A stretch of 64,000 nucleotides of DNA. Origin: Beijerinckiaceae bacterium. Lineage in GTDB: Bacteria; Pseudomonadota; Alphaproteobacteria; Rhizobiales; Beijerinckiaceae. Below are positions 1 through 64,000 of the stretch, piece by piece. Each line of letters opens with the position of its first letter. Position 1 is the first letter of the stretch. Made by a program: the position numbers and the translations under genes. The stretch is taken from contig CP024846.1 of NCBI GenBank assembly GCA_004564215.1, forward strand, positions 1,178,001 through 1,242,000, written 5' to 3'. The notes beneath the pieces were generated by a model, which was not told the DNA's origin, did no database searches, and saw only the letters and a list, made by a program, of their open reading frames with translations.

Positions 1-887
1 CTTTGCTGCGGACGAACGCTTGCAGCCCACTCGCGACCAATGCAATCCGTGGCAATATTTGGGATAATTTCTCATCATCGACCTATAAGGATCTGCCTTC
101 AGTCGGAGCCATTACGGTTCAAGATCCCTTTACGGGAGAGCGGCGGCAATACCGGATGCCGGGCGGCGGGCTTGGCTTCACCCGGGTACCCACGCTGATC
201 AGCACCTGGTCAACGGCACCTTATCTGATCAACAAGCGGATTGGCCCATTTGACGATGATCCTTCCGTCGAGAGCAGAATGAAATTGTTCCAGGCCTCGA
301 TCGAACAATTGCTTTGGCCTGAAAAACGTCCCCGTGAGGAAAAGCTGGATGGCTTTATCATGCGGACCACGGAGCGAAGCTGGGTCAAAATTCCAAAGCG
401 GGATATTCCAGTGGAGTTATCGAGTACGTTCGGCTCCCTGCAGGAACCGTTTTCGGGATTGCTGAAGGATTCAATCTCGCGCTTGTTCGATAAAGACGGC
501 AACTTTGTCCTTGGCCCAATTCCGAAAGGGCTGCCGATTAATCTGTTGGCCAATTACCGGCCGCTAGCTGATATCGAGGGCATTGCGGGGAAGGCAGAGC
601 ATGCAAAGAACTTCGTGGGCTTGCTGGCAATATTGGCCATGAATGTGCCAGCGCCAGGCCCAAGCGCAACCGATGAAGAAATGCTTGCTTGGGTGCAGAA
701 ACTGCGTGAGCCCTTGTTAAAGCTCAGTAAATGTCCAGATTTCGTGGTCAACCGCGGTCATTATTTCGGCACCGCGAAATTCAACGACTTCGAGGGCCTC
801 ACCGACGACGAAAAAGCCTATGGGGCCGAGCCGGTTCTGAGCGATGACGACAAGCGCGCCTTGATCGAATTTATTAAGACATTCTGA
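1..887 (+). CDS. C-terminal part of a large RoxA-like / di-haem cytochrome-type protein (5' truncated)
   Basis: The reading frame is open to the left window edge, so the true start lies outside; a TTG at 3 is probably not the start. The visible 294 residues carry a motif series that recalls large c-type cytochromes related to rubber oxygenase RoxA and cytochrome c peroxidases: an N-terminal TNACSPLATNAIRGNIWDNF stretch, GLGFTRVPTLISTWSTAPYL near residues 57-76, a SVESRMKLFQASIEQLLWPE block, and the end VLSDDDKRALIEFIKTF, which resembles the last helix of cytochrome c peroxidase-type domains. No CXXCH is present in this fragment, so any haem site would be upstream. Family assignment is from recollection of these motifs and is moderate only. 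A perfect 36-bp palindrome follows 25 bp after the stop. Confidence 0.5.
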   Translation, partial: LLRTNACSPLATNAIRGNIWDNFSSSTYKDLPSVGAITVQDPFTGERRQYRMPGGGLGFTRVPTLISTWSTAPYLINKRIGPFDDDPSVESRMKLFQASIEQLLWPEKRPREEKLDGFIMRTTERSWVKIPKRDIPVELSSTFGSLQEPFSGLLKDSISRLFDKDGNFVLGPIPKGLPINLLANYRPLADIEGIAGKAEHAKNFVGLLAILAMNVPAPGPSATDEEMLAWVQKLREPLLKLSKCPDFVVNRGHYFGTAKFNDFEGLTDDEKAYGAEPVLSDDDKRALIEFIKTF

Positions 888-1267
888 CGAGCCGAACCCA
901 CCGTTCGCGATGAGGCCGATATAAAGTCAGCTGACTTTATATCGGCCTGTCTCTGTAGGTCTAGCCGCGAGCCGTGATCCATCATCGAAATAAATAGGCG
1001 GTCGGGCCAATCTCGACCGGCTCTATGGAAGATTTCTTCGACCCTCACCCTGCTTTCTCCCCTAAGAAAAATTTAAAGGAAAGCAAGACGCAACGTAAGA
1101 AGCCCGTAAAGACCTCCCCCCAACCTGGATGATATCAAGGCGGATATCGGGGGGTTCTGCACGTTCCCACCCTACCGGATAGAACGGGCGGCTGTAACTC
1201 CACCCATTTTGGACGCAAATCGAACTGCGGGCGAACATTCTTTCTCATCATTTGTCGGAGAGACGAG
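888..1267. other. Intergenic region, 380 bp
   Basis: Besides the 36-bp palindrome I see no gene here. The last bases carry the ribosome binding site of hypX (GGAG seven bases before its ATG). Short open frames in this stretch lack start signals and recognisable sequence. Confidence 0.6.
913..948. repeat. Perfect 36-bp palindrome without loop
   Basis: Bases 913-930 are the exact reverse complement of 931-948, with no spacer. It begins 25 bp after the stop of the truncated cytochrome-like gene and ends 319 bp before hypX. There is no T-run after it, so it is not a standard intrinsic terminator; it could be a cruciform or hairpin end signal, or a dimeric-protein operator. Confidence 0.85.
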
Positions 1268-3121
1268 ATGAGGATTTTACTTATTTCGAGTTCATTCAAT
1301 AGCTTTACGCAGCGCGTTTTTGTTGACCTTGACGACGCTGGACATGATGTCACTTTCGAACTTTCCAAGGACCTCGGGGCTGTGCGCGAGGCCGTCGCCC
1401 TCTTCAATCCAGATGTCATCATCTGCCCCTTCTTGAAGGAGTTCTTGCCTCGAGACATTTGGACCAAGCACCTCGCCATCATTATGCACCCGGGCATAGA
1501 AGGCGATCGTGGCCCGTCCTCCATCGACTGGGCGATCCTCGAAAATCGGAGCACATGGGGAGTGACCGCGCTCGAGGCTGCCGCTGAAATGGACGCAGGT
1601 TCGATCTGGTCGAGCCATAATTTCAACCTTCCCTTCGCAACCAAATCCTATGTCTACCGGACATACATTGTCGAGGTAGGCATGAATGGCATTTTTGCGA
1701 TCATCGACAAACTCTCTGCCCACCGCTCCCACGCGGCAGATCTTGAGCGGGTGGAAAAACGCAGCACGGTCGGTTCTCACGGCAGGGTGAGCCGCAGTAG
1801 GCCGATCGACAAGCGCTGCGTACCTGCCGAGGCCGTTCCTCTATTTCCCGCATCTACAAATGCCGGCAATCCCAAGATCGAGGGCCAGCTGCGCCCGCTC
1901 ATGCGGCAGGCCGATCGCAAAATCGACTGGCTCACGAATACGTCCGAGTTGATCGTTCGCAAAATCCATGCTGCAGACGGGTTTCCCGGCGTTCGGGATC
2001 AAATTGCCAATCGTGACTATTTGCTATTCGGCGCGCATTTCGAGGACGTTCTCGGAATCGACAGCCCGACCCGACCAGGCGAGATCATCGCGACTCGAAA
2101 TGGCGCGATCTGCCGCAAGACGATTGATGGCGCCGTCTGGGTCAGCCACATGAAGCAAAGGGCTGACGGCGCCCGATTCTTTAAACTGCCAGCGACCAGC
2201 GTTTTGCCAGACGAGGTCCTCGTCGGCGTACCCGAGTCGCCCATTCCGGCTTTGTTTACCGGTACCTGTCGGACCTTCAAGGAGCTCTGGTACCGGGAGG
2301 AAAATGACGTCGGGTATCTCCACTTCGAATTCTATAATGGCGCCATGTCGACGGAGCAGTGCCAGCGGCTCGAAGCGGCCATCCTCGCGGCTCGGCAGCG
2401 CCCAACAAAGGTGCTGGTCTTTATGGGCGGCATGAATTTTTGGTCGAACGGCATTCATCTCAACGTCATCGAGGCGGCGCGCGACCCTGCCTTGGAATCC
2501 TGGAAAAACATCAACGCCATCGATGACGTCGCGCTGGCTATGTTGACCCTGCAGGATCGACTTACAATTTCCGCGATGGGCGCCAACGCCGGTGCCGGCG
2601 GCGTCATGCTGGCCCTCGCCTCCGACCGCGTCATTTTGCGAAATGGGGTTGTGCTCAACCCGCACTACAAGTCGATGGGCCTCCACGGTTCCGAATACTG
2701 GACCTACAGCCTGCCGAAACGCGTCGGCAGGGAAAAGGCCACCGAGCTGACCAATAACTGCCTTCCGATCAATGCAAAAATCGCGGCCGAGATTGGCATG
2801 GTCGACGCAATCGTGAGCTGCGACGTCAGTGAGTTTGAAGCGATCGTCGCAGCCTCCGCGGAAGCGCTTGCAAGAAGCGAAGATTATGCCGAGCTTCTCG
2901 CCAAGAAACAGGCTCAACGGGCGCGAGACGAAGCGAGGAAGCCGCTTTCGCTCTATCGCCATGACGAATTGTCAGAGATGAGCAAGGCCTTCTGGGGCAA
3001 GGACGATAGCTATCACCTTGCCCGCCGCAATTTCGTTCACAAGAATTCCTGCGGCAAGACTCCGCATCGCTTGGCGAAGCACCGGCAGGAGGAAGACTGC
3101 TCGCGGACCATTTGCGGATAG
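1268..3121 (+). CDS. hypX: HypX/HoxX, hydrogenase maturation factor (formyl-THF to CO)
   Basis: 617 aa. The N-terminal third is a formyltransferase/hydrolase-like domain (start MRILLISSSFNSFTQRVFVD; signature HPGIEGDRGPSSIDWAIL near residues 76-93). The C-terminal part (about 345-560) is an enoyl-CoA hydratase/isomerase-type domain with FMGGMNFWSNGIHLN and GANAGAGGVMLALASD. The tail SYHLARRNFVHK is typical of HypX. In the family, HypX converts formyl-tetrahydrofolate to CO for the Fe(CN)2CO centre of [NiFe] hydrogenases made under air. The ATG has a good ribosome binding site (GGAG). No hydrogenase structural or hyp gene is seen elsewhere in the window, so here it is an orphan; what lies left of base 1 is unknown. 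Confidence 0.9.
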   Translation: MRILLISSSFNSFTQRVFVDLDDAGHDVTFELSKDLGAVREAVALFNPDVIICPFLKEFLPRDIWTKHLAIIMHPGIEGDRGPSSIDWAILENRSTWGVTALEAAAEMDAGSIWSSHNFNLPFATKSYVYRTYIVEVGMNGIFAIIDKLSAHRSHAADLERVEKRSTVGSHGRVSRSRPIDKRCVPAEAVPLFPASTNAGNPKIEGQLRPLMRQADRKIDWLTNTSELIVRKIHAADGFPGVRDQIANRDYLLFGAHFEDVLGIDSPTRPGEIIATRNGAICRKTIDGAVWVSHMKQRADGARFFKLPATSVLPDEVLVGVPESPIPALFTGTCRTFKELWYREENDVGYLHFEFYNGAMSTEQCQRLEAAILAARQRPTKVLVFMGGMNFWSNGIHLNVIEAARDPALESWKNINAIDDVALAMLTLQDRLTISAMGANAGAGGVMLALASDRVILRNGVVLNPHYKSMGLHGSEYWTYSLPKRVGREKATELTNNCLPINAKIAAEIGMVDAIVSCDVSEFEAIVAASAEALARSEDYAELLAKKQAQRARDEARKPLSLYRHDELSEMSKAFWGKDDSYHLARRNFVHKNSCGKTPHRLAKHRQEEDCSRTICG

Positions 3122-3137
3122 CGCCACATGTGCGTTC

Positions 3138-3255
3138 CTAGATCACGATGATTTTGGATTGACTCAATCCAAAATCATGAACGTGATCGATTCCAAAAAT
3201 TTAGAGCGGGATGCGGGCGGAAAACCGGTTTCCACTTTTCCTCATCCCGCTCTAA
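3138..3255. repeat. REP-like palindromic repeat, copy A
   Basis: Two palindromes side by side: 3141-3188 (arms GATCACGATGATTTTGGAT... and its complement) and 3202-3254 (arms TAGAGCGGGATG / CATCCCGCTCTA). The whole unit is nearly identical, in inverse orientation, to 33266-33380. Such mosaic elements are common between genes in Rhizobiales. The IS481 element at 3258 begins only three bases beyond this copy. Confidence 0.85.
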
Positions 3256-4218
3256 AGTGTTTAGTCCCGGCATTTGATGGGTTGGATCGAGTTTGAATCG
3301 TTCTGGCTCTTTTGTCCATGTTTTGACGATGAATTCGTAAGGGGTAAGGCCTTTGAGCGTCTTGAGGCGTCGACCATAATTGTATGCGCCGATGAAATCG
3401 GCGAGATGAGTTTCGAGCTGCTCGTGCCGATCGTAATGGTAGCGTTTGACAGTGGCTTCCTTGATTGTTCGGTTCATGCGCTCGACCTGACCATTGGTCC
3501 ATGGATGCTTGATCTTGGTAAGCCGATGCTCGATGCCGTTTTCCCGGCAGCGCATGTCGAACATATGTGTCATGTATCTCGCCGTCGGGCCGTCCGCGTA
3601 GCGCGGTGGGAAGGTGAACTGGATGCCGTTGTCGGTGAGAACGGTGTGGATCTTGTAAGGGACAGCGGCGATCAGAGCTCCCAGAAAAGCCGATGCTGAG
3701 GTCCGGCCTGTCTTTTTGACCAGTTGGACGAAGGCAAATTTGCTGGTGCGATCAATGGCGACATAGAGATAGAGCTTGCCTTCGGCGGTCTGCACCTCGG
3801 CGATGTCGATGTGAAAGAAGCCGATGGGATAGGCCTTGAACTTGCGCTTCTCGGGCTTGTCCCCCTCCACATCCGACAGGCGGCTGAGTCCGTGTCGTTG
3901 CAGGCAGCGATGCAGGGACGAGCGGGTCAGATGCGGGATGGTGGGCTGAAGCGCATAGAGGCAATCGTCGAGCGGCAGCAGCGTGTGCCGGCGGAAAGCG
4001 ACGACGATCGCTTCCTCCTCTGTCGCAAGCACGGTGGATTTCGGGGTTTTGGGGCCGGTCGGGTGATCGGCGACCGAGGCTCGGCTCTTCCATTTGGCGA
4101 CGGTCTTCTGATTGATCCCGTAGCGCTTGGCCAGAGCCCTCAGGCTCTCTTGACTATGTTGTATCGCTCGACGGACCGCCTCTGTCGTTGTGGCGCTCCC
4201 GTGTAGAACCTGACCCAT
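3175..4218 (-). CDS. IS481-family transposase, reading through into the flanking repeat
   Basis: 347 aa from an ATG with GGAGGG seven bases upstream (MGQVLHGSATTTEAVRRAIQ). It has an N-terminal helix-turn-helix (SLRALAKRYGINQKTVAKWK) and an integrase-core DDE domain: FHIDIAEVQ with the first Asp, VLTDNGIQF with the second, and NGQVERMNRTIKE with the Glu. The usual family C-terminus, HQMPGLNT, is reached right at the element's end. An insertion into NCTAGN would supply the stop codon TAG directly after that Thr. Here the flank reads CTTTAG, so the frame continues about 25 residues through REP-like copy A to a stop at 3175. The catalytic core is complete; whether the extended protein is active is unknown. 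Confidence 0.85.
   Translation of the reverse strand: MGQVLHGSATTTEAVRRAIQHSQESLRALAKRYGINQKTVAKWKSRASVADHPTGPKTPKSTVLATEEEAIVVAFRRHTLLPLDDCLYALQPTIPHLTRSSLHRCLQRHGLSRLSDVEGDKPEKRKFKAYPIGFFHIDIAEVQTAEGKLYLYVAIDRTSKFAFVQLVKKTGRTSASAFLGALIAAVPYKIHTVLTDNGIQFTFPPRYADGPTARYMTHMFDMRCRENGIEHRLTKIKHPWTNGQVERMNRTIKEATVKRYHYDRHEQLETHLADFIGAYNYGRRLKTLKGLTPYEFIVKTWTKEPERFKLDPTHQMPGLNTLERDEEKWKPVFRPHPALNFWNRSRS
3258..3280 (+). repeat. IS481 terminal inverted repeat (transposase 3' side)
   Basis: It pairs with 4252-4274; mismatches lie at positions 6, 7, 13, 14 and 15 of the 23-bp end. It abuts REP-like copy A. Confidence 0.75.
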
Positions 4219-4251
4219 AGCGCATCCCTCCATTCAGGAGAAAATAATGCA

Positions 4252-4274
4252 CCATCAAAATACGGGATCAAACA
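4252..4274 (-). repeat. IS481 terminal inverted repeat (transposase 5' side)
   Basis: Reverse complement matches 3258-3280 in 18 of 23 positions. It lies 33 bp upstream of the transposase start, and the next six bases are CCTAGA. Confidence 0.75.
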
Positions 4275-4296
4275 CCTAGACAATAGGAGCACTTCA

Positions 4297-4365
4297 ATGA
4301 CCAAGCTTGTTCACACTGTGGGGCGTGCGCGTTCGGGGCGAACGGGCCTTGTCGCCACCGGTTAG
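4297..4365 (+). CDS. Possible 22-aa leftover or leader ORF
   Basis: ATG preceded by AGGAG seven bases upstream encodes MTKLVHTVGRARSGRTGLVA plus two residues, then TAG. It starts 22 bp outside the IS481 end and may be the remnant 5' end of a gene disrupted here. No family is recognised. Confidence 0.2.
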   Translation: MTKLVHTVGRARSGRTGLVATG

Positions 4366-4434
4366 CGCATTCGGGTCGTCTGGCTCCAAGATTGGCTGTG
4401 CGGGAAAGCTACGGTGAGCAGACTGCGTCGCAGC

Positions 4435-5211
4435 CTAACCAAACGATGGGGGCTGTACGCTGGACGCCTGACCCCCTCGCCGGATCGCTATGGCGCATCC
4501 CACCGGCACACGGAGCTTGTCCTGATCCGATGCATATCCGTCGCAAGGGATCGTCGTCTCGAAAAAAAGTCGGACAAGTTCCGCCTGCCGATGGGTCCCG
4601 GTTTTTTCCAGGATGCGCGCAAGATGGGTCCGCGCTGTAGAACGCGCAATGCTTATGCGCCGGGCTGCGACTGTCAGACCCTCTCCGGAAACCAGTTGGG
4701 CAAGGACACGGGCTTCCGCCGAAGTCAGGGCGAAGAGATCCGCAAACACATTGACCCTATCCATGGCATTCCTTTGGCAATCGACGATGAAAAGCCCGGC
4801 GACGGGTCTCTCGTTGTCGGAAAGCACGTCCTCGGAAGGGGGTGATAGAGGCATCACGTGGATTACCAACGAGGCACGTCCATCTTTGTCGCGCAGAAGG
4901 ACCGAACGCCCCAGCGCCTTCACGTCTAACGATCGAGAAACGGCCAACACCAGCGCGTGCAATTTCCGAGCTGCCCGGAGTTCGACCGTATTGAAGCAGC
5001 CGTGATCGCAGCAAAGTCCGCGACTCGCTCGCATTAGTTTTTCAGCGGCGTGATTTGCAAAAACAATTTGACGATTTGCAGCCACCAGGACCAAACCGAA
5101 ACCTGCGCTTGTGACGAGTTCGCCCAACAATTCCCCTGCTTGCGGCAGGGTGTCACCAAGCAGCTCATTGCCAAGAAAAGCACGTTTGAAGAGTGATGGC
5201 ATCATTTGCAT
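4435..5211 (-). CDS. LuxR-family transcriptional regulator with PAS-like sensor region
   Basis: 258 aa. The N-terminal half (about 30-150) looks like a PAS-type sensor domain (GFGLVLVAANRQIVFANHAA; later VAGLFIVDCQ). The C-terminal LuxR/GerE helix-turn-helix spans about 160-220 (FALTSAEARVLAQLVSGEGL, then ISIARSTARTHLARILEKTG). It is transcribed away from the catalase-related gene, with 646 bp between them. A perfect 22-bp palindrome lies 23 bp upstream of the start, a candidate self-regulatory operator. The ligand is unknown; a role controlling the neighbouring haem-enzyme genes is inferred from position only. Confidence 0.85.
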   Translation of the reverse strand: MQMMPSLFKRAFLGNELLGDTLPQAGELLGELVTSAGFGLVLVAANRQIVFANHAAEKLMRASRGLCCDHGCFNTVELRAARKLHALVLAVSRSLDVKALGRSVLLRDKDGRASLVIHVMPLSPPSEDVLSDNERPVAGLFIVDCQRNAMDRVNVFADLFALTSAEARVLAQLVSGEGLTVAARRISIARSTARTHLARILEKTGTHRQAELVRLFFETTIPCDGYASDQDKLRVPVGCAIAIRRGGQASSVQPPSFG

Positions 5212-5233
5212 TGTTCAACACCTCGAAACGAGG

Positions 5234-5255
5234 AAAGCGGCGTCGACGCCGCTTT
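5234..5255. promoter_or_regulatory. 22-bp perfect palindrome upstream of the LuxR-type gene
   Basis: AAAGCGGCGTC followed directly by its reverse complement, centred about 33 bp before the regulator's ATG. LuxR-type proteins bind dyad sites of about this size (known for the family). That this one is bound by the neighbouring regulator is inference. Confidence 0.55.
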
Positions 5256-5857
5256 GGCGTGAGCACTTCCCTGCACGGGTCGATTTCATATCGGCGCGAG
5301 AGGCCCCAGGTCTTTAAGAAGCGCTTAAGCTTGGTATCAATTTCGAATATGATTTTCTTAGACCGGCGGCCAAACGGCCGTCGTCGGTCTGCATACCGGC
5401 AATTTTTCTTAGGTCTTGCGATCCCGTCTTGAATTGACTTCCAACTTAATGCCTTGAACGACGGATGTCTTTAAAACGCGCTTACCCCGCATGTTATTTT
5501 TTGTTAAATTTCAATTAGCTCTGGAAACAAACCGAGCCGAAGTGCGCGGAGACCTTGGCCGGTCTGCCGGGAGCTTCTGTCGGCCTTCTTGACGAATAGA
5601 TTGCGCAGCGCACGGGCGCACCGCAACCCTTCCATGTTTGCCTTCGGACTCCGTTGCATTAGTCGAAATGGGATTGCCTATGTGTTGGTGATCTCTCCGC
5701 GCGAGACTGCTTGACCTTGCGGCTTTTTGCGGTTCTAACTTTGTTGAGGTTGCTAAAAATCTTGTGCCTCGGCACATGTCCGATCGCGATCAGAAATTAC
5801 ATTTCAGACAGAGCGTAGAAAGCTACATGCTTGTGCCGGCCGCCAGGGGGGTCGATC
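5256..5857. other. Intergenic region between LuxR gene and catalase-related gene
   Basis: About 600 bp, AT-richer than its neighbours. It contains an imperfect hairpin at 5360-5390 (AGACCG...GGCC paired with GGCC...CGGTCT). I see no convincing gene; it probably holds divergent promoters for the two flanking genes. Confidence 0.5.
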
Positions 5858-6949
5858 ATGCCGCGCGGTATTTATTTACAGTTTGACAAATCTGTAGAGG
5901 AAATCCAGCCCGACGAAGACAAGATCATCGACAAAATTATTGCATCTGGTGATCGTCTCGGCAAAGCCGCCTTGGAAAGAAATGGCCGCGCCCTGCGCGC
6001 GGCGCATGCCAAGAATCATGGTATTTTGAAAGGGACACTGACGGTCTGCGAGAATCTGCCGGACCATTTGCGTCAAGGTCTATTCGCAACCCCCCGCAGC
6101 TATCCAATCATCGTCCGATTTTCCACCGGCTTTGGCGATTTGCGCAGCGACAGGATCCCCAATCCGCGTGGGATGGCGATCAAGGTTTTGGGGGTGGATG
6201 GCGATAGACTATGCCCGGACGACACATCGGCCAATCAGGATATTCTCCTGGTCAATCACAGCACATATTTCTCCGATATTGCGACCTATGAAAGATTCGC
6301 AGGCATGGTTGCGGATGTGCCGAAAAAGTCAAATTTCAACCTCAGCCTCACGGCCGCTGTAGCGTCCTTTTTTAATAAGCTTCTTAATGGCTTCAGGCCT
6401 AAGATATTTCTGCGAATGCTTTTTTCGACGGTCGCGGACACTGGTCGTCATATTCTCGGGGAAACCTATCATTCCCAGGCCGCGCTTCGTTTCGGGGATT
6501 ATATTGCAAAACTGAGCGCCGCTCCCACAGGCGAGACCAAGAAGCTCGCAGGCGCTCCCGTCGGTTCCGGGGACGATAGCTTGGGGCAACTTGTCTCGAA
6601 TTTCCTCAAAACAAATGCCGCCGAATATGAGCTTCGCGCCCAGCTTTGCACCGATTTGAAACATATGCCGGTGGAAGACGCTTGGGCTGAATGGCCAGAA
6701 AAGCTATCCCTGCCACAAGTTGTGGCCCGTATCACCTTGCCTGCCGGGCAGGATCCTTTGAGCCCGGCGAGATGCGAGCACGGCGATCGTCTTTCGTTCA
6801 CGCCTTGGCGCGGTCTCTCGGCGCATCAACCGCTCGGATCGATTATGAGGCTGCGTAAGAAGGCTTACGAAGCCTCAAGCGCTTTCCGCCACAGGGAAAA
6901 TAAACAGCCCTTTGAAGAGCCCCGTGCAATTTCCGATTTTCCGGACTGA
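5858..6949 (+). CDS. Catalase-related haem protein (catalase family, about 40 kDa)
   Basis: 363 aa. The ATG at 5858 is chosen because AGGGGGG sits six bases upstream; a TTG at 5831 is also in frame. Catalase-superfamily features are RAAHAKNHGILKGTLTV (distal-His region, residues 47-63), VRFSTGFGDLRSDRIPNPRG (86-105) and the C-terminal AHQPLGSIMRLRKKAYEASS. It is much shorter than true catalases (about 480-750 aa) and belongs to the small catalase-like group, which includes hydroperoxide-processing enzymes related to allene oxide synthase. With an alpha-dioxygenase 5 kb downstream, a fatty-acid hydroperoxide is a plausible substrate (inference). Peroxide detoxification is the alternative. Confidence 0.8.
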   Translation: MPRGIYLQFDKSVEEIQPDEDKIIDKIIASGDRLGKAALERNGRALRAAHAKNHGILKGTLTVCENLPDHLRQGLFATPRSYPIIVRFSTGFGDLRSDRIPNPRGMAIKVLGVDGDRLCPDDTSANQDILLVNHSTYFSDIATYERFAGMVADVPKKSNFNLSLTAAVASFFNKLLNGFRPKIFLRMLFSTVADTGRHILGETYHSQAALRFGDYIAKLSAAPTGETKKLAGAPVGSGDDSLGQLVSNFLKTNAAEYELRAQLCTDLKHMPVEDAWAEWPEKLSLPQVVARITLPAGQDPLSPARCEHGDRLSFTPWRGLSAHQPLGSIMRLRKKAYEASSAFRHRENKQPFEEPRAISDFPD

Positions 6950-7032
6950 GATAAAGAGCCTCGAGGCGTCGAACCGCCAAGGTCGATTATGATCTTTGCC
7001 TAATGTCGAGCCCGCAAAGGGGGGCAAACTTC

Positions 7033-10000
7033 CTAACGGAGTGCCTCCGTCGCATAGCCGGCCAATAGAGATTCCCGCAATGGATCGTCGTGATCGAGGG
7101 TTTCTGACAGTTCTTTTATGACCTGATAAGAAAGACGTCGCATCTCGTCCGCTTTCGCTTCATCTCCGGCACTCTCATGCAGATTTGCCGCCGTTGCAAA
7201 AACGCGCCAAGCGGCAAGTGGCAGCTTCGCTTGTTCGACGATCGAGATCGCCCGCGAGATATGAATTTCGGCATCCTCAAAATTCTGCTCGGCCATCGCG
7301 ATTCTTGCGAGTAGCCTATGCGACAGTGCGAGGTAAGTGCGTTCCGGGGGCGCCTGCGTAATTTCTTGGAGCCGCATCGCTTCTTCCCGCGCGGAGGTCA
7401 AATCGCCAACCTCAATCCAATATTGGCTAAAGTTGTAATGATAATGAGGATAGATCGTCGCATCCATTGCCGCGCGGTCGATGCCTATCTGACGCTTTAT
7501 TTCGTTGAATTGCGCAAGTGCCGCCGGATAATCCCGTAGGCCGAGGCATGCCTTCGCCAAGAGATTTCGGCCGATGAACAAGCTGAATGGATTTGCTTCG
7601 ACTTCCGGATCGAGAGCTTCGTCGCAGATCTGTCTCGCGCCCGCAAAGTCCAACGCCTCCGCATGCAACCATCCGAGCGTTAGGCGGCAGAGAGCGATGC
7701 CCTGGCGATTGGCATTTTTTTCCGTTATTTCCAGCGCTTCAGCCACGCATTGGCGCAGGGCGCCCCAGTCGCCGAGATGCAAAAGCGAAAATGCGACCAT
7801 TGAGTTGAATACGATATAATAATATTCATCCCCGATCGCTTGCGCCAACTGCCTGCCCTCCTTTGCAGCAAGGCAGCTCTCCGCGTAATTCGAGGCCGAA
7901 TAGTAAAGCACACAGGCGATCGAACAGCGCCGCAACAAGACGCGGGGGTCGCGAGCGTCGACTATCATCGTCAGCACCTGGCGACAAACTTCCGCGTCCT
8001 CGTCACTCCAGCCTTTCAACATAAGATTTAAGTTTGCACTATTCCCTCGCGCCACGGCCTTGAAGGCACCCTCGTCAATGTCTTGGCTCTTTGCCAGGGC
8101 CCGCTCTGCGAACTGCAGGCATTGCAGCCGGTCGACATAGAGATAGAAGCGACTAAGATCGATCAAGCCGTTGATTTCCGAGCAGACCTCTTTTGCCTCG
8201 GCCGCGCAGGAGATCAAGCTGTGAAGATCCTCGATGGAGCCACGAAAGTCTCCGGATGATCGCCTGATCCAGGCTCTGCGTTGCAGGAGCAGGATCCGCG
8301 CCGTCAATTGATTTTCCAACGGTAAGCGAGCGACCAGATTCAATGCGCGCGTGATGTAGGTCGCTGCTTCATTGTGGCTGAAGCGCTGCGACGAATTGTC
8401 GGCGGCCTGGGCAAAATAACGCACGGCTTTCGCAAAGTCGCGGCCATCCTCAAAATGTAGCGCAAGAACGGAGGCGATTTCGGCTGTTTGATCTCCGTAG
8501 CCTTCCTCCAACATTTCACCGATTTGCCGGTGAAGCTGGGCCCGTTGTCCCGGCGCAAGCCGCTGATAGAGAACCTCCTGGTAGAGGCTATGCAGAAAAG
8601 AATAATGCCCGGCGACAGTCCCGTTTGGCCACTCGGCGATCCCACTGGCGGTCAACATCTGACCTTTCCGTACCAACGCCTCGCAAATGACTTCCACCTC
8701 AGAAATGCTTTGGTTCATCGCGCCGACGAGCGTCGCTGCGGAGAATTCAATACCCGCCACGCTCGCGGCCTCAACAAGCCGTTGTTCGTCGGTGGTCAAG
8801 CGATCGATCTGGCCTCCTATCATTTCCCTGAGGTCGTACGAAAGGCAGCTTTGGGAGGTCGGCGAACGCAAGGCCAGCCGCCAGCGCCCTTCAACTTCAA
8901 TAATTTCCTCCTGTGCGATCAAGTCACCGACGAGGGAAACCACAAACAGCGGCTGACCTTCGCTGCGCGGAAATATCCGCGTCGCTAAAGTGTGCGCGAT
9001 CTCAGCGTCATCGAATCGCAGGAGCAGATATTGCTCGACCTCGGCTTGCGAAAGCCTGTCGAGCGCGATCTCCGTGGAGAGCCCGTGAACCTGTAAGTCC
9101 TGGTGCAGCTTCCATGTCGGATGATTGACGATCCTGACGTCGATCGGCCGGAAGGTCGCGACAAACAAGACGGAGGCTTTTTTATTTCGCCTCGCAAATC
9201 GCGACAAAACATCCAAAGTCGCATAGTCGGTCCAATGCAAATCGTCGACAATGATCACCAAAGGCGACTCTGCGCTCAGAACCTCCAGCAACTCGCAAAA
9301 CTCGCGGAGCATCCGCTCTCGGGTGGCGCCAAATACCTCCTTCCGCAGTTCCGCCTGCTCATTGCCGCTCAGGAAACCCGGGATCTGTGCGAGCCAAGTC
9401 GGTGCATGATCCCTCAAAGCCTTCAGGAGAACAGGCGCATCGTCTCCGGTGCAGCGATCCTGCAGTGCTTCGATCAAAGGTAGAAATGCTTCATCGGTTC
9501 CGAAATGTTCGACACAACTGCCCAACAAAACGCGGACTCCGCGGGCCAACATGCGCTCAATCAACATTTGGGTGAGCGTCGTCTTTCCGATCCCGACCTC
9601 ACCCGTGACGAAGACGAGTTGCCGCTCTCCTCTGACCGCGCGTTGAAACAAATCCTCCAACGCTTCGAGCGGACCCGAGCGGCCAACCCACCACCGCGGA
9701 CGGGGCGGAGACGGCAGACCGGAGGGTTGGGACGGTGGCGAAGACCATTCCCTGGCAGGCCGCTCGGGCGCCTGCGGAAGGTCCACGGAAACAGGCGCAA
9801 TGAAGCGGTAGCCTCGCCGTGTCACGGTTTCGATATAACGCGGCGCCTTGGGATCGTCGCCGAGCGCAAAGCGGAGCGCATTGATCGTGACGCTCAAAGA
9901 CGATTCGCCAACATTAATATTGGGCCAGACGACGTCGAGCAGTTCGTCCTTGGTCACCAGTTTGCCGGCTCGCCCGACTAGGTGGCACAACACGTCGAAG

Positions 10001-10104
10001 GGCTTTGGCGCCAGCGCGACACGATCCTGTCCCCGCCAAAGTAGAGCATTGTCCGGATCTAATCGGAACTCACTGAAAACAATGCTGCGGGGTTTCTCGT
10101 TCAC
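7033..10104 (-). CDS. Large winged-helix / AAA-ATPase / TPR transcriptional regulator
   Basis: 1023 aa from a GTG start with AGGGGGA upstream. Residues 10-105 form an OmpR/CadC-type winged helix (DVVWPNINVGESSLSVTINA, then YIETVTRRGYRF). A linker rich in Pro leads to an AAA/STAND ATPase with Walker A GEVGIGKTT (168-176) and Walker B LVIIVDDLHW (282-291). The C-terminal half is helical with TPR-like repeats. This architecture is known for signal-integrating regulators with a sensor ATPase. It lies opposite to and between the catalase-related gene and the beta-propeller gene, so it may control one or both; no signal molecule can be read from the sequence. Confidence 0.85.
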   Translation of the reverse strand: MNEKPRSIVFSEFRLDPDNALLWRGQDRVALAPKPFDVLCHLVGRAGKLVTKDELLDVVWPNINVGESSLSVTINALRFALGDDPKAPRYIETVTRRGYRFIAPVSVDLPQAPERPAREWSSPPSQPSGLPSPPRPRWWVGRSGPLEALEDLFQRAVRGERQLVFVTGEVGIGKTTLTQMLIERMLARGVRVLLGSCVEHFGTDEAFLPLIEALQDRCTGDDAPVLLKALRDHAPTWLAQIPGFLSGNEQAELRKEVFGATRERMLREFCELLEVLSAESPLVIIVDDLHWTDYATLDVLSRFARRNKKASVLFVATFRPIDVRIVNHPTWKLHQDLQVHGLSTEIALDRLSQAEVEQYLLLRFDDAEIAHTLATRIFPRSEGQPLFVVSLVGDLIAQEEIIEVEGRWRLALRSPTSQSCLSYDLREMIGGQIDRLTTDEQRLVEAASVAGIEFSAATLVGAMNQSISEVEVICEALVRKGQMLTASGIAEWPNGTVAGHYSFLHSLYQEVLYQRLAPGQRAQLHRQIGEMLEEGYGDQTAEIASVLALHFEDGRDFAKAVRYFAQAADNSSQRFSHNEAATYITRALNLVARLPLENQLTARILLLQRRAWIRRSSGDFRGSIEDLHSLISCAAEAKEVCSEINGLIDLSRFYLYVDRLQCLQFAERALAKSQDIDEGAFKAVARGNSANLNLMLKGWSDEDAEVCRQVLTMIVDARDPRVLLRRCSIACVLYYSASNYAESCLAAKEGRQLAQAIGDEYYYIVFNSMVAFSLLHLGDWGALRQCVAEALEITEKNANRQGIALCRLTLGWLHAEALDFAGARQICDEALDPEVEANPFSLFIGRNLLAKACLGLRDYPAALAQFNEIKRQIGIDRAAMDATIYPHYHYNFSQYWIEVGDLTSAREEAMRLQEITQAPPERTYLALSHRLLARIAMAEQNFEDAEIHISRAISIVEQAKLPLAAWRVFATAANLHESAGDEAKADEMRRLSYQVIKELSETLDHDDPLRESLLAGYATEALR

Positions 10105-10669
10105 GGCGTCCCCCTGAGCGCGTCATAAGTGAAATTTATAGAAAAACTCGGCAGAATGTAAGGGTGTTTCAAAATGCTCGGCTATCCCCCTCGCCGGACC
10201 GGACCGGTTCGCCTATCCCTTGTTTGATTTGCGCTTTTTGGCTGCGGCACCCTCTCTAATCCTGTCGGCGGTGTGGTCGCGCGACGGAACCGGGGCGGCG
10301 GCTCAATCTCGAACGTGTGTCCGATGCGGGGGCACGGGAGCTATGATAGGCTTTCGTCATATGATCGGGCTCACCGGCAATGTCATTTGTGCTCGGGACC
10401 AGGCAGGCAATTGCTTTTGAACGCAATCCTTGGCAACGGCCGCTGCGAACACTGGCGGATTTGCGGTGAAGCACAGCGCCTCGCGTGTCTCACCGTGACG
10501 AAACCCAGCTTGTTGGCGATGTCTCTTGAGGATGTGCTCGCAGTTTTCCCTCCCGGCGGCGTAAAACGCCGGACCCCACACGACGGCTGGAGGTGGTTGG
10601 GGAGCGATGACAATACGCGCCGTCAGGATCGATTCGCGCGGAGCCGCGCTTTGGCGAAGGATCGCGCGG
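10105..10669. other. Intergenic region, 565 bp
   Basis: Lies between the divergent regulator and beta-propeller genes. I see no convincing gene; it likely holds both promoters. No clear operator dyad was found. Confidence 0.5.
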
Positions 10670-11800
10670 ATGGATCGACCCGAGCGTCGGACCAAAAATG
10701 GGGGGAGCATGACAAAGTGGTACATCGTTGCAGGCCTTTGTGTTGTCGGCGTTTTCTTGGCCTATCTGCTGTTCATGCCGACCAAGGGAGAACCCTCTCC
10801 TTGGAAGGCCCCAGAGGCGCCATCGTTGGAGAGCGGGCCTTATGCCGGTAATGATCGGCTGAAGAGGGTTCGACCCATCGCGATCGGTATTGGAACCGGG
10901 CCTGAGGCGCTTGTGATCGATCCTTCCAGGGGCGATTTCTTGACCGGGTTTAGTGACGGCGCCGTGGTCCGTATCGGCCGCGATGGCCAAATGTTGGAAG
11001 TTTTCGGAAATACGGGTGGACGCCCTTTAGGTTTGGCGATTTGCCCCGACGGCAGTGTGTTGGTTGCCGATGCGCTCAAAGGGCTGCTTCGCATTCGCTC
11101 GAACGGCGCGGCTCCCGAAGTGCTTGCCACTGAAGCCGATGGCGTGCCGTTTAAGTTTGTCGACAACGTTGCCGTAGACACAGCAGGCCGCAATGCCTAC
11201 TTCACCGATGCGTCGAGCAAATGGGGCTATGGTCACGATCGCGAAGACATCGTCGAACATGGTGGGCACGGACGACTGTTTCGATATGACCTCGCCAACG
11301 GCAAAATCGCGCTTGTCAAGGACGGGATCAATTTCGCAAATGGGGTCGTCCTCGGGCCGGACGACTCCTATCTGCTTTTAAATGAATCCGGTTCCTATCG
11401 CATATTGCGAATCTGGCTGAACCAGAGCCGCTTTGGCCAGACCGAAGTGTTTGTCGATAACCTGCCCGGGTTTCCCGACAATATCAGTTTCAACGGCACG
11501 GATCGTGTCTGGATCGCGTTACCTGTCCCCCGCGACAAGATGATCGATTCTCTTTCAGGCTCTCCTTTTTTGCGAAAAATAATTATGCGGGTGCAGGCAT
11601 TGATAGACGTTCCCATAAATCGTCGCGCCATGGCCATGGCTTACGACTTGAATGGCCAGCTTGTGGCGAACCTTCAGTATAAGGGTGACGGCGCTTATGA
11701 CTACATCACGCAAGTCACTGAAGTCGATGGCGATCTGTATTTCGGCTCACTCGTGCAAAAAAGTTTGGCAACACTGCCAAACTGGCAGCAGATCAAATAA
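10670..11800 (+). CDS. Membrane-anchored SMP-30/gluconolactonase (strictosidine-synthase-like) beta-propeller
   Basis: 376 aa from the ATG at 10670, which has GAAGGA eight bases upstream; the next in-frame ATG (10709) has its purine run only one base away. A basic N-terminus precedes one transmembrane helix (WYIVAGLCVVGVFLAYLLF). The rest resembles the strictosidine synthase-like / APMAP / SMP-30 six-bladed propeller: GPEALVIDPSRGDFLTGFSD, RPLGLAICPDGSVLVADALK, NVAVDTAGRNAYFTDASSKW, FANGVVLGPDDSYLLLNESG and FPDNISFNGTDRVWIALP. Family members hydrolyse lactones or esters or bind hydrophobic ligands. It lies 219 bp before the alpha-dioxygenase gene on the same strand, suggesting a joint job in oxidised-lipid metabolism (inference). 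Confidence 0.8.
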   Translation: MDRPERRTKNGGSMTKWYIVAGLCVVGVFLAYLLFMPTKGEPSPWKAPEAPSLESGPYAGNDRLKRVRPIAIGIGTGPEALVIDPSRGDFLTGFSDGAVVRIGRDGQMLEVFGNTGGRPLGLAICPDGSVLVADALKGLLRIRSNGAAPEVLATEADGVPFKFVDNVAVDTAGRNAYFTDASSKWGYGHDREDIVEHGGHGRLFRYDLANGKIALVKDGINFANGVVLGPDDSYLLLNESGSYRILRIWLNQSRFGQTEVFVDNLPGFPDNISFNGTDRVWIALPVPRDKMIDSLSGSPFLRKIIMRVQALIDVPINRRAMAMAYDLNGQLVANLQYKGDGAYDYITQVTEVDGDLYFGSLVQKSLATLPNWQQIK

Positions 11801-12019
11801 TCGCACGGTCCAACAATTTCCGTTGAACCTGTCGGACCGTCGACGACGCAATAAATCTGGCGGCCTCATCCGCTTGCATGATGCAGGCATCGCTATCGCC
11901 TATTACCATCTTCGTCGATCAAGTGAATTTTCAGCAGTCAGCTAATAGGCCCATCCAAAACCAAACGGCCGGTGGGTGGATGGGTCAATAGCGGCAACGG
12001 CCATGTAAAGGGGGATGAC

Positions 12020-13846
12020 ATGGCAGCCAAATCCTTAGAGCGAATTTTCGCAGCCGGTTTTCGTGCGATCAACCGGTATCGCGTGTGGTATCGGCTGCCC
12101 TTTGTACTTTCCGTCGCAAATCTCTTTGCGTTGCGTAGCGATCTGCGCTGGCAGAATCTTTTCAATACTGAGACCGCGCCGCCCGACCCGCCGCCCCCTG
12201 TCAATTTAGACGTTCGCCATTGCCGAACGGCCGATGGCAGCTTCAACGATCCAACAGACACATGGATGGGAATGGCGAAGACACGCTTCGGGCGTAACGC
12301 TCCGCTCGAACAAACTTACGCCGAGAAGCCGCCATGTCTCTACGAACCCAATCCACGACTCATCAGCCGCGTGCTTCTCGCACGCCGCCAATTTGTGCCG
12401 GCCGATACCGTCAATGTGCTCTTGGTGGCGTGGTTACAATTCATGGTCCATGACTGGATGAGTCATGGCGTCAATGACAAGGACAATCCTCCGCATTGCT
12501 TTCCCGTGCCGAAAGGTGACGATTGGCCAAAACCGGAAATGACGATCCTGCGTACCTGCCCGGATGACCGCGGAGGCCCGGCAGACAATGGACGGCCGGC
12601 AACATTTCGGAACATGGTCACCCACTGGTGGGACGGGTCACAGATTTATGGATCCGATCTCGAAATGCAGCACCAGGTACGCAGTGGAGAAACGGAACTG
12701 CTCCCGGAGGGCAAGCTGCATTTGGACAAGACTGGCCATCTCCCCCTCGATCCAAAGCCGGCGAACGGGGATAAAGAACAGGAGCTGGCGGCCATCAACG
12801 GCAATTGGTGGATAGGGTTGTCCGCCATGCATACTCTGTTTGCGCGCGAACACAATGCGATTGCTGCACGTTTACGGGAAGAATACCCAGGCCAGGATGG
12901 CGAATGGCTATTCCAGAAGGCTCGGCTGATTACCGCCGCGCTGATCGTCAAAATTCATGTGACCGAATGGACGCCCGCATTGCTCAATACACCAGTCCTG
13001 CGCTTTGCAATGCGTAGCGGTTGGTGGGGCCTGCTTGGCGAGACATTTTTCAAAGTCTTCGGCCGGCTGTTCCATTACGAGTTGCTCGATGGCATTCCCG
13101 GATCGCCGCAGGAGCAATATGATACGCCTTATGCCATCACCGAGGAATTTACCGCCGTCTATCGGATGCACTCATTGCTCCCCGACAAATTCTCGTTCCG
13201 GAAGCACATCGACGATAGCGAGCGGTTGTCCTGCACACTTAAAGATCTGTTCGCCGGAGGTACAACAAGAGCCCATCGCGACCTGCCATTCGAGGATGTG
13301 CTCTACAGCTTGGGCACAAGCTTTCCCGGCGCGCTCGAACTCCACAATTATCCAGCGGATCTTCGCAGGCTGCCAGAGAAGATCACCGAGGGTATCCTCA
13401 CGGACCTTGCGGCAACCGACATTCTTCGCGACAGGGAACGTGGTGTGCCCCGCTATTGTGCTTTTCGCCGTATGCTGCGGATGAGCGTGCCCAAAACCTT
13501 CGAGGAACTCACGAACAACGAGCAATGGCAGCGCGAACTGAAGGAAGTTTATGGGGACGTCGAACGCGTCGACCTGCTTACCGGTACACTTGCGGAGTCC
13601 AAGCCTCCCGGCTTTGCAATATCCGACACAGCGTTTCGAATCTTCATCATAATGGCGAACCGACGAATTAAAAGTGATCGATTTCTGACGGTCGATTATA
13701 CTCCCGAAGTCTACACGCCCGTTGGAATCGACTGGGTCGAAAAAAACGGTATGCGGGAAGTGCTGTTGCGGCACGCGCCGTCTCTTGCCCCGATTCTGTC
13801 TGCTGTTCCAAACAGCTTCTTCCCTTGGCCGAAATCGGGAAGCTGA
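12020..13846 (+). CDS. Alpha-dioxygenase-type haem peroxidase (fatty-acid alpha-oxygenase)
   Basis: 608 aa from the ATG at 12020 with AAGGGGGA just upstream. It belongs to the animal-type haem peroxidase / cyclooxygenase superfamily and looks like plant alpha-DOX in size and motifs: LQFMVHDWMSHG with distal His144, VKIHVTEWTPALL (310-322), and EFTAVYRMHSLLPDK with catalytic Tyr381 and proximal haem ligand His384. The Tyr-Arg-Met-His spacing is that of alpha-dioxygenases. These enzymes insert O2 at C2 of fatty acids to give 2-hydroperoxides, which lose CO2 to aldehydes. No signal peptide is clear; the N-terminus is basic and amphipathic. Substrate specificity is not visible. Confidence 0.85.
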   Translation: MAAKSLERIFAAGFRAINRYRVWYRLPFVLSVANLFALRSDLRWQNLFNTETAPPDPPPPVNLDVRHCRTADGSFNDPTDTWMGMAKTRFGRNAPLEQTYAEKPPCLYEPNPRLISRVLLARRQFVPADTVNVLLVAWLQFMVHDWMSHGVNDKDNPPHCFPVPKGDDWPKPEMTILRTCPDDRGGPADNGRPATFRNMVTHWWDGSQIYGSDLEMQHQVRSGETELLPEGKLHLDKTGHLPLDPKPANGDKEQELAAINGNWWIGLSAMHTLFAREHNAIAARLREEYPGQDGEWLFQKARLITAALIVKIHVTEWTPALLNTPVLRFAMRSGWWGLLGETFFKVFGRLFHYELLDGIPGSPQEQYDTPYAITEEFTAVYRMHSLLPDKFSFRKHIDDSERLSCTLKDLFAGGTTRAHRDLPFEDVLYSLGTSFPGALELHNYPADLRRLPEKITEGILTDLAATDILRDRERGVPRYCAFRRMLRMSVPKTFEELTNNEQWQRELKEVYGDVERVDLLTGTLAESKPPGFAISDTAFRIFIIMANRRIKSDRFLTVDYTPEVYTPVGIDWVEKNGMREVLLRHAPSLAPILSAVPNSFFPWPKSGS

Positions 13847-13855
13847 AACATGGCG

Positions 13856-13916
13856 CAACTCGTCAATTCCGCCTTGGCTGAAGCGGTGCCGGCCTTTTAA
13901 GGGCGTTGACGAGTTG
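13856..13916 (+). other. Long stem-loop just after the alpha-dioxygenase gene
   Basis: An 11-bp perfect stem (13856-13866 with 13906-13916) starts 10 bp after the stop and encloses 39 bases that contain a smaller GC hairpin. A second, imperfect TCAGCAC/GTGCTGA stem follows directly. There is no U-tract. It may act as an mRNA end or stability structure. Confidence 0.5.
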
Positions 13917-14182
13917 TCAGCACATTCTTAAAGCAACGGGAGCGATCCGGCCCCTCTCGTTAAGTGCTGATCGACCAAAACTCGATCACGCAGCCAAGAA
14001 GCTCGACATTGAGCTCCGTTGGGAAGCCTAGATCACGTCCCTCGATCACCCAGACCGTTCATAAGCGCGACAAAATGCGTCGCCGCAATTGTTTGACTTG
14101 AAACTCCCGCGACCTGTAGGTGTTCATGAGCGGTTTAGGGTTCGTGATCTAGCCAGCGGTAGCTGCACTCGGTAGTCCGGGC
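13917..14182. other. Intergenic region downstream of the alpha-dioxygenase gene
   Basis: Apart from the imperfect hairpin at its left edge I see no gene in this stretch; it ends at the small ORF pair. Confidence 0.45.
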
Positions 14183-14254
14183 ATGTTTCTGCTTGGTTTC
14201 GGCCTATACCAGGCATCAAATTCTATTGCCAAAGCTATTGAGGAGCAGGAATGA
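14183..14254 (+). CDS. Possible 23-aa small ORF coupled to the next
   Basis: ATG at 14183 encodes a hydrophobic start (MFLLGFGLYQ) and an acidic end (IEEQE). Its stop TGA overlaps the ATG of the following small membrane ORF (ATGA at 14251-14254), the usual signature of translational coupling. Its own ribosome binding site is poor, so it is uncertain. Confidence 0.3.
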   Translation: MFLLGFGLYQASNSIAKAIEEQE

Positions 14255-14346
14255 GCTGGTTCTTTGTGGGTACGCTTCCGCCTACCCTTTCCTACTTGAT
14301 ATGCCTTTTCGCGGCTTGGTTTTTCGCGTTCTTCATGTGGAAATAG
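14251..14346 (+). CDS. 31-aa single-pass small membrane protein
   Basis: ATG at 14251 with GAGGAG about six bases upstream. The product starts MSWFFVGTLPPTLSYL and ends FFAFFMWK, so nearly the whole chain is one hydrophobic helix with a single Lys at the C-terminus. It is the size of small oxidase or transporter subunits such as CydX, but I do not recognise the family. It is convergent with the Fae-family gene, with 55 bp between them. Confidence 0.5.
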   Translation: MSWFFVGTLPPTLSYLICLFAAWFFAFFMWK

Positions 14347-14401
14347 CAGCAACAACCGCGGCTATATTGAAGCCGGCTTGGTCGTTTCCGATCACACGCG
14401 A

Positions 14402-14941
14402 TTATTCCTCGAAAACGCCTTCCATCGCGTAGTGGCTGATTGTCTTACGATTGCTGATCAGATCGTCGACCGTTGGCTCCCCCTTTAAAGCGCGCGCAAT
14501 AGCGAGTTTCGTTGCCTCGTAGTTGGTGCGGTAGAGGTCGCGCTTGTCGAGGTTCGCATCCGTCGCGCAGCGCGGATCGAGCCAGACCATGATGATCATG
14601 CAAAGCTCTTCTGCGTGCTCTTTCGAGAGAATGCCTTCAACGAGGCAATCGACGATCGCGTCTCCCGTCGCCGCCTGCACAATTCCGCCCAGCAATTCGA
14701 CATAGTCACTGGAGCGCACCGTCATCTTGGTGGTCATCATGGTCGCCGGGCGCACCAATTGATTGAGGTCGCGGATGACGAACATGCGCGGATGACCCGC
14801 GGCCTGCCCCGCCATGCCGGCAAAAGCGTGCCCCACGGGACCCTTGACATGGCCGATCATCACCTCGGGCATGGCATCGGTGAATTGCCCCTCCGCAGCC
14901 AGAACCGTCGCCTCGCCGGTGCGCAGCCAAATCTCGCTCAT
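14402..14941 (-). CDS. Formaldehyde-activating enzyme (Fae) family paralog, catalytic His replaced
   Basis: 179 aa, close to the roughly 170 aa of Fae. It has the family pattern: VMIGHVKGPVGHAF (27-40), PATMMTTKMTV, a VDCLVEGILSKEHAEELCMI segment and the hallmark NYEATKLAIARAL. Fae condenses formaldehyde with tetrahydromethanopterin in methylotrophs. At the place of the active-site His (H17 of the known enzyme, in EVAHIDLIIG) this protein has Met24 (TDAMPEVMIG), so it is probably a Fae2/Fae3-like paralog with a different or regulatory role. It is the best single hint of a methylotrophic host. It lies downstream of the FUSC gene on the same strand with 108 bp between them. Confidence 0.8.
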   Translation of the reverse strand: MSEIWLRTGEATVLAAEGQFTDAMPEVMIGHVKGPVGHAFAGMAGQAAGHPRMFVIRDLNQLVRPATMMTTKMTVRSSDYVELLGGIVQAATGDAIVDCLVEGILSKEHAEELCMIIMVWLDPRCATDANLDKRDLYRTNYEATKLAIARALKGEPTVDDLISNRKTISHYAMEGVFEE

Positions 14942-15017
14942 GTTTCCTCCTCAGATCGCAGCGTGCGGTCGAATAGCATTGCAAGAGCACGGGAGGAAGA
15001 GGTTTGATCGGATGCGT

Positions 15018-15040
15018 CCGCAGGCTTTTCCAGCCTGCGG
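15018..15040 (-). other. GC-rich hairpin between FUSC and Fae-family genes
   Basis: CCGCAGGC (15018-15025) pairs with GCCTGCGG (15033-15040) around a 7-base loop. It lies 9 bp after the FUSC stop; no U-tract follows, so termination is uncertain. Confidence 0.4.
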
Positions 15041-15049
15041 GCCGGGGGC

Positions 15050-16180
15050 TTAACCGGCTCGCTTCTGGGCGGTGTTTTTGGCCGAGCGAGCATGGTCGCA
15101 AATACAGTCTTCGAGATCCTCGAAATCGCGATGCAATTGTTCCAGCGCGAAACCGAGAGCAAAAAATCGTTCCACCGCGTCGCCAGACAGATCCCGCGTG
15201 AGGCCATCGCGGCGTAATGCCGCGATCTCGGCTTCATAGCCGTCGAAGGCTGCATGGACACCATCGAGCGGAGGCGGCTTCTGCCTTGCGAGGAGCGCTG
15301 CGCCGCTTCCGCGCAAATATCCCGCCGCTGCGTCGCATACTCTTGAAAGGGGTTGCCCAAGTCGCGCCTGAAAAATGTCCGAATACGGCACCGCCGCTGC
15401 CCGACCAATCATGACAAAATCGTGACGTAGCCTCAGCAGCGCCCGCAAAAGCGGGGTCGTGTCGGGTTCCGAGGTAAAATAGCTCAGCCGTTCGCGCGCA
15501 GCCTCGGCCGCGACCGCCGCCAAGCGGATGTAGGCTTGGCCGATGCTTTGCTGTTTCTGCGAGATAAGCGCCGCATCGGCTTTTTCCGTGAATCCGGCGA
15601 GCAGCTCGGGCAGAACCTCAGCCATAAGATCAAGCATCCGAGCGGCCGATTCGATGGCCAGACGATGAGCCCGTGCCGGAAATACCAAAAAAGAGACCGA
15701 AAGGCCGATGACGCTGCCGATCCCAACCTCGATGACCCGATAAACCGCCGAATCCACGGGACCAGCATGGGTCACCGAGGATCCGACCACCACGATCACA
15801 GCGGTAAATGGAGCGACCCGGAAATTGGGGTTCACGGCTGCAAGTAAAGCAAGCGGAGCCACCGCCGCTGCCAGACCGATCAAAAGCGAAACTTCATCCG
15901 AAGGTCGAACAAGTACCGCAATGACGCCGGCGTAAATCGCTCCGCCCAGCGTACCCGTCAAATACTCGATGGTCGCCTTCACGGATCCGCCGACGCTCAT
16001 CTGCGTCACGACCACAGCCGTCATCACCGCCCACAACCCCCCGAACGGGATGTTCAGAGATTTTCCAAGAGCGAAGCTTAACAGCGCGGCGATCGTTACC
16101 CTCAGGCACAGCCGCAGTTGGGGCCCGAGGTTCAAAATATAGGAATGGAGCGATGTCCAAGCCGTTGCGATGCGACTCAT
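15050..16180 (-). CDS. FUSC-family inner-membrane exporter (aromatic acid exporter type)
   Basis: 376 aa from the ATG at 16180 (MSRIATAWTSLHSYILNLGP), which follows a GAAGAAGGA run; the frame is open further upstream but that part is not conserved-looking. The N-terminal half has about six membrane segments with the fusaric-acid-resistance type pattern FGGLWAVMTAVVVTQMSVGGS and GTLGGAIYAGVIAV. A soluble helical C-terminal half follows. Family members export aromatic acids or other organic anions. It is divergent from the cbb3 operon with 307 bp between the starts. Confidence 0.75.
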   Translation of the reverse strand: MSRIATAWTSLHSYILNLGPQLRLCLRVTIAALLSFALGKSLNIPFGGLWAVMTAVVVTQMSVGGSVKATIEYLTGTLGGAIYAGVIAVLVRPSDEVSLLIGLAAAVAPLALLAAVNPNFRVAPFTAVIVVVGSSVTHAGPVDSAVYRVIEVGIGSVIGLSVSFLVFPARAHRLAIESAARMLDLMAEVLPELLAGFTEKADAALISQKQQSIGQAYIRLAAVAAEAARERLSYFTSEPDTTPLLRALLRLRHDFVMIGRAAAVPYSDIFQARLGQPLSRVCDAAAGYLRGSGAALLARQKPPPLDGVHAAFDGYEAEIAALRRDGLTRDLSGDAVERFFALGFALEQLHRDFEDLEDCICDHARSAKNTAQKRAG

Positions 16181-16370
16181 TCCTTCTTCCCGATGCAGCA
16201 AGCCGATCCTGATTCGGCCATAGGGGCCAACCTTACACGGCATGAGCGCAAGTCCGTAAACGCGGAAGCCTCGCGCGACCCTGGATTTGCTCGTTCGACG
16301 GCCAACTCCAAGCAAAGTGACGCAACACGGTAACTGAGTGACAAGCCGCGCTTTTTTGCCCCTGGCCGGT

Positions 16371-16384
16371 TTGATTTGCATCAA
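16371..16384 (+). promoter_or_regulatory. FNR/FixK box upstream of ccoN
   Basis: TTGATTTGCATCAA is a perfect match to the FNR/FixK consensus TTGAT-N4-ATCAA. It lies 103 bp before the chosen ccoN ATG, where such an activator site is expected. cbb3 operons in alphaproteobacteria are classically induced at low oxygen by FixK/FnrN. It also supports the downstream ccoN start, since longer in-frame starts would place the box inside the gene. Confidence 0.9.
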
Positions 16385-16487
16385 CGCCCCGCAGCGAGCC
16401 TTCCCGCAAGGTGACGGAAAGGCGTTCACGCGATCCATGACGCTCGCCTCATGGATCCGTTCCACGTGCGCGAACAGGGCTCCATCC

Positions 16488-18158
16488 ATGGCACAAACCA
16501 TATCTCCCGCCAAAAGAATGACCTTTGGCGAAGTTGGGCTCATGATCAGCTTGACTGCTCTGGCTTTGTTTGCAGGAGCGATTGCCCCGAAAGCCTATAC
16601 CCTTCCTTACGCGTTCCACTTGGTATTGATCTGCCTGGCGAGCGCTCTGGCCGTTTTCGCAATTTTCAAGCGCTATTCCGTCCGCGACGCCGCGCCGCCG
16701 GCGCAAACAATCAGCGGGCGACCGAATTATAACTTCGGCCCGGTGAAACTCTGCACCATCGCCGCCATTTTTTGGGGGATCGCGGGCTTCACGGTCGGGC
16801 TCTATCTTTCTCTGGAGCTTGCCTTCCCGGCGTTCAATCTCGACCTGCCATGGATCAACTTCGGAAGATTGCGGCCGCTCCATACTTCAGCAGTGATCTT
16901 CGCCTTTGGCGGCAACATACTGCTGGCGACCTCTTTCTATGTCGTGCAGCGGACATGCCGCGCCCGCCTCGCGGGTGATCTCGCGCCCTGGTTTGTGGCG
17001 GTCGGCTATAATGTTTTCATCCTCATCGCTGGCACGGGCTACCTCCTGGGTATCACCCACTCAAAGGAATATGCCGAGCCCGAATGGTATGCCGATATTC
17101 TTCTTGTCGTCATCTGGGTCACCTATTTCCTTGTCTTTCTCGCGACGATCATGAAGCGCGCGGAGCCGCACATCTATGTGGCGAACTGGTTCTATCTCGC
17201 CTTTATCGTCACAATCGCGGTGCTTGTGCTGGCCAATAATGCCGCCATTCCGGTGTCTATCTATTCATCGAAATCCTATATCGTCTGGTCGGGCGTGCAG
17301 GATGCTATGATCCAATGGTGGTACGGCCATAACGCCGTCGGCTTCTTTCTTACAGCCGGCTTCCTGGCCATCATGTATTACTTCGTGCCCAAGCGCGCCG
17401 ATCGGCCGATCTATTCCTATCGGCTATCCATCGTGCATTTCTGGTCGCTGATTTTTCTCTACATCTGGGCCGGCCCGCATCATCTGCATTACACCGCGCT
17501 GCCGGATTGGGCGCAGACGCTCGGCATGACCTTTTCGATCATTCTTTGGATGCCCTCCTGGGGCGGCATGATCAACGGTTTGATGACCCTCTCGGGCGCT
17601 TGGGACAAGCTCAGAACCGACCCCGTCCTGCGCATGCTGGTGGTCTCCGTCGCCTTCTATGGCATGTCCACCTTCGAGGGGCCGCTCATGTCGATCAAGT
17701 CGGTCAACTCACTCAGCCATTATACCGATTGGGGGATTGGCCACGTGCATTCAGGCAGCCTCGGCTGGGTCGGCTTTGTCTCGTTCGGAGCGCTTTATTG
17801 CATGGTTCCCTGGTTGTGGAACCGCAAGGGGCTGTATTCGCTGAAGCTGGTCAATTGGCATTTCTGGATTTCGACGATTGGAATCGTGTTTTACGTCTCG
17901 TCCATGTGGGTCGCCGGCATCATGCAAGGCCTGATGTGGCGCGCTTATACCGCGCTCGGCTTTCTCGAATATTCCTTCGTTGAAACCACCGAAGCGTTGC
18001 ACCCAATGTATGAGATCCGGGCGTTCGGCGGATTTCTCTTCCTCGTCGGGGCGTTGCTGATGGCGTTCAATCTCTTCAAGACAATCGCCTCGCCCGACGC
18101 CTGCGCGGTTCCGGAAGAAAGCGCTGCCGCCAAAATTCGCTTTGCCGCGGCAGAGTAG
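16488..18158 (+). CDS. ccoN: Cytochrome cbb3 oxidase subunit I
   Basis: 556 aa from ATG 16488. The haem-copper oxidase core has about 12 membrane helices. [18 protein letters not shown] (126-143) holds a haem b ligand, His132. [20 protein letters not shown] is the CuB/cross-linked Tyr-His region, [17 protein letters not shown] carries the paired CuB histidines, and [12 protein letters not shown] carries the distal haem ligands. This is the catalytic subunit of the high-affinity terminal oxidase that reduces O2 and pumps protons in microaerobic respiration. It is the first gene of the ccoNOQP-GHIS-ccoA operon, under the FixK/FNR box. Confidence 0.97.
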
Positions 18159-18168
18159 GAGAAAAGAC

Positions 18169-18924
18169 GTGACCAGCTCCAGCCAAAGCCGCTCGTTTTG
18201 GGTCCGCTTCCAAGTCATCGAGAAGAACTCGATCCTGCTTGTGCTCGGAATCCTTTTGGTGATCTCGATCGGCGGGCTCGTCGAGGTGATCCCGCTGTTC
18301 TACCTCAAGAGCACAATCGAGAAGGTCGATGGCGTACGGCCCTATACGCCGCTCGAACTCGCCGGCTTCAACATCTATGTGAGGGAAGGCTGCTACACCT
18401 GTCACTCGCAAATGATCCGTCCCCTCCGCGACGAGGTCGAGCGCTATGGTCATTACTCGCTGGCTGCCGAAAGCATGTATGACCATCCCTTCCAATGGGG
18501 CTCAAAGCGCAACGGGCCGGACCTCGCGCGAGTCGGTGGAAAATATTCGGACGATTGGCAACGCGAGCATTTGCGGGATCCCCGTTCGGTTGTGCCCGGC
18601 TCGATCATGCCAGGCTACGCTTTCCTTGAGGGAACCAATTTGGACGGTGCCCATATCAGTGACGATCTAAAGGCACTCGCCGTGACCGGCGTGCCTTACT
18701 CGCCTGAGATGATCAAGAACGGGCAAGCCGATCTCAAAGCGCAGGGCACGGCCGAGGGTCCCGGCACGGCGGAATTTCAGAAACGCTATCCAAAGGCGAT
18801 CATACGCGATCTTGGCGCCGACAAAGGCAGGCTGACCGAGGCCGATGCGCTCATCGCCTATCTGCAGCGTCTCGGGACGCAGATAGATTTCAAGATTTAC
18901 GACGATAAGGCCAATATCAGATGA
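18169..18924 (+). CDS. ccoO: Cytochrome cbb3 oxidase mono-haem subunit II
   Basis: 251 aa from a GTG preceded by AGGAGAA; the gap from ccoN is 10 bp. An N-terminal membrane anchor (SILLVLGILLVISIGGLVEV) is followed by one c-type haem site GCYTCHSQMIRP and the axial Met region PGSIMPGYAF. It passes electrons from CcoP to CcoN in the periplasm. Confidence 0.97.
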   Translation: MTSSSQSRSFWVRFQVIEKNSILLVLGILLVISIGGLVEVIPLFYLKSTIEKVDGVRPYTPLELAGFNIYVREGCYTCHSQMIRPLRDEVERYGHYSLAAESMYDHPFQWGSKRNGPDLARVGGKYSDDWQREHLRDPRSVVPGSIMPGYAFLEGTNLDGAHISDDLKALAVTGVPYSPEMIKNGQADLKAQGTAEGPGTAEFQKRYPKAIIRDLGADKGRLTEADALIAYLQRLGTQIDFKIYDDKANIR

Positions 18925-18933
18925 GGCGGAGTC

Positions 18934-19086
18934 ATGTCGACATATGAGAGTTGGCGCCAGTTCGCGGCCGCCTGGGGCGTCGCCTATTTCGGGGTGATCT
19001 TCTTTATCGCATTGGTTTACGCCCTGCTGCCGTCCAACCGCCACGCATTCGATGAAGCCGCTCGTATTCCGTTGAGAGAGGATTAA
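18934..19086 (+). CDS. ccoQ: Cytochrome cbb3 oxidase small subunit IV
   Basis: 50 aa, between ccoO and ccoP as usual. It starts MSTYESWRQFAAAWGVAYF, spans the membrane once, and ends with the polar tail RIPLRED. CcoQ stabilises the assembled oxidase, notably its CcoP contact. A GGCGGAG ribosome binding site lies just upstream. Confidence 0.93.
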   Translation: MSTYESWRQFAAAWGVAYFGVIFFIALVYALLPSNRHAFDEAARIPLRED

Positions 19087-19089
19087 GCC

Positions 19090-19971
19090 ATGCCCGAGCA
19101 AAAACATGGCGAAATCGACGCTCATAGTGGAACGCCAACCACGGGCCACGAGTGGGACGGCATCAAAGAGCTCAACACGCCTTTGCCGCGCTGGTGGCTC
19201 AACACATTTTATGCCTGCATCGTCTGGGCTATCGGCTATTGGCTGGTCTATCCCGCCTGGCCGCTCCTCAACGGCTACACGCATGGTCTTGCCAATTGGA
19301 GTTCCCGCGTCGCGATTGGCGAGGATCTGAATGAACTGAAAGCCCTGCGCGGCGACATGAACGAAAGCATCGCCACCGCCTCGCTGGCCAAGATCGAAAA
19401 TTCGCCTGAGCTTTTGGCTTTCGCCCGCGCCCAAGGCAGCGCGGCCTTCGCACTTCATTGTTCGACCTGCCATGGGGCCGGCGGGCAAGGATCCAAAGGC
19501 TACCCCAATCTCAACGCCGACCGCTGGATTTGGGGCGGAACTCTTGAGGCCATACAGACAACGATCACGCATGGGGTCAGATGGGACGCCGATCCCGAAA
19601 CCCATGCGTCCGCGATGCCTGCTTTCGGACGCGACTCCTTATTGTCTAAGTCCGAAATCGCGAATGTCGCCGACTACGTCCGCACATGGTCCGGCAATGC
19701 GCCTCCGCAAAGCGCGGATCTCGCTGAGGGGCAGCGTCTCTTCGGCCAAAACTGCGCGACCTGTCATGGCGAAGATGGCAAGGGGAATGTCGAGCTAGGC
19801 GCACCAAATCTGACGACCCAGGTCTGGCTCTACGGACCTTCCAAAGCCGCCATCATCGATCGTATCCAAAACGGTGGCGGCGGGGTTATGCCGGCCTGGT
19901 CAGGCCGGCTCGACCCAACAACCATCAAGGCCCTCACAATCTATGTCCACACCCTCGGCGGTGGAAAGTGA
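19090..19971 (+). CDS. ccoP: Cytochrome cbb3 oxidase di-haem subunit III
   Basis: 293 aa. The N-terminus starts near HEWDGIKELNTPLPRWWL, the classic CcoP opening, followed by a membrane helix (about 38-60). Two cytochrome c domains have haem sites CSTCH (124-128) and CATCH (222-226), each with a downstream Met ligand (SAMPAFG, GVMPAWSG). It accepts electrons from cytochrome c. The start is three bases after the ccoQ stop. Confidence 0.97.
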   Translation: MPEQKHGEIDAHSGTPTTGHEWDGIKELNTPLPRWWLNTFYACIVWAIGYWLVYPAWPLLNGYTHGLANWSSRVAIGEDLNELKALRGDMNESIATASLAKIENSPELLAFARAQGSAAFALHCSTCHGAGGQGSKGYPNLNADRWIWGGTLEAIQTTITHGVRWDADPETHASAMPAFGRDSLLSKSEIANVADYVRTWSGNAPPQSADLAEGQRLFGQNCATCHGEDGKGNVELGAPNLTTQVWLYGPSKAAIIDRIQNGGGGVMPAWSGRLDPTTIKALTIYVHTLGGGK

Positions 19972-20004
19972 GCCCCCTGGGCATGAAAGCGAAAGTATGC
20001 TGAC

Positions 20005-21459
20005 GTGACGACGGTTCAACTCCAAACGCAGGACGATAGCCCCGATCTGCCGCTTTACGTATCGGCGCCGAAGGTCTATCCGCAACGCGTGCACGGTGTT
20101 TACCGCCGGATCAAATGGGCTCTCCTGATTGTCACGCTGGGCATTTATTATCTCCTGCCTTTCGTGCGTTGGAACCGTGGTCCGAATGAGCCATCGCAGG
20201 CCGTCCTGGTGGATCTTGCGCACCGGAAATTCTATTTCTTCTTCATCGAAATCTGGCCGCAGGAAGTCTACTACCTCACTGGGCTGCTGATCTTGGCAGC
20301 GATGACCCTGTTCCTGATGAACGCCTTGGCGGGGCGCGTCTGGTGTGGCTATCTCTGCCCTCAAACGATCTGGACCGATCTTTTCCTGGCAACGGAACGC
20401 CTCATCGAGGGAGACCGGCGCGAGCGGATGCTGAAGGACGCGGGTCCCTGGACGCTTGCACGGGTTCGAGAAAAAACCCTCAAGCATTTTACTTGGCTCA
20501 TGATTGCGTGGTGGACCGGCGGCGCCTGGGTCAATTATTTCGCCGATGCTCCAACGCTGGTGCATGATCTGGCAACTTTCCAGGCGCCGGTTGTTTCTTA
20601 TGTTTGGATCGGCATCCTCACCTTCACGACCTATGTCCTGGCCGGCTTCATGCGGGAGCAAGTGTGCCTTTACATGTGTCCTTGGCCCCGCATTCAGGCG
20701 GCCCTCACCGACGAATATGCGCTAAATGTCATGTATCGTCTTGATCGGGGCGAACCGCGGACCTCGTTCAAAAAATCCTTGGCCCTGCGGGCAAAAGGCG
20801 AACATCCCGGCGATTGCATTGACTGCAGCCAATGCGTGGCGGTCTGTCCGACGGGCGTCGACATTCGCCAGGGAGCAAACCTAGGCTGTATCCAATGCGG
20901 ACTTTGCATCGACGCTTGCGACAGTATCATGGAAAAAATCGGCCGCCCGCCGCGCCTCATCGCCTATGACACGGACGTCAATGTCGCGCGTCGCGTCGCA
21001 GGAAAAGCGAATATCTTTAAGCCGATCCGCAGCCGGACCGTTTTATATGGGACCATTATTGCATTGGTGGGAGCGGTCATGCTGTTGGCCCTGGCAAACC
21101 GCACGAACCTGTCGGTCAGCGCCATGCACGATCGCAATCCGATGTTCGTCAAAACCGCCGATGGCTCCATCCGCAATGCACTGACCCTTCACATCGTCAA
21201 CCGCAAGCCAATGGCACGTCGGTTTGCAATCGAGGCGGCCGGTTTCGACCCCGCGCATGTCGAAGCGGTGGGTGCCACGAAGGGCGCCGATGGCTGGCCA
21301 GTTGTTGAGGTTGGGCCAGATCAGATCCGCGAACTGCGCATGCTTGTGACCGTGCCGGGCGCTACGCATCCGCCGCCGAAGCAAGACCTCGCATTCACGG
21401 TGGTTGACGTGGCCAGCGGCGAAAAAGCAATGACGACGGATAATTTTATAGCACCATGA
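20005..21459 (+). CDS. ccoG: CcoG/FixG, polyferredoxin-type cbb3 assembly protein
   Basis: 484 aa from a GTG; the upstream ribosome binding site is weak. Several N-terminal membrane helices (VWCGYLCPQTIWTDLFL) precede two 4Fe-4S sites from Cys271 on: CIDCSQCVAVCP and CIQCGLCIDACD. The C-terminal periplasmic domain is Ig-like. CcoG is a cupric reductase that supplies Cu(I) for cbb3 oxidase assembly (known for the family). Confidence 0.95.
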   Translation: MTTVQLQTQDDSPDLPLYVSAPKVYPQRVHGVYRRIKWALLIVTLGIYYLLPFVRWNRGPNEPSQAVLVDLAHRKFYFFFIEIWPQEVYYLTGLLILAAMTLFLMNALAGRVWCGYLCPQTIWTDLFLATERLIEGDRRERMLKDAGPWTLARVREKTLKHFTWLMIAWWTGGAWVNYFADAPTLVHDLATFQAPVVSYVWIGILTFTTYVLAGFMREQVCLYMCPWPRIQAALTDEYALNVMYRLDRGEPRTSFKKSLALRAKGEHPGDCIDCSQCVAVCPTGVDIRQGANLGCIQCGLCIDACDSIMEKIGRPPRLIAYDTDVNVARRVAGKANIFKPIRSRTVLYGTIIALVGAVMLLALANRTNLSVSAMHDRNPMFVKTADGSIRNALTLHIVNRKPMARRFAIEAAGFDPAHVEAVGATKGADGWPVVEVGPDQIRELRMLVTVPGATHPPPKQDLAFTVVDVASGEKAMTTDNFIAP

Positions 21460-21475
21460 CAAAGGAGTGAGACGC

Positions 21476-21982
21476 ATGTCGAGGAACGATGTCATGCAAA
21501 CCGCCGGCTTCACGCTCCGCGGTTGGATGGTTCTGACGCTCCTGCTCAATTTTTTTGGTGTCGTTGCTGGCGTCAACGCGGTGATGATCCATTATGCGGT
21601 CTCCACGTTCCGCGGCGAACAGGAAGCAAGCCCTTACGAACATGGGCTTGCATTTAACAAGGATATCGAAGCTGCGCGGGAGCAGGAAGCTCTGGGCTGG
21701 AAGGTTTCCGCCAGCGTTTCACGCAACATCGGTGGCGCCGCTCTGGTGGAAGTTGTCGTGAGGGACGCTGCGCAGTTGCCGGTGACGGGGCTCGCCTTCG
21801 CGGGCGAGCTCGACTCGCCGGCCGACAAAAAACTCGACAAGCATCTTATGCTTGCCGAGGCCGGCCCAGGCGTCTACTCCGGGAGCGTCGCCGCCAATGC
21901 CGGTCAGTGGGATTTGCTGCTGGAGGCCAGTCGAGATGGAGCACCCATGTTCCGCTCGAAGAACCGCGTTTTGTTGCATTAG
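21476..21982 (+). CDS. ccoH: CcoH/FixH, cbb3 oxidase assembly protein
   Basis: 168 aa from ATG 21476, with AAAGGAG nine bases upstream. One N-terminal membrane helix (GWMVLTLLLNFFGVVAGVNAV) with the FixH pattern NAVMIHYAVSTFRG precedes a periplasmic domain (YEHGLAFNKDIEAAREQEAL). It stabilises the oxidase during assembly, together with CcoI. The ccoI start is 8 bp after its stop. Confidence 0.93.
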   Translation: MSRNDVMQTAGFTLRGWMVLTLLLNFFGVVAGVNAVMIHYAVSTFRGEQEASPYEHGLAFNKDIEAAREQEALGWKVSASVSRNIGGAALVEVVVRDAAQLPVTGLAFAGELDSPADKKLDKHLMLAEAGPGVYSGSVAANAGQWDLLLEASRDGAPMFRSKNRVLLH

Positions 21983-21990
21983 AGGATGCA

Positions 21991-24249
21991 ATGACATTGG
22001 CGCTCGATCTCTCTTCGCTCATCCAGCATCGTGAGGATGGTTCGGCGCACATAGACCTCGCGGTTGAGGGAATCGTGGATGCCGCGTCGCTCCGCGCCAT
22101 CGAGAGCGCATTGGCCAAGCTGCCGGGGATCACTCGTGCCCGCGTGAATTTTACGGATCGTCGCCTATTCGTGGAATGGACGGATCCAGCGTTCGATCCA
22201 GCGCGAATTGTCGATGACCTCGCCGCGCTCGGCTACCGCGCCCATCCTTTTGCATCGCAGGCGGGCGAGGATGCCGAAAGCGCGCAGGCGCGATGGCTTT
22301 TGCGCTGCCTGGCGGTCGCGGTCTTTGCCGCCATGAATATCATGCTGCTCTCGGTCGCGGTCTGGGCTGGCAATGTCAGCGACATCACGCCGGAGACGCG
22401 GGATTTCTTCCACTGGCTGTCCGGACTTATCGTACTCCCCGCCGCCGCCTTTGCCGGACAACCCTTCTTTCGCAGCGCCATCCGGGCCATTCGCGCCAGG
22501 GCGCTCAATATGGACGTCCCGATTTCCCTAGGGATTCTTCTCGCCCTGTCTATGTCGGTGGTCGAGACCGCCCACCACGCCGAGCATGCCTATTTCGACA
22601 GCGCGATCATGCTGCTCGTCTTTCTGCTTGCCGGCCGCTATCTCGACCACGCGATGCGGCGAAAGACGCGAGCCTTTGCGGCAAATCTCTCGGCGCTCCG
22701 TGCTCCCACCGCGTTACGAATCGGGCCGAGCGGTGCAATGACCACCGTTCCCGCCGCGGCATTGGCGGCCGGTGAACTCGTGCTCGTCGGCCCAGGCGAG
22801 CGCGTCCCGGTCGATGGCACCGTCGTCTCAGGGCATTCGGAGATCGACCAGAGTCTTGTGACCGGGGAGACCGCCTTCTCAATCGCCTCGGTCGGAACCG
22901 AGGTTTACGCCGGAACGCTGAATTTCAGCGGCGCCCTTCAAATTCGTGTGCGCGCTGTCGCGGGCGGCACGCTGCTTGACGAGATTGAAAGGCTGACGGA
23001 AAGCGCGGTCTCGCAAAAGACTCGCTATGTGCAACTGGCCGACCGGGCGGCGCGGCTCTACGCGCCGGTCGTCCACGCAACGGCCATTTTGACCGCCTTG
23101 GGCTGGCTCCTCGCCGGCGCCTCCGCGCATGACGCGATCGTCACGGCGATCACAGTGCTGATAATCACCTGTCCTTGCGCTTTGGCGCTCGCCGTCCCCG
23201 CCGTTCAGGTCGTTGCCGCAGGAGCCCTGTTCCGGTCGGGAGTCTTGCTCAACGCGGGCGACGCGATTGAGCGCATGGCCGAAATCGATACAATTGTGTT
23301 CGACAAGACAGGGACCCTGACCCTGCCAGAAGCGGGCATCGCCAATGCCGACGAGGTGGTGCCGCAGACTGTCGAACTCGCGGCGCGGTTGGCTCTATCG
23401 AGCCGCCATCCGCTCGCGCGGGCGCTCGCGACTTTGGCGCGCAATCGCGTACCAGTTGAAGATTGCCACGAGGAGCCGGGCCAAGGCGTTCGCGCGATCA
23501 TCGACGGGGTCGAAGCGCGGCTCGGCGACGCCGGATTTTGCGATCTCGAAGACGAGGCGGATCGTTCACGCGATTTATATCCCGAGGCCTCCGTTATTGC
23601 GTTTCGACAGGGTGCCAACTGCGCTGTTTTCCGCATTCGGCAGAGGCTTCGTCCCGACGCGGTGGAGGTCATTGCGGCGCTACGATCGCGGAACCTCCCC
23701 ATTATCGTGGTTTCGGGCGACCGCGCGCCCGCGGTGCAAGCCTGCGCCCATGATCTCGGACTGAGCGATTGGCACGCCCAATTCAAACCTGCGGACAAGG
23801 TCGCCTTTCTTGCCAGGCTGAAAGCGCAGGGCCGCAAGGTCCTCATGGTCGGCGATGGGATGAACGACGCGCCGGCTCTTGCCGCTGCGCACGCCTCCCT
23901 GTCACCGATTTTTGCCTCTGGTATCACACAGGCGGCCGCCGACGCACTTTTCCTCGGTGACCGGCTTGCCCCCGTCGTCGCGGCCATCGACATCGCCCGC
24001 CAGGCGAAGACCCTCATGCGGCAGAATTTATGGTTTGCCGTCCTCTATAATTCGGTCGCGGTTCCGCTCGCCATGTCGGGCCTTGCGACACCACTGATCG
24101 CCGCCGCCGCCATGTCGGGGTCATCGGTCATCGTCACACTGAATGCGCTTCGAGCCAGGCATGGGAGCAGCCCTTTAGGACCGTCTGGTCTTGAGCCCCT
24201 GCCCACCTCGACAAGCCGCCCCGGCCACCTCAACGAGGCCTTGTCATGA
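21991..24249 (+). CDS. ccoI: CcoI/FixI copper P1B-type ATPase, N-terminal CxxC lost
   Basis: 752 aa from ATG 21991 with AGAGGA upstream. Copper P-type ATPase landmarks are present: the CPC metal site (394-396), phosphorylated Asp438 in DKTGTLT, the HP dipeptide in SSRHPLARAL, and GDGMNDAPALAAA. It moves copper for the CcoN CuB centre. The N-terminal HMA-like domain keeps its fold pattern (HIDLAVEGIVDAASLRAIES), but the usual metal-binding CxxC is replaced: GIVDAAS has no Cys. The gene ends in an ATGA overlap with ccoS. Confidence 0.94.
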   Translation: MTLALDLSSLIQHREDGSAHIDLAVEGIVDAASLRAIESALAKLPGITRARVNFTDRRLFVEWTDPAFDPARIVDDLAALGYRAHPFASQAGEDAESAQARWLLRCLAVAVFAAMNIMLLSVAVWAGNVSDITPETRDFFHWLSGLIVLPAAAFAGQPFFRSAIRAIRARALNMDVPISLGILLALSMSVVETAHHAEHAYFDSAIMLLVFLLAGRYLDHAMRRKTRAFAANLSALRAPTALRIGPSGAMTTVPAAALAAGELVLVGPGERVPVDGTVVSGHSEIDQSLVTGETAFSIASVGTEVYAGTLNFSGALQIRVRAVAGGTLLDEIERLTESAVSQKTRYVQLADRAARLYAPVVHATAILTALGWLLAGASAHDAIVTAITVLIITCPCALALAVPAVQVVAAGALFRSGVLLNAGDAIERMAEIDTIVFDKTGTLTLPEAGIANADEVVPQTVELAARLALSSRHPLARALATLARNRVPVEDCHEEPGQGVRAIIDGVEARLGDAGFCDLEDEADRSRDLYPEASVIAFRQGANCAVFRIRQRLRPDAVEVIAALRSRNLPIIVVSGDRAPAVQACAHDLGLSDWHAQFKPADKVAFLARLKAQGRKVLMVGDGMNDAPALAAAHASLSPIFASGITQAAADALFLGDRLAPVVAAIDIARQAKTLMRQNLWFAVLYNSVAVPLAMSGLATPLIAAAAMSGSSVIVTLNALRARHGSSPLGPSGLEPLPTSTSRPGHLNEALS

Positions 24250-24395
24250 CGATTCTGCTCGTCCTTGTGCCCTTGGCCTTATCGCTTGGTCTACTCGGCC
24301 TTGTCGCCTTTCTGTGGTCGCTCCGCAATGGACAATATGAGGATCTTGACGGTTCGGCCGTGCGGGTTCTTTCCGACGACGATCTCTCGCCGTGA
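24246..24395 (+). CDS. ccoS: CcoS, small cbb3 oxidase maturation protein
   Basis: 49 aa; ATGA overlap with the ccoI stop. It starts MTILLVLVPLALSLGLLG, with one membrane helix ending LWSLRNGQYEDLDG, which is the family signature. It is needed for insertion of haem and CuB into CcoN (known). The stop overlaps the GTG of the next gene. Confidence 0.93.
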   Translation: MTILLVLVPLALSLGLLGLVAFLWSLRNGQYEDLDGSAVRVLSDDDLSP

Positions 24396-25516
24396 GTAAG
24401 ATCACGCAGCGAGGCCGCGCCGGATTGCTGGCATGTGCCTGCGACATCGACCCGCCGGATGAAACAACGCCCGGCGTCCGCGTGCCCGCGCTCGCGCTCA
24501 TTGCGGCGAGTTTCAGCTTTTCCATCGTCGCTCAAGTGCTGGCATTCGCCGTATTGCCATTGGCTGGAGCAATCCTCGCGCCCTCGCCCGCGGCCTCGAC
24601 GATACCCTTCGTTCTGATGCTCATCGGCGCGGCCTTGGCGAGCTTTCCGGCCTCCGTTTTGCCTGGCAAATTCGGTCGCCGCTCGTCCTTCGCGCTTGGC
24701 GCGAGCCTTGGCGTGGCGGGCGCGGCTCTCGGTGCGTGGGGAATTGCCGCGGGCCAGTTCGCGGGTCTTTGCCTCGGTGCATTCTGGCTCGGCACAGCCC
24801 AGGGCTTTGGGCTGTTTTACCGTCATGCGGCGGCGAGCGGGACACAAGCGGGTGCCCGCGCGATCACGCTTGTTCTCGGCGCCGCAAGTCTGGCCGCGAT
24901 CGCTGCCCCCGCGATCATCCGCGTTGCCCAGGAAGTGGCGGGCCCCCTGGCTCCCGCCGCCGTTCTGATCGGGGCCGGGCTGGCGCAACTTGGCGTGTTG
25001 ACGCTCGCCCTTTGGCTTCCCGCCGGCATCGAACTTGCCGAAACGGAGCGAGGCTGGCGGGGCAGTGATACACGCCGCTTTGTGGTCATCAGCGTGGCGG
25101 CGGCATTGGCGTGGCTGGGCATGACTTGGCTCATGGCTGGCGCGCCGCTACTGATGGCGGGCTGCGGGCTTGGCCTTGGAGCCGCCTCCAGCGCAATCTC
25201 GCTGCATGTCCTTGCGATGTATGCCCCGGCAGCCGCGATCGGTGCGACGGGATGGCGTCCCCGCGAAGCGCGGACTGTGGGCGCGGGGCTCGCGCTCTTG
25301 GCGCTGGGCTGCGTCGCGGCGCGTTTCCAGACGACGGCGCCTGGGTTTGATTTCACCCTCATAATAGCTGGCTGCGGGTGGTCGCTCGCCACGCTGGGCG
25401 CAACGCTTTGGATCCACAAGCGGGGCGCCCCGCCCCGCTTGTTGCTCGCGCTGCATGATTTCGGCCTGTTCTCGGGCGCGATCTGCGGCGCGCTTTTGGC
25501 GGGGGCGCTTGCCTAG
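24392..25516 (+). CDS. ccoA: CcoA-type MFS copper importer for cbb3 oxidase biogenesis
   Basis: 374 aa from a GTG that overlaps the ccoS stop by four bases. It is an MFS-type protein with about 12 hydrophobic segments, very rich in Ala, Leu and Gly. Two motif pairs reported as essential in Rhodobacter CcoA are present: MxxxM at 244-248 (MTWLM) and HxxxM at 272-276 (HVLAM). The 28-residue distance between them equals that recalled for CcoA (M233, H261). CcoA brings copper into the cytoplasm for CcoI/CcoG-dependent delivery to CcoN, and the place at the end of the cco operon fits exactly. Confidence 0.8.
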   Translation: MSKITQRGRAGLLACACDIDPPDETTPGVRVPALALIAASFSFSIVAQVLAFAVLPLAGAILAPSPAASTIPFVLMLIGAALASFPASVLPGKFGRRSSFALGASLGVAGAALGAWGIAAGQFAGLCLGAFWLGTAQGFGLFYRHAAASGTQAGARAITLVLGAASLAAIAAPAIIRVAQEVAGPLAPAAVLIGAGLAQLGVLTLALWLPAGIELAETERGWRGSDTRRFVVISVAAALAWLGMTWLMAGAPLLMAGCGLGLGAASSAISLHVLAMYAPAAAIGATGWRPREARTVGAGLALLALGCVAARFQTTAPGFDFTLIIAGCGWSLATLGATLWIHKRGAPPRLLLALHDFGLFSGAICGALLAGALA

Positions 25517-25546
25517 GGAGCTGCTTGTTCGCGCGCTGCCGCAACG

Positions 25547-26308
25547 TCAATTTTTTAGTCGATAGCCCGTCCTAAAAATCCACCACACCGTCACCAGGCA
25601 AAGAGTGAGGAAGACTATGGTCATGCCAAGGCTTAGGCCGACGCCGACATCGGAACTCCCGTAAAAACTCCAACGAAACCCGCTGACCAAATAGACGACC
25701 GGATTGGCCAGCGTGACCGTGCGCCAGAATGGCGGCAGCATGTCGATGGAATAGAAACTTCCGCCCAGGAAGGTCAAGGGCGTGACGATCAGCAATGGCA
25801 CGAGTTGCAACTTCTCGAATCCATCGGCCCAGATACCGATGATGAAACCGAACAGGCTGAAGGTGATGGCGGTGAGGAAAAGAAAGGCCAGCATCCACAG
25901 CGGATGAACGATTTCGAAAGTCACGAACATCCGCGCGGTGATCAAGATGATAAGGCCGAGCAAAATCGACTTGCTGGCGGCGGCTCCCACGTAACCGACG
26001 ACGATTTCGATATAAGAGACGGGAGCCGAGAGGATTTCGTAGATCGTGCCCGAAAACTTCGGGAAAAATATGCCGAAGGACGCATTCGAAATGCTCTGCG
26101 TCAAGAGCGATAGCATGACCAAGCCAGGCACGATGAAGGCGCCGTAATGGATCCCGTCGATCGCCGAAATGCGCGAGCCGATCGCCGCTCCGAAGACAAT
26201 GAAATAGAGGGACGTCGAGATAACCGGCGAGACGATGCTTTGCAGCAGCGTTCGCCAGGTGCGCCGCATTTCAAAAGAGTAGATCGCGCGGATTGCATAA
26301 TAATTCAT
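25547..26308 (-). CDS. ABC-2 type transporter permease
   Basis: 253 aa with six predicted membrane segments and the ABC-2/NodJ-type pattern [20 protein letters not shown] and [20 protein letters not shown]. Its ATG overlaps the stop of the ATP-binding gene (ATGA), so the two form one export system. The cargo is unknown. The gene is convergent with ccoA, 30 bp apart. Confidence 0.88.
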
Positions 26309-27231
26309 CGTCTCGACCTCACCAGACTGACGAAGATTTCTTCCAGGGAGCTTTGGCTTGTTTTGAGGTCTTTGAAATCGATCCCAAGCTCGCTCAATTG
26401 CCGCATCAAAGTAGCGATCCCTGTATGGTCGCGTTGCGCATCGAAGGTGTAGACAAGGTCCAATCCATCCTCAGACAGCTCCAGTTGGTAACCCGCGAGT
26501 TCGGCCGGGAGCGTTGCCAGGGCGCTTTGCAAATGCAAGGTGAGCTGCTTTTTTCCAAGCTTGTTCATGAGCGCGATCTTGTCCTCGACGAGGATAATCT
26601 CGCCCTTGCTGATCACCCCGACGCGGTCGGCCATTTCTTCGGCCTCTTCGATGTAGTGGGTCGTCAGAATGATCGTCACGCCGGTTGCCCGCAACGATCT
26701 CACCATTTCCCACATGTCGCGGCGGAGCTCGACATCGACGCCTGCCGTTGGCTCATCGAGAAAGAGGATCTGAGGCTCGTGGGAAAGGGCCTTTGCAATC
26801 ATCAAACGACGCTTCATGCCGCCAGACAGCGTCATGATCTTGCTGTCCTTGCGGTCCCACAAGGACAGATCCTTGAGCACTTTCGCGATATAGGAAGGGT
26901 TCGCGGGTTTGCCGAAAAGGCCGCGGCTGAAACTCACCGTCGCCCAGACCGTCTCGAATGAGTCGGTGGACAATTCCTGCGGGACAAGACCGATCTTGGA
27001 TCGTGCCGCCCGATAGTCGCTGATGACGTCATGGCCGTCGGCCAGGACGACGCCACGCGTTGGATTGACGATGCCACAAATGATGCTGATCAGGGTTGTT
27101 TTACCCGCGCCATTGGGTCCGAGAAGGGCGAAGATTTCTCCGGGCCGAATTTGCAGATTGATGTTTTTGAGGGCCTGAAAGCCAGAAGCGTAGGTCTTGG
27201 TCAGATCGGATACGGAAATAATCGGCTGCAC
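26305..27231 (-). CDS. ABC-2 type transporter ATP-binding protein
   Basis: 308 aa from a GTG. Walker [10 protein letters not shown] (about 38-46), signature [15 protein letters not shown] and Walker [12 protein letters not shown] are intact, followed by the C-terminal extension typical of NodI/CcmA-like multidrug or polysaccharide exporters. It drives the permease encoded by the overlapping next gene. Confidence 0.9.
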
Positions 27232-27876
27232 GGAGCCCCCTGGTGGAGAATGATCAGAAGTCGACGACGGCCTGTCCCTCTCTCAAAACGACCTGATCCC
27301 GCGCATAGCGATTACAGTTTATGCGAGGAGGTCGGGGCCGAGGGAACAATATTTTTCAGAGGCTCAACCTGTGCGAGCACCGAGGCTTTGAAGGGGATTT
27401 ACGTCAAAAATTGGGGCGCCGCCAAGACGCACAACGGGCCCCGGCGCATTCAAGCGGCTACGGGGCCCTGCTTCGGCTTTGCGAAGCGATCTGTGATTTG
27501 TGCAGATTTTGTTGCGACGTAACGGATGCTTGGCCTTCGCGGCCGTACTCGCAAAATCATAGTTGGATTGTCGGCGGTGGCGTTTCGGCCGGCATATTAA
27601 GCTTTCACGTCACCGTGACCCTGTGGCGTGCCAGGGTCCGTCAGATTGTCCCGGTGGAGTCATGGCTTCTCCCTTTGAAAGGGATCCGATGGGTTATCGA
27701 AAGAGGGCGCCTTCTGCTTCCGACCGGCTCTTGTGAACACTGCGAAAGCCTACGAATGATCCGCCTGTTCCGCGGATGTGTCAATTTTTTTCGTTACACT
27801 CTTGCGGCAACGTTGTCGCACTATTGCAACGCTGCGCATTGATCCGGCCAATAGGCATGAACATGGCGCATGTCGC
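27232..27876. other. Intergenic region with tandem hairpins, 645 bp
   Basis: I see no convincing gene. Two adjacent stems stand out: GGGCCCCG at 27436-27443 with its complement at 27461-27468, and GCTTCG at 27470-27475 with CGAAGC at 27482-27487. A promoter for the ABC genes is expected near 27250. A small RNA is possible but unproven. Confidence 0.4.
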
Positions 27877-29667
27877 CTACCCCGCGCGCGATCGCACTGA
27901 ATCTTTAGGGCTTCCCGTTTTCGCGGAGAAACGGCGCATACCGCCGAGCCACGTTTCATGAACGGGAATATCCATGATCTCGGCTGGCGGAACCTTTGTC
28001 GGGTCGCGATCGAGGAGAACAAAGTCCGCGCATTTCCCAACCTCGAGGCTGCCGACGATATCGTCCATGTGGCATTGCCAAGCGGCATCAATCGTCACGG
28101 CGCGCAGCGCCTGCATCGGAGTGAGAGCCTCGGTCGGATTCAGTGTTTGCGTCGTACCGCGTAGATTGCGGGTGACCGCGTTCGAGACATACCGCAGCGG
28201 TCCGATCGGGGTGACATTATAGTCGCTATGCAAACTCAGTCGCATACCCTTTTTCACGACGGATGCACAGAGGTCGATCAGCTTGGCCCTTTCGGGGCCG
28301 AAGATCGTCTTCTGGAACGAGTCTCCCCAATAATAGACGTGTCCGATTGTGAACGAGGGCGAGATCCCGAGTTCTACCATCTTGTCCATTTGTTCGGGAT
28401 GAAGCAGCGTGCAATGCTCGATCCGGTGCCGCGCATCCTTGCGTGGGGTCTTTTTCAGCGTGGCCTCAAATGCCGTCAGGGCCATGTCGATGGCCGCATC
28501 GCCATTGGCATGGACGCCGACCTGCCAGCCGTTGTCGTGGGCCTCCACGACCGCCGCGCTCAGCGCAGCCAGCGTGTAATTGGCAGTGCCGACGCTCGTT
28601 GTGTTCAAATAGGGCACGCGCTGATAGCCGGAATAGCCCTGGTTTGTGCCATCCACCCAAGCCTTCACTCCATTGATGCGGACGGTCTCGCTCGAATTAT
28701 CCGGTTTGAGCCCCATTGCCTGCCATGTCGGCATGGCAGTCGAAGCCAGAAAGCCGGAAAACCGCACCGGTGCGGCTCCCCCTTCCATGACGGCCTTAAT
28801 CGCAGCGAGATCACTTTCCGGGCTGAGCGCCCCGATGCCGCAATCATGCACGCTCGTGCAGCCTTTCGACGCAGCCAGATTGAAGAGCTTGAGGATGTTG
28901 GCCACATATTGTGCGCCAGTGATTTTTGGCGCCGCTTCAGCGAAGCGTATAAGGGCCGGCGGCTCCTGGATTTCACCGGTGAAATTGCCCGCGGCATCGC
29001 GAAGAAAGCGGCCATGGGGAGGGTCGGGCGTCTTGGTCGTGATGCCGGCCGCGGCAAACGCCTTGCTGTTGACAAAGGCGATGTGGCCATTGTCCTCGAG
29101 GATGACGAGGGGGTTGTTCGGGGCCAGCGCATCGAGGGCTTTGATGGACACATCGAAGGTGCCTTGTGTGATCAATGGATCGAAAAGCTGGCCGAGAATC
29201 CAGTCTCCGGGCTTGGCCGAGGCAACTGCCGTCATGACCTTGGCCTTCACCTCGTCCATCGAGCGATTGACGAAGGGACCGAGGTCAAGCCAGCTATCGA
29301 AGAAGGCGAAGGTAGAATGGATATGCGGCTCGACGAAACCGGGTAGCAATGTTCGCGAGCCAAGTTCAATGACCTGCGTCTTGGGACCTTTCAGCGTCAT
29401 GATCTCGGTAAGCGATCCGACTCCGATGATTTTACCTCCCGACACAGCAATGGCTTCCACCTGCGGCTGGGCATCGTTCATCGTGAGGATCTTTCCGCCA
29501 TGCATGATAAGATCAGCGTGAGAACCGGCCGGCGCGGCTGCTGGTTCAGCCGCTGACGCTTTGGCCGCAAGGAGCGCTCCCGCTGCTATCATGCCTTTGA
29601 GGAACCCTCGTCGCGCCGTGCCATGCTTAGCAAAAGCGAGGAGCCCAGGACGACAAGCAAGACACAT
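27877..29667 (-). CDS. Tat-exported amidohydrolase (YtcJ/Amidohydrolase-3 type)
   Basis: 596 aa. A twin-arginine signal (TARRGFLKGMIAAGALLAAK, about 18-37) suggests folded export to the periplasm. The metal-dependent hydrolase fold shows the first zinc motif EPHIHSTF, then the HANGDAAIDMAL and RHRIEHCTLL histidines and late Asp in SDYNVTPIGP. Family members hydrolyse C-N bonds of amides or N-formyl compounds; the substrate here is unknown. It is divergent from the alcohol dehydrogenase, 143 bp apart. Confidence 0.88.
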   Translation of the reverse strand: MCLACRPGLLAFAKHGTARRGFLKGMIAAGALLAAKASAAEPAAAPAGSHADLIMHGGKILTMNDAQPQVEAIAVSGGKIIGVGSLTEIMTLKGPKTQVIELGSRTLLPGFVEPHIHSTFAFFDSWLDLGPFVNRSMDEVKAKVMTAVASAKPGDWILGQLFDPLITQGTFDVSIKALDALAPNNPLVILEDNGHIAFVNSKAFAAAGITTKTPDPPHGRFLRDAAGNFTGEIQEPPALIRFAEAAPKITGAQYVANILKLFNLAASKGCTSVHDCGIGALSPESDLAAIKAVMEGGAAPVRFSGFLASTAMPTWQAMGLKPDNSSETVRINGVKAWVDGTNQGYSGYQRVPYLNTTSVGTANYTLAALSAAVVEAHDNGWQVGVHANGDAAIDMALTAFEATLKKTPRKDARHRIEHCTLLHPEQMDKMVELGISPSFTIGHVYYWGDSFQKTIFGPERAKLIDLCASVVKKGMRLSLHSDYNVTPIGPLRYVSNAVTRNLRGTTQTLNPTEALTPMQALRAVTIDAAWQCHMDDIVGSLEVGKCADFVLLDRDPTKVPPAEIMDIPVHETWLGGMRRFSAKTGSPKDSVRSRAG

Positions 29668-29773
29668 ATGCTTTCCTCGATTTAGCGTGGGAACCTAGAC
29701 CATGATGGTTTCTAACTCTTCATCGACTGACATCAAAATAAAGTTTGGAGGGTGGCTTATCAATTTTCCCTAA

Positions 29774-29790
29774 GGCCGCCTCATGCGGCC
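29774..29790 (+). promoter_or_regulatory. Short hairpin in the leader of the alcohol dehydrogenase gene
   Basis: GGCCGC (29774-29779) pairs with GCGGCC (29785-29790). It sits just before the ribosome binding site AGGAGG at 29800-29805 and could affect translation. Confidence 0.35.
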
Positions 29791-29810
29791 CCCGAGCCTA
29801 GGAGGCCAAT

Positions 29811-30848
29811 ATGAAAGCCCTTGTCTATCAGGGACCTGGGAAGAAAGCTCTCGAAGATCGTCCGATGCCCGAGATCGGTGCGCCGACAGACGCCATCGTC
29901 AAGGTCTCCAAGACCACGATCTGCGGCACTGATCTGCACATCCTCAAGGGCGATGTGCCAACCTGCGCACCGGGCCGTATCCTCGGACATGAGGGCGTCG
30001 GGATTATCGAGAAAACCGGCTCCGGCGTCACCCAATTCCAGCCAGGCGACAGCGTCTTGATTTCCTGCATCTCCTCCTGCGGCAAATGCGAGTATTGCCG
30101 CAGGGGAATGTATTCCCATTGCACGACCGGCGGCTGGATCCTCGGCAACACGATCGACGGCACCCAGGCCGAATATGTGCGCATTCCTCACGCGGACACC
30201 AGCCTCTACCCGATTCCCTCAGGCGCGGATGAAGAGGCGCTCGTCATGCTGAGCGACATCCTGCCCACGGGCTTCGAGTGTGGCGTCCTCAACGGGCATG
30301 TACAGCCCGGAAATACGGTGGCCATCGTCGGCGCAGGCCCGATCGGCCTTGCCGCCCTGCTCACGGCGCAATTCTATTCGCCCGCCGAGATCATCATGAT
30401 CGACCTCGATGCGAACCGTCTGGAAATAGCGAAACGGTTTGGCGCCACTGCGACGGTCAACGCAAGTGGCGGTGAGGCCGCACAACAGGTCATGAAGCTG
30501 ACCGGCGAGCGCGGCGTCGATACCGCTATCGAGGCCGTGGGCATACCATCCACTTTTATTCTCTGCGAGGACATCATTGCGCCAGGCGGCACCATAGCCA
30601 ACGTCGGCGTGCACGGTGTGAAGGCGGATCTTCATTTAGAGCGGCTATGGTCGCAAAATATCACGATCACGACCCGTCTGGTCGATACGGTTACCACGCC
30701 GATGCTCCTCAAAACGGTTCAGTCCGGGAGGATCGATCCGGCGCGGCTGATCACGCATCACTTCACGCTCGATCATGTATTAGATGCCTATGATACGTTC
30801 GGACGGGCGGCAAGCACGCAAGCGCTCAAGGTCATCATCGAAACATAG
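29811..30848 (+). CDS. Zinc-dependent alcohol dehydrogenase (medium chain)
   Basis: 345 aa with a strong AGGAGG ribosome binding site. Catalytic zinc ligands are in TTICGTDLHI (Cys) and GRILGHEGVGIIE (His-Glu); the structural zinc cluster is CGKCEYCRRGMYSHC. The Rossmann motif is VAIVGAGPIGLAALL. It oxidises alcohols or reduces aldehydes with NAD(P). The reductase gene that follows 51 bp later on the same strand may use related short-chain substrates. Confidence 0.92.
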   Translation: MKALVYQGPGKKALEDRPMPEIGAPTDAIVKVSKTTICGTDLHILKGDVPTCAPGRILGHEGVGIIEKTGSGVTQFQPGDSVLISCISSCGKCEYCRRGMYSHCTTGGWILGNTIDGTQAEYVRIPHADTSLYPIPSGADEEALVMLSDILPTGFECGVLNGHVQPGNTVAIVGAGPIGLAALLTAQFYSPAEIIMIDLDANRLEIAKRFGATATVNASGGEAAQQVMKLTGERGVDTAIEAVGIPSTFILCEDIIAPGGTIANVGVHGVKADLHLERLWSQNITITTRLVDTVTTPMLLKTVQSGRIDPARLITHHFTLDHVLDAYDTFGRAASTQALKVIIET

Positions 30849-30899
30849 AGCCTGATCCGGCTGGAAGCGGGCAGCTGAAGCCGACAACGGAGCGCAGCC

Positions 30900-31787
30900 A
30901 TGGATATTGCATTTCTTGGATTGGGAGGGATGGGCAGCGGCATGGCCCGCAACCTCCTGAAGCACGGGCATAAGATAACGGTGTGGAACCGGAGTTCTGC
31001 GCCCGCCGAAGCGATCCACGAGCAGGGCGCCGCGGTCGCCGCCACGCCCGCGGAGGCGGCCAAGCACGCAGAAATCGCGATCACCATGCTCGCCGATGAC
31101 ACGGCGGTCGAGTCCGTTGCTCTAGGCCAAGGCGGCCTTGCCGAGGGGCTGCCCAAGGGCGCGGTGCACGTCTCCATGAGCACGATCTCTGTGGCGCTTT
31201 CCGAGCATCTCGATCACGCACATGCCGAACGTGGTCAGCACTTTGTCGCCGCACCGGTGTTCGGCCGGCCAGACCAGGCCCAGGCCGGCAAGCTCTTTAT
31301 CGCCACGGCCGGCGTTGGCGAGATTGTGCGGCGGATCCGTCCGGCGTTGGATGCGATGGGACAACGAACCTTCGTCATCGGCGAAACGCCCGCGCAGGCC
31401 AATCTCCTGAAGCTGACCGGCAACTTCCTCATCACCTGCGTCATCGAAAGCCTCGCGGAAGCCTTTGCCCTGACGGCCAAAGGCGGGATCGAGACCGGCA
31501 AGGTCTACGAACTTTTGACCGAGACCCTGTTTGCCGCCCCCGTCTACAAGACCTACGGCAGCATGATCCTCGAGGGCAAATATTCTCCGGCCGGTTTCAA
31601 GATGGCACTTGGCCAGAAGGACAACCGCCTGATTCAGCTTGCCGCGGAAAAACTCGAGGTTCCCCTGCCCTTCGCGGGAATCGTGCGGGACAGATTTTTG
31701 GCCGCGCTCGCCCATGGTGATGGCGAGCTTGACTGGTCGGCTATTGCCAAACGCGCAGCGGAAGATGCGGGCGCCGGGGGCGGCTGA
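30900..31787 (+). CDS. NAD(P)-dependent beta-hydroxyacid dehydrogenase (3-hydroxyisobutyrate dehydrogenase family)
   Basis: 295 aa. The dinucleotide-binding motif FLGLGGMGSGMARNLLKHGH is at residues 5-24; the second half carries the all-helical domain with conserved KLTGNFLI (catalytic Lys) and GFKMALGQKDNRLI. Members include tartronate semialdehyde, glyoxylate and succinic semialdehyde reductases. Glyoxylate/succinic-semialdehyde reductase type is likely by length and motif, but the substrate is not certain. Confidence 0.88.
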   Translation: MDIAFLGLGGMGSGMARNLLKHGHKITVWNRSSAPAEAIHEQGAAVAATPAEAAKHAEIAITMLADDTAVESVALGQGGLAEGLPKGAVHVSMSTISVALSEHLDHAHAERGQHFVAAPVFGRPDQAQAGKLFIATAGVGEIVRRIRPALDAMGQRTFVIGETPAQANLLKLTGNFLITCVIESLAEAFALTAKGGIETGKVYELLTETLFAAPVYKTYGSMILEGKYSPAGFKMALGQKDNRLIQLAAEKLEVPLPFAGIVRDRFLAALAHGDGELDWSAIAKRAAEDAGAGGG

Positions 31788-31948
31788 GGCTGCCTCATTG
31801 CCGCATTTCCTGCTGTGCAATTACGCAAACTGTTGCAGAATCGCATCGCGGTCTGGAAGAAGCGTGTTTGGACCTCCGAGAAATATTGCATTTAGAATTT
31901 TGCGGCGCACCCTCCTAGCCAATGATTTGCCGCTTGGAGAACCCGCTC

Positions 31949-33268
31949 ATGTCCCGTTCGCGAAAAACCCTGCTGGTCCCGGCGCTCTGCACCGGGCTGA
32001 TGTTCGGCCTCTCCCTGGGCCTTGCCGGGATCGCGCAAGCCGCCGATGTCGCCGCGACCCCGCCGCCCGCCCCCGCCAATTGGTGGGATACGATCACCGT
32101 CACCGGCGTGGTCGAGGGCGGCCTGACCCTCAATCCCGACTATCCGGGCGATGGCTTGAATTTCGGCCATTTGTTCACCGACAAGGCCAATACGCCGCTC
32201 CTCAACCAGATGCTGCTCACCGCCCAGCGGCCGCTCGATCCGAAGGCGACCGATTATGATTTCGGCTTCAAGCTGCAGCTGATGTACGGCTCGGACGCGC
32301 GCTACACCCATTATCTCGGCGAGTTCGATTACATCATCAACGACCGCAGCCAGTTCACCCCGGTCGAGGCGTTCGGCATCGTCCATCTGCCCTGGCTGTT
32401 TGCCGGCGGCATCGACGTCAAATTCGGCCAATATGTGACCCTCGAAGGCGCCGAGACGATCGACCCGACCACCAATTATCTCTACTCGCATTCCTACATC
32501 TTCAACTTCGGCATTCCGCTGGTCCACACCGGCATCATGACGATCTCGCATGTCGATCCGATGGTCGATATTTATCTCGGCGTCGACACCGGCGTGAACA
32601 CCACCTTCGGCAATCGCCAGGGCGACAACAATGGCGCCGCGGCGTTTCATGGCGGCATCGGGCTCAATCTGCTCGACGGCAATCTGACGATTTTGGCGAC
32701 CACCCACATCGGCGCGGAAAACCCCGACACCTTCGGGACCGCCCTCGCCTGCGCCTGCAATCCGAACCGGGCGCTTCGCTATCTGAGCGACATCACCGCG
32801 ATCTGGAAGGCCACCGACTCCTTGACCTTCATCACCGACCTCAACTACATCCGCGACGACGGGTTCAAGGCGAGCGGCTATGGCATCGCGCAATATGCGA
32901 TCTACACGGTCAACGACTGGCTGAAACTGGTCGGCCGCGGCGAGGTCTGGCGCGACAACAATAATTTCTTCGTCGCCGCCTTCCCGGGCAATTTCGACTT
33001 CGTGAATGTCGAATATGGGTTCCCGTCGACCGCGGTGTTCGGGCCGGCGCCGACGACCTATCTGGAGCTGACCGCCGGGCTCAACATCTCGCCGGCGTTG
33101 CCCGAGGGCCTGCCGTTTTTGAAATCGCTGACGGTGCGCCCGGAAGTTCGCTACGACGCTTCGCTGAACGGCACGACGCCGTTCAACGGCCTGGGCTTCC
33201 CGGCGTTCGGGGTCGGCACCAAAAGCTCGCAATTCACCTTCGGCGGCGACATCATCGCGAAGTTCTAG
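31949..33268 (+). CDS. Outer-membrane beta-barrel porin, BBP2 type
   Basis: 439 aa from ATG 31949 (GGAGAA upstream). It has an N-terminal signal peptide with cleavage likely after AGIAQA, then ANWWDTITVTGVVEGGLTLN, the opening of BBP2 (beta-barrel porin-2) proteins. Alternating aromatic beta-strands continue to the C-terminal Phe (GGDIIAKF), as expected for BAM-inserted barrels. Codon third positions are strongly G/C compared with neighbours, suggesting high expression. The stop TAG forms the first bases of REP-like copy B, and an intrinsic terminator follows. Confidence 0.85.
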   Translation: MSRSRKTLLVPALCTGLMFGLSLGLAGIAQAADVAATPPPAPANWWDTITVTGVVEGGLTLNPDYPGDGLNFGHLFTDKANTPLLNQMLLTAQRPLDPKATDYDFGFKLQLMYGSDARYTHYLGEFDYIINDRSQFTPVEAFGIVHLPWLFAGGIDVKFGQYVTLEGAETIDPTTNYLYSHSYIFNFGIPLVHTGIMTISHVDPMVDIYLGVDTGVNTTFGNRQGDNNGAAAFHGGIGLNLLDGNLTILATTHIGAENPDTFGTALACACNPNRALRYLSDITAIWKATDSLTFITDLNYIRDDGFKASGYGIAQYAIYTVNDWLKLVGRGEVWRDNNNFFVAAFPGNFDFVNVEYGFPSTAVFGPAPTTYLELTAGLNISPALPEGLPFLKSLTVRPEVRYDASLNGTTPFNGLGFPAFGVGTKSSQFTFGGDIIAKF

Positions 33269-33416
33269 AGCGGGATGAGGAAAAGTGGAAACCGGTTTTC
33301 CGCCCGCATCCCGCTCTAAGCTTTTGGAACAAGATCACGTTCATGATTTTGGATCGAGTCAATCCAAAATCATCGTGATCTAGAGCCCGATCCCCAAAAG
33401 GCGTTTGACTTTTGGG
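33266..33416. repeat. REP-like palindromic repeat, copy B
   Basis: Unit 33266-33380 is nearly identical to copy A (3138-3255) but in inverse orientation. It consists of palindrome TAGAGCGGGATG / CATCCCGCTCTA (33266-33318), then 33333-33380 with arms GATCACG...ATGATTTTGGAT. A further stem CCCAAAAG/CTTTTGGG (33393-33416) extends it. The porin stop codon lies inside its first bases. Confidence 0.88.
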
Positions 33417-33452
33417 ACAAGATCAGGCGGCAAAACAAAGAGCCCAAAAATC

Positions 33453-33483
33453 CCGCCCGGCTGAAACGCCGGGCGGTTTTTTT
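33453..33483 (+). terminator. Bidirectional intrinsic terminator
   Basis: A 9-bp GC stem CCGCCCGGC/GCCGGGCGG with a 6-base loop is followed by seven T on the plus strand. On the minus strand the stem is followed by ATTTTT, so it can end both the porin transcript and that of the convergent amidase. Confidence 0.9.
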
Positions 33484-34849
33484 AACCCCGCGCATGGCCT
33501 GCGCCACATTTCGAGGCCGCGTGCAAAAGCGCCGCCGGGACGGCCAAAGCGTCGTCGAAAAATGGCGGCGCGACCAGCGTAACCCCAAATGGCAGGCCAT
33601 CGCTTCTAAAGCCCGCCGGAATTGCAATTGCCGAGCAACCCAGAAAATTGACGAAATTCGTATAATGACCCAGCCGGGCGTTGAGACGAATTGGATCGGC
33701 CCACATGTCCTCGACTCTATAGATCGTCGGGGAGGTCGGAAGCAGCAGGATGTCGGCCCTCGCCCATTCGGTTTCGACAATCCGGCTCAATTCCTTGAGC
33801 CGGTGCATGCCGACGAAGGCGTCAACCGCGCTGTGGCGATGCGCGCTTTCGAGCAGGTTGAACACCGTGGGTTCGACGTCTTGCGGATGGGCGTCGACGA
33901 AGCCGCCCACAGCGGCCAGGCGCTCGGCAAGCCAGGGTCCTTGATATAGAAGCGCGCCAATGTCGCGAAACGGCCGATAGTCGAAGACAACAATTTCGGC
34001 GCCGAGACCCCTCAGCCGATCGATCGCGCCGGCGTAGAGTGCCGCGCTCTCCTCATCGCCATAAAATTCGCGTTCATCGGTCAGGAGCACGCCGATGCGT
34101 GGAGAGGATGGAAGCGGCTCTTGCTTTCCGCGCACCGAATAGGGATCGGCGGGATCGAACCCCTCCGCAATGCGGCGGATCTCGAGGCCATCGGCAACGC
34201 TCGCGGAGAGAATGCTCACGCAATCGAGGCTTTGGCAGGCCGGAATAATGCCTGTCGCGCTCAACAGACCGGGTGTCGGCTTGATCCCGACGATGTTGTT
34301 GAATGCGGCCGGGACCCGGCCCGAGCCCGCCGTGTCGGTGCCGAGTGCAAAGGGGACGAGCCCGGCCGCGACCGCGACCGCCGAGCCGGAACTTGATCCG
34401 CCGGACACATAATCGGCATTGAACACGGAGCGTGGAGCGCCATAGGGCGAGCGGGTGCCATTCAGCCCGGTGGCGAATTGGTCAAGGTTGGTCTTGCCGA
34501 CGACCAGAGCGCCGGCCTCCTTGAGGCGGCCCACAACGAAGGCGTCTTTTTCCGGGCGATAGGCGAAGGCGGGACAAGCAGCGGTGGTGTCGAGGCCCGC
34601 GACATCGATGAGGTCCTTGACCGCGAAGGGGATGCCCCAAAGCGGCAGCCGAGAGGGATCCGGCTCCCGGTCCAGAAGATCGCCCGCCGCGCGCCGGAGA
34701 TCGTCCGGGGCAACACGCGAGATGAAGATGGCAGGGTCTTGGGCGGCCGCAACTCGCGCCAGCACCTCCTCGACGACATCCATAATCGCGGATGGCCGCT
34801 CGAGATAGAGGGTGCGGAGCGCATCGAGAGTCAGTGTGGCAGGAAGCAC
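33482..34849 (-). CDS. Allophanate-hydrolase-like amidase (AtzF amidase domain only)
   Basis: 455 aa from a GTG with GGAG eight bases upstream. Amidase-signature catalytic triad: Lys in PFAVKDLIDVAG, cis-Ser and nucleophile Ser in SGGSSSGSAVAVAAGLVPFA. The early segment AACPAFAYRPEKDAFVV and late PIRLNARLGHYTNFVNFLG match allophanate hydrolase. Full AtzF is about 600 aa with an extra C-terminal domain that is absent here, and no urea carboxylase gene is nearby. The substrate may therefore be another amide. It follows the MCE operon by 78 bp on the same strand. Confidence 0.8.
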   Translation of the reverse strand: MLPATLTLDALRTLYLERPSAIMDVVEEVLARVAAAQDPAIFISRVAPDDLRRAAGDLLDREPDPSRLPLWGIPFAVKDLIDVAGLDTTAACPAFAYRPEKDAFVVGRLKEAGALVVGKTNLDQFATGLNGTRSPYGAPRSVFNADYVSGGSSSGSAVAVAAGLVPFALGTDTAGSGRVPAAFNNIVGIKPTPGLLSATGIIPACQSLDCVSILSASVADGLEIRRIAEGFDPADPYSVRGKQEPLPSSPRIGVLLTDEREFYGDEESAALYAGAIDRLRGLGAEIVVFDYRPFRDIGALLYQGPWLAERLAAVGGFVDAHPQDVEPTVFNLLESAHRHSAVDAFVGMHRLKELSRIVETEWARADILLLPTSPTIYRVEDMWADPIRLNARLGHYTNFVNFLGCSAIAIPAGFRSDGLPFGVTLVAPPFFDDALAVPAALLHAASKCGAGHARG

Positions 34850-34927
34850 ATTATTTCTCCTCGATCGCCAAAAATGAGATTCCGCTGGGGGCCCAGGCCG
34901 GCTTCGCCAAAGCAAAGGCTCTGGACT

Positions 34928-36052
34928 TCAGATTTTCTTCGCCGTCCATTCGACGAGTTCCGAGGCGGCCTGCATAAAGGCTTGATCGAGCGCTTCGACC
35001 GCGGCTGCCGGTTCAACTGCCTTGATCAGCGCCTCGGCCCGAAAGACACGAGAATCTATGATCCGTCCGCTTTGCGCGACGATCTTGGCCGCGAATTCTA
35101 TCTCGGCTTTCGGTGGAGAAGAAAGCGAGATCTGGAAGCTGCGGAGATCGATGAGCAGCTGATAATCATTGCTGAGACCGTCGGAGGCGCGTCCGACGCC
35201 CGACAGAAAATCAGCATTCTCCAAGCTCTGGATGATCTTGGCCTGAAGCAGCTTCGGCACGCTGTCGGCCCATTGCGCATTCTCTAAAAAGGAGCTTTGC
35301 CCATCCTTTGCAACAATCGTGATTCTTTGCGTGTCGTTCCTCACCAAGGTCGTCAGGTCTGCGACGACAAGTTGTTTGCTAGGCTTCTTCGGGGGCGTCA
35401 CGATCACCCGGGGGGCGGCCAGATCGAAGGTGGGGAGAGGGCCCTTTGGCTCGCTGCCGCCGAAGGTTTTCTCAAGCCCGGCGACGATGCCGTCGATCCG
35501 ATTGGAATTGCGGGAAAGTGCGGCGGAGAAGGTATCCAGATTGGTGATCGCGTCGTGAAGCGTATCTGAATTCTCCGAGACAACCTTGTCGATCAGGCCG
35601 AGGACCTGGCGTGCGGACTGCGTCAGATCCTGACCGGCCGAAGCATCGGCGATCAGCATGGGTGGCTCACCCTGGGACGCCGCAAGAACCGGCAATGCAG
35701 CCGAGCCGCCAATAAGTGCAATCGAAGGACTGCCCATCAGGCCTTGAACGTCGATCCGCACTTTGCTGTCGGCGCGGACCGGCGTATTGCGATCGACGGC
35801 GATGGTCACGAAGACTTGCCCTGGGTTCGCTGAACTTAATTGAAGAGCGGTGACTTCGCCGACGTGGATACCATTGAAGAGGACCGGAGCCCCCGCGCGC
35901 AGGCCGGAAACCGGTCCATCAAAGCGCACGCGAAAGACGGAACGCTCGCCGAGGCCGCCCGTGGCATGAAGCCAATAGACGAATCCGAATCCCGCAATTC
36001 CTGTTACCAAGACAAATAGACCGATCAAGACGTAACGTGCGCGCGTTTCCAT
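34928..36052 (-). CDS. MCE (MlaD-like) protein fused to ABC-transport auxiliary lipoprotein domain
   Basis: 374 aa from ATG 36052 (GAGG upstream). An N-terminal membrane anchor (YVLIGLFVLVTGIAGFGFVY) precedes the MCE domain (about 38-115: VRFDGPVSGLRAGAPVLFNG, DVQGLMGSPSIALIGG). A coiled middle region follows. From about 225 on, the sequence resembles the auxiliary component PF03886/PqiC (KQLVVADLTTLVRNDTQRIT; LLQAKIIQSLENADFLSGVG). In most systems these are two separate proteins. It probably binds and passes phospholipids across the periplasm with the adjacent MlaE and MlaF. Confidence 0.85.
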   Translation of the reverse strand: METRARYVLIGLFVLVTGIAGFGFVYWLHATGGLGERSVFRVRFDGPVSGLRAGAPVLFNGIHVGEVTALQLSSANPGQVFVTIAVDRNTPVRADSKVRIDVQGLMGSPSIALIGGSAALPVLAASQGEPPMLIADASAGQDLTQSARQVLGLIDKVVSENSDTLHDAITNLDTFSAALSRNSNRIDGIVAGLEKTFGGSEPKGPLPTFDLAAPRVIVTPPKKPSKQLVVADLTTLVRNDTQRITIVAKDGQSSFLENAQWADSVPKLLQAKIIQSLENADFLSGVGRASDGLSNDYQLLIDLRSFQISLSSPPKAEIEFAAKIVAQSGRIIDSRVFRAEALIKAVEPAAAVEALDQAFMQAASELVEWTAKKI

Positions 36053-36059
36053 CGCGACC

Positions 36060-36848
36060 TCAATGTATCGACGCAAGGTTCGAGGCAGGAGCGCGGGCCC
36101 GCTTGCCACGAAAATAAGCACTCACCCAGGGATGATCGCAAGCAAGCATCGCGGCAAGCGACCCGGCCGCGGCCACTTTGCCATCGGCGAGCGCAATGAT
36201 TCTGTCGCAGACCGTGTGGAGACTGTCGAGATCATGGGTGACCATAAAGACGGTCAGGCCGAAAGTCTGCTGCAAGGTTTTGATCAGGGAATCGAATTCG
36301 CCGGCGGCTATGGGGTCAAGGCCGGACGTCGGTTCATCGAGAAAGACGATCTCGGGATCCAGCGCGAGCGCGCGGGCGAGCGCCACCCTTTTGACCATGC
36401 CGCCCGACAGCTCCGAAGGCAATTTTTGCGCATCGTCTGGGCTCAAGCCGACCATCTCAAGCTTCGCGGCGGCGACCTCTTCAAACAATGTTTGCGAAAG
36501 ATTGAGGTGTTCGCGCATCGGAAATTGCACATTCTCCTGTGCCGTCAGCGACGAGAACAGCGCGCCTTGTTGAAAAAGGACTCCCCAGCGCCGTTCCACC
36601 GACCGGATTTCCTCAGGTGTGGCAAGGTCGAGATCCTTGTCGAAGACGGTAATGCTGCCGCGGCGTTTTCGAATCAGCCCGATGATCGTCCGTAGCAAAA
36701 CCGATTTGCCTCCGCCGGAGGCCCCGACGATCCCCAGGATTTCGCCACGCCGAACGTCGAGCGAAATACCATTGAGCACGGTTTGCGTTCCGAATCCGAC
36801 GACGAGGTCACGGACACGAATGATCGATTCTTCGGGCAGGCTACCCAT
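36060..36848 (-). CDS. mlaF: MlaF-type lipid transport ATPase
   Basis: 262 aa with Walker A GASGGGKSVLL, signature LSGGMVKRVALARALA and Walker B EIVFLDEPTSGLD. The GGGKSVL variant and LFQQGALFSSLTAQENV are typical of the MlaF/MceG group. It energises retrograde or anterograde phospholipid transport with MlaE. It sits 3 bp after the permease gene and 7 bp before the MCE gene. Confidence 0.92.
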   Translation of the reverse strand: MGSLPEESIIRVRDLVVGFGTQTVLNGISLDVRRGEILGIVGASGGGKSVLLRTIIGLIRKRRGSITVFDKDLDLATPEEIRSVERRWGVLFQQGALFSSLTAQENVQFPMREHLNLSQTLFEEVAAAKLEMVGLSPDDAQKLPSELSGGMVKRVALARALALDPEIVFLDEPTSGLDPIAAGEFDSLIKTLQQTFGLTVFMVTHDLDSLHTVCDRIIALADGKVAAAGSLAAMLACDHPWVSAYFRGKRARAPASNLASIH

Positions 36849-36851
36849 GCA

Positions 36852-38006
36852 TTACATTCCGATCGAGGCGAAGAAGATCGCAAAGAACCCGTCCAGGACA
36901 ATCACGAAAAAGATCGACTTCACAACGGAGGCCGTCGTCTTCAAACCGAGCGATTCGGCGCTTCCCTTCACCTGCAATCCTTCCGAGCAGGCGATGAGCC
37001 CGATCGCCAACGCCATGAACGGCGCCTTGATCATGCCGACTTCAAAATGCGTTACGGTGACCACCTCTCTAAGGCGACCAATGTAGACAGCCGGGCTCAT
37101 GCCTCCATAGAGCCAAGCCACCAGGCCGCCGCCATAGAGCGCTGACATCGAGCCGATGAAAGCAAGGATGGGCAAGGCGCAAACCAAGGCGACGATCCGT
37201 GGCAGCATGAGGACTTCCACCGGATCGAGGCCCATGGTGCGAAGGGCATCGATCTCCTCGCGCATTTTCATGGAGCCGAGCTCAGCCGTATAGGAACTAC
37301 CCGAGCGTCCGGCAACCATGATCGCAACGATGAGAACGCCGAGTTCTCGCAGCACCAAGATGCCGACCAGATCGACGACATAATCGCCGGCCCCGAATTT
37401 TCGGAAATGAAAAATGCCCTGTTGGGCGATGATGCCGCCAATCAGAAGCGTGATCATGAATATGATCGGGATCGCCTGCCAACCCACCCGATCGAGCTGA
37501 TGGACGCCGGACGCCAAGCGGAAGGAACGCGGCCGAACAAATATACGGGCCGTCGCGCTGCCCAATGCACCCAATAATCCCGACAGCCGGATGAGATCCA
37601 GGCCTAAATCGGTCGTTAGACGGCCGAGATATTCAAGCTTGTCCAAGATCGGATTTGCAGGCCGCCTCGAAGTTGGCTTTTGACGGCCGCAGCCATGAAT
37701 CTCATCGAGCAAGCCGCGAAAGCGGGCGGCAACCTCGACGAGCTCGGCGTCAAATCCATGTGCGGCGAAGTCGCGGGCGGTCCTTTCGAGCAGCCAAGCT
37801 CCGAATGTATCGAGCTCTCCAATGCCGGCAATGTCGATCTCGAGGCGCCGGGATCCTTGAGTTGGAACCTCAAGCGCCTTGACCTTCTGCTCAAGCAAGG
37901 CCGCATGAGCGGCTGTCCAGGAGCCGGACGCCAACAGCTGCAGGCGCTCTTCGGCGCCGCCGCCCTTGAGGATCAGTTCGGGCGCCAATGTTTCGCTCTC
38001 CCACAA
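36852..38006 (-). CDS. mlaE: MlaE-type lipid ABC permease with N-terminal STAS domain
   Basis: 384 aa as drawn from a TTG; another TTG at 37988 is equally possible, so the first residues are uncertain. Residues 15-100 resemble a STAS domain (RRLEIDIAGIGELDTFGAWL). The permease part carries the MlaE family core VHQLDRVGWQAIPIIFMITL, GRSGSSYTAELGSMKMREEI and DALRTMGLDPVEVLMLPRIV. In E. coli the STAS partner (MlaB) is separate; the fused form is frequent in Rhizobiales. First gene of the operon. Confidence 0.9.
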   Translation of the reverse strand: MWESETLAPELILKGGGAEERLQLLASGSWTAAHAALLEQKVKALEVPTQGSRRLEIDIAGIGELDTFGAWLLERTARDFAAHGFDAELVEVAARFRGLLDEIHGCGRQKPTSRRPANPILDKLEYLGRLTTDLGLDLIRLSGLLGALGSATARIFVRPRSFRLASGVHQLDRVGWQAIPIIFMITLLIGGIIAQQGIFHFRKFGAGDYVVDLVGILVLRELGVLIVAIMVAGRSGSSYTAELGSMKMREEIDALRTMGLDPVEVLMLPRIVALVCALPILAFIGSMSALYGGGLVAWLYGGMSPAVYIGRLREVVTVTHFEVGMIKAPFMALAIGLIACSEGLQVKGSAESLGLKTTASVVKSIFFVIVLDGFFAIFFASIGM

Positions 38007-38164
38007 GGCGCGTCGCAGGAGGATTCCCGGCGCGCGGCTCCCTTAGGTTGACTCTTAGACTATGTGCCATCGTGACCCGCGCAAAGTAAAGATGGAAGGA
38101 AGGCAGAACGGAAAGTCGCTTGAATTATCCGCGGCCCAACCAAGCTTACGGGCGTCGTCTCGCG

Positions 38165-39508
38165 TCATAACCCGAACGGATAGGTATCCGGCGCCCCATG
38201 CGGCCGACCGCCCGCCAGCGGGGTCACCGCGCTGGTCTGCTCGAACCACACATAGGCGTCGAACTGTTCGGTGATCACCGCCTCGAAATAATGACTGAGG
38301 AATTCCGTGTCCGGCCGGTAGATGACGCCGATGGCCCGCTCCAGGCGGGGCTTCGACAAGGCATCGCATAATTCGCTTTTGTTGCCCCTTCGCCAATCGG
38401 TCAAGGAGCACTCGACGAACGTCTGACGGAATATGCGCTCATAACTATCAGGCCGCGCGGGATTGATTTGCATGATTTCCATGGGGCCGCCCCAATTGCT
38501 CGCGGCGGCAACCGTCCCACGATCCGTGCCGAAGCCGATCAGCACTGCCGAATCGCCAAATGCCGAGCGGCACGATTCGCCGATGTTGAACTCACCCTGC
38601 CAGCCCATGGCGGTGGCCGCGGCATTGCCGATGTGTGAATTATGCGCCCAGATGATCGCTTTGGCTTCGCCGCCACGCGCGGCGAGCAACCGCGTCAAAG
38701 TATCGAACATGTGGCGGTCGCGCAGATTCCAGGAGTCTTTGGAGCTGCGATACATCAGCCGATAATAATGCTCCGCCGTGCGCACCACACGGGCGTTCTG
38801 CGCGGCATCGAAGAATGAGTCTCCGTCGCGGCGAACATAGACGAGCCGTTTGTCCAGCAGTGCGCGAAGTTCGGCTACAACACCATCCTCGCAAGGGGAC
38901 TTGTCGAGATAGCGCGTCGCGCGGCCATAGAGGGATGGATCATCCTGCCAGGGGGTGAGGCAGCCATACCGGGCACGCGCCAATTTGGCTTCCTGGGGAT
39001 CCACTCGATCGAGATAGGCGAGAACAGCGGCAATGGAATTCCCCAGGCTATAAATGTCGAGGCCTCTGAACTCGGTCCGCGACGCCGCCGGCAGGTTTTC
39101 ATTATGAGCCCGCAACCACTCGATGAAATCATGCACTTCGACATTGCGCCACATCCACGTGGGGAAGCGCGAGAAGGCTTCTTCGGAAGATGGCTCACGC
39201 GCGTGGTGGCGAACGTATCTGTCGATTCGCGCCGCATCGGACCAATCCGCCTCAACCGCAAGGATAGTGAACCCATGCTTTTCGATTAGGCGGCGGGTGA
39301 TCGCCGCACGAGCTCTATAGAATTGCGACGTGCCATGGGTCGCCTCCCCCAGCAAAACGACCTTCGCGTCGCCGAAACGGTCGAAAAATTCGCCGAACTC
39401 CTCCCCCTCGTCTGGCGACGGCAGCGGCTCGCTAGCCGCGCGAACGATTGCAGTTGCCTCGTCGGCACCTCGGGAGCGAAGGGTTTCGGCAACAAGACTG
39501 TCGACCAT
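38165..39508 (-). CDS. Erythromycin-esterase family protein
   Basis: 447 aa. The family signature GEATHGTSQFYRARAAITRR (54-73) includes Glu55 and His58, with EADWSDA following and a second motif IIWAHNSHIGNA. Such proteins are hydrolases; only a few act on macrolides, and most are of unknown role in stress loci. Here it lies beside an HPF-cold-shock fusion, a phosphoribosyltransferase and a PRPP-synthetase homolog, so a macrolide function is unlikely. Confidence 0.85.
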   Translation of the reverse strand: MVDSLVAETLRSRGADEATAIVRAASEPLPSPDEGEEFGEFFDRFGDAKVVLLGEATHGTSQFYRARAAITRRLIEKHGFTILAVEADWSDAARIDRYVRHHAREPSSEEAFSRFPTWMWRNVEVHDFIEWLRAHNENLPAASRTEFRGLDIYSLGNSIAAVLAYLDRVDPQEAKLARARYGCLTPWQDDPSLYGRATRYLDKSPCEDGVVAELRALLDKRLVYVRRDGDSFFDAAQNARVVRTAEHYYRLMYRSSKDSWNLRDRHMFDTLTRLLAARGGEAKAIIWAHNSHIGNAAATAMGWQGEFNIGESCRSAFGDSAVLIGFGTDRGTVAAASNWGGPMEIMQINPARPDSYERIFRQTFVECSLTDWRRGNKSELCDALSKPRLERAIGVIYRPDTEFLSHYFEAVITEQFDAYVWFEQTSAVTPLAGGRPHGAPDTYPFGL

Positions 39509-39586
39509 GACTAACCCTCGCCCCGATTTTTATCGGGAAAGCGAAATTGCCAAATTGGAGCGCGATCCGCAGACTGAAACCGCCAG

Positions 39587-40153
39587 CTAGGCCAAATGAT
39601 GTTTGCCGACCAGACGAACCGTACTGGCCTGCGGCCCCTTTTCCCCAATCTCCTCAACGAACCGGACCTCGGACCCGATCGTCAAATGATCGAAAGCGTT
39701 GTCGAGCACGCTATTGCGGTGAAAGTACACTTCCCCACCGTCGGCGGTTTGGATAAATCCATACCCTTCGCCCGCGACAAATTTCGTGACACGGCCGTAG
39801 CTCTCTTCTTTGTGCAGCTTGACTTGGCCACGCATTTCGCGCACGGCGTCCTCGATTTGGCGCTGAGCCGCTGCGAAGGCATCCTTGATCGCGACCACGA
39901 CATGCTCGTGCTCGGGCGCGTCGCGATGCGTTTTGGTGACAAAAACATCCTTGTGCTGCGGCATGGCGATACGAATATTAATCTCGAACAGATCGCCGTG
40001 CCGATGCCGCGTCGCCGGGACCGTTACCGCCACGTGACAGCTCGTAATTCGGTCACTAAATTTTTCCAGCCGCTGGGCGTGTTTCTCGATTTCCGAGCGA
40101 ATGGATTCCGAGGGCTCGGAATTTTGGAAGGTGATGTCGAGCGGCACTTGCAT
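39587..40153 (-). CDS. HPF/RaiA ribosome-hibernation domain fused to a cold-shock domain
   Basis: 188 aa. Residues 1-100 match the sigma-54 modulation/HPF fold (DITFQNSEPSESIRSEIEKH; a charged ITSCHVAVTVPATRHRHGDL segment). Residues 118-183 are a cold-shock domain with RNA-binding motifs EGYGFI and GEVYFHR. The first domain is expected to sit in the ribosomal A/P site region and the second to bind RNA, so the protein may combine ribosome protection with mRNA handling under stress (inference). Confidence 0.88.
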   Translation of the reverse strand: MQVPLDITFQNSEPSESIRSEIEKHAQRLEKFSDRITSCHVAVTVPATRHRHGDLFEINIRIAMPQHKDVFVTKTHRDAPEHEHVVVAIKDAFAAAQRQIEDAVREMRGQVKLHKEESYGRVTKFVAGEGYGFIQTADGGEVYFHRNSVLDNAFDHLTIGSEVRFVEEIGEKGPQASTVRLVGKHHLA

Positions 40154-40582
40154 CTTATTCTTAGCTCCGAAAGATATTGACGCGCTATCCAGCCCGCGCC
40201 GGCGAAAGCCTATTTGCCTCGGCTAACCCTTGTCGGCTCGGGTGGTTCATAACAATTCGCTGAAGGCTCAAAAATCCGACCCGCTACGCCTTGGCTTGAG
40301 CGCTTGGGCTGGCGCGGCACCGATATAGGCAGATTAATCGATGCCGCGCCTCCAGCCAATGGAGCATAACCAATGGCTGATTGGCTCAACCTATCAGGGC
40401 AAGCCCGCACGGGATTTGAGGGACATCAATGCACTGCCGGAACAACCGCATATTTTGAAAGAGATTGTGGAGGTCGGAAGCGAAGGCTTCATGTAGACTC
40501 TGTCACATTGGTCAGAAACCCTATCGACATGGTCCCCCACTCTGGCCAATTGGCCTCCAACCTCGACGAATAAGGAAAATCA
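40154..40582. other. Intergenic region, 429 bp
   Basis: Contains an imperfect GC-rich hairpin near 40308-40358 (GGCTGG-CGCGGCA with TGCCGCGCCTCCAGCC) and a weak open frame of 66 codons at 40373-40573. The latter has a GGAG ahead of it but no recognisable sequence. The last bases hold the AAGGA of the DUF992 gene. Confidence 0.45.
40373..40573 (+). CDS. Doubtful 66-aa hypothetical ORF
   Basis: It starts MADWLNLSGQARTGFEG with GGAG about nine bases ahead and ends 9 bp before the DUF992 gene. The composition is mixed, with no membrane segment or motif. It may be chance. Confidence 0.2.
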   Translation: MADWLNLSGQARTGFEGHQCTAGTTAYFERDCGGRKRRLHVDSVTLVRNPIDMVPHSGQLASNLDE

Positions 40583-41059
40583 ATGAACATTCGCGCCATT
40601 CTATGCGCGGCGTCGCTCGCCGTTTTGACAACAACCGCGCAAACCGCGGTTGCACAGCCGGGCTTGAAAGTCGGCGCATTGCGCTGCGATGTCGCCGGAG
40701 GCCTTGGTCTTATCGTTTCGTCGAGCAAGGACATGCGATGCGTTTTTACCTCGACCAGGGGATATCGGGAGCGATATTATGGCAGAATTCTTAAATTCGG
40801 CCTCGATATCGGTGCCACCGATCAAGGCGTCTTGGTGTGGGATGTTTTTGCTCCGTCCCAAGGACCCAAGCGCGGAGCGCTCGCGGGTAACTATGTGGGC
40901 GTCGATGCATCGGCGACCGTCGGGGTCGGGCTTGGCGCGAACGCGCTTGTTGGCGGCTCTCACCGCTCGTTTACGTTGCAGCCCTTGTCGGTTCAAGCGC
41001 AAACCGGCCTCGCTCTCGCTGCCGGTGTCGCCTCGCTGACGCTTCGGGCCGGGCACTGA
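40583..41059 (+). CDS. Exported DUF992 protein
   Basis: 158 aa with a good AAGGA site. A signal peptide (MNIRAILCAASLAVLTTTAQ, cut near AVAQ) leads into the DUF992 pattern LKVGALRCDVAGGLGLIVSS, RYYGRILKFGLDIGATDQGV and GNYVGVDASATVGVGLGANA. It is periplasmic or outer-membrane associated; function unknown. The family is largely restricted to alphaproteobacteria. Confidence 0.85.
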   Translation: MNIRAILCAASLAVLTTTAQTAVAQPGLKVGALRCDVAGGLGLIVSSSKDMRCVFTSTRGYRERYYGRILKFGLDIGATDQGVLVWDVFAPSQGPKRGALAGNYVGVDASATVGVGLGANALVGGSHRSFTLQPLSVQAQTGLALAAGVASLTLRAGH

Positions 41060-41092
41060 CCGCGTATTTCCTTCCCGCTAGCAATCTTGCAC

Positions 41093-41782
41093 ATGGAAAA
41101 TAGCGCAACCTTGGCCCGCACCGTCTACATTCCGCCAATCGGCCTTCCGGGGACCTTACAAATCCCTGGCGAGGCCACTTCGCTGGTCGTGTTTGCGCAT
41201 GGCAGCGGTTCCAGCCGTCTCAGCCCCCGAAACATGCTGGTCGCCGGAGAGCTGAACAAGCGCGGCATGGCCACGCTTTTGTTCGATCTGCTGACTGCGG
41301 ATGAGGAGGCGGAGCGGGCCAATGTCTTCAACATTTCCCTTTTGGCCGGACGGGTCGTCGATGCGGTGGACTGGCTTGGTCGAGATCCGCTCACACGACA
41401 GTTTTCGATCGGTCTCTTCGGCGCGAGCACCGGAGCGGCGGCGGCGCTCGTGGCAGCGGCGCAGCTCGGCAATCGCATCAGAGCGGTCGTTTCGCGCGGC
41501 GGGCGCCCCGATCTTGCGGGGGGTGCCGTTCTCGATCGCCTTCATACGCCGACCCTTTTGATCGTAGGCGGCGTCGATTTTCAGGTGATCGAACTCAATC
41601 AAAGCGCATTCGCACGTCTGCGAGGACCAAAGGCACTGGAAATTGTGCCGGGCGCGAGCCATCTTTTCCCGGAGCCGGGCGCGCTGGAAGCGGTGATCGC
41701 CCACGCCGTCCATTGGTTTGAAACCTACCTCACTTCCGCCGATGAGACGAATTCGCAGGGGCAGCAAAGGACCACGGAATGA
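41093..41782 (+). CDS. Alpha/beta hydrolase (dienelactone hydrolase family)
   Basis: 229 aa from ATG 41093; no clear ribosome binding site, and a TTG six bases upstream is possible. The oxyanion region VVFAHGSGSSRLSPRN is at about 32-47, the nucleophile elbow is GLFGASTGAAAALVAAA (Ser), the Asp is near VGGVDFQ and the His is in GASHLFPE. Its stop overlaps the start of the phosphoribosyltransferase (ATGA), so the two are made together. Confidence 0.88.
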   Translation: MENSATLARTVYIPPIGLPGTLQIPGEATSLVVFAHGSGSSRLSPRNMLVAGELNKRGMATLLFDLLTADEEAERANVFNISLLAGRVVDAVDWLGRDPLTRQFSIGLFGASTGAAAALVAAAQLGNRIRAVVSRGGRPDLAGGAVLDRLHTPTLLIVGGVDFQVIELNQSAFARLRGPKALEIVPGASHLFPEPGALEAVIAHAVHWFETYLTSADETNSQGQQRTTE

Positions 41783-42468
41783 GTTTCAGGAACCGCTCCG
41801 ATGCCGGAAGGAAGCTGGCCGCCCGCCTCCTTAAGTATAAGGACCAAAACCCTGTTGTCCTCGCTCTGCCGCGCGGCGGCGTGCCTGTCGGCGCGGAAGT
41901 CGCGGCAGCGCTCGATGCGCCGCTCGATCTCGTTTTAGTCCGCAAAATCGGCGTGCCCTGGCAGCCGGAACTTGCCATGGGCGCCATCGTCGATGGCGGC
42001 ACCCCGATCATTGTGCGCAATGAGGACGTCATACGGCTGGCCGGCGTCGATGAATCTGCGTTTCAAGCCGTCTGCGACCGAGAATTTGGCGAGATCGAGC
42101 GCCGCCGTCGACTCTATGTCGGTGACCGGACTCAGCTCGACGTTAAAGGCCGCTACGCAATTGTCATCGATGACGGCATAGCAACCGGCGCGACCACCCG
42201 CGCCGCCTTGCAGGCCATCCGCTCGCATCAACCCAAGAAGCTCATTCTTGCCGTCCCGGTTGGCCCCCCCGATACGATCGAGGCCATGCGGGAAGAGGCC
42301 GACGAAGTCCTATGTCTGGAAATACACGGAGATTTCGGAGCCATCGGCTACTATTACGATGATTTCCGGCAGACAACCGACGAAGAAGTGATCGATGCTC
42401 TGGCCCTGCGCCGAAAAGCGCACGAAACCGGCGGAGCCTCTGGTGGCCGGCCGACGGTCCGGATTTAG
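41779..42468 (+). CDS. Type I phosphoribosyltransferase
   Basis: 229 aa. ALPRGGVPVGAEVAAAL (29-45) and the PRPP loop VIDDGIATGATTRAAL (about 128-143) define the family; the middle carries an inserted helical hood. Substrate base unknown. The overlap with the hydrolase gene and the nearby PRPP-synthetase homolog and erythromycin-esterase-like gene suggest one uncharacterised nucleotide-linked pathway. Confidence 0.9.
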   Translation: MSFRNRSDAGRKLAARLLKYKDQNPVVLALPRGGVPVGAEVAAALDAPLDLVLVRKIGVPWQPELAMGAIVDGGTPIIVRNEDVIRLAGVDESAFQAVCDREFGEIERRRRLYVGDRTQLDVKGRYAIVIDDGIATGATTRAALQAIRSHQPKKLILAVPVGPPDTIEAMREEADEVLCLEIHGDFGAIGYYYDDFRQTTDEEVIDALALRRKAHETGGASGGRPTVRI

Positions 42469-42483
42469 GGAGGCTCGGCGGGG

Positions 42484-42690
42484 CTACTCTTCGAAGACGG
42501 GCGGAGAGGGCTTTTCATCCGGCCTGGTGTCTTCGACAGGCTCGTTTTCCTCGGCCGGCACCTCTGCCTCGATCTCCACTGGCTCGCTATCGATCAATTT
42601 CGCGCTTTCATCCACATTCTCGTCATAGGATGTGTGCTTGTCCGGCGTTTTAGGGCCGGCCCTGACTTCGCCGCTTGCTGCATGAGTCAT
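42484..42690 (-). CDS. Small acidic hypothetical protein
   Basis: 68 aa from ATG 42690, which has AGGGAG seven bases upstream; the longer in-frame extension has no such site. About a third of residues are Asp or Glu (DENVDESAKLIDSEPVEIEA), with Pro-rich C-terminus; it is probably disordered. It is convergent with the phosphoribosyltransferase gene. No family recognised. Confidence 0.55.
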   Translation of the reverse strand: MTHAASGEVRAGPKTPDKHTSYDENVDESAKLIDSEPVEIEAEVPAEENEPVEDTRPDEKPSPPVFEE

Positions 42691-42745
42691 TGAACATCTC
42701 CCTGTCGTCCCCCGTTTCCGAACCAATGTGGGGCTTGCCATCGCA

Positions 42746-42970
42746 TCAGATTTTTTCGAGCGTGATTTTCGCGTTTTGCAAAAGATCGAGGACATTGTCG
42801 TTAAGGACATCCATCAAGGCGCCGATGCTCGTCGCCTGGTCCAATCGTTCCATCCGCAATTTTTCCCAGGCATCCGCGCAAGCCGTCCCAAAGCTCTCCG
42901 CATCGCGGATGTCGTAGGTGCCTTCGAAAAGCTGCGCCCCGTCGCTGACAATGCGTAATTTGACCTTCAT
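42746..42970 (-). CDS. Small hypothetical protein
   Basis: 74 aa from ATG 42970 with GGAG seven bases upstream. It starts MKVKLRIVSDGAQLFEGTYD and is predicted to have a beta-hairpin followed by two helices (TACADAWEKLRMERLDQATS). It lies 55 bp upstream of the acidic protein gene on the same strand. Function unknown. Confidence 0.6.
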   Translation of the reverse strand: MKVKLRIVSDGAQLFEGTYDIRDAESFGTACADAWEKLRMERLDQATSIGALMDVLNDNVLDLLQNAKITLEKI

Positions 42971-43037
42971 TCGAACGCTCCACATCTGGCCGTCATTTGT
43001 TTATGTCCTGAATTAAACTCAGGTTTCATCCAGGTGA

Positions 43038-43063
43038 CTATTTCCCATGATGATGGGAAATAG
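43038..43063. promoter_or_regulatory. Inverted repeat CTATTTCCCAT / ATGGGAAATAG
   Basis: 11-bp perfect arms with a 4-base spacer, 67 bp upstream of the minus-strand 74-aa gene and 143 bp upstream of chaB. The size and spacing fit a regulator-binding dyad; a short hairpin is the alternative. Confidence 0.5.
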
Positions 43064-43206
43064 CCAGGTCCGTTTACAACGTATTTGCGCAGCATCAATT
43101 CAGTCCGCATCTTGGCCAGCATATCCCATCGACGAAAACGGCTCATGCAAATTATTCCTTAAAACCTGATCCCCTCAGCGGCGGTCGTTCTCGAATAAGG
43201 CTGAAC

Positions 43207-43413
43207 ATGCCGTATCCCTCCAACCACGATCTGCCGCTTTCCGTAAGGGCTCACTTGCCGGAAGGGGCGCAAGACATTTATCGTGCAGCGTTCAACAACG
43301 CCTATGTGAGCTATAGTGGCGACCCGAGGCAGGAAGAGATCGCCCACCGGGTGGCCTGGGCGGCGGTCAAACGGAACTATGTGAAACGGGGCGAGGTTTG
43401 GCTGCGCCGATAG
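43207..43413 (+). CDS. chaB: ChaB-family protein
   Basis: 68 aa. Full match to the ChaB pattern: LPLSVRAHLPEGAQDIYRAA, the acidic/aromatic middle and HRVAWAAVKRNYVKRGEVW. ChaB was named as a regulator of the ChaA cation antiporter, but many homologs occur without chaA in stress loci, as here. It is followed by the APH-like kinase gene. Confidence 0.9.
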   Translation: MPYPSNHDLPLSVRAHLPEGAQDIYRAAFNNAYVSYSGDPRQEEIAHRVAWAAVKRNYVKRGEVWLRR

Positions 43414-43472
43414 GCGACAACGAAGGGCCGCCTGATGTGTTGCTCGCTGAGTTGACCGGAGAGGCGCAGAAA

Positions 43473-44540
43473 ATGTCCTTGTGCCACGAGCCGGCAAATG
43501 CAGTTGCCGACGGGCCGACCCTTGCCGACAAGGTGACATTCTTGAGTCAACCCAGCGTCTATGGCCGCGGCGGAGGTGACGTAGCGCGACAGGAAACCCA
43601 CATGTCCTGGCTCTTCCTGGCCAATGGCCATGTTCTGAAGCTCAAGAAACCTGTCCGTTTTTCCTACCTCGATTTCTCGACCCTGGCGCGCCGGCAGGCC
43701 GCGTGTCAGGCCGAGCTGAAGTTGAACCGCCGTCTGGCGAGCGACGTCTACCTCGACGTCGTACCTCTGGTAGAGACGCCGCGCGGCCTTGCAATCGGCA
43801 AACCGGGCGTTCCTGTCGAGTGGCTTGTCGTGATGCGACGGCTCGACGAGGCCTGGACGCTCGAACGCAGGATTCTCGATCATCGCCTCGCGGGTCAAGA
43901 TCTTGATCGGCTCATGGCAACCCTTAGCGCATTTTACCGGCACGCACCGGCAGTGTTCACGACGCCCGCGCTCCACCTTGCGGAGTGGCGGCACAATCTT
44001 TCCCTCAATCGCAGGATTCTGCTTGAGCCGCGTCTGGCGCTTCCTGCCGGCCTGGTGCGGAAAATCGACATCGCCCAGCGCCGCTTCCTCGAAGCGAAAT
44101 CGGAATGGTTCGCGGCGCGTGTACGCGCCCATCATATCGTGGATGGTCACGGAGACCTCCGCCCGGAGCATATTTGGATCGATCATCCCATCCGAATCAT
44201 CGATTGTCTCGAATTCAATTCCAAGCTTCGGGCCATCGATCCTCTTGATGAACTGGCTTACCTCAGCGTCGAATGCGATCGGCTCGGCGCCGCCTGGGCC
44301 GGCCAATACCTGAAACGCCGGGTTCTGCGGAGATGGAGCGACAGCCCGTCCGCCGCGCTATTTTGTTTTTACCGCTGCTATCGCGCGACGCTACGGGCAC
44401 GCTTGGCCATCGCTCATCTCCTTGAGGAGAATCCGCGCACGCCTGAAAAATGGCCGCGTCTCGCCCGCACCTATCTGCGTTTGGCCGCAGCCGACGCCTT
44501 GCTTCTTGAGCGCATGCTCAAAAAGCAAGGAGATCGCTGA
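43473..44540 (+). CDS. Aminoglycoside-phosphotransferase-like kinase (COG2187 type)
   Basis: 355 aa from ATG 43473, preceded by GGAGAGG; the frame is open further upstream into chaB. Kinase-like features: Lys in GHVLKLKKPVRFSYLDFST, catalytic HHIVDGHGDLRPEHIWI and metal-binding IIDCLEFNSKLR. In many bacteria this domain is joined to a P-loop kinase domain; here it stands alone. Substrate unknown. Its last 23 bases overlap the convergent PRPP-synthetase homolog. Confidence 0.82.
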   Translation: MSLCHEPANAVADGPTLADKVTFLSQPSVYGRGGGDVARQETHMSWLFLANGHVLKLKKPVRFSYLDFSTLARRQAACQAELKLNRRLASDVYLDVVPLVETPRGLAIGKPGVPVEWLVVMRRLDEAWTLERRILDHRLAGQDLDRLMATLSAFYRHAPAVFTTPALHLAEWRHNLSLNRRILLEPRLALPAGLVRKIDIAQRRFLEAKSEWFAARVRAHHIVDGHGDLRPEHIWIDHPIRIIDCLEFNSKLRAIDPLDELAYLSVECDRLGAAWAGQYLKRRVLRRWSDSPSAALFCFYRCYRATLRARLAIAHLLEENPRTPEKWPRLARTYLRLAAADALLLERMLKKQGDR

Positions 44541-45552
44541 GAGCTTCTCCTCTGTGCAGGCGCAGGATGGCTTCCGCCAGCAGGGGTGCAACCGGCAGCG
44601 TATCGATCTTTTCGCGCATCGCTTCAGTTCCAAGCCGGAACGCCGGGACACTGTCCGTGACAACCAATCGATCGAGTGCGGAGTCCGCGATGACCTCGCG
44701 CGCGCCTTCCATGAACAAGCCATGGGTGACGAGCGCAATGATCTGCGTGGCGCCCGCGCGGCGCGCCGCCTTCGCCGCCCGCAGCAATGTGTGCCCGGTG
44801 CTGATCAAATCGTCGATGATCAATGCGGTCGATCCTTCCACGTCGCCGACAAAAAGATCTCCGGTTACGACACCGGCGCTGCGATGCTTATCGGCAAACC
44901 CCTTCCCGACCGGCCTGTTGAGCTTTGCCTCAAGGGTTTCGCGCAACAGTTCGGCACGCTTGACCCCGCCGGGATCCGGAGACACGACACAAAGGCGTTC
45001 CGCGTTCAAAGCCTCGGCATAGTCGACAAACAAGGGGGCGGCAGTGAGCGCCACCGTTCGACACCGGAAAGCATTTTCGAACGCCGCCGGATTGTGGACG
45101 TCGAGCGTAAGCACCGCGTCGGTGCCGACCGCCTCGAAAAGACTGGCCACATATCGGGTAATCACCGGATCATTGGGCTTGGTGCGACGATCTTTGCGGG
45201 CATAGCAGAGGTAAGGCACGATGGCCGTTACCCGCGCCGCCCCTGAATCCTTGAGCGCACCGATAAAAAACAAAAGGCGGCAAAGCTTGTCGTTGGCGCT
45301 CTCAACGGGGCCGCTGTGGAGGCTTTGCACCACATAGACCTCCGCGCCACTGACCGTATCAAGCGGCCGCGTCTTGTGCTCGCCATCTTCGAATTGGCGT
45401 TCCTCATGTGCCGCAAGAGGCCAGCAAAGAGCCCGCGCAATCGCTTCCCCTAGCTCGGCAGTTGCCCGCAGCGCAAACAGCTTGGGGGGCGCCCCCTCAG
45501 CCAGACCCGACCCAGTATCTGCGGGAGACCAAAGTCGGCATTCTCGGTGCAT
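44518..45552 (-). CDS. Ribose-phosphate pyrophosphokinase homolog (PRPP synthetase-like)
   Basis: 344 aa. The Prs fold shows ERQFEDGEHKTRP (flexible loop), IVPYLCYARKDRRTKPNDPV, LDVHN, and the PRPP loop ALIIDDLISTGHTLLRAAK. About 24 extra residues precede the usual start. It differs enough from housekeeping Prs (for example SPDPGGVKRAELLRE) that it is likely an accessory paralog, perhaps feeding the nearby phosphoribosyltransferase (inference). Confidence 0.87.
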   Translation of the reverse strand: MHRECRLWSPADTGSGLAEGAPPKLFALRATAELGEAIARALCWPLAAHEERQFEDGEHKTRPLDTVSGAEVYVVQSLHSGPVESANDKLCRLLFFIGALKDSGAARVTAIVPYLCYARKDRRTKPNDPVITRYVASLFEAVGTDAVLTLDVHNPAAFENAFRCRTVALTAAPLFVDYAEALNAERLCVVSPDPGGVKRAELLRETLEAKLNRPVGKGFADKHRSAGVVTGDLFVGDVEGSTALIIDDLISTGHTLLRAAKAARRAGATQIIALVTHGLFMEGAREVIADSALDRLVVTDSVPAFRLGTEAMREKIDTLPVAPLLAEAILRLHRGEALSDLLAF

Positions 45553-45646
45553 CGGCTTTGACCTTCATCGAAACGCGGTACTTGGCCCTTTTGCCATGGG
45601 TGCGGGCCTAAACCCTTCACCCACGCTCGCCGGATACGGGCGCCTC

Positions 45647-46069
45647 TTACAGACGGCCCATTTCGAAATCTTCGCAGGAGCGGTCGAACTGCGACAGGGC
45701 TTCCTCAAGGTGATCGGAGAGGAGCGGAATGCCAAGAAGATAGGTTGCCGTACGTTTATTGTGAGCTCGCGTGGCTTCCGCCCGCAGTTCGTCCCAATCG
45801 TCGATCGTGCCGTCGCCGCGGCCGAGCCATGTGAGCGCGACGAGATCGATTTGTTCGTCCTCGTTCATGGCCCCTATGAAGCCACGGATCTCTTCGACAA
45901 CCGGATCGTCGCCATGGTCCTCCAACACAGACACCATGGAATCATCCGTCGCATTGGAAGCATCGTCGGGGTCGGTTACCACGTCCTTGACGTCGAATTC
46001 ACGCGCCTTGATAATAATGAAGCAGACTTTTTCGGTTGTGATCGTCAAGCTCGGTAGATCTTTTGCCAT
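45647..46069 (-). CDS. DUF3775 protein
   Basis: 140 aa. It starts LTITTEKVCFIIIKAREFDV and carries FIGAMNEDEQIDLVALTWLG, TIDDWDELRAEATRAHNKRT and TYLLGIPLLSDHLEEALSQF, the DUF3775 pattern. It is acidic and probably cytoplasmic, of unknown function, and common in Rhizobiales. It lies 94 bp downstream of the PRPP-synthetase homolog on the same strand. Confidence 0.85.
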   Translation of the reverse strand: MAKDLPSLTITTEKVCFIIIKAREFDVKDVVTDPDDASNATDDSMVSVLEDHGDDPVVEEIRGFIGAMNEDEQIDLVALTWLGRGDGTIDDWDELRAEATRAHNKRTATYLLGIPLLSDHLEEALSQFDRSCEDFEMGRL

Positions 46070-46262
46070 GGTTCATCTCATGCCGCCTGATTATGGGCGC
46101 TGTGGAGGGCCTGATCTCGTGGGGCTTTGCAAGGCAGGAAAGCTGGTTTCTCTTAAGCGTTCGGAATCAGGAACCGCACGCGCCTGCAAAGCTTCTACCC
46201 CCCGATGACTCATTGAACATGACATAAATCAACGGCCACGGCCACCGTCAGGCGCACTGCGC

Positions 46263-46961
46263 TCAGCCGGATTTGAAACTCCGGCGTGGCGCGCTGGAAC
46301 GAAGCTCGGCGAGGACGGTCTCGCCGGCGATCGCCTTGGACCCCATTGTGACGACGGGCCGTGCCACCCCTGGAATGTAAACATCCACCCGTGAACCGAA
46401 GCGGATGAGGCCGAACCTGTCCCCCGCGCCGATGACTTCGCCTTGGCGGACGAAACAGACAATGCGGCGGGCGATCAGTCCGGCAATCTGCACGACGCCG
46501 AAGCGGCCGGCGGCGGTTTCGATCACAAGGCCATTGCGCTCATTGTTTTCGCTCGCCTTGTCGAGATCGGCATTGAGAAACAGGCCCGGCTTATAGGCAA
46601 CTTTGGTGACGCGCCCCGCGACCGGCGCACGATTCACATGGCAGTCGAACACCGACATGAAAATCGAAATCCGCTGCATGGGCTCGGCGCCGAGCCCCAG
46701 CTCCGGCGGCGGAGGATAATATCCGACCGCGGACACAACACCATCGGCGGGCGAGACCACCAGATTTTCATCGAGCGGCGTCAGGCGGGTCGGGTCGCGA
46801 AAGAAATAGGCGCACCAGACCGTTGCAATCGTGCCGATCCAGCCGAGCGTGCCGAAAAAAGAGCCGAGGACCAGGGTCGCAATGCCGAAGCCGGCGATAA
46901 AAATATACCCCTCGGGATGGATGGGCGTGACCTGCTTACGGATCGATTCGATGATCGACAT
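46263..46961 (-). CDS. psd: Phosphatidylserine decarboxylase, short (archaeal-type) proenzyme
   Basis: 232 aa. Two N-terminal membrane segments, then [29 protein letters not shown], and the self-cleavage site [10 protein letters not shown] (Gly189-Ser190, giving the pyruvoyl group). It makes phosphatidylethanolamine in the inner membrane. In many Rhizobiales pssA follows directly; here the downstream 190 bp hold no such gene. It lies 68 bp after the Atm1-type gene on the same strand. Confidence 0.93.
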
Positions 46962-47029
46962 GTGACAATCCTATTTCGGAACCCCCGGCGCCCGCCGGTC
47001 CAGTTTGAAAGTCCAACGCTCACGCTCGG

Positions 47030-49003
47030 TCAAAGACTAGGGGGTATCACCGAATCCTTGTCCAGCAAATTTTCCTCGTCCGGATCGCCGGCAGCTTCAG
47101 CTGATTCATCCGTCTCGATCTTGATGCTGAGCCTTGCGCCTTCCTCGATCGCGGCACGGCGCAAGGTTTCCTCGGCCTGCCTGATCTCATGCTGACGGTT
47201 CCACATCGCGGCATAGAACCCGTTTTGCGCCAGAAGTTCGGTGTGTGTGCCGCGTTCCACGATGCGGGCCTTGTCGAGCATGATGATCTCGTCGGCATTG
47301 ACGATGGTTGAAAGCCTGTGCGCGATCACCAAGGTTGTCCGCCCCCGCGCGACCCGGTCGAGCGCGTCCTGAATCTCGCGCTCGGTAAAAGAGTCGAGCG
47401 CCGACGTCGCCTCGTCGAGGACCAGAATGGGCGGCGCCTTCAAAATGGTTCTTGCAATCGCGACGCGCTGCTTTTCGCCACCGGAGAGCTTCAGTCCGCG
47501 TTCGCCGACCTGCGCTTCATAACCACCCGGAATTTGTTCGATGAAATGATCGATCCGCGCCAGGCGCGCCGCCTCGTGGACCTCGGCGTCGCTCGCGTCG
47601 TGGCGACCATACCGAATATTGTAGGCGATCGTGTCATTGAACAGCACGGTGTCCTGCGGGACCATGCCGATCGCGGCGCGCAGCGAGCGTTGCGTCACCA
47701 GCGAGATGTCCTGCCCGTCGATCCTGATGCATCCCGGGGAAGGCTCGTAGAAGCGGAAAAGCAGCCGCGAAAGCGTCGATTTACCGGCGCCCGAGGGGCC
47801 AACGATGGCCACCGTCTTGCCGGCGGGCACTTCGAAGCTGATGTCCTTCAGAATGGGGCGGCGCGGGTCGTAATGAAACGACACATTTTCGAACGAGAGT
47901 TTCCCTTCGGAGACGACAAGCGGCTTGGCGCCTGGGCGGTCGCGGACCTCCGGATCCTGGCCGAGGATGGAAAACATCATCTCTATGTCGATTGTCGATT
48001 GTTTGATCTCGCGATAGACAAGCCCCATGAAGCTCAACGGTTGATAGAGCTGAATCATCATCGCATTGATGAGAATGAAATCGCCGACCGTATTTACGCC
48101 GCTCTTGATTCCGGCAATGCTCATTGCCATGGCGCTGGTCAGGCCGATTGTGAAAATGACCGCTTGGCCGCCGTTGAGCCACGCCAGCGAAGTGTAGGTC
48201 TTCACGCTCATCCGCTCATAACGGGCGATGGATTTGTCGTAACGCTGCCTCTCGCGCTCCTCGGCGTTGAAATATTTCACCGTCTCGAAATTCAGCAGGC
48301 TGTCGATGGCCTTTGTATTGGCATCCGTGTCGCTCTCGTTCATTGCCCGCCGGATCGCGATCCGCCAATTGGTCGCCGCGGTTGTGAACGCCATATAGGC
48401 AAGGATCATCGCGCTCACCACGGCCGCATAACGCCAGTCGAACTGATACAGAAAGACCGTCAGGATCAGGATGAATTCGACGATGGTCGGCACTGCCGTC
48501 AGCATGGTTGTGCGAACGATGGTTTCGATCGAATTGCGTCCCCGTTCTAGAATTCGCGTGAGGCCGCCCGTCTTGCGCTCGACGTGAAAACGAAGCGATA
48601 GCTCATGCAAATGGGCAAACACGTCGCGCGCGAGACGGCGGACCGCATGCATCGCGACATCGGCGAAGATCGCGTCGCGGAATTGCGTAAACAGCGCCAT
48701 CACCACCCGCAAGCCGCCGTAAAGCAGTGTAAAGGCCAGGGGTCCGGCGATCACACCCGCAAGGGCCGGGCGCTCCGGGTAGCTCAAGGCATCGGTCGCC
48801 CATTTGAAGGAATAGGGGACGGCGATAGTGATGACTTTGGCAAGCAATAGAAACGCCAGGGAAACGAAGATCCGCACCATCAAGTCGCGGCGTCCGCTGG
48901 GCCAAATATAGGGCCAGAGCTTGCGGAGCGTCGTGCCAGGCACCTTGGCGGGCGCGTTGGCGGCATCTGCCGACGGGAAAGAAAAAAGAAACGGACGCGA
49001 CAT
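47030..49003 (-). CDS. Atm1/HMT-type ABC exporter (fused permease and ATPase)
   Basis: 657 aa. The N-terminal exporter membrane domain has six helices (about 40-320; FVSLAFLLLAKVITIAVPYS). The ATPase has Walker A GPSGAGKSTLSRLL, signature LSGGEKQRVAIARTIL and Walker B LVLDEATSALD. The motif NFETVKYFNAEERERQRYD is typical of Atm1-like exporters, which move glutathione-linked sulfur or metal compounds. The acidic C-terminal tail is specific to alphaproteobacterial members. Confidence 0.92.
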   Translation of the reverse strand: MSRPFLFSFPSADAANAPAKVPGTTLRKLWPYIWPSGRRDLMVRIFVSLAFLLLAKVITIAVPYSFKWATDALSYPERPALAGVIAGPLAFTLLYGGLRVVMALFTQFRDAIFADVAMHAVRRLARDVFAHLHELSLRFHVERKTGGLTRILERGRNSIETIVRTTMLTAVPTIVEFILILTVFLYQFDWRYAAVVSAMILAYMAFTTAATNWRIAIRRAMNESDTDANTKAIDSLLNFETVKYFNAEERERQRYDKSIARYERMSVKTYTSLAWLNGGQAVIFTIGLTSAMAMSIAGIKSGVNTVGDFILINAMMIQLYQPLSFMGLVYREIKQSTIDIEMMFSILGQDPEVRDRPGAKPLVVSEGKLSFENVSFHYDPRRPILKDISFEVPAGKTVAIVGPSGAGKSTLSRLLFRFYEPSPGCIRIDGQDISLVTQRSLRAAIGMVPQDTVLFNDTIAYNIRYGRHDASDAEVHEAARLARIDHFIEQIPGGYEAQVGERGLKLSGGEKQRVAIARTILKAPPILVLDEATSALDSFTEREIQDALDRVARGRTTLVIAHRLSTIVNADEIIMLDKARIVERGTHTELLAQNGFYAAMWNRQHEIRQAEETLRRAAIEEGARLSIKIETDESAEAAGDPDEENLLDKDSVIPPSL

Positions 49004-49248
49004 CTGGCTCGTTTGTAGGGAGGCTCAACCTGGACCGGACGCCGCCGGCGCTTTTCGCGGGGCTGCCGAAGAAGATTATTTAGGCGCGCAACCACCGGCC
49101 CCGGGAAGTATCAAGTTTCTAGCCATTCGCAAAATACCCGGAAGCCGGTGCGTGCCCAGCCAATTGGCGGATAGGCCATCGGTCTAGCCTAAGGCGGATA
49201 TCGAAACCGGCTCTTGACCCTATATGGGCGGCGGGCGACAAGCAGGCC

Positions 49249-49890
49249 ATGTCATCAAAACAAATATCTTTGGAGGCGCGCTCAGGCTCTCGCCTCGTTC
49301 GCAACATTTGCGTCTATTGCGGCTCCGCCCAAGGCGCAGACCCGATTTATGTCTCAGCCGCCCAGAAGCTTGGCCATGCCATGGCCTCCGCCGGAGTGGG
49401 CCTCGTTTATGGCGGCGGGGCCACCGGGCTGATGGGCGCAATCGCTCGGTCCGTCCTCGCCCATGGAGGTCAAGTGACCGGGATCATTCCGGATTTTCTG
49501 CAAAGCAAGGAGCAATTGCTGCCCGAAGTGCAGGAATGCCTTGTCGTCGGTGACATGCATGAGCGCAAGCGCCTCATGTTCGAGCGCGCCGACGCCTTCG
49601 TGGCCTTGCCGGGCGGCATCGGTACACTGGAGGAGTTGGCGGAACAATTGACCTGGGTTCAGCTGGAGCGTCACACCAAACCTGTCTTGATCGCCGATAT
49701 CGCCGGTTTTTGGCAGCCCCTGCTCGGCCTTTTCGCCCATATGCGCGAGCGGCGGTTCATCCAATCGTCTTTCGAAGTCCGCTATCTTGTTGCCGAAAAG
49801 ATAGAGGACATCTTGCCCATGGTGGAGACCGCTGCGGCAAAGGCTGTGGTTCTGGGCACACGCAAGGAGACCGTAGACCCCAGATTTTAA
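49249..49890 (+). CDS. LOG-family nucleotide 5'-monophosphate phosphoribohydrolase (TIGR00730)
   Basis: 213 aa. NICVYCGSAQGADPIYVSAA at the N-terminus, GLVYGGGATGLMGAIA, and the catalytic PGGIGTLEELAEQLTW. Known LOG proteins release cytokinin bases from nucleotide precursors; in bacteria without plant contact they act on purine or pyrimidine nucleotides. A stretch of 245 bp with no other gene separates it from the divergent Atm1-type gene. Confidence 0.92.
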   Translation: MSSKQISLEARSGSRLVRNICVYCGSAQGADPIYVSAAQKLGHAMASAGVGLVYGGGATGLMGAIARSVLAHGGQVTGIIPDFLQSKEQLLPEVQECLVVGDMHERKRLMFERADAFVALPGGIGTLEELAEQLTWVQLERHTKPVLIADIAGFWQPLLGLFAHMRERRFIQSSFEVRYLVAEKIEDILPMVETAAAKAVVLGTRKETVDPRF

Positions 49891-50018
49891 AGCTATGGTT
49901 TTGAAATCACAGTGTCTTAGAAAATCAACTTTCCGTCGGCAAACTCCGCCCGAAGGCCAGACAGAGCTGCGGCGGTGATATAAATGGTAATCGCGACGCG
50001 CATTGATTACGGTGCAAC

Positions 50019-51053
50019 GTGACGCATGATCCCGAGATATTCTCTATCCAGATCAAGGCGGATCCGTCCGAACGTCTCGTCACGCCGTCGGAACGCAGCG
50101 CCCTGGCTCGCAGAAGCGGCTTTGCGTTCCTGCTTGCGATCTGCCTTCTGATTCATGCGTCGGTTCTGTTCTTCCTACTCGACCGCGAGAAATCGATCGT
50201 CGAGCCCACGCGCGAGGAAGAGATACCCATCGAAGTTGTCATGCTGCCGCCCGAGCAAAAGGCCGAGCCGGCTTCCAAGAAACCGCCGCCTCCCGATCTC
50301 GTAACGCCGCCCGTGGTCAAGGAAAAGCCGCCGCCGGAAAAGGTGGAGCTTGACGAGGCCGATATTGCGCGGGATGCGCCAAGGACCGGAAACGACAGCA
50401 AGACCCACAAGGGCGAACCCGAAAAGGAAACCAAGGCGCCGCGCGTTGCTCCACCGCCCAAGCTCGTGACCCCGCAGCCGCCCCAGGACAAGCCGGAGCA
50501 GGAAAAAGCTTCGCCGCCGGTCCAGGAAAAAGTGGACAAGCCCTCGCCTCCGACCGAACCGCAAAAGCTCGCCGACGAAAAGCTCGACGCCGAGGCCCTC
50601 GACAAGGCCCAGCCGGAAGCGCCCGCCAAGCCACAAGAAAAGCAAGCGCCGCAACCGAGCAAGACCCCCGCCACCCAGGGCAAAAAAACCACGGTCGCCC
50701 AGCAGCTCGCGGCGTTTTCCGCCGCGCCGACCTATTCGTTTGGCGCAGCGACCAAAGCCCTGCCGATGGGAGGGGGCACCGAGAAGGCCTCCTATCTGTC
50801 GATTCTCTACGGGATGATCATGCGCCAGATGCATTTTCCGCCTGGCGTTCGCGAACGTCACGTGATGGGTGAAGGGATTGTTTCGTTTTATGTCGACGAC
50901 TCCGGCCATCTGACGCATCAGGCAGTTTATCGTTCAAGCGGGCTGCCCGATCTCGATGCCGCCGCCCTTAACGCGGTCCGCCGCGCCGCGCCGTTTCCGG
51001 CGCCGCCGCGCAACGATCCCCACGCCATCTGGTTTCATTTCGATACGCGATAG
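50019..51053 (+). CDS. TonB-like energy transducer
   Basis: 344 aa from a GTG. An N-terminal cytoplasmic part precedes one membrane helix (GFAFLLAICLLIHASVLFFL, about 34-53). A long Pro/Lys/Glu-rich spacer (about 70-240) and a TonB-like C-terminal domain with GVRERHVMGEGIVSFYVDDS and SGLPDLDAAALNAVRRAAPF follow. It links the inner-membrane proton force to outer-membrane receptors; no exbBD or receptor gene is adjacent. Confidence 0.88.
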   Translation: MTHDPEIFSIQIKADPSERLVTPSERSALARRSGFAFLLAICLLIHASVLFFLLDREKSIVEPTREEEIPIEVVMLPPEQKAEPASKKPPPPDLVTPPVVKEKPPPEKVELDEADIARDAPRTGNDSKTHKGEPEKETKAPRVAPPPKLVTPQPPQDKPEQEKASPPVQEKVDKPSPPTEPQKLADEKLDAEALDKAQPEAPAKPQEKQAPQPSKTPATQGKKTTVAQQLAAFSAAPTYSFGAATKALPMGGGTEKASYLSILYGMIMRQMHFPPGVRERHVMGEGIVSFYVDDSGHLTHQAVYRSSGLPDLDAAALNAVRRAAPFPAPPRNDPHAIWFHFDTR

Positions 51054-51062
51054 GCTCTCGGT

Positions 51063-52658
51063 CTACCGCGCGCCGGACTTTAAAAGCTTATAGGTGATGG
51101 CATCGGTCAGCGCCTGGAACGAGGCGTCGATAATATTGGCCGAGACGCCGACCGTCGACCAGCTTTCGCCGCTCTTGTCGCGAAATTCGATCAGCACGCG
51201 GGTCACCGCATCGGTTCCGCCCTGGAAAATGCGGACGCGGTAATCGACCAGTTCGAGATCCTCCATGAAGCGCTGATATTTGCCGAGATCCTTGCGAAGC
51301 GCGAGATCGAGCGCATTGATCGGTCCCTCGCCCTCGGCGGCGGAAATCAGGATTTCCCCATCGATGCACACCTTGACGATCGCTTCCGACACCGAGACCA
51401 GATCGCCTTGCGCATTGTGGCGGCGCTCGACATTGACGCGAAAGCGCTCGACTTCGAAATAATCCGGCACCTGCGCGAGAATCTTCCGGGCCAAAAGCTC
51501 GAAGGAGGCATCCGCCCCCTCATAGGCATAGCCCAGCGATTCCTTTTGCTTGACCTCATCGAGCAAGCGCGCGACGCGGGGATCGTTCTTGTCGACGGAG
51601 ACGCCGATCCGCTCCAGCTCGGCGAGGATGTTCGACTTTCCGGCCTGATCCGACACCAGGAGCCTTCGCTTGTTGCCGACCGCTTCCGGGGTGACATGCT
51701 CATAGGTCTTGGGTTCCTTCATCACCGCCGAGGCATGGATGCCGGCCTTGGTGGCGAAGGCGGACGCGCCGACATAGGGCGCATGCCTGTTCGGCGACCG
51801 GTTCAGCAATTCGTCGAGCGTGTGGCTGACTTTGGTCAGCGCGGCGAGCTGATCGAGTGAGACGCCGATCTCGAATTTATCCGCGAAATCGCTTTTCAGC
51901 AGCAGCGTCGGGATGAGCGTAACGAGATTGGCGTTGCCACAACGCTCACCAAGACCATTCAGCGTGCCTTGAATATGCCTGGCGCCGGCACGGACCGCGG
52001 CCAGCGAATTGGCGACCGCATTGCCGGTGTCGTCATGCGCGTGAATGCCAAGATACGATCCCGGCACATGCAGCGCGACGTCCGCGACAATCGTTTCGAT
52101 CTCATGCGGCAACGTTCCGCCATTGGTGTCGCAGAGCACGATCCACCGGGCGCCGGCCGCATGGGCCGTCTTCGCGCAGGACAGCGCATAGGCCCGATTG
52201 GCCTTGTACCCATCGAAGAAGTGCTCGCAGTCAAGGACCACCTCGCGGCCTTTGGCCAATGCGGCTTCGATCGACTGGCTGATGTTGTCGAGATTTTCCT
52301 CGAGCGTGCAGCCGAGCGCGACATGCACGTGATAATCCCAGGCCTTGGCCACAAAAGTGATGGCGTCGGCGTCGGCCGCCAGGAGGCCCGCCACGCCCGG
52401 ATCATTGGCGGCGGATCGCCCTGCCCTTTTGGTCATGCCGAAGGCCGTGAAACGCGCATTCTTCAACTTCGGTTTTGCCGCAAAAAATTCCGTATCGAGA
52501 GGATTGGCACCGGGATAGCCGCCCTCAATGAAATCGACGCCCAGTCCATCAAGCAGGGCCGCGATATGGCGCTTGTCGGCCAGCGAAAAATCGACGCCAG
52601 CCATCTGCGCGCCATCTCGCAAGGTCGTATCGAACAGGGACAGTCTTTCGCGGGTCAT
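51063..52658 (-). CDS. cimA: (R)-citramalate synthase
   Basis: 531 aa from ATG 52658, overlapping the GNAT stop (ATGA). LFDTTLRDGAQMAGVDFSLA is the alpha-isopropylmalate-synthase family opening; catalytic HAHDDTGNAVANSLAAVRAG and GTLNGLGERCGNANL follow, then the LeuA-type regulatory domain (about 400-530). It condenses pyruvate and acetyl-CoA for isoleucine synthesis. The DGAQMAGV form and length fit the TIGR00977 group rather than LeuA. Confidence 0.92.
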   Translation of the reverse strand: MTRERLSLFDTTLRDGAQMAGVDFSLADKRHIAALLDGLGVDFIEGGYPGANPLDTEFFAAKPKLKNARFTAFGMTKRAGRSAANDPGVAGLLAADADAITFVAKAWDYHVHVALGCTLEENLDNISQSIEAALAKGREVVLDCEHFFDGYKANRAYALSCAKTAHAAGARWIVLCDTNGGTLPHEIETIVADVALHVPGSYLGIHAHDDTGNAVANSLAAVRAGARHIQGTLNGLGERCGNANLVTLIPTLLLKSDFADKFEIGVSLDQLAALTKVSHTLDELLNRSPNRHAPYVGASAFATKAGIHASAVMKEPKTYEHVTPEAVGNKRRLLVSDQAGKSNILAELERIGVSVDKNDPRVARLLDEVKQKESLGYAYEGADASFELLARKILAQVPDYFEVERFRVNVERRHNAQGDLVSVSEAIVKVCIDGEILISAAEGEGPINALDLALRKDLGKYQRFMEDLELVDYRVRIFQGGTDAVTRVLIEFRDKSGESWSTVGVSANIIDASFQALTDAITYKLLKSGAR

Positions 52659-53170
52659 TGCCGTTCGTCCGGCTGAGCTTTGGGAGCCAGCACTTTCTTC
52701 ATACGCGTGTTGCCCAACCATTGGCCATCGATCTCTATCGTATTACGCCTCTCGGGTACAAAACCCCGCTTTTCGAACAAAGGCTTTGCGGTGTCGCTGG
52801 CATCGGTCACAAGCGCGGCAATGCCCCGCGCGGTCGCAAGCCGCTCGATCGCGTCGCAGAGCGTGCTCGCAACTCCCGTGCGGGCGACAGCGGGATGAAC
52901 ATAAAGCTGGTCGATCAGGCCGCCATTCTGCAAAGCGATAAAACCAACCGGCGAGCCACCGATCAGCGCAATGAGAGTGAGCGCGTTTCTCAGGCTTTGG
53001 CCCAGCACTTCGTCGTCGTCTGCGGCCGAGGCCCAAGCGCGGCGCTGGCCTTCATCGTAGTCGTCGACGGTCAATTCCTCGATGGCGGCGAAGCGGATTT
53101 CAGCAAGAAGCGGAAGGTCCGAGGCGAGGTAGGGCCGCAGCGATGGTTTTGGAAAGGCGCTGGCGTTCAT
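52655..53170 (-). CDS. GNAT-family N-acetyltransferase
   Basis: 171 aa from ATG 53170, overlapping the cysS stop. Acetyl-CoA-binding core [20 protein letters not shown] (motif A) and [20 protein letters not shown] (motif B). Substrate unknown. It sits in an overlapping cysS-GNAT-cimA operon, so expression is tied to amino-acid and translation genes. Confidence 0.9.
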
Positions 53171-54540
53171 TGCTTTACCTCCCATGAGGTCGTGCCGTCC
53201 TTGTTGTCTTTCAGTGCGATTCCCATTGCGTCGAGTTCGTCGCGGAGCCGGTCGGATTCAGCCCAGTTTTTAGCTGAGCGGGCACTCTTCCGTGCGGTGA
53301 TCCTCTCCTCGATTAAACCGCGGAATATTGCATCAACTGTTTCTTCGCCGACCATATCGTCCATCATGAAACCAAGGAAATTCGCATTGGCGATCAACTC
53401 CTCTCCAGCCCGGTGGTCGCCAGCTTCGAAGCTATTGGTCAGTCGATGCATGATGCTGAGCGCCAAAGGCGTATTAAGATCGTCGTTAAGCGCGTACAAC
53501 AGAGCTTCAGTCGCACGAAAATTTTGCTGACCTACCTTCTGGTCCACTGCAAACCAACGTTTACGGATCGCGTCCGCCTCCTCCAGCGCCTTCACCGTAA
53601 AATCGATCGGCTGCCGATAATGCGTCTTGAGCATAGCCAGCCGCAGCACTTCGCCGGGCCAGGGCCGGCCGCCGAATTTATCGGTGTGCAACAACTCATG
53701 GATCGTCACGAAATTCCCCAGGCTCTTCGACATCTTCTCGCCTTCGACCTGAAGATGGCCATTGTGCATCCAGATATTGGCCATGACCTCATGCCCGAAG
53801 GCCGAGCAGCTTTGCGCGATTTCGTTCTCGTGATGGGGAAACACGAGATCGATCCCGCCGCCATGAATGTCGAAGATTTCGCCCAAATGTTTCCAGCTCA
53901 TCGCCGAACATTCGATATGCCAGCCGGGCCGGCCACGCCCCCACGGACTCTCCCAGCCTGGCTCGTCAGCACTTGCCGGCTTCCACAGCACGAAATCCAT
54001 CGGGCTCCGCTTATAAGGCGCGACCTCGACCCGCGCGCCCGCGATCATCTCGTCGAGCGGGCGCCGTGAGAGCTTGCCGTAACTTGGCATCGAGGGCACG
54101 TCGAACAGCACATGGCCTTCCGCCACATAGGCGTTGCCCTTGGCAAGAAGCCTTTCGATGATCGCAATCATCTGCGTCATATGCTCTGTCGCGCGGGGTT
54201 CGACCGTCGGCGGCAGGCAGCCGAGCGCGTTGGCATCCTCGTGAAAGATCGCTGTCATTTCGTCCGTCAGGACTTTTATATCGATGCCGCGTTCGGCGGC
54301 GCGCGCATTGATCTTGTCGTCGACGTCGGTGATGTTGCGGACATATTTGACGTGGTCCGCGCCATAAGCTTGGCGGAGCAGGCGGAACAGCAGGTCGAAC
54401 ACGATCAACATCCGCCCATTGCCGATGTGCAGATGGTCGTAGACCGTCGGACCGCAGGCGTAGAGACGCGCATTTGTAGCGTCGATCGGCGCGAAGTCTT
54501 CTTTCCGGCGGGTCAGCGTATTATAAAGCCGCAACGACAT
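53167..54540 (-). CDS. cysS: Cysteinyl-tRNA synthetase
   Basis: 457 aa from ATG 54540 ([26 protein letters not shown] upstream). HIGH-type motif [13 protein letters not shown], zinc site including [11 protein letters not shown] with [10 protein letters not shown], and KMSKS motif [11 protein letters not shown] are all present. Cytoplasmic; charges tRNA-Cys. First gene of the overlapping operon. Confidence 0.97.
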
Positions 54541-54836
54541 ATGTCCCCCAGCGCCTGCTCTGGCCTGGGACATCAAAGTCGAACTCTTTATGAGGACGCG
54601 ACGGCTCCAGCCAGGGGCAAGGCTAACCGTTACAAATAGTGATTAATTGGATGGTTCGGCAAGTGCGGTTGGTGCGCGTCATCACGTGACTATGCGCGCG
54701 AAATCCACTATTGGTCAAGCGCAACGGTAGTGCTGGATCGTCATCCGTCATCGACGCGTTAATAGAATTTTCAAGCGCTTCCGCCACACTAAGGCCCTCG
54801 TGATGCTCTCGTTTTTCCCAAAGTTTTGAGATTTCC

Positions 54837-55193
54837 ATGTCGCTCGCAACCTCTCCGATTACCAAACTGCCCTTCGCCCCCGGCACCCGCCGCAAGTTGT
54901 TTCGCTCGGTTCTATTGGTACTCAGCGTGATTTTGATAGCTTTCGCTCTCAAGCTGTCGGCAAACGCCAAGGAGAGCCGCACTTTGATCATCCCGTCGAA
55001 TGACGGCTATGGCTTCGAGGAATGTCTGAAGGTTGGTTCGGCCTGCGGGATCGTCGTGGCGGATGCGTGGTGCAAGGCGCATGGATTTGCCGCCTCCAAA
55101 ACATTTGGTCCGGCCCAATCGGCAGAGGGACAGATCCAATCGGATGCGGCGCCCGGCTCCTTCAACGTCACCTGCGGCGATGGGGTCGATTAG
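54837..55193 (+). CDS. Hypothetical exported or membrane-anchored protein
   Basis: 118 aa. A basic N-terminus (APGTRRKLFR) precedes one hydrophobic segment (SVLLVLSVILIAFALKLSAN), cut perhaps after NAKA-like NAK. The mature part is small with four Cys (FEECLKVGSACGIVVADAWC...VTCG) that could form disulfides in the periplasm. I do not recognise a named family; similar proteins occur in Rhizobiales from memory. Confidence 0.6.
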   Translation: MSLATSPITKLPFAPGTRRKLFRSVLLVLSVILIAFALKLSANAKESRTLIIPSNDGYGFEECLKVGSACGIVVADAWCKAHGFAASKTFGPAQSAEGQIQSDAAPGSFNVTCGDGVD

Positions 55194-55454
55194 GCCCTAT
55201 TTCGGGCAAGATCGGCGCGATACCAAATAGATAGGCATGATCGGCTCAGCTCTGAAACGATCATGCTGCTTGGCCGCCCCTCCCAAATCATCGCGCTCCC
55301 GCGTCTCCGCCGCCACCTTGGCCGTGGTCGCAATGTGGTCACGGTAAGACCATGAACGCACGCCAAATTGGCGGCCCGACACAAATGCCGGCTTGGCAGG
55401 CGACCCCCGAGTGAGCAATGTCTCTTCCGCGAGCAGTGCTCCCAAGAGACGTGC

Positions 55455-56570
55455 ATGAACACTACGCCAGGCGATCGTTTTGCCCTCCCATCCTGTTTCA
55501 GGCGCCTTGGCGCCTATGCGTGGATATTTTTGGGCGCCGCCATTTTTGCCCTGCTGCCGGTTCCGGTGCCTGCCCAGCCAATCGATTGCGCTCAGTTCGC
55601 CGCGCAGATCAATGCGATTGGGACGACGGCTCCGCGGCGGTCCACCCATTATGGAAGCGGCGCGCAGAAACAACGCGAGGAGCTTGACCGCACGATCAAA
55701 TATGCGCGGTCGCTCGGCTGCAACCGGCAGCAAATTTTTTTCCTCGATCCCGCAGCCGCGCAATGTCCGAGCCTCAATGCAAAAATTCAGCAAATGCAGG
55801 CCAGCCTTGGTCAGGCCGAAGGTGGCGGCGATCCGGGAGCGAACGCCGCGCTTAAGCGGCAGCTGACCGAGCGCTTCAATGCCTCCTGCCGGGGACAGCC
55901 TCAGCCGCGCGCCAACCCGCGAAATTTTTTCGAGGCGCTGTTCGGCGTCTTTACGCCCAACCAGAACCCGTTCGGGCAACCGCCCAACGAACAAATGGTC
56001 CACGCGCCCGACGAAGATCTGACCCCCCGTGGAGGGTCGCAAGCGGTTTGTGTCCGCGAATGCGACGGCGGATTCTTCCCGCTCAACGTATCGGCGCGGG
56101 AAGGCGATCCGAGCCAGCTCGAGGATCTTTGCGAGGCCCTCTGCCCCAACACTCCGGTCCGCGTCTACACGCGTTCGCCCCATAATGAAATCGCCACGGC
56201 GGTCTCGCTCAGCGGCGACGCCTATGCAAATCTCCCCAACGCGCTGGCCTTTCAGAAGCGCTTCGATCCCGCCTGCACCTGCAAACCACCCGGGCAATCC
56301 TGGGCCGAAGCGCTCTTGGGAGCGGAACGCGTGCTCGGGCGCGCCCGCGAGCGCAACACGGATATTACCGTGACCCCGGAAAAATCCCTCGAATTATCGC
56401 GGCCGAAACCCGACAAGACGACCCAACAAAAGCTCGGGAGCCAACCCTCTCCCCCAGGCCCGGATCTTGAAGCCGGTGAGGATCACTCCGTCGCGAAAAC
56501 GGAAACCCAGGAAATCACCGGACCGGACGGCGTCAAGCGGCGCGTCCGGATAATCGTGCCGCCGCTTTAA
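55455..56570 (+). CDS. Exported DUF2865 protein
   Basis: 371 aa from ATG 55455. A signal segment ([20 protein letters not shown]) is followed by [13 protein letters not shown]. The DUF2865 core carries [16 protein letters not shown] and [18 protein letters not shown] with paired cysteines. The C-terminus is Pro/charged. Periplasmic, function unknown, restricted to alphaproteobacteria. Its last 38 bases overlap the convergent gltX. Confidence 0.82.
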
Positions 56571-57885
56571 GCTTGCCGATCAACGGTAACAGGGCTGCGA
56601 GTTCTGGCCCGGTGTCGCGCCCGGTGAGCGCAAGCCGCAAGGGGTGGAACAGGGCCTTTCCCTTGCGGCCGGTCAAATCCTTCAGACTCTTGGTCCAATC
56701 GGCCCAGACGGTTTCCCCCCAAGGCTCTTCCGGCAAGGTCTCACGGGCAGCCGCCAGAAATTCCGCGTCCTCGATGACCGGCTCGACAGTACCTTCGACC
56801 ATTCGCCAATAATCGACGACTTCAAGGAAAGTCGAAAGATTTCCGCGCGTGGCCAGCCAGAAGGGCTTGGCTTTGTAACCGATGATGTCATGCGTCTGAA
56901 GCCGTTCCCGGACCGCTTCGTACTCCAAATTATGCAGCGTGCGCGCCGAGAGTTGAGCCAACTCGACCGGGTCGAACCGTGCAAGGCTGCGGGACAGATG
57001 GGCAAGGTCGAGCGATGCAACAAGTTCGCTGAGACTTGCGATCGGATGAAGCGCGCTCGAAGAGCCTGTCAGGACAGCGGCGGCGGCCACCGCGAGGGAT
57101 TCAATTCCGGAGTCACGCAACCCGCCGATCGACAATGACCCGGAGCGTTTCGACAGCGCTTCTCCGCTGGCCGAAACCAGAAGATTGTGATGCCCGAAAG
57201 ACGGTGCTTTGCCCGGACCGGCCAAGAACTCAAAAAGCTGAATTTGGACCGCAGTATTGGTCACATGGTCCTCGCCGCGGATGACATCGGTGATTTTCTG
57301 CTCGATGTCATCGACCACGGACGGCAAGGTGTAGAGAAAAGTGCCGTCCTCGCGCAATAGCACGGGGTCGGAGAGCGAGGCGCAATCGATATGGCTTTCG
57401 CCGCGCACCAGATCGGTCCAGCGCACAATTTCAGGCTCGAGTTTGAAGCGCCAATGCGGCCGTTTGCCTTCGGCCTCGAGCCGGGCCCGATCCGCGCCAT
57501 TCAGAGCGAGGGCGGCCCGGTCATAGACCGGTGGCAGGCCCCTTGCCTGCTGGCGTTTGCGCTTCCGCTCCAGTTCCTCGGCGCTTTCGTAACAGGGATA
57601 TAGCCGTCCCCCGTCGCGGAGCTTTTCGGCGGCGGCGTTATAAAGCGCGATTCGTCCTGATTGGCGCAAAGTCACATCCGGGACAATGCCCAGCCAGGCG
57701 AGATCGACCTCGATCGCCTGGGCGTACCCCTCTTTTGAACGCTCCACATCAGTGTCATCGAACCGAAGAACAAATTCGCCATGGTACTTTTTTGCATAGA
57801 GGAAGTTCAAAAGCGCCGTCCGGGCGTTTCCGATGTGAATACGGCCGGTCGGCGATGGGGCGAAGCGGACGATGGGGTGCGGCAT
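56533..57885 (-). CDS. gltX: Glutamyl-tRNA synthetase
   Basis: 450 aa. HIGH motif in [40 protein letters not shown], and KMSKS-equivalent [19 protein letters not shown]. The second-copy type of alphaproteobacteria often has LSKR as here, so this may be GltX2, which can serve tRNA-Gln as well. Cytoplasmic. Confidence 0.93.
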
Positions 57886-58089
57886 GGGGGTCCTGATCTA
57901 CGGAATCACGGAATTGCGCGCCAAATGCCGAATTAGAGCTTGTTCACTGCAATTCATCGAGGGCGACCATTCGGACTTACTAAAAGACCGCCGGTCGCAT
58001 TTCAATAAGTATCTGAATATCTGTGCGTTTCCAGCATAGGCTTCAAACGCTCGTCGGCGATCAGATACCGGCTCGGGAGCTCGACGACG

Positions 58090-59229
58090 ATGACGATGGC
58101 ATATGCGGCGGCCTGGTTCTGTGTCTTCTTAACATGCCTCAATCTGATCAGTATCGGGATTGCGGCCATCAGGACAAAGCGTCGTGGCGCGCCCCTCGCC
58201 CCGCCCAGCGCCGGTCCGGGCGTCAGTCTGGTCCGGCCGGTCTGCGGGCTCGACAATTTTTGTGAAGAGACCTTGGAATCGGGTTTTCACCTCGATTATC
58301 CGAATTATGAAATAATTTTTTGCGTAGCGCGGGCCAATGATCCGGTCGTGCCGGTCGTCCGGCGCCTCATGGCGCGCCATCCGAATGTGCCGGCGCAGTT
58401 GATCGTGGGCGATGAAAAGGTCAGCCCCAATCCAAAATTGAACAATTGCGTCCGTGGCTGGGACGCGGCGCGCCATGATTGGATCATTCTCGCCGACTCC
58501 AATGTCCTGATGCCGAAAGATTATATCCAAAATCTTCTGGCCAGTTGGCGACGCGATACGGGGCTCGTCTGCTCGATGCCGCTTGGCTCGCGGCCGCAAA
58601 ATCTTTGGGCCGAACTCGAATGCGCTTTTCTCAACACTTTTGAAGCGCGCTGGCAATATTGTGCCGAAGCCGTGGGCCAGGGATTCGCCCAGGGCAAAAC
58701 AATGTTGTGGCGGCGCGAGGTCTTGGAAGCCGGCGGCGGAATCCGGGCGCTGGCCGCCGAAATCGCGGAAGATGCAGCCTCGACGAAGCTTGTGCGTCAG
58801 CAGGGCCTTTGCATCAATCTCGTCGACGACCCGTTCGAGCAGCCGCTTGGCTTTCGTGCCCTCAAGGACGTCTGGCACCGGCAGGTGCGCTGGGCCCGGA
58901 TGCGGCGCAAAACATTTCCGGCGTTTTATGCCACTGAAATCGTCGCCGGCGCTGCGCTGCCGTTTTTGGCCGCAACCTATGCTGCTTTTGCGCTCGACAT
59001 CAACACCGGAGCCGCTCTGCTCAGCTTCGCGCTCGCCTGGTACGGCCCCGAAACGCTGTTGGCCCTGGCCGCAGGATGGCATTTTTCGAAGCGCATGCCG
59101 CTGCTCTTTCTATGCCGCGACCTGATGCTCCCCATCATCTACATAGATGCATGGTGCATCGACCAATTCGTGTGGCGCGGCGTTGAAATGGACCTCCGGG
59201 AAGAGGTTCCGAGCATTGAGCAAGGCTAA
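58090..59229 (+). CDS. GT21 ceramide/hopanoid-type glucosyltransferase
   Basis: 379 aa. An N-terminal membrane helix (AYAAAWFCVFLTCLNLISIG) is followed by VSLVRPVCGLDNFCEETLES, the D1/D2 region PKLNNCVRGWDAARHDWIIL(ADSN) and the (Q/R)xxRW motif HRQVRWARM, then C-terminal membrane helices. This is the ceramide glucosyltransferase pattern; the hopanoid enzyme HpnI belongs to the same family. No other hopanoid gene is adjacent, so the acceptor lipid is open. Confidence 0.87.
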   Translation: MTMAYAAAWFCVFLTCLNLISIGIAAIRTKRRGAPLAPPSAGPGVSLVRPVCGLDNFCEETLESGFHLDYPNYEIIFCVARANDPVVPVVRRLMARHPNVPAQLIVGDEKVSPNPKLNNCVRGWDAARHDWIILADSNVLMPKDYIQNLLASWRRDTGLVCSMPLGSRPQNLWAELECAFLNTFEARWQYCAEAVGQGFAQGKTMLWRREVLEAGGGIRALAAEIAEDAASTKLVRQQGLCINLVDDPFEQPLGFRALKDVWHRQVRWARMRRKTFPAFYATEIVAGAALPFLAATYAAFALDINTGAALLSFALAWYGPETLLALAAGWHFSKRMPLLFLCRDLMLPIIYIDAWCIDQFVWRGVEMDLREEVPSIEQG

Positions 59230-59261
59230 CAGCCACCAAAGACAGTTGCTTGCAACGTGCG

Positions 59262-59429
59262 CTAAATTCCCCAGCCCTTCGGCGGGATATGCAACGGCCT
59301 GATTTCGAAGCTTCGGACAACGGCTTCCGGCCCCGAACCAGCCCTAAAATCCTGCCATAAACCCAGCACGCCATAAGCGGTGACCATGCCAATGGTGGCA
59401 ACTTCCAGGAAAATCAGGATCCGGCGCAT
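59262..59429 (-). CDS. 55-aa small membrane protein
   Basis: ATG at 59429 has GAGGA seven bases upstream. The product starts MRRILIFLEVATIGMVTAYG, with one membrane segment, then a soluble tail with EAVVRSFEIRPLHIPPKGWG. It is convergent with the GT21 gene, 32 bp apart. Function unknown. Confidence 0.65.
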   Translation of the reverse strand: MRRILIFLEVATIGMVTAYGVLGLWQDFRAGSGPEAVVRSFEIRPLHIPPKGWGI

Positions 59430-59628
59430 GAGCTATTCCTCATTCCGTTAAGGGGATGCAGGGGCATCTATGCGCAAGCAAGAAATATGCCGAACCGCCA
59501 CCTGCGAACACTTAATATCGCTCGTGGCCTTCAAAAGTTCCAAAGGCCCGCCAAAAGCGCGGCCCCGCTTGTGGCCACAAGACAATTGTCGCTGGAGATG
59601 ACGTCCGGCCGCCCCTTGGATGCCGCCA

Positions 59629-59922
59629 TCAGCAATTGCTGCAGATGCTGCGCCCTTGCAGGCTGTCGGAATCGATGATTTTGCGCTCGACGTGCGAAGT
59701 GCCCACGTCCGGAGCAAGGCTCGGGCGTGGAACGGTCTGTCCCGTCGATGTCACGAATTTCCGGTTCAGCGGAACCGCCCCGTTCAAATAATCCTGACCG
59801 AGGGGCCATGGCCCGTTCTGCTCGGACGTGAGGCCCAATGCAGCCGAACTATCGGTTTGGGCGTAAGCGACCATCGTCCAACCGGCCGCAAAAAATAGGA
59901 AAACCAAAAATATCTTGAGCAT
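59629..59922 (-). CDS. Small exported protein
   Basis: 97 aa. Signal peptide MLKIFLVFLFFAAGWTMVAY cut likely after AYA, with a GGGAGGGGGG run upstream of the ATG. The mature part is about 76 residues (DYLNGAVPLNRKFVTSTGQT) and ends with CSNC. No family recognised; probably periplasmic. Confidence 0.6.
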   Translation of the reverse strand: MLKIFLVFLFFAAGWTMVAYAQTDSSAALGLTSEQNGPWPLGQDYLNGAVPLNRKFVTSTGQTVPRPSLAPDVGTSHVERKIIDSDSLQGRSICSNC

Positions 59923-60023
59923 CGCGACGTCCCCCCTCCCATTCTGACAGAACGCTGCAGGCGCTGAGAGGTTTCTTGTTCGCGTTCACTTTTGAGGTCG
60001 GATTGACCCAATCCAGCCAATCC

Positions 60024-61748
60024 TCAGCCATCCTCCGGAGCCGGCAGGCCCCTGGTAGGGGTCTTTGCCGCCATTCCGGGATCGCGGAACAGATTGACGA
60101 TCGGATAGCGCCGGTCCCGGCCGAAATTCTTCTTGGTCACCTTGACGCCCGGTGCTGACTGGCGGCGCTTATATTCCGCCAGATTGAGAAGCTTTTCGAT
60201 TTTCTTCACGGTTTCAAGCTCGTGGCCCAAAGCCACGACGTCGGAAATCCGCATTTCCTTTTCGACCAGCCCTTCGAGGATCGCGTCGAGCACCTCATAG
60301 GGCGGCAGCGAATCCTCATCCTTCTGGTTCTCGCGCAATTCGGCGGAGGGCGGCTTGGTCAAAATATTTCGGGCGATCACCTCGCCGCCAGGCCCTAGCG
60401 CATCCGCCGGTTTCCAGCGGTTGCGTAATTCCGAAAGACGAAACACCTCCATTTTGTAAATATCCTTGATCGGATTGAAGCCGCCGTTCATGTCGCCATA
60501 AATCGTCGCATAGCCGACCGACATCTCCGACTTGTTGCCGGTCGTGACCAGCATCGGACCGAATTTATTGGAAACCGACATCAGCACCGTGCCGCGGACC
60601 CGGCTCTGGATATTTTCTTCCGTCGTCCCCGGCTGGGTACCCTTGAAGATAGGCGCGAGGATTTTTTCAAATCCATCGACGGCCGGCGCGATTGGCAGAA
60701 TATCGTAGCGAACCCCCAGCGCGCGGGCACAATGCTCGGCGTCCGCCAAGGATTCATTCGAGGTAAAGCGATAGGGCAACATGATGCAATGGACGCGGTC
60801 CGGGCCGAGGGCGTCCACCGCAATCGCGGCGCAGAGCGCGGAATCGACCCCGCCCGAAAGCCCCATGACGATGCCGGGGAAGCCATTCTTGTTCACATAG
60901 TCCCGAAGCCCGAGGACACAGGCAGCGTAATCGGCCTCATCGCCCTCTTCGATGGGCGAACGGGGTCCCTCCACGCAGACAAAGCCATGGGCGCGGCGCT
61001 CCCAAACCGTCTTGGCGACCGTCGCCGAAAAAGCCGGAAGCTGAAAGGCGAGCGTCGAATCGGCATTGAGCCCAAACGAGGCGCCATCGAAGACGAGCTC
61101 ATCCTGGCCGCCATATTGGTTCAGATAGATGAGCGGCAATTTGCTCTCGACAACGCGCGAAACCGCGACCGACAGGCGCTCGTCCGTCTTGCCCCGCCAA
61201 TAAGGGGAGCCATTCGGAACCAGGAGAATCTCGCCGCCGGTTTCGGCGATGCACTCGACCGGATCCGGACCCCAAATATCCTCGCAGATCGGAATGCCGA
61301 TGCGCACGCCCTTGAATACCACGGGCCCGGGCATAGGCCCCGGCGAAAACACCCGCTTTTCGTCAAAAACGCCGTAATTCGGTAAATCGACCTTGAACCG
61401 GATCGCCTCGATCCGCCCTTTTTCGAGGAGGGCATAGGCATTGTAACGGCGCCCGTTCTCGGCCCATGGCAGCCCCACGAGAATCGCGGGCCCGCCATCG
61501 GCCGTATCGGCCGCAATCTCCTCGCAAGCGGCGCGGCAGGCCTCGACGAACGCCGGCTTCAAGACGAGGTCTTCGGGCGGATAGCCCGCAAGGAAGAGTT
61601 CCGAGAACATCACCAGATCGGCGCCGAAGGCAGCCGCTTCCCGGCGAGCGGCCCGAATCCGCGCAAGATTGCCGGCGACGTCGCCGACCGTGCAATCGAT
61701 TTGCGCCAAGCCGATAACAAGACGCTGTGCGGGGAGATCTGCGCTCAT
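60024..61748 (-). CDS. nadE: Glutamine-dependent NAD+ synthetase
   Basis: 574 aa. The N-terminal nitrilase-type glutaminase domain (about 8-265) has Glu in MFSELFLAGYPPEDL and catalytic Cys in GIPICEDIWGPDP. The C-terminal ATP-pyrophosphatase domain has GLSGGVDSALCAAIAVDALG and TGNKSEMSVGYATIYGDMNG. It amidates nicotinic acid adenine dinucleotide to NAD+. It lies downstream of the class II DAHP synthase gene, separated by that gene's terminator. Confidence 0.96.
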   Translation of the reverse strand: MSADLPAQRLVIGLAQIDCTVGDVAGNLARIRAARREAAAFGADLVMFSELFLAGYPPEDLVLKPAFVEACRAACEEIAADTADGGPAILVGLPWAENGRRYNAYALLEKGRIEAIRFKVDLPNYGVFDEKRVFSPGPMPGPVVFKGVRIGIPICEDIWGPDPVECIAETGGEILLVPNGSPYWRGKTDERLSVAVSRVVESKLPLIYLNQYGGQDELVFDGASFGLNADSTLAFQLPAFSATVAKTVWERRAHGFVCVEGPRSPIEEGDEADYAACVLGLRDYVNKNGFPGIVMGLSGGVDSALCAAIAVDALGPDRVHCIMLPYRFTSNESLADAEHCARALGVRYDILPIAPAVDGFEKILAPIFKGTQPGTTEENIQSRVRGTVLMSVSNKFGPMLVTTGNKSEMSVGYATIYGDMNGGFNPIKDIYKMEVFRLSELRNRWKPADALGPGGEVIARNILTKPPSAELRENQKDEDSLPPYEVLDAILEGLVEKEMRISDVVALGHELETVKKIEKLLNLAEYKRRQSAPGVKVTKKNFGRDRRYPIVNLFRDPGMAAKTPTRGLPAPEDG

Positions 61749-61768
61749 TTCGAGCCTGTCCGGCGCTC

Positions 61769-61810
61769 AAAAACATGATCGGCGAAAGCGGAGGCGGCTC
61801 GCCGATCATG
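61769..61810 (-). terminator. Intrinsic terminator of the DAHP synthase gene
   Basis: On the minus strand a 12-bp perfect stem (61799-61810 with 61774-61785) with a 13-base loop is followed by five T. It lies between the DAHP synthase stop and the nadE start. Confidence 0.75.
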
Positions 61811-61890
61811 CGAAAATAAAATCAAGGAGTCCGCGCCCATCGAGGCAAGACGCTTCACCGGCAGCTCACGCAAGCAACTCTCTTGGCAGT

Positions 61891-63279
61891 CTATTCCGCC
61901 GCATCGGCCTGACCGCGGCCGCGTTCGATCCGTTCCGCCTTGAGCAGTTCGGCGACAAGAAAGGCCACTTCAATCGATTGCTCGGCATTGAGCCTTGGAT
62001 CGCAATAGGTGTGGTAGCGATCGCGCAGATCGGATTCCGATATGGCGCGCGCGCCGCCGATGCATTCGGTGACATTTTTCCCGGTCATTTCGAGATGCAC
62101 GCCACCGGCATAAGTGCCCTCGGCCCGGTGAACCGTGAAGAACGTGCGGATCTCGCTCATGATTCGGTCGAACGGCCGGGTCTTGTATCCGCCGGTCGCC
62201 TTGACCGTGTTGCCATGCATCGGATCGCAGGACCAAACGACGCTGCGGCCTTCCTTCTTCACGGCGCGGACGAGCGCAGGCAAATGATCGGCCGCCTTGT
62301 CGGCGCCGAAACGGCAGATCAAGGTCAGGCGGCCAGCTTCATTGGCTGGATTTAGAATATCGATCAGTGTCAGCAATTCGTCGGGCGACAGCGTCGGGCC
62401 GCATTTGAGGCCGAGCGGATTTTTGACGCCCCGCGCATATTCGACATGGGCGTGGTCTGGATGGCGGGTGCGGTCGCCGATCCAAATCATATGGCCGGAT
62501 GTCGCATAATGGTCGCCCGTCGTCGAATCGATGCGGGTCAGCGCTTGCTCATAACCGAGCAGCAAGGCCTCGTGCGACGTATAGAAATCCGTCTGCCGCA
62601 ACTCCTGATGCGCCTCGGGGTCGAGGCCGATGGCACGCATGAAGCCGAGCGTCTCGGTGATACGATCCGCGAGTTCCTGGTAGCGCGCCGATTGCGGACT
62701 GTCCTTGATGAAGCCGAGCATCCAGCCGTGCGCATTTTCAAGATTGGCATAGCCGCCCGACGCAAAAGCGCGAAGCAGGTTCAAGGTCGCCGCCGACTGA
62801 CGGTAAGCCATCAACTGGCGCGCGGGATCGGGCGCCCGCGCGCGCCCGTTGAAAGCGATGTCGTTGACGATATCGCCGCGATAGCTCGGCAGCTCCACCC
62901 CGTCGATCTTTTCGGTCGGCGCCGAACGCGGCTTGGCAAATTGCCCCGCGATCCGCCCAAGCTTCACGACCGGCAGAGCGGCGGCAAAGGTCGTCACCAC
63001 CGCCATTTGCAAAAACACGCGAAAAAAGTCGCGGATATTGTCGGCCGCGTGTTCGGCAAAGCTTTCGGCGCAATCGCCGCCTTGCAAAAGGAAGGCCTCG
63101 CCTTCGGCGACCTTGCCCAGCATACGCTTAAGCTTGCGGGCCTCGCCTGCAAACACCAGTGGCGGAAAGCCCGCGAGCTGGCCCTCGACTTCGGCGAGCG
63201 CCGCCAGGTCGGAATAATCAGGCACTTGCTCGATCGGCTTGCCTCTCCAACTGGCTGGCGACCAGCTTTCGGTGGGCAT
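61891..63279 (-). CDS. Class II 3-deoxy-D-arabino-heptulosonate 7-phosphate synthase
   Basis: 462 aa from ATG 63279, chosen for its AGGGAG eight bases upstream; two further in-frame ATG/GTG lie close above. Plant-type DAHP synthase: [20 protein letters not shown] at the start, [60 protein letters not shown] and [14 protein letters not shown]. It condenses phosphoenolpyruvate and erythrose 4-phosphate, the first step of aromatic amino-acid synthesis. Confidence 0.95.
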
Positions 63280-63472
63280 ATCCATAACTCCCTGTGCGAG
63301 GCTCACGTCGCCTTGCCGAAATTCAATCCACGGTCCCGTACCGTCGACCTCACCGTTCCGCCTCGCAAAGGGGCGATTGGAAAATGTCGGCCGGATCGCT
63401 TATCCGAGATCCGTCGTACAGGACAAGTCCTTATAGCGCGGTTTTTGCAAATGGCGACAGGCTTCCGGACCG

Positions 63473-64000
63473 TCAGATCGCCCCAAGCGGTCCGCCGTCC
63501 GGGCCTTCCGGCCCCGCGGTTTCCCGCTCAAATCGGGCGGTCCGCACCCGCATGGTCACAAGCTCCTCGGCCGAGGTCGGGTGGACCGCCATGGTCGCAT
63601 CGAAATCGGCCTTATTAGCGCCCATTTGAACGGCGATTCCCAACAGCTGCGCCATTTCACCGGCACCCTCGCCAAGAACGTGCACGCCAAGAATACGGTC
63701 GGTCGTGCCATCGACAACAATCTTCATGACGGTGGTTTCATGCCGCCCGGAAAGGGTTGCCTTTAAAGGGCGGAAGCTGGCCAGATAGATGTCGACACGA
63801 TCATAGATCGCGCGGGCTTCCAATTCATTCAGGCCGACGGTGCCAAGTTCGGGTGTGGTGAAAACGGCGGTCGGAATATTGGTGTGCACGACGGCATCTC
63901 GTTTACCGCCGAACACCGTATTGGCGAAAGCATGGCCCTCGCGGATCGCAACCGGAGTCAAATTAACCCGGTTGGTAACATCGCCCACCGCATAGATCGA
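63473..64000 (-). CDS. gor: Glutathione reductase, C-terminal part (5' end beyond window)
   Basis: The frame is open to the right edge (SIYAVGDVTNRVNLTPVAIR), so the true start lies outside. The visible 176 residues comprise the end of the FAD domain (AVGDVT) and the dimerisation domain with TAVFTTPELGTVGLNELEAR and the active-site HPTSAEELVTMR (His-Glu pair). These mark the glutathione-disulfide reductase subgroup. It keeps glutathione reduced with NADPH. Confidence 0.92.
   Translation of the reverse strand, partial: SIYAVGDVTNRVNLTPVAIREGHAFANTVFGGKRDAVVHTNIPTAVFTTPELGTVGLNELEARAIYDRVDIYLASFRPLKATLSGRHETTVMKIVVDGTTDRILGVHVLGEGAGEMAQLLGIAVQMGANKADFDATMAVHPTSAEELVTMRVRTARFERETAGPEGPDGGPLGAI

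Follow-up and report, generated by a model that had tools for sequence, protein, structure and literature searches.

A candidate alpha-dioxygenase-based oxylipin locus in a Methylocella-type bacterium

The locus considered here (4435..13846) lies within a window of 64,000 nt, i.e. the whole stretch of DNA that was analysed, and all five of its genes were checked as open reading frames and found at the positions listed in Table 1. The catalase-related gene is convergent with that of the AAA regulator, and the propeller gene has the same direction as the gene for the alpha-dioxygenase (alpha-DOX). Genes in the loci used for comparison were called with a simple GC-frame script.

Table 1. Features of the locus and of the left part of the window
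Feature	Position	Strand	Basis
Left-edge protein, 3' part, two CxxCH motifs, remotely RoxA-like	1..887	+	HMM scores, motifs
IS481 family transposase, flanked by hoxX and the LuxR gene	3175..4233	-	NF033577, 282 bits
LuxR-type regulator, GerE HTH	4435..5211	-	HMM; 53% identical homologue in congener G588
Catalase-related haem protein, 363 aa	5858..6949	+	Predicted structure, alignment
wHTH-AAA-TPR (STAND-like) regulator, 1023 aa	7033..10104	-	Trans_reg_C, AAA_16 and TPR matches
Divergent intergenic region, 604 bp, between regulator and propeller	10105..10708	.	Gene coordinates
Strictosidine-synthase-like/SMP-30-type propeller, 363 aa, hydrophobic N-terminus	10709..11800	+	Str_synth, SSL_N, SGL
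Fatty-acid alpha-dioxygenase, 608 aa	12020..13846	+	PF03098, solved-chain alignment

The alpha-DOX matches PF03098 with 374 bits (Pfam). Its best solved relatives are plant alpha-DOX, with 341 bits to the rice chain 4kvj over residues 28-619 of a 624-aa open frame, and its top match outside these enzymes is a lactoperoxidase chain with 98 bits. An ATG at 12020 gives a protein of 608 aa, in the numbering of which the distal His144, the proximal His384 and the catalytic Tyr381 are present, exactly as the sequence-only reading had named them. His313, Thr318 and Arg549 align with the corresponding residues of the rice chain, which we take to be its carboxylate site, and chain 4kvl has a Phe at the position of the catalytic Tyr. 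Judged from these alignments all six active-site residues are conserved, and the protein is by sequence a full-length fatty-acid alpha-dioxygenase, with a predicted 2-hydroperoxidation activity. It shares with the plant enzymes (4kvj, 4hhr) full-length homology, the pair of haem His, the Tyr and the carboxylate-site residues. Excerpts of one article on cyanobacterial alpha-DOX present these as plant enzymes about which little is known elsewhere (PMC8720084). The window differs from the plant and cyanobacterial cases in that its enzyme, the activity of which is predicted, belongs to another host group and is accompanied by regulators, a propeller and a catalase-related gene. The closest metagenomic relatives are mostly 70-76% identical.

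The catalase-related protein itself matches no Pfam or NCBIfam family, and many of its relatives carry PF00199. Its structure model (mean pLDDT 81.8, low at residues 154-186) matches catalases and the catalase-related chains 3e4y (TMt 0.64) and 1u5u (TMt 0.55) in Foldseek, with an rmsd of ~7. Alignment places the distal His at residue 50 and the proximal Tyr at 337 with Arg333 (R-x-x-x-Y), both the Arg and the Tyr being kept in 49/49 rows (48 of the clade of the window catalase and L107, in which such a domain is fused to a LodA-type oxidase). A modelled catalase fold, a length in the range of ~300-370 aa and the R-x-x-x-Y motif place it among catalase-related proteins of the cAOS/cHPL/MAP-2744c type. 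The more specific proposal that it is of the kind that processes fatty hydroperoxides finds no support in the distal motif: a Thr directly before the distal His (T66/H67 in cAOS), which a paper title and an excerpt give as the hallmark of catalase-related proteins acting on such substrates, is replaced by an Ala (Ala49-His50), and this hallmark is therefore lacking. In the same 49 rows the residue before the distal His is Gln (20), Ala (17), Val (9) or Ser (3).

Partners of alpha-DOX in other bacteria were sought around named loci, counted as the best 80 of 199 confirmed hits, and the neighbours fell into clusters of which c1 is OYE-like, c2 a RoxA-like dihaem protein and c3 a compact P450-fold protein. 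Among these best 80 of 199, c1 is near 54 alpha-DOX genes, c2 near 46 and c3 near 53, with any of the three near 65 and all three near 41. The corresponding numbers for c1, c2 and c3 are 1, 2 and 0 in 24 control loci, which are catalase or propeller neighbourhoods and not random places. Because the HMMs for c1-c5 derive from clusters of these very loci, the counts are descriptive rather than an independent test; family names were scanned for a few c1-c4 members, other cluster mates being assigned by BLAST or HMM. The c3 model (pLDDT 89.2) has P450s as 50/50 of the PDB matches listed (best E 1.8e-5), identified by title or, for GfsF, TylHI, MycCI and DoxA, as known P450s, and a Cys-Pro-Ala near the C-terminus is invariant in 15/15 rows. 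In a quick tree of 99 hand-picked alpha-DOX rows, built without bootstrap and with a long-branch warning, the window enzyme is nested in a 42-row alphaproteobacterial clade; 28 of its rows are named loci that have a c1, c2 or c3 gene nearby.

An order-level survey of 397 genomes found 10 other strong alpha-DOX genes, seven with c3 directly downstream and three with a catalase-related domain fused to them. Such fusions made up 117 of the 120 matches listed from one search: three proteins were dropped as <850 aa, and all 117 remaining long ones, from carriers that include Streptomyces, Nonomuraea and Roseibium, have both domains. No description of either the alpha-DOX/P450-fold gene pair or the catalase-alpha-DOX fusion was found in the open-licence literature searched. 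Since c3 is a neighbour in many bacteria and a catalase-related domain is fused in others, alpha-DOX seems commonly to be accompanied by a second haem centre, which would deal with the hydroperoxide or with the level of peroxide. Within the family, c3 stands beside alpha-DOX in two of the seven other carriers (G628 and G118) and not in G007, G048, G725, G754 or G688; in the congener G628 it follows, together with c4, a 239-aa alpha-DOX fragment 75% identical to the window enzyme. There is no c3 match in the window genome or in the fusion genome G416, in a search that did find c3 in the controls G266, G294 and G470, and tblastn detected no significant c3 remnant in the window, including behind alpha-DOX. 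This absence is not special to the window because five of the seven other family carriers, and 27/80 named loci (best 80 of 199), are also without c3.

These findings outline a model in which the locus encodes an alpha-DOX-based oxylipin pathway that lacks the widespread P450-fold partner and in which the catalase-related protein is a possible substitute for it. This model is put forward tentatively, as possible though short of probable. In the known plant enzyme a Tyr radical generates a 2-hydroperoxide that can give an aldehyde. By analogy, a haem-generated Tyr381 radical would abstract an alpha hydrogen of a fatty acid bound through His313, Thr318 and Arg549, addition of O2 would yield a 2-hydroperoxy acid, and this would lose CO2 to give an aldehyde one carbon shorter or be processed further. 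The catalase-related protein, encoded two genes away, may fill the companion role in trans and is the best candidate for it, a suggestion that is weak. The catalase-alpha-DOX fusions join the same two superfamilies in one chain, whereas the window genes are separate and the window catalase is of another group. In a tree of 68 hand-picked catalase rows, for which the program warned of long branches, the 15 fusion rows sampled fall together in a 100/100 group that excludes it, ruling out membership, and the residue before their distal His is Phe in 12 and Gln in three. Two catalases adjacent to alpha-DOX elsewhere (L051 and L054) group with the genome's other catalase, apart from that of the locus.

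A link between the regulators and oxylipins comes from relatives of the window genome. In the congener G588, homologues of the LuxR-type protein (53%) and of the AAA protein (55%) adjoin a gene for a cyclooxygenase-CYP74 fusion, which scores 230 bits against COX-2 and 130 bits against CYP74A2, and one LuxR homologue in G575 (43%) adjoins two RoxA-like genes. Seven of ten LuxR-homologue loci in the genus have no panel neighbour, three of these seven being on short contigs. AAA homologues 50-59% identical are convergent with a catalase gene in G123, G076 and G040, and four of the five homologues inspected (those three, picked because of their catalase, and G588) lie at most two genes from one that is catalase-related, RoxA-like or COX-type. 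The fifth, in G628, has none within that distance, and a DUF6629 gene occupies the place expected for the catalase. The COX-CYP74 neighbour in one congener and the catalase and RoxA-like neighbours elsewhere suggest that the two proteins are likely regulators of the locus. The sequence-only reading had the larger one right and saw a PAS-LuxR protein in the smaller; GerE is the only domain detected there, an HMM scan revealing no PAS domain.

The alternative that survives best, with a prospect somewhat short of even, is that two unrelated modules adjoin: an older stress module of the catalase-related protein and the AAA regulator, and a module of propeller and alpha-DOX with a different origin. 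Acting by itself, alpha-DOX would then yield 2-hydroxy acids or odd-chain aldehydes, while H2O2 or organic peroxides would be removed independently by the catalase. In accord with this scenario, the convergent catalase/AAA pair occurs without alpha-DOX in the three genomes mentioned above, alpha-DOX is sparse (2/15 genomes of the genus, 8/397 of the family) and the alpha-DOX genes of G007, G048 and G688 have neither c1-c3 nor a catalase nearby. It also agrees with the Ala-His motif of the window catalase and its place apart from the catalase groups linked to alpha-DOX, and with a propeller near none of the 80 named loci (best 80 of 199) or of the 10 order-level ones. A catalase-like gene is within 6 kb of alpha-DOX at 3/80 named loci (best 80 of 199), and co-inheritance of the two was not seen among 149 family genomes, where three other strong alpha-DOX carriers have weak catalase matches at most (none to 84 bits). 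The LodA fusion L107 is compatible with plain H2O2 removal; a 1001-aa catalase-bearing frame in G035, considered as a dioxygenase fusion, proved to be a catalase-LodA fusion. The exact gene set is thus not a conserved neighbourhood, and the notion of one ancient unit had to be abandoned. Nevertheless, a mere juxtaposition sits uneasily with the COX-CYP74 fusion beside close homologues of both regulators in G588, with the joint use of both activities in the catalase-alpha-DOX fusions and with the neighbours of four of the five AAA homologues, three of which were chosen for their catalase. The fusions, the RoxA-like genes near 46/80 loci (best 80 of 199) and the COX-CYP74 neighbour likewise favour the oxylipin setting that had been proposed, even though the set as such is not conserved.

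A wider form of the oxylipin pathway, a modular bacterial system with a swappable second haem centre and a LuxR/AAA-TPR unit responsive to lipid peroxides, is doubtful. If true, the second centre would be the P450-fold protein in many lineages and a fused catalase-related domain in others, a free-standing catalase would here replace the P450-fold gene kept by a congener, and the control unit would be common to the COX-CYP74 fusion of a sister species. Least probable is a lipid-peroxide detoxification locus, in which the AAA protein would sense oxidised fatty acids, alpha-DOX would trim damaged free fatty acids without making a signal and the catalase-related and RoxA-like dihaem proteins would reduce hydroperoxides: catalase-related genes do adjoin RoxA-like genes (in G076, G040 and a second locus of the window genome, L126, where one is divergent from a paralogue of the left-edge protein) and c2 proteins are recognised by the NCBIfam model for dihaem cytochrome c peroxidases, but the reaction of alpha-DOX is a source of hydroperoxides, not a sink for them.

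Furthermore, the RoxA-like FadCcp enzymes PA2077/PA2078 of Pseudomonas aeruginosa (oleate 10S-DOX and 7,10-diol synthase) form an oxylipin route, according to excerpts of PMC4496055. They resemble the RoxA-like dihaem proteins encoded near alpha-DOX, although that route is not an alpha-DOX one and the RoxA-like protein of the window is a remote relative only. It had been supposed that no bacterial system with such a set is described; the idea is less unprecedented than this, because a linoleate 10S-DOX with a catalase-related hydroperoxide lyase is already known from Nostoc punctiforme (Brash 2014, as cited in excerpts of PMC13049297 and PMC9579011). That pair too combines a bacterial dioxygenase of the COX superfamily with a catalase-related protein, but its dioxygenase, likened here by description only, has another Tyr motif and the window enzyme is an alpha-DOX. 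In fungal DOX-CYP fusions and coral catalase-related AOS-LOX fusions, again known from excerpts (PMC13049297 and PMC5617202), a dioxygenase is joined to another haem protein, which transforms its hydroperoxide, whereas the window has neighbouring genes instead of a fusion and a 2-hydroperoxide is expected. The window adds an alpha-DOX locus with candidate regulators from a Methylocella-type lineage in which the common P450-fold partner is missing, and hints at a little-known bacterial oxylipin network. Defined partners (c3, c1, c2 and the catalase-related fusion) make the role of bacterial alpha-DOX testable, including the fate of the 2-hydroperoxy acid and a possible signalling role of the product.

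Two further proteins are more loosely connected with this picture. The propeller, which was recognised as such from the outset, has family-level HMM matches and an N-terminus judged hydrophobic by eye; its probable role is that of a hydrolase or binding protein anchored in the membrane. It is ruled out as a regular neighbour, since it adjoins no other alpha-DOX examined; in the order sample both genes occur in the window genome and in G416, adjacent in the former only. Other genes surround the relatives of the propeller at L127 and L128, and a Trans_reg_C-STAND regulator is near the latter. The left-edge gene encodes a full protein of 836 aa that starts upstream of the window (G000:C1:1176377), and its CxxCH motifs, at residues 242 and 472, are both left of the window edge (residue 543). 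It is not a plain RoxA: PF21419 is not matched, NF040606 gives 18 bits vs a cut-off of 150, and its relatives score 17-38 bits with a RoxA-like HMM. The suspected kinship with RoxA therefore falls short of family cut-offs and retains the two motifs and the company of its homologues, which have RoxA-like genes nearby at L133 and L134, accompanied by OYE-like genes at L133.

The window genome (G000; 3.33 Mb, one contig; window at G000:C1:1178001-1242000) encodes, between an IS481 transposase and a homologue of the formaldehyde-activating enzyme, a LuxR-type regulator, a catalase-related haem protein, a 1023-aa wHTH-AAA-TPR regulator (AAA hereafter), a strictosidine-synthase-like propeller and a fatty-acid alpha-dioxygenase (alpha-DOX). 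Gene calls, domain and alignment evidence thus confirm the gene content described in the sequence-only reading. The catalase and AAA genes converge (gap of 83 bp), and the propeller and alpha-DOX genes are co-directional (gap of 219 bp). The alpha-DOX is full length, and in the alignment the rice enzyme has counterparts to its haem histidines, its tyrosine and its carboxylate-site residues, for which we assume the same roles. For the catalase-related protein itself, Pfam and NCBIfam searches gave no match, and a catalase fold is predicted. The repeat at the 3' end of the IS481 copy has at least 19 more near-full copies in this genome (95-99% identity; 20 of 96 candidates scored) and many in congeners. 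A second animal-haem-peroxidase gene (452 bits), with an RTX repeat, lies ~18 kb left of alpha-DOX, followed by genes resembling, by eye, type I secretion ABC and membrane-fusion parts.

Features of the locus and of related loci (window positions unless a locus or contig is named)
Feature	Position	Strand	Remark
Left-edge gene (836 aa)	1-887	plus	3' part; remotely RoxA-like
Formyltransferase/enoyl-CoA hydratase-domain gene	1268-3121		presumably HoxX-like
Dispersed repeat, ~117 bp	3137-3255		3' end of IS481 copy
IS481 transposase	3175-4233	minus	left flank of five-gene stretch
Inverted repeat, 22 nt	3195-3261		
LuxR	4435-5211	minus	
Catalase-related	5858-6949	plus	
AAA	7033-10104	minus	
Propeller	10709-11800	plus	
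alpha-DOX	12020-13846	plus	
Formaldehyde-activating enzyme homologue	14402-14941	minus	right flank of five-gene stretch
RTX haem peroxidase	G000:C1:1170001-1171920 (L003:10001-11920)		window genome
c3-type protein	L007:11766-12674		and relatives
Catalase-LodA fusion	L107:6263-9268		genome G035
Second catalase-related gene and neighbours	L126:1725-7820		window genome
Extended alpha-DOX	L143:1034-3508		genome G688
COX-CYP74 fusion	L166:4418-7582		congener G588

The interpretation of these genes as an oxylipin locus is partly supported. The pairing of alpha-DOX with a second haem protein recurs in bacteria, but the window's set is not conserved and its catalase falls outside the alpha-DOX-linked groups. 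Judged from sequence, the locus would be a variant of a kind already known, in which a bacterial fatty-acid dioxygenase is paired with another haem protein.

In family, order and named-locus surveys, the five genes are not kept as a set. Catalase-profile matches were found in 35 of 149 family genomes and alpha-DOX-profile matches in 10 (4 strong), and the other three strong carriers have catalase matches that are weak at most (G007, 66 bits; G048, 84 bits; G118, none); at E 1e-100, alpha-DOX is present in 8/397 family genomes. Three genomes, G123, G076 (whose catalase is identical to a Methylocella silvestris protein) and G040, have the convergent catalase/AAA pair but no alpha-DOX, and a genus-mate (G103) has the catalase with no AAA gene adjoining. 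Propeller relatives occur in 65/397 order genomes, own genome counted, but in that order sample the propeller adjoins no alpha-DOX gene other than the window's (10 others examined), and it is absent from the vicinity of 80 named alpha-DOX loci.

These named loci, the best 80 of 199 confirmed, reveal recurrent neighbours of bacterial alpha-DOX. Within 6 kb, and in counts that are descriptive and no test since the c1-c4 HMMs were built from the same loci, an OYE-like flavoprotein (c1) is near 54, a ~300-aa protein without Pfam match (c3) near 53, a small hydrophobic protein (c4) near 47 and a RoxA-like dihaem cytochrome (c2) near 46; any of c1-c3 is near 65, all three are near 41, and c3 is near 39 of the 47 loci having 6 kb on both sides. 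In 24 comparison loci, taken around catalase or propeller genes, c1 occurred once, c2 twice and c3 never. The c3 family members scanned have no Pfam or NCBIfam match. The c3 structure model is confident (pLDDT 89.2), all 50 PDB matches listed are P450s (TMq up to 0.66; by title, except GfsF, TylHI, MycCI and DoxA, which we take to be P450s) and a Cys-Pro-Ala near the C-terminus is invariant in 15 aligned rows. On this evidence, c3 is probably a compact P450-fold protein, for which we infer a haem thiolate. Two c2 proteins from Halomonas and that of locus L089 match NF040606 (dihaem cytochrome c peroxidase), and the L089 protein also matches structure 4b2n, identified as RoxA in PMC4496055, a paper that puts P. 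aeruginosa 10S-DOX and diol synthase in one class with RoxA. Within the window's family this association is weaker: c3 adjoins alpha-DOX in two of seven other carriers at E 1e-100 (G628, G118), c1 and not c3 is near the gene in G725 and G754, and none of c1-c3 is near it in G007, G048 and G688. The G688 enzyme, located behind a LuxR gene, has a hydrophobic N-terminal extension of ~220 aa.

Catalase-related domains do occur with alpha-DOX. In G416, G424 and G475 a single ~960-aa frame encodes a catalase-related domain then alpha-DOX, and the next gene is RoxA-like. A search with the N-terminal part of the fusion returned 593 proteins; among the 120 listed, each of the 117 that exceed 850 aa has a match to both domain HMMs, and sources named include Roseibium, Labrenzia, Streptomyces, Nonomuraea and Actinomadura. 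Among the many fusion proteins (L100, L101, L102, P0242-P0361), those with a source name are mostly annotated as peroxidase, peroxidase family protein, catalase or hypothetical protein. In a paper on cyanobacterial alpha-DOX, N-terminal extensions (0-368) were left out of the alignment and the word catalase is absent from the main text (PMC8720084). Among the 10 other alpha-DOX genes of the order sample, seven have c3 directly downstream and three are fusions, and G416, one of the fusion genomes, lacks a c3 match in a search that does detect three c3 genomes. This distribution suggests that P450-fold protein and catalase-related domain are alternatives to one another. Catalase-like genes are near alpha-DOX in three of the 80 named loci (L051, L054, L080), and L051 has c3 too.

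In a tree, the window alpha-DOX is nested in an alphaproteobacterial clade of mostly partner-bearing enzymes, and in congener G628 an alpha-DOX fragment that shares 75% identity with it over 239 aa precedes c3 and c4. Searches of the window genome found no match for c3 and none above cut-off for PF21419. The window catalase, two genes from alpha-DOX, could be a stand-in for c3. In the catalase tree it lies outside the fused and alpha-DOX-adjacent groups, and Ala precedes its distal His, a position occupied by Thr in the catalase-related enzymes that act on fatty hydroperoxides; both speak against an inherited partnership. This Thr is also missing from fused domains (Phe in 12/15, Gln in 3/15), so that for these the hallmark is not decisive. 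In L107 the catalase-related domain is joined to a lysine epsilon-oxidase of LodA type, an enzyme type that produces H2O2, showing that the family can occur with an H2O2-producing oxidase.

The suggestion that the left-edge protein may belong to the locus is reasonable in view of its relatives, but the hoxX gene and the IS481 copy separate it from the LuxR gene, and 5 kb from the catalase. Its two CxxCH motifs are both outside the window. One homologue immediately follows c1-c2-c4/c5-c2 genes in G245, and another has two c2 genes close by in G177. A paralogue in the window genome (~65% identical) is divergent from a second catalase-related gene, which in the tree is closest to the catalases adjacent to alpha-DOX in L051 and L054. 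That locus also has a GMC oxidoreductase, and the second catalase has Asn in its distal His column.

As for the regulators, 7/10 LuxR-homologue loci in the genus have no panel neighbour (three of the seven are on short contigs), and the instances with one are few. Congener G588 has LuxR (53%) and AAA (55%) homologues side by side, adjoining the gene for a 1054-aa protein matching cyclooxygenase-2 in its N-terminal half (230 bits) and CYP74A2 in its C-terminal half (130 bits). One of three LuxR homologues in G575 (43%) adjoins two RoxA-like genes. The catalase genes that neighbour the AAA gene in G076 and G040 are each transcribed divergently from a RoxA-like gene. In Bradyrhizobium and Methylobacterium, large AAA-TPR proteins are encoded divergently upstream of alpha-DOX in a comparable layout, and the one scanned (L063) has an adenylate cyclase domain.
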